From contig JAJZGH010000200.1 in assembly GCA_021798635.1 (NCBI GenBank), forward strand, positions 1 to 9,418: DNA of 9,418 nucleotides, given 5' to 3'. The notes below the pieces were generated by a model. The model did not search any database. It had not been told where the DNA came from and saw only the letters and a list, made by a program, of their open reading frames with translations. The DNA is from Planctomycetota bacterium. Lineage in GTDB: Bacteria > Planctomycetota > Phycisphaerae > WQYP01. The position numbers and the translations under genes are program-made. Positions 1 through 9,418 of the stretch are shown one piece after another. How positions within the stretch are numbered: position 1 is the stretch's first letter; every line of letters starts with the position of its first letter.

Positions 1-1269
1 CAGTGCGCCGTCTATGACTCGGTGATCGGCGGACAGGGATATGGTCATCACCTGGGCGGGCACGACCTGCCCATTTTTTACAATCGGACGGGCTTCGGTG
101 CCGCCGATGGCTAAAATTGCGGCCTCGGGCGGATTGATGATTGCCTGGAATTCCCGGATGCCGTACATGCCCAGATTGCTGATGGTAATGGTGCTGCCGG
201 TCATCTGATCGGCCTTGAGTTTGCGGCTACGCGCCAACTGCGCCAATTGCTTAATTTCTTCGGACATTTGCCGAATGCCCTTGGTTTGTGCATCACGAAT
301 CACCGGTACCACCAGGCCATCCTCAATGGCTACGGCAATACCGAGATTTACGCTGCCATGCTGAATAATGGCGGTATCCGTGAAGCTGGCATTAACCCCC
401 GGTACCTGCGCTACCGCACTGGCCACTGCCCGGGCGATAAAATCGGTCACGGTTAATTTGGTGGGTGCCAATTGTTCATTGGCGGCCTTGCGCAATTCCA
501 ACAGCGCGTCCATGACCACATCAATGGAAACGTAAAAATGCGGCACGGTCTGCTTGGCCTGCAAAAGCCGCCGGGCGATTGTTTGCCGCATATTGTTTAA
601 CGGAATCGTCTTGGCTTCCAGCTTGGCGGCAATTTGTACGGGAGCCGGGGTTGCGGAAGCGGATGATTTTGCCGCATTCGCGGCTGCGGGCTTGCCGGCG
701 CTGGTGCCGGCGGCCAGCACGTCGCGTTTAATGATGCGGCCATCCGGTCCGGTACCTTGAATTGAATTGACATCAACGCCTTTTTCCGCGGCTATTTTGC
801 GAGCCAGCGGTGAAATGCGGGCCGGGCGTGAACCCTGTGCGGCAGATGTTGCGACCGGAGCAGGGACCGGAGCTGGGGTTGGAGCTGGGGTTGGAGCCGG
901 CACGGGTGCCGCAGTTGGTCGCGTCGGAGCCGCCGGTTCCGCCTCTGTTGCCGGGGCTGCCGGAGCAGCAGGCGCGGGAGCCGCCGCGGATTTTCCGCCC
1001 GCCGCCTTGGCGATGGCCGCCACATTTTCATCGGGCTTAGCGAGCACTACAATCAATCCACCTACCGGTACCTTTTCCCCTTCTTTGGCCACAAGTTTGG
1101 CGACCGTTCCCGGTTCAAAGGCCTCTAACTCCTGAGTGGCTTTATCGGTTTCCACCTCGGCAATAACATCGCCGGGCTTTATTTTATCGTTTTCTTTTTT
1201 CAGCCACTTTACCAGCGTGCCATCGGTCATGGTGTCGGAAAGTTTCGGCATCGTTATTTCTATGGGCAT
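1..1269 (-). CDS. pdhC: Pyruvate dehydrogenase E2, dihydrolipoyl acetyltransferase (C-terminus outside window)
   Basis: E2 core of the pyruvate dehydrogenase complex: it carries acetyl groups on a swinging lipoyl arm and transfers them to CoA in the cytoplasm. The frame is open from the ATG to the window edge, giving 423 visible residues. Residues 1-80 are one lipoyl domain, with the lipoyl lysine K43 in the motif ETDKAT. Residues about 93-146 are an Ala/Pro-rich flexible linker. Residues about 152-187 are the peripheral-subunit-binding domain (ISPLARKIA, then GTGPDGRI). The acyltransferase core runs from about 215 and contains NNMRQTIARRL. The visible end is DHRVIDGAL, holding catalytic His416 and Asp420, so probably only about 20-30 residues are missing. 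The start is fixed by AAGGA (1278-1282) 8 nt upstream. The lipoyl sequence resembles pyruvate rather than 2-oxoglutarate E2 proteins, but a branched-chain enzyme cannot be fully excluded. The gene symbol follows common bacterial usage. No E1 or E3 gene is visible; they could lie beyond the left edge. Confidence 0.93.
   Translation of the reverse strand, partial: MPIEITMPKLSDTMTDGTLVKWLKKENDKIKPGDVIAEVETDKATQELEAFEPGTVAKLVAKEGEKVPVGGLIVVLAKPDENVAAIAKAAGGKSAAAPAPAAPAAPATEAEPAAPTRPTAAPVPAPTPAPTPAPVPAPVATSAAQGSRPARISPLARKIAAEKGVDVNSIQGTGPDGRIIKRDVLAAGTSAGKPAAANAAKSSASATPAPVQIAAKLEAKTIPLNNMRQTIARRLLQAKQTVPHFYVSIDVVMDALLELRKAANEQLAPTKLTVTDFIARAVASAVAQVPGVNASFTDTAIIQHGSVNLGIAVAIEDGLVVPVIRDAQTKGIRQMSEEIKQLAQLARSRKLKADQMTGSTITISNLGMYGIREFQAIINPPEAAILAIGGTEARPIVKNGQVVPAQVMTISLSADHRVIDGAL
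869..892 (-). repeat. 12-bp tandem repeat in the E2 linker
   Basis: The plus-strand unit GGAGCTGGGGTT occurs twice in perfect tandem, with a degenerate continuation on either side. On the coding strand each copy encodes a Pro/Ala/Thr tetrapeptide of the flexible linker. Such short in-frame repeats are usual in E2 linkers and can expand or contract without breaking the gene. Confidence 0.7.
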
Positions 1270-1326
1270 GGTCTAAATCCTTCTTACATATTGGCCCGGG
1301 CACCCCGCGGCTTCTTTCGTGCCTAT

Positions 1327-1355
1327 AGTTTATGCTGCCCAGGCCGATTCGTTAA
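1327..1355 (-). promoter_or_regulatory. Candidate promoter of the E2 gene
   Basis: On the minus strand, TTAACG (1350-1355) is followed after 17 nt by TAAACT (1327-1332). Each hexamer matches the sigma70 consensus at 4 of 6 positions. Transcription would start near 1320 and leave a leader of about 50 nt. The -35-like hexamer lies inside an 11-nt word that is repeated upstream of pyc at an equivalent place. The match is weak alone, and the shared word is the main reason to list it. Confidence 0.35.
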
Positions 1356-1383
1356 GCGCCGAAATTAAAAGGGGCCGATTGGT

Positions 1384-1932
1384 TTATTCCACCGTCTCGA
1401 GTTTTCCGGTTTCCGGATGAATCATCAGCCCATTAACAGTTATTTCCCGCGGTAGCAACGGATGCTTGCGAATCAGATTCACACTTTTGTGTACGGCATC
1501 TTCCACGCGTGCAAAACCTTTGAGCCAGCTTTCCAGATCTATTCCGGCATTGCGCAAAGTTTCTATGACATCATCGGATATGCCGCGCTGCCGCACTTTT
1601 TTCAGCACTTGATCACTTTCCAGACCGGTCATACCGCAATCATGATGGCCGACAACCAGAATTTCCTGGGCACCGAGTTCATAAACCGCCACTAAAACGC
1701 TTCGCATAATCGACCCGAACGGATGGGCCACCACCGCCCCGGCACTTTTAATAAGCTTGATATCCCCGTTGCGCAAGTTCATCGCGCGCGGCAGCAACTC
1801 CACTAAGCGCGTATCCATACACGTAATAACCACAAGTTTTTTATTGGGAAATTTATCGGTCTTAAACGCCTCATACGCCTTGGACGCCACAAACTCCCGG
1901 TTAAACGCCAAAATATCCGGAATCATCGACAT
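1384..1932 (-). CDS. Beta-class carbonic anhydrase (short YtiB-like type)
   Basis: Zinc enzyme interconverting CO2 and bicarbonate, predicted cytoplasmic (no signal peptide or membrane segment). With the chosen start the protein has 182 residues. The beta-class signature is intact: CMDTR gives zinc ligand Cys38 and the Asp40/Arg42 pair, and GHHDCGM gives His96 and Cys99. The protein is shorter than the classical Can/CynT type and resembles the small group that includes Bacillus YtiB. The frame is open up to an ATG at 1974, but the ATG at 1932 is preferred because AGGAG lies exactly 7 nt before it. The extra 14 residues (starting MPLHPGGRLYR) are coded by a palindrome-rich leader and look spurious. 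The gene is co-directional with the downstream E2 gene, with a 114-nt gap. Together with pyruvate carboxylase in the same window, a role in supplying bicarbonate for carboxylation is plausible but inferred. Confidence 0.9.
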   Translation of the reverse strand: MSMIPDILAFNREFVASKAYEAFKTDKFPNKKLVVITCMDTRLVELLPRAMNLRNGDIKLIKSAGAVVAHPFGSIMRSVLVAVYELGAQEILVVGHHDCGMTGLESDQVLKKVRQRGISDDVIETLRNAGIDLESWLKGFARVEDAVHKSVNLIRKHPLLPREITVNGLMIHPETGKLETVE

Positions 1933-1939
1933 GCGTACA

Positions 1940-1944
1940 CTCCT
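1940..1944 (-). promoter_or_regulatory. Ribosome binding site that decides the carbonic anhydrase start
   Basis: Minus-strand AGGAG sits 7 nt before the ATG at 1932. No comparable site stands before the upstream in-frame ATG at 1974. The same AGGAG with 7-nt spacing precedes rhaM. The stop codon of the possible 46-codon leader ORF (1943-1945) overlaps this site. Confidence 0.8.
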
Positions 1945-2083
1945 ATATAATCTGCCGCCGGGATGAAGCGGCACGCAGCTTGCTGCCCGCGGCAGCCCAT
2001 AAACTTATGGTGCCTCCGGGGTTTTTCCGGTGGCACCAGATCTCCAAGCCATTTAATTTACCATCCTGCGTCGCCACCGCCAT
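1943..2083 (-). CDS. Possible 46-residue leader ORF upstream of carbonic anhydrase
   Basis: A short minus-strand frame runs from ATG 2083 to a TAG at 1943-1945, starting MAVATQDGKLNG and ending SSRRQII. AGGA lies 5 nt before the ATG. I do not recognise a family and see no membrane segment or signal peptide. Its stop overlaps the carbonic anhydrase Shine-Dalgarno, 10 nt before that gene's ATG, which is the spacing expected for translational coupling. The frame runs through all of the inverted repeats of this leader, so translation would melt or form particular hairpins. It could equally be a chance frame across a palindromic repeat element; nothing here proves it is translated. Confidence 0.25.
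   Translation of the reverse strand: MAVATQDGKLNGLEIWCHRKNPGGTISLWAAAGSKLRAASSRRQII
1953..2038. repeat. Cluster of overlapping inverted repeats in the carbonic anhydrase leader
   Basis: Five inverted repeats lie within 86 bp. TGCCGC/GCGGCA has arms 1953-1958 and 1968-1973 with a 9-nt loop. GCAGC/GCTGC has arms 1975-1979 and 1982-1986 with a 2-nt gap. GCTGCC/GGCAGC has arms 1982-1987 and 1991-1996 with a 3-nt loop and competes with the previous pair for 1982-1986. CATAA/TTATG has arms 1998-2002 and 2005-2009 with a 2-nt gap. The largest runs 2008-2038: TGGTGCC and CCGG pair with CCGG and GGCACCA around a 7-nt loop, with a single T-T mismatch. This is either a structured 5' leader of the carbonic anhydrase mRNA or a REP-like dispersed palindromic element. 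No U-tract follows on the minus strand, so it is not a standard intrinsic terminator in that direction. Confidence 0.6.
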
Positions 2084-2189
2084 GTTTATCCTAAAAGCAC
2101 CTATACGTCCAGCGATCAGGTGCCCTTTGCGCGCCTGACCTTGGCAAACATGCGGAGCCGCGTGGCAGCGCGCGGAAGCAGGTACAGGG

Positions 2190-2217
2190 GTGACAATTCG
2201 CGCCAGACGGTTACAAT
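2190..2217 (+). promoter_or_regulatory. Sigma70-like promoter of acpS
   Basis: GTGACA (2190-2195) and TACAAT (2212-2217) each match the consensus at 5 of 6 positions and are 16 nt apart. Transcription would start near 2224, leaving a leader of about 34 nt before the acpS ATG at 2258. The word ACAATTCG occurs twice, at 2193-2200 and 2213-2220, a 20-nt period that could also be a paired binding site. Confidence 0.6.
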
Positions 2218-2257
2218 TCGGGCATATTGCTTGGAAAGATTCCTGGTGAGTTCAGCA

Positions 2258-2641
2258 ATGGCAATTATTGGACATGGGGTGGACGTGGTGGATATTGGGC
2301 GTATTAACGCCATGATTGAGAACCATGGAGAGCACTTTTTGCATCGCTGCTTCACCGCCGGCGAAACTGACTATTGCCGGGCGAACCGCGACTTTGCAAC
2401 CCATTTTGCCGGACGCTTTGCCGCCAAAGAAGCGATTGTAAAAGCATTGGGCACCGGGTTTCGCGGACGCATTGCCTGGACCGATATGGAAATTCTTCCC
2501 GACTCCAAAGGTAAACCCGTGCTGCGACTAACCGGTCACACCGCCGCGCTGGCCGAGCAGGCCGGCATCACCGCCTGGCATATTTCCATTTCTCACACGG
2601 CTCAGGTGGCCTTCGCCAGCGCCATTGCTGAGCGGTTTTAA
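2258..2641 (+). CDS. acpS: Holo-[acyl-carrier-protein] synthase
   Basis: Transfers the 4'-phosphopantetheine group from CoA to the serine of apo acyl carrier protein, activating it for fatty-acid synthesis; cytoplasmic and normally a trimer. The 127-residue product is of usual length for the short AcpS family. Its hallmarks are in order: GHGVDVVDI near the N-terminus with metal-binding Asp9; [18 protein letters not shown] at 50-67 with metal-binding Glu58 after Lys57; and WHISISHT at 107-114, where the SxSH element helps bind CoA. The start is placed at 2258 because the family motif begins five residues later, GGTGAG lies 7 nt upstream, and a good promoter sits at 2190-2217. An ATG at 2120 would add 46 unrelated residues encoded across that promoter. 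The gene converges on rhaM and overlaps it by 4 bp. Confidence 0.95.
2638..2641. other. Shared TTAA stop codons of convergent acpS and rhaM
   Basis: The palindrome TTAA supplies TAA for acpS on the plus strand (2639-2641) and TAA for rhaM on the minus strand (2638-2640). No intergenic space is left for a terminator, so each transcript must run at least some way antisense into the other gene before ending. Confidence 0.9.
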
Positions 2642-2952
2642 TCCAAATGAAAAACTTCGCGCAACGGTGCCGCAACGGGACTGTGGTCCGAATGGCTGGG
2701 CATGATATCGGCCATGTGCTTCCACCATTTTTGACATATAGCGGTCTGGGCCACGGCATTCCAAAGCATTTCATCCTCGATTTCCACGTAGCCAAAAAGC
2801 TGCCGCGTTTCCGAATGCAGAAAAATGCTGTAATTGTGGGCACCATGTTTTTTGAGGGTGTCTAAAAGTTCCTGCCACACCGGATTATGCCGGCGCTGAT
2901 ATTCCGTTTCCATTCCCGGATGCACGGACATGACAAAGGCTTTTCGGATCAT
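2638..2952 (-). CDS. rhaM: L-rhamnose mutarotase
   Basis: Interconverts the alpha and beta anomers of L-rhamnose (and possibly L-fucose), feeding the rhamnose catabolic pathway in the cytoplasm. The product has 104 residues, the same length as I recall for Escherichia coli RhaM (YiiL), with near-identical blocks: MIRKAFVM at the start, EYQRRHNP at 17-24, HGAHNY at 36-41, and ICQKWWKHM at 72-80. The active-site candidates Tyr18, His22, Tyr41 and Trp76 are all present. The frame extends 21 codons further upstream, but ATG 2952 is chosen because AGGAG lies 7 nt before it and the family begins MIRKAF. The gene lies 152 nt downstream of pyc on the same strand and could be read through from it. No isomerase, kinase, aldolase or transporter for rhamnose is in the window, so here it is an orphan. 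Confidence 0.95.
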
Positions 2953-2959
2953 GGTATTA

Positions 2960-2964
2960 CTCCT
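2960..2964 (-). promoter_or_regulatory. Ribosome binding site that decides the rhaM start
   Basis: Minus-strand AGGAG lies 7 nt before ATG 2952, excluding the longer frame that opens at 3015. The spacing and sequence match those of the carbonic anhydrase gene. Confidence 0.8.
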
Positions 2965-2972
2965 GCCGGAAA

Positions 2973-2990
2973 CGCATCGTTCGCGATGCG
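2973..2990. promoter_or_regulatory. 18-bp perfect palindrome with 4-nt centre upstream of rhaM
   Basis: CGCATCG (2973-2979), TTCG (2980-2983) and CGATGCG (2984-2990) form a perfect 7-bp inverted repeat. It ends 8 nt before the rhaM Shine-Dalgarno. On the minus strand it begins just after GATATACG, which contains a weak -10-like sequence. It could be an operator for a dimeric repressor of rhamnose genes, or an RNA hairpin in the leader. The arrangement is seen directly; the function is inferred. Confidence 0.5.
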
Positions 2991-3052
2991 CGTATATCAG
3001 CTTGGAACAGCACAAAATAATTTCCCGGTTTGCGCTGCGCTCTCGGACCGTA

Positions 3053-3071
3053 CCACCGGATGAGCCGGCGG
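3053..3071 (-). other. Stem-loop downstream of pyc
   Basis: On the minus strand CCGCCGG pairs with CCGGTGG around a 5-nt loop, 7 bp including one G-U in RNA, about 33 nt past the pyc stop. No run of U follows, so it is at best a processing or stabilising hairpin or a weak terminator. No better terminator was seen between pyc and rhaM. Confidence 0.3.
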
Positions 3072-3104
3072 CTTTGTGAGGGGCGGCAAATCAGACCCCG
3101 TTGC

Positions 3105-6100
3105 TTACGCCTCAAATTCCAGCAGCAGATCATTGGACGCCACGTTCATGCCCGGCTGGACCAGAATCTTGCCGATTTTGCCATCGCGGGGGCTGTAGAC
3201 CGCCGTTTCCATTTTCATGGCTTCAATAGAAAGCAATTTATCACCGCGCGCAACACTTTGCCCCAAGCTCACTGCCAGTGCGGAAATTTTCCCGGGCATC
3301 GGTGCGCCAATATGCGCGGGATTGTCCCGCTCCGCTTTGGGCATTTGCACACGGGCTTTGCCGCTTAATGATTTATCAGCAACTTTGACCTCCCGCGGCT
3401 GGCCGTTAAGTTCAAAGAATACGGTTCTCATGCCATCGGGGTCAGGATCACCAACCGTCAGGAATTTCACCAGCATGATTTTTCCCGGCTCAAGTTCAAT
3501 GGGCACTTCAGCGTAGGGCTGCATGGGATAAAAGAACGCCGGGGTAGGCAGCACACTGACGTTGTCATGCTGCTTGCGGAAGCGCTCAAACTGGGTAAAC
3601 ACCTCGGGGTACATCAGATAACTTGCCAAGTCTGTAGCGCTGATTTCGCGGTGTAATTTGTGGGCGGCTTCCTTATTGGCGGCCTCAAGATCAACGGGAT
3701 CCAGTTTCGCGCCGGGCCGGGCGGTAATCGGAGCTTTCCCGCGCAAAATAATTTTCTGCAATTTCTTCGGCCAGCCGCCGGGCGGTTGCCCAAGATCACC
3801 CCGGATCATATCCACAACACTTTTCGGAAAATCAATATGCCGTGATTCATCCAGCACATCCTGGGGTTCCAGATTATTGGTGACCATAAACAGCGCCATA
3901 TCGCCGACAACTTTGCTGGACGGCGTGACTTTGACAATATCGCCAAAGAGCTGATTGACCTTCTGGTACATCGCGGCAATTTCATTCCACCGGTCCGCCA
4001 AGCCCACGCTCTTGGCCTGCACGCGCAAGTTGGTGTATTGTCCGCCGGGCATTTCATGTTCATACACTGAAGCCGTGCCGGCCAGCATCCCTTCTTCAAA
4101 CGGTTGATAGAACCGCCGCACCGCTTCCCAATAATCCGCCAGTTGGGCCAGAGCGGTTTGATCCAGACCGCTGTCGCGCGGTGTGTGGGCCAACGCGGCC
4201 ACCAGCGAATTCATATTGGGCTGGCTGGTCATGCCGCTCAGGGAACTTACGGCCGCGTCAACGATATTCACGCCCGCTTCCGCCGCCAGCAGCAAACTGG
4301 CGGCCTGCACGCCGGCGGTATCATGGGTGTGGAAATGAATGGGCAAGCCCACTTCATTTTTCAGCGCCTTAACCAGCTTTTGCGCTGCCAACGGCCGGCA
4401 CAGCCCCGCCATATCCTTAATGCCCAGGATATGCGTGCCCATTTTCTCCAGTTCTTTGGCCATGGCGATGTAATATTTCAGGGAATATTTTTCCCGCCGC
4501 GGGTTGAGGATATCGCCGGTATAGCATATCGCGGCCTCCAGGATGGCTCCGCTTTCCACGACCGCATCCATGGCCACGCGCATATTGCGCGTCCAGTTCA
4601 GCGAATCAAACACGCGGAACACGTCAATGCCATTGGCGGCCGCCTGCTGCACAAAATATTTCACCACATTATCGGGATAATTGGTGTATCCAACCGCATT
4701 GCTGGCGCGCAAAAGCATTTGGAACAGCAAATTAGGCGCACGTGACCGCAACTCCGCCAAGCGCTGCCAGGGGTCTTCATGCAAGAATCGCATGGCGGTA
4801 TCAAAGGTGGCTCCGCCCCACATTTCCACACTGAACAAATTCGGCAGCAAATGGGCCATGGCCTGGGCCGGCGGGAGCATATCAATGGTGCGCATGCGTG
4901 TGGCCAGCAGCGATTGATGCGCATCGCGCATGGTGGTGTCGGTAAACATCAGAGCTTTTTGTTTGGTCAGCCATTGGGAAAAATTTACAGCGCCCATTTC
5001 CTTGAAGCGATCACGCATGCCCGGCGGCAGCGGCTGATTCTGCGGATAGACCAGCGTCGGTGGCGGGGTCATGACGGAAAGATCCGGTGTGCGTTTGACC
5101 TCCGGTGAGCCGTTGACAATGATGTCGCCCAGATAGGTAAGCAACTTGGTGGCGCGATCGCGCCGGGCGGAAAACCGGAACAGGGCCGGGGTGTTATCAA
5201 CAAATGTTGTTGTGGCGGCCCCGGAGGCAAACGTGGGGTGCTGTACCAGATTTTCCAGAAAGGGGATATTGGTTTTTACGCCGCGCACGCGGAATTCGGA
5301 CAGGGCACGCAGCGTGCGGGCCACGGATTCCTCAAGCGTGGGAGCAAAGCAGGTGAGCTTGACCAAAAGCGAATCAAAGTAAGGCGTAATAACCGCACCG
5401 GTGTAGGCGGTCCCGCCGTCCAGCCGCACGCCAAAGCCGGCCGGTGAGCGGTAACTGGTGATGCGGCCATAGTCGGGAATGAAATGATTACTGGCATCCT
5501 CCGAGGTAATCCGGCATTGCAGCGCCACGCCCCGGTGGGTGATTTTATCCTGCGTGGGAATCTGAATTTCCGGCCCATGGAGGTTGTGTCCCTGCGCCAC
5601 GCGAATTTGTGATTTCACCAGATCAATGCCGGTGATAATTTCCGTTACGGTGTGTTCCACCTGAATACGTGGGTTGACTTCAATAAAGAAAAATTCCCCG
5701 CTGTCCACATCCACCAGAAATTCCACCGTGCCGGCATTGCGGTAATTCACCTGCCGCCCGATGGCCACCGCCGCATCACAAATTCTGGTCCGCAGATCTT
5801 CCGGCAGCCCCACGCTGGGTGCCAGTTCCACCACTTTCTGATGGCGACGTTGCACGGAACAATCCCGTTCATATAAATGAACCAGATTGCCATGGGCATC
5901 GCCTAACAACTGCACTTCAATATGCTTGGCGGTGGTGATGTAGCGTTCCAGAAACACTTCGGATTTGCCAAACGCTCCGCCCGCTTCACGCTGGGCTTCT
6001 TCCAATTTCGCGCTTAGTTCACTGGCCTGGTGCACCACGCGCATGCCCCGGCCGCCGCCGCCAAAGCTGGCCTTAATAATCAGCGGAAAGCCGATGTCTT

Positions 6101-6545
6101 TCGCCATTTTTTTTATTTTCGCCGGATCGGTCACGCCATGTTCGGTTCCTGGCAATACCGGGGCACCGGCCAGCTGCGCAATGCGCCGGGCGGCGGTTTT
6201 ATCCCCAAAATCGCGCAGCATATCAGGCGTCGGCCCGACAAACGTAATGCCCGCGGCTTCACACGCGGCGGCGAATTCCGCATTTTCTGATAGAAAGCCG
6301 TAGCCGGGGTGAATGGCATCCACCTCATGGGCTTTGGCAATATCAATAATGGCGGGGATATTGAGGTAATTCTTCACCGGCGCATCCGGCCCGCCAACCT
6401 GATAGCTTTCATCCGCCTTAAAGCGATGCAGACAATAGCGATCTTCATACGTATATATGGCGACGGTGGACAGCCCCAATTCCGTGGCGGCACGTAACAC
6501 GCGGATGGCAATTTCACTGCGATTGGCAACCAGCAACTTTTTCAT
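3105..6545 (-). CDS. pyc: Pyruvate carboxylase, single-chain
   Basis: Biotin enzyme converting pyruvate, bicarbonate and ATP to oxaloacetate, an anaplerotic and gluconeogenic step in the cytoplasm. At 1146 residues it is full length. The biotin carboxylase part is residues 1-450: start MKKLLVANRSEIA, Lys158 and the Gly-rich ATP-grasp loop FGGGGRGM (161-168), and FIEVNPRIQVEHTVTE (287-302). Residues about 451-527 are the linker/allosteric region. The carboxyltransferase follows: FTDTTMRDAHQS with metal ligand Asp536, GIKDMAG with Lys710 (the lysine that becomes carboxylated), HTH with His739 and His741, and Thr874 in KVTPSSKVVGD. The C-terminal biotin carrier domain has AMKMET with biotinyl Lys1111. 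All key residues are intact. GAGGAA lies 8-9 nt before the ATG. Acetyl-CoA activation is usual for this form but not visible here. The gene is divergent from the sigma factor gene. Confidence 0.98.
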   Translation of the reverse strand: MKKLLVANRSEIAIRVLRAATELGLSTVAIYTYEDRYCLHRFKADESYQVGGPDAPVKNYLNIPAIIDIAKAHEVDAIHPGYGFLSENAEFAAACEAAGITFVGPTPDMLRDFGDKTAARRIAQLAGAPVLPGTEHGVTDPAKIKKMAKDIGFPLIIKASFGGGGRGMRVVHQASELSAKLEEAQREAGGAFGKSEVFLERYITTAKHIEVQLLGDAHGNLVHLYERDCSVQRRHQKVVELAPSVGLPEDLRTRICDAAVAIGRQVNYRNAGTVEFLVDVDSGEFFFIEVNPRIQVEHTVTEIITGIDLVKSQIRVAQGHNLHGPEIQIPTQDKITHRGVALQCRITSEDASNHFIPDYGRITSYRSPAGFGVRLDGGTAYTGAVITPYFDSLLVKLTCFAPTLEESVARTLRALSEFRVRGVKTNIPFLENLVQHPTFASGAATTTFVDNTPALFRFSARRDRATKLLTYLGDIIVNGSPEVKRTPDLSVMTPPPTLVYPQNQPLPPGMRDRFKEMGAVNFSQWLTKQKALMFTDTTMRDAHQSLLATRMRTIDMLPPAQAMAHLLPNLFSVEMWGGATFDTAMRFLHEDPWQRLAELRSRAPNLLFQMLLRASNAVGYTNYPDNVVKYFVQQAAANGIDVFRVFDSLNWTRNMRVAMDAVVESGAILEAAICYTGDILNPRREKYSLKYYIAMAKELEKMGTHILGIKDMAGLCRPLAAQKLVKALKNEVGLPIHFHTHDTAGVQAASLLLAAEAGVNIVDAAVSSLSGMTSQPNMNSLVAALAHTPRDSGLDQTALAQLADYWEAVRRFYQPFEEGMLAGTASVYEHEMPGGQYTNLRVQAKSVGLADRWNEIAAMYQKVNQLFGDIVKVTPSSKVVGDMALFMVTNNLEPQDVLDESRHIDFPKSVVDMIRGDLGQPPGGWPKKLQKIILRGKAPITARPGAKLDPVDLEAANKEAAHKLHREISATDLASYLMYPEVFTQFERFRKQHDNVSVLPTPAFFYPMQPYAEVPIELEPGKIMLVKFLTVGDPDPDGMRTVFFELNGQPREVKVADKSLSGKARVQMPKAERDNPAHIGAPMPGKISALAVSLGQSVARGDKLLSIEAMKMETAVYSPRDGKIGKILVQPGMNVASNDLLLEFEA

Positions 6546-6760
6546 TTCAAATGTTCCTCAAGCTTCTCAATACATCCGGATTCTATCGGGGTAGCCGCGG
6601 AAAGGGGGGTAAAATACACCCTGCCTCAACGCCGCCATTACCCGCTGGGCCAGAATAGCCGAAATTATCAGATTCGTTAAGAGATGGTGCGGCCAAAAAG
6701 AAAAAAATGTCCCGAATTGGATCGGCGTGACATAATACTATTAGGAACGGAGTTTTTCGG
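6546..6760. other. Divergent intergenic region pyc / sigma factor
   Basis: This 215-bp gap carries the pyc leader and candidate promoter on the left. On the right is a purine run of almost only A (6695-6707) followed by CATAATACTAT (6731-6741), the most -10-like sequence ahead of the sigma gene. No convincing -35 stands at the right distance; TTGGAT (6717-6722) is too close. The A-tract may act as an upstream-element-like bend. GGAG (6749-6752) is the sigma gene's ribosome binding site. Confidence 0.4.
6652..6680 (-). promoter_or_regulatory. Candidate promoter of pyc
   Basis: Minus-strand TTAACG (6675-6680) is followed after exactly 17 nt by TATTCT (6652-6657), each matching sigma70 consensus at 4 of 6 positions. 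Transcription would start near 6645, giving a leader of about 100 nt. The -35-like hexamer lies in the 11-nt word CTTAACGAATC, also found in the E2 candidate promoter with the same 17-nt spacing. Confidence 0.4.
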
Positions 6761-9394
6761 ATGAATGATGACCGCGCTACGCCAGAGTCGCAGGCCGATG
6801 GATGCGGTGGGGAACTGCCGTTGTTGGTTCGGCAGCATCTGGATTGGGTTTATTCGTTGTGTCGGCGGTCCGTGCGTGATGCGGCGATGGCTGAGGACGT
6901 CACGCAAACGGTATTCATGGTTTTGATAAAAAAAGCGAAGCATTTGCCGCAGGGGGTTAATATGCCGGGCTGGTTGTTTAAGACCGCGCGTTACTGCTGC
7001 CGCAGTGCGCTGCGTGATGCGCAGACGCGGCGGCGACATGAATTTACAGCGGGCAGCCGACGGGCTGAATCAGTGCTGGAGGCACCAACGCCGGAAGAGG
7101 ACCTCCAAGAGGAACTTCTGCCGCTGCTGGACGAACACCTTGCAGCTCTGGGCGAGGCGGATCGAGCCGCAGTGCTGCTGCGCTATTACCAGCGGTGCAG
7201 TTTCGCCGAAGTCGGTATGCAATTGGGCCTCAGTGAAGAAGCAGCAAAAAAACGGGTGCAGCGTGCGGTGGAAAAGCTGCGTGCACGCATGACAGCGAAA
7301 GGCGTGGCTCTGAGTGATGGCGCTCTGGCAGCCATGCTGACTGAAAAACTCGTGCAACCCGCGCCTGCGAAACTGGCGGCAGCGGTGCTGGCACATGCGG
7401 CCCACGGGACCGCGGCAACAGCCCTGTCCGCAGGGCAGGAAAAACTTGTAGCAAAACTGGCGATGAAAACAGCCAGCGGCAGCAAAGTTGCGATTGGAGC
7501 CGCGGGAGTTGTGTTGGCGGTGGGGCTGGTCGCCACGGGCGTGGCTGCGGTGCTGGCAAATCACAAGCGATCCGCGCCCCTGCCGCCAAGGGTTGCAGCG
7601 ATTCCCGCGCCCCGGCTGGCCGCTCCGATGCTCGCCGCTACTGCAAAACCGCCCATGTTAACGCAAGCTCAATGGGGGGCGGTGTTTCAGGCGTATGCTC
7701 GCAAAATTCGGGCGATAAGTATGAGAGCGACGTTCGTGACGCGCAATTATACCAGCCGGAGGTGGATACGTAATTTCCGGGCGGCTATAAAGAAAGGCGA
7801 CCTGAAGCATTGGCGGCAATCAATGCTGGGGATCGCGGCCGGCTGGCACACCCGAACCGAGGCGGTAAATTTAAAGTGGGATGTGCCGGGCAGGCTGGTC
7901 AAATACCAGACAGTCGGAGATGCTAATTTTATTTTTCACAATGCCAGCGGCAAGGCTGAATTAGGCCGCGCGATGGATGCGAATGAATGGGTCATCGGGC
8001 GACACCGCGTGTGGCAAGCCGATCCGGAGCTCGAGCAAAACGGCAAAGTGTTGAGTTCCCAGTGGAGCACGACTCTGTACCGCCGCAGCGACACGCCACG
8101 ATCCCGTTTTGACTGGATGGCTGCCTGGGGGGAGGAACTTCCCGAATGGAAAATGCCCTTAGCAAACCAGAAGATGCGAAGACTGGAACACGCCTGGGTG
8201 CCCTTGGTGGTGCGATATACCAACGGGGAGCTTAATCCGCTCCAAGCCGGCCCCTTTGGCTACCGCCTGATTCGCCAGGGCCTCGACCGATCCACAAGCC
8301 ACGTCGAACTAACTTATCTGATCCTACGCAAGCGGAAACCATTGGGCGTCACTTTTTACGGAAAACCAACGGACGCATTATGGGAGATACGGGACGAAGT
8401 CGGGCTTGTGGGGGGCTTACGGATATACCGGGAAAGCCTTTTCGAGGAGAGACCGGGAGTGCGAAAGCGAAGTTGGCAAGCGGATTTCAGCCGTTTCAAA
8501 AGAACTGGGGGTGTCTGGTTTCCCACGCGGATTCACGAGCGGGATTGGTACCGGATAGCACGGCACGATAGGGTCACTCCCCTGAAAAATCGTCTGCAGA
8601 TAGACTGCCACATCGCCGTCAGTCGGCTATCTATCACCCACGCCCTTCCGGCGGGAGCGTTCACCTATTTTCCGCCTTCCGGAGGGTCCATTACCGATGT
8701 GCCGCGCGGCATCCAGTATTATCCTGATACGCCGGATTTGCCGGAACTTATCAACAAAGCAACCCCCTACGGCTACGTAAAGGGGCTTGCCATGCCGGGA
8801 TCTGTGGTCCATTATTTTTTACCGGGCGTGACGCACCGGCCCAGCGCCGCTTTTACAATTAAAAATACCGTCGGCAAACTCGCGGATTTTCAGCTGCGTC
8901 CACAGGGAAATGCAGTGGCTGTCTCTCCACCAGCTTTCACGCTTCTCCCCGGCGGATCGCAGCAGATTCATATCACCATGAAGAAACCACCCGGCGACCG
9001 GCCGTATTGCTTTTATCTATCGCTTACGGGCCGCCGCGCTCCCCCGGCGCAGCGCAGGCTGTCCACCACCGTGCCGGTTTTCTTCCTACCTTCGCCAGCG
9101 CTGGGAGCCAAACCGGGGAGCATTATTTTGAATCCCCGTAATTTCGTCGGCCGGCAGAGTTATTCCATCACACTGCAATTCCTGCGCCCTCTGGGCGGCA
9201 GTGCCGTGGTGGATATGATCAAACCGGGCAGCCGATCCGTGGCTGTCCCCCACTGGTCGCAGAAAAGTATGAATGTGGTGATCAGGCCCGCTGCGGGTGC
9301 CACAGCGATATTCTCTCACGTTACCGTTCTGTACACGTACAACGGCCACCTGGAGAAAATGCGCATCCCGGTAATTGGGCTGCGGCCCAATTGA
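6761..9394 (+). CDS. Membrane-tethered ECF-type sigma factor with large extracytoplasmic sensor-like region
   Basis: The 877-residue product is about four times a normal ECF sigma factor. Residues about 18-95 are sigma region 2 (AAMAEDVTQTVFMVL, then MPGWLFKTAR). Residues about 118-176 are sigma region 4, with a helix-turn-helix in FAEVGMQLGLSEEAAKKRVQ. A helical, Ala-rich linker (about 178-235) leads to a single hydrophobic helix at about 243-266, preceded by lysines. Residues 267-300 are a Pro/Ala spacer. Residues about 300-690 are predicted outside the cytoplasm, Trp- and Arg-rich, and contain ADFSRFKRTGGVWFPTR (574-590) and then a segment ending in a Gly-x-x-x-x-Asp turn (GGSITD), a pattern I associate with LolA/RseB-like beta sheets. 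Residues about 695-775 and 784-875 look like two Ig-like domains. GGAG lies 8 nt before the ATG. Sigma and membrane assignments are firm; the outer fold and sensing role are inferred. No anti-sigma gene is in view. Confidence 0.85.
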   Translation: MNDDRATPESQADGCGGELPLLVRQHLDWVYSLCRRSVRDAAMAEDVTQTVFMVLIKKAKHLPQGVNMPGWLFKTARYCCRSALRDAQTRRRHEFTAGSRRAESVLEAPTPEEDLQEELLPLLDEHLAALGEADRAAVLLRYYQRCSFAEVGMQLGLSEEAAKKRVQRAVEKLRARMTAKGVALSDGALAAMLTEKLVQPAPAKLAAAVLAHAAHGTAATALSAGQEKLVAKLAMKTASGSKVAIGAAGVVLAVGLVATGVAAVLANHKRSAPLPPRVAAIPAPRLAAPMLAATAKPPMLTQAQWGAVFQAYARKIRAISMRATFVTRNYTSRRWIRNFRAAIKKGDLKHWRQSMLGIAAGWHTRTEAVNLKWDVPGRLVKYQTVGDANFIFHNASGKAELGRAMDANEWVIGRHRVWQADPELEQNGKVLSSQWSTTLYRRSDTPRSRFDWMAAWGEELPEWKMPLANQKMRRLEHAWVPLVVRYTNGELNPLQAGPFGYRLIRQGLDRSTSHVELTYLILRKRKPLGVTFYGKPTDALWEIRDEVGLVGGLRIYRESLFEERPGVRKRSWQADFSRFKRTGGVWFPTRIHERDWYRIARHDRVTPLKNRLQIDCHIAVSRLSITHALPAGAFTYFPPSGGSITDVPRGIQYYPDTPDLPELINKATPYGYVKGLAMPGSVVHYFLPGVTHRPSAAFTIKNTVGKLADFQLRPQGNAVAVSPPAFTLLPGGSQQIHITMKKPPGDRPYCFYLSLTGRRAPPAQRRLSTTVPVFFLPSPALGAKPGSIILNPRNFVGRQSYSITLQFLRPLGGSAVVDMIKPGSRSVAVPHWSQKSMNVVIRPAAGATAIFSHVTVLYTYNGHLEKMRIPVIGLRPN

Positions 9395-9418
9395 GCAGAG
9401 CTTTGAGAGAGTAGACAG
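9395..9418. other. Window end after the sigma factor gene
   Basis: Only 24 bases follow the stop codon. They contain no recognisable hairpin, ribosome binding site or gene start, so whether a partner gene follows cannot be judged. Confidence 0.5.

Follow-up and report, generated by a model that had tools for sequence, protein, structure and literature searches.

How much of an envelope-sensing cascade can a single bacterial protein hold? The window, by which we mean the whole stretch of 9,418 nucleotides analysed here, raises this question through one intact open reading frame of 877 amino acids, which starts with ATG and contains no internal stop. A sequence-only reading had proposed that a complete sigma2/sigma4 pair is joined here to one membrane helix (about residues 243–266) and to some 610 extracytoplasmic residues, LolA/RseB-like with two Ig-like repeats; the observation was confirmed, and its interpretation proved partly supported. 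Both sigma regions matched Pfam above cut-off in the same frame as the membrane anchor, and the absence of a sigma3 match places the protein among the ECF sigma factors; the TIGR02937 match scored 80.4 bits versus 42.9. The single transmembrane (TM) segment, called by a hydropathy scan and not by a dedicated topology predictor, falls where the helix had been placed. About 612 residues follow it, so that sigma factor, TM segment and a large further domain share one polypeptide, and no Pfam family matched above cut-off C-terminal of sigma4. We divide this part into domains A and B, which probably lie outside the membrane, as judged from their stand-alone homologues: most stand-alone A proteins start with a leader that is hydrophobic by eye, and five full-length B proteins carry an N-terminal TM segment. 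The length claimed for the outer part thus holds, and its location is read from these leaders. The features are listed in Table 1. In the juxtamembrane linker, P202, L205 and K242 are the commonest residues in 69 of 77, 65 of 76 and 55 of 76 sigma–TM proteins, respectively. The sequence at the presumptive ribosome-binding site, GGAACGGAGTTTTTC, also occurs in the related locus L001, although most of the DNA further 5' differs there.

Table 1. Features of the fusion gene in the window and of sigma-free relatives at locus L001
Feature	Position	Strand	Basis
Promoter-like element TGTCCCGAATTGGATCGGCGTGACATAA, TGTCCC 6708-6713 and CATAAT 6731-6736, 17-bp spacer	6708..6735	+	Shared before sigma–TM genes with different ectodomains
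GGAG, likely ribosome-binding site, 8 bases 5' of the ATG	6749..6752	+	Sequence
Whole gene, sigma–TM–A–B protein, 877 aa	6761..9394	+	Open reading frame and homologue alignment
Sigma-70 region 2, residues 22-88	6824..7024	+	PF04542 (Sigma70_r2) E 2.3e-12; dN/dS 0.10-0.20
Sigma-70 region 4, residues 127-175	7139..7285	+	PF04545 (Sigma70_r4) E 4.5e-9; dN/dS 0.05-0.11
Juxtamembrane linker, residues 179-242	7295..7486	+	No Pfam match
Single TM segment, residues 247-265	7499..7555	+	Hydropathy
Stalk rich in Pro and Ala, residues 267-296, putative region of site-1 cleavage	7559..7648	+	Sequence; cleavage inferred
Domain A, residues 297-655, predicted by homology to have a LolA-superfamily fold	7649..8725	+	Stand-alone homologues; PDB matches of the AF2 model of P0079
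Domain B, residues 682-873, two Ig-like domains	8804..9379	+	hmmsearch E 5.5e-15; hhalign 97.3%, E 2e-11, 190 columns
Sigma-free EXT3 and EXT4 genes, G001	L001:15045-16736 and 16980-18656		Hydrophobic leader

For domain A, the proposed LolA likeness stands on a relative rather than on the window protein itself. An AF2 model of window residues 296–877, built from seven sequences, had a mean pLDDT of 36 and no confident fold. The model of P0079, a stand-alone A homologue that is 36% identical, reached a mean pLDDT of 61, and the first 15 PDB rows that Foldseek returned for it were all LolA, LolB or other members of the LolA superfamily, at low TM-scores (0.24–0.34 by query and 0.42–0.50 by target) and with an rmsd of 7–14 Å. 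Domain A, as modelled on P0079, would thus adopt the LolA/LolB fold. At the level of sequence, no Pfam or NCBIfam family matched domain A above cut-off, one of 11 domain A members had a hit to TIGR00547 (lolA) at E 0.22, and the best match of the domain A profile to solved structures, which was not LolA, had an E of 0.81. Profile comparison with hhalign gave 82% over 37 columns against one planctomycete set of LolA-like proteins, 33% against a second, 1.2% against PF17131 (itself LolA-like) and at most 0.1% against five unrelated profiles.

The two Ig-like repeats proposed for the C terminus were borne out through homology to DUF1573-type proteins and not through a confident model. Pfam alone offered a weak hint of a HYDIN-type Ig domain at residues 694–740 (E 0.02, below cut-off). 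Stand-alone B proteins, encoded by the gene after stand-alone A, are about 355 amino acids long and consist of the N-terminal TM segment, a DUF1573/HYDIN-type Ig domain and two further domains; PF07610 or PF22544 was found beside A above cut-off at L022, L028, L030 and L033 and below cut-off at L036. Of seven distinct loci that we read, six have the order A then B (L038, L039, L040, L043, L044 and L045, with a short B of 188 amino acids at L043), and the exception, L041, has another gene after A. Domain B of the window is colinear with the last two domains of stand-alone B (profile positions 154–349), and six other profiles reached at most 4.8% in hhalign. Outside these positions the match is one insignificant piece of ten residues; the DUF1573 domain itself, which PF07610 places at about residues 45–120 of stand-alone B, is absent from the window protein. 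These alignments indicate that domain B is homologous to the two C-terminal domains of DUF1573-type Ig proteins. Together with the adjacency of A and B elsewhere, the colinear match argues that the window protein is the A–B gene pair set behind a sigma–TM module, minus the TM segment and first Ig domain of B.

The sigma–TM module is not confined to this pair. A search with residues 1–290, in which scoring was confined to the 7,998 candidates of 482–1,535 amino acids that shared most words, listed 77 proteins including the query, a set that is uninformative on the frequency of extension-less sigma factors because the length limits favour long proteins. By precomputed domains or source names, their ectodomains include WD40, CarboxypepD_reg, a serpin (P0051), TIGR03435/PF12543, ExbD and lipoyl types. 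One member, P0075, is an independent sigma–TM–LolA fusion (PF03548 above cut-off at E 3.7e-6; TIGR03009 below its cut-off at E 8e-20). The end of sigma4 could be located in 73 of the 77 proteins, and every one of these has a hydrophobic segment within the next 130 residues, usually about 45–70 residues on, sometimes with a second one; the remaining four have at least one. A cysteine stands at position 141 in 23 of the 77 proteins, which share the sigma–linker–TM layout. Matches to the sigma module at E ≤ 1e-8 occurred in 14 of the 28 genomes of the family, with up to seven per genome, several of them clustered. Given these 76 further proteins, the ECF groups discussed below and the precedents of the ECF57 and IutY types, C-terminally extended ECF sigma factors are known, as the sequence-only reading had held, and so is the combination of sigma factor, TM segment and ectodomain, of which the window is a further variant. 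Within this layout, three things were less expected: an exchanged domain A, the presence or absence of the sigma–TM part at a syntenic locus, and a shared promoter-like element.

We compared the window with two loci that carry the same fusion, L001 from a metagenome-assembled genome (MAG) named Planctomycetota and L002 from one named Phycisphaerales. Between window and L002, the share of changed synonymous sites ranged from 0.10 to 0.55 before residue 400 and after residue 680 and from 0.57 to 0.86 at residues 401–680. L001 and L002 differed in a similar stretch (0.58–0.95 at 361–640; at most 0.46 elsewhere), and values for window and L001 were 0.08–0.40 throughout the gene. The dS between window and L002 was 1.32 for A, 0.33–0.48 for sigma, linkers, TM segment and B, 0.95 for the short Pro stalk and 0.32 for the neighbouring pyc gene. 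Because synonymous divergence is raised in A relative to the flanking parts and pyc, we conclude that domain A was replaced as a unit between close relatives. Three other ectodomain types, EXT2, EXT3 and EXT4, were tabulated by sigma lineage in rows some of which are one gene under two names. EXT3 stood behind a window-like sigma factor in 13 rows and behind a second lineage in one, EXT4 behind the second lineage in six and a window-like one in one, and EXT2 behind the second lineage in four and, weakly (25%), a window-like one in one.

Ectodomains also occur without the sigma factor, next to fusions. In G026, a sigma–EXT4 fusion is followed after 38 bp by two EXT4-like genes, themselves separated by 38 bp, whose leaders look hydrophobic by eye, and sigma-free ectodomains with hydrophobic leaders adjoin fusions at L115 and L001. 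Positions 15159–22592 of L001 (genome G001) align in order with contig C166 of G002, with stretches of 88–98% DNA identity; at this locus EXT3 and EXT4 are sigma–TM fusions in G002 and start with a hydrophobic leader in G001. For EXT4 both flanks align (L001 17040–18424 and 18847–19591 with L046 16862–15478 and 14529–13785), and the difference between the genomes is L046 14530–15477, which comprises the promoter-like element and the sigma–TM coding part. Upstream of the sigma-free genes of L001, a search for remnants of a sigma factor gave short matches only. From this alignment, the cassette would have been either gained in G002 or lost in G001. The syntenic comparison led us to judge more probable, at not quite even odds, that a cassette of promoter and sigma–TM module, kept constant by selection, recombines before and away from different secreted envelope proteins, so that many outside events would feed one autoregulated promoter class; the sensor of the window member would then be the LolA-like and Ig gene pair.

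The element was defined by side-by-side reading of 17 upstream regions as two blocks, TGTCCVGAATY-N9-KGNCATAW. The window contains one exact occurrence, with 0.01 expected at two mismatches, at a site that itself contributed to the pattern. Allowing one mismatch at most, we found the element at or before the start of 14 of the 17 sigma–TM genes. At L001 it lies 395 bp before the sigma–TM start (367 bp counted after the element), L115:9116 has two mismatches, and the sigma–TM genes of L127 (G022) and L128 (G027) have nothing like it (6 and 7 mismatches). Across 10 genomes, searches at up to one mismatch found 21 occurrences, all in five genomes, and none of the reversed pattern; the five genomes without the element include G022 and G027. 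When identical contexts were merged and the window was included, 21 distinct instances remained, of which 15 stand directly before a sigma–TM open reading frame (start within about 45 bp or in frame, with L001 as the exception at 367 bp), two before a DUF1559 pilin-like gene in sigma–TM clusters and four before neither. The commonest base had a mean frequency of 0.92 in the first block and 0.78 in the second, compared with 0.54 in the spacer and 0.52–0.55 in the flanks, from 15 instances (13 after reduction at 85% identity) that were chosen by the pattern, which inflates the block values. The 17 bp between TGTCCV and CATAWW are ordinary for promoters, and a short leader precedes the ATG of the window gene. 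In some paralogues an ATG inside the element opens the sigma reading frame (MSGI...), so part of the family may use the element as coding sequence; the corresponding frame of the window runs into a stop after seven codons. As the element precedes A+B, EXT2, EXT3, EXT4 and unassigned fusions alike, on both sigma lineages, shared or mutual autoregulation would best account for it.

The neighbours of the gene in the window are ordinary: a dihydrolipoamide acetyltransferase (cut by the window end), a carbonic anhydrase-like protein, acpS, a rhamnose mutarotase and pyruvate carboxylase. L002 has the same order, acpS–rhaM–pyc–fusion, and with the two MAG relatives this makes a planctomycete of the Phycisphaerae type the most likely source of the window. 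The left border of the cluster, towards pyc, is unstable between relatives: the pyc locus of G001 matches the window flank to about position 6695 and continues into other genes, and its fusion lies on another contig. G001 has two full pyc genes and may be a mixed bin, which calls for caution in statements about this genome. We rejected a phage or plasmid origin, since the viral contigs searched contained no relative and the plasmid search matched carboxylase genes only, under pyc. The idea that the fusion gene is a self-moving unit was dropped, as rearrangement was seen at the left border only.

We think it reasonably probable that the protein is a membrane-tethered ECF sigma factor that serves as a one-protein envelope sensor, one that would regulate its own gene and be freed by intramembrane proteolysis when an envelope signal arrives. 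Of this model, the anatomy, the constraint, the history of the fusion and the shared element were computed; for topology, ligand, cleavage and transcription we infer the following course. The LolA-like pocket would bind a hydrophobic ligand of the envelope, and binding would make the Pro-rich stalk accessible to a site-1 protease. Cleavage of the TM segment by a site-2 protease would follow, and the freed sigma factor would transcribe its own gene and its paralogues from the TGTCCVGAAT/CATAWW element, each ectodomain thereby reporting to a common promoter class. M50 and S41 protease families are present in four of four genomes, a weak indication given their presence in 14 of 14 and 10 of 14 controls. 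We also looked for an anti-sigma partner, since the sequence-only reading had asked whether such a gene ever accompanies these fusions, and saw none: Pfam found no anti-sigma family in the window protein or the linkers, and the genome-wide search, which covered the zf-HC2 family, found one protein each in G001, G002 and G026, on contigs other than those of the fusions, and none in G024.

What the sensor reports may differ from stress. The outside part could be a working module that handles lipids or lipoproteins together with B, MauE and a propeller protein, with the sigma piece monitoring assembly, and we regard this as unlikely though worth serious attention. MauE follows B at four loci that also have a propeller-type gene upstream of A (Reg_prop by Pfam at L038); these four rows include no sigma gene within the part that we read, which speaks against such a role. 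A separate sigma–TM gene (370–394 amino acids) does stand in a row with propeller and DUF1573 genes at L127 and L128, the latter row also including MauE and a pilin, and the sigma-free ectodomains beside the fusions at L115 and L001 point the same way, but at L127 and L128 the gene in the A slot could not be recognised as A (hhalign 27.6% and 0.6%, respectively).

The main alternative to release is a sigma factor that remains tethered and works from the membrane uncleaved, in the manner of one-component membrane transcription factors such as ToxR and CadC, with the ectodomain altering its oligomeric state or its access to polymerase. Across the 77 proteins, the stretch from sigma4 to the TM segment keeps its length and part of its sequence, as expected if tethering itself matters; among the genes directly adjoining the fusions that we read, none was recognised as a protease, and the nearest M50 reading frame lies about 5.7 kb from a fusion in G002 (L046:7879-8889). 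Against this, an M50 protease does share the contig with the fusions in G001 (C197) and G002 (C166), and a sigma factor has to bind core polymerase and depart together with it. IutY, a characterised protein of the same layout, needs cleavage (PMC5411451). We consider permanent tethering rather improbable.

The model of a working, membrane-tethered sigma factor also agrees with the conservation of the protein. A search with residues 180–877 recovered five other proteins (85, 80, 80, 57 and 37% identical). P0002, P0003, P0005 and P0006 cross the TM segment in the same order, P0006 starting after sigma2; P0004, an 80% identical fragment, begins within the TM segment. P0024, from the search with residues 1–290, is a further sigma–A–B protein (profile A, E 2e-32; profile B, E 5e-84). 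Among window, L001 and L002, dN/dS is lowest in sigma2 and sigma4 (Table 1), at 0.30–0.42 in A and 0.31–0.46 in B, and these computations support maintenance of the sigma–TM–A–B architecture by selection. That the sigma moiety is a decayed passenger serving as a membrane anchor only, as the occurrence of ectodomains without it might suggest, is very improbable with this constraint and with a promoter-like element that accompanies the module. A sequencing or assembly error that joined two genes, which the sequence-only reading had flagged as a frameshift risk and for which the separate existence of the parts elsewhere could speak, is refuted by homologues that keep the domain order, two of them on other MAG contigs, L001 and L002.

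If the model is right, a LolA-like domain would be coupled to transcription without a detectable RseA/RseB pair, an envelope-sensing route in one polypeptide. The family offers handles for its study: a short promoter-like element, fused and free versions of an ectodomain at one locus, and naturally swapped sensors. Characterisation of sigma factors with C-terminal extensions has only recently begun, according to a review (PMC8103513), and the portions of the literature covered by our search describe no sigma–LolA or sigma–DUF1573 fusion. Domain A shares with the LolA superfamily (LolA, LolB, DUF1329 and RseB) the fold modelled on its homologue, and differs in its length of about 350 residues, its lack of a Pfam match and its tether to a sigma factor. 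Domain B shares the last two Ig domains of DUF1573-type proteins without the DUF1573 domain.

Sigma factors of ECF48, ECF52, ECF53 and ECF243 have TM extensions, and those of ECF57 have WD40 extensions (PMC8999054). ECF48, ECF52 and ECF53 (for example, SCO4117) resemble the window protein in joining a sigma factor, one or more TM segments and an outside domain, with proteolytic release expected (PMC8999054); they have a zinc-finger domain, whereas none was matched in the window protein or in five linkers. ECF57 proteins share the long and variable C-terminal extensions (PMC8999054), but their likely cysteine pair between sigma2 and sigma4 is incomplete in the window, with C34 and R141 if the columns are equivalent. 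IutY of Pseudomonas putida (ECF243), a sigma/anti-sigma hybrid activated by Prc and RseP, likewise combines a cytosolic ECF sigma factor, a TM segment and a periplasmic domain in one polypeptide (PMC5411451). Its periplasmic part is a cell-surface-signalling anti-sigma domain for an iron-carrier receptor, whereas that of the window is LolA-like and Ig, and no FecR-type family matched the window protein in Pfam at E ≤ 1. The RsgI proteins of Clostridium thermocellum are nine membrane regulators that sense different substrates and that RseP cuts in the TM helix (PMC12203970); RsgI is an anti-sigma factor, whereas in the window the sigma factor itself is tethered.

The same ectodomain can stand with or without a sigma-TM module (ECF sigma2/sigma4, a linker and one transmembrane segment). 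In a syntenic block shared by genomes G001 and G002, two ectodomain genes carry the promoter-like element and sigma-TM in G002, whereas in G001 they carry a hydrophobic leader instead. Both genomes also have an ORF of the M50 (site-2 protease) family on a contig with sigma-TM fusions; in G002, ~5.7 kb separate this ORF from the closest fusion. Two proteins with EXT3-type ectodomains in G001 are another mosaic, with nearly identical N-terminal ~90 residues and wide divergence beyond.

At L002, a locus of a relative, a sigma-TM fusion that includes CarboxypepD_reg-like and thioredoxin-like regions is apparently broken into two frames; unbroken relatives are known, including one at L115 of genome G026, which is also present in L049, where its AhpC-TSA match falls slightly below the cut-off. 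A 48-residue scrap with an in-frame stop, 71% identical to the end of the Ig-like domain B, lies beside the G026 cluster and is perhaps the leftover of a window-type gene. L002 also holds two promoter-like elements without a following sigma gene, one preceding a PIN-like ORF and the other a pilin-like gene; these may mark lost sigma genes or genuine additional targets. The window's acpS ORF has ~47 extra in-frame codons ahead of the part matching holo-ACP synthase, and its true start is probably near codon 48.

Four loci (L038, L039, L040 and L044) conserve the order propeller-type gene, LolA-like A, DUF1573-type B and MauE; three have a small membrane protein between the propeller-type gene and A, and three have a DUF1559 pilin-like gene after MauE. 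This row perhaps has a role in envelope redox or lipoprotein work. One sigma-TM protein, P0051, bears an additional serpin domain, with a precomputed PF00079 assignment and serpin B as its source name. At L115, a sigma-TM-EXT4 fusion is followed by two sigma-free EXT4-like proteins, with gaps of 38 bp, as though one operon encoded the tethered sensor along with unattached versions of its ectodomain.

Positions of the genes, blocks and elements described
Feature	Sequence	Positions	Strand
Syntenic block, G001	L001	15045-22592	
Syntenic block, G002	L046	11725-18000	
M50 ORF, G002:C166	L046	7879-8889	
M50 ORF	G001:C197	32782-33162	
EXT3-type pair	L001	13027-14658, 15045-16736	+
Apparently split fusion	L002	8161-8517, 8566-10578	-
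Unbroken relative	L115	12196-14601	
Domain B scrap	G026:C174	14946-15089	-
Sigma-less elements	L002	12318-12345, 10921-10948	+
acpS ORF	window	2120-2641	+
Propeller/A/B/MauE row	L038	5507-13863	
EXT4 row	L115	3341-5017, 5056-6714, 6753-9152	-
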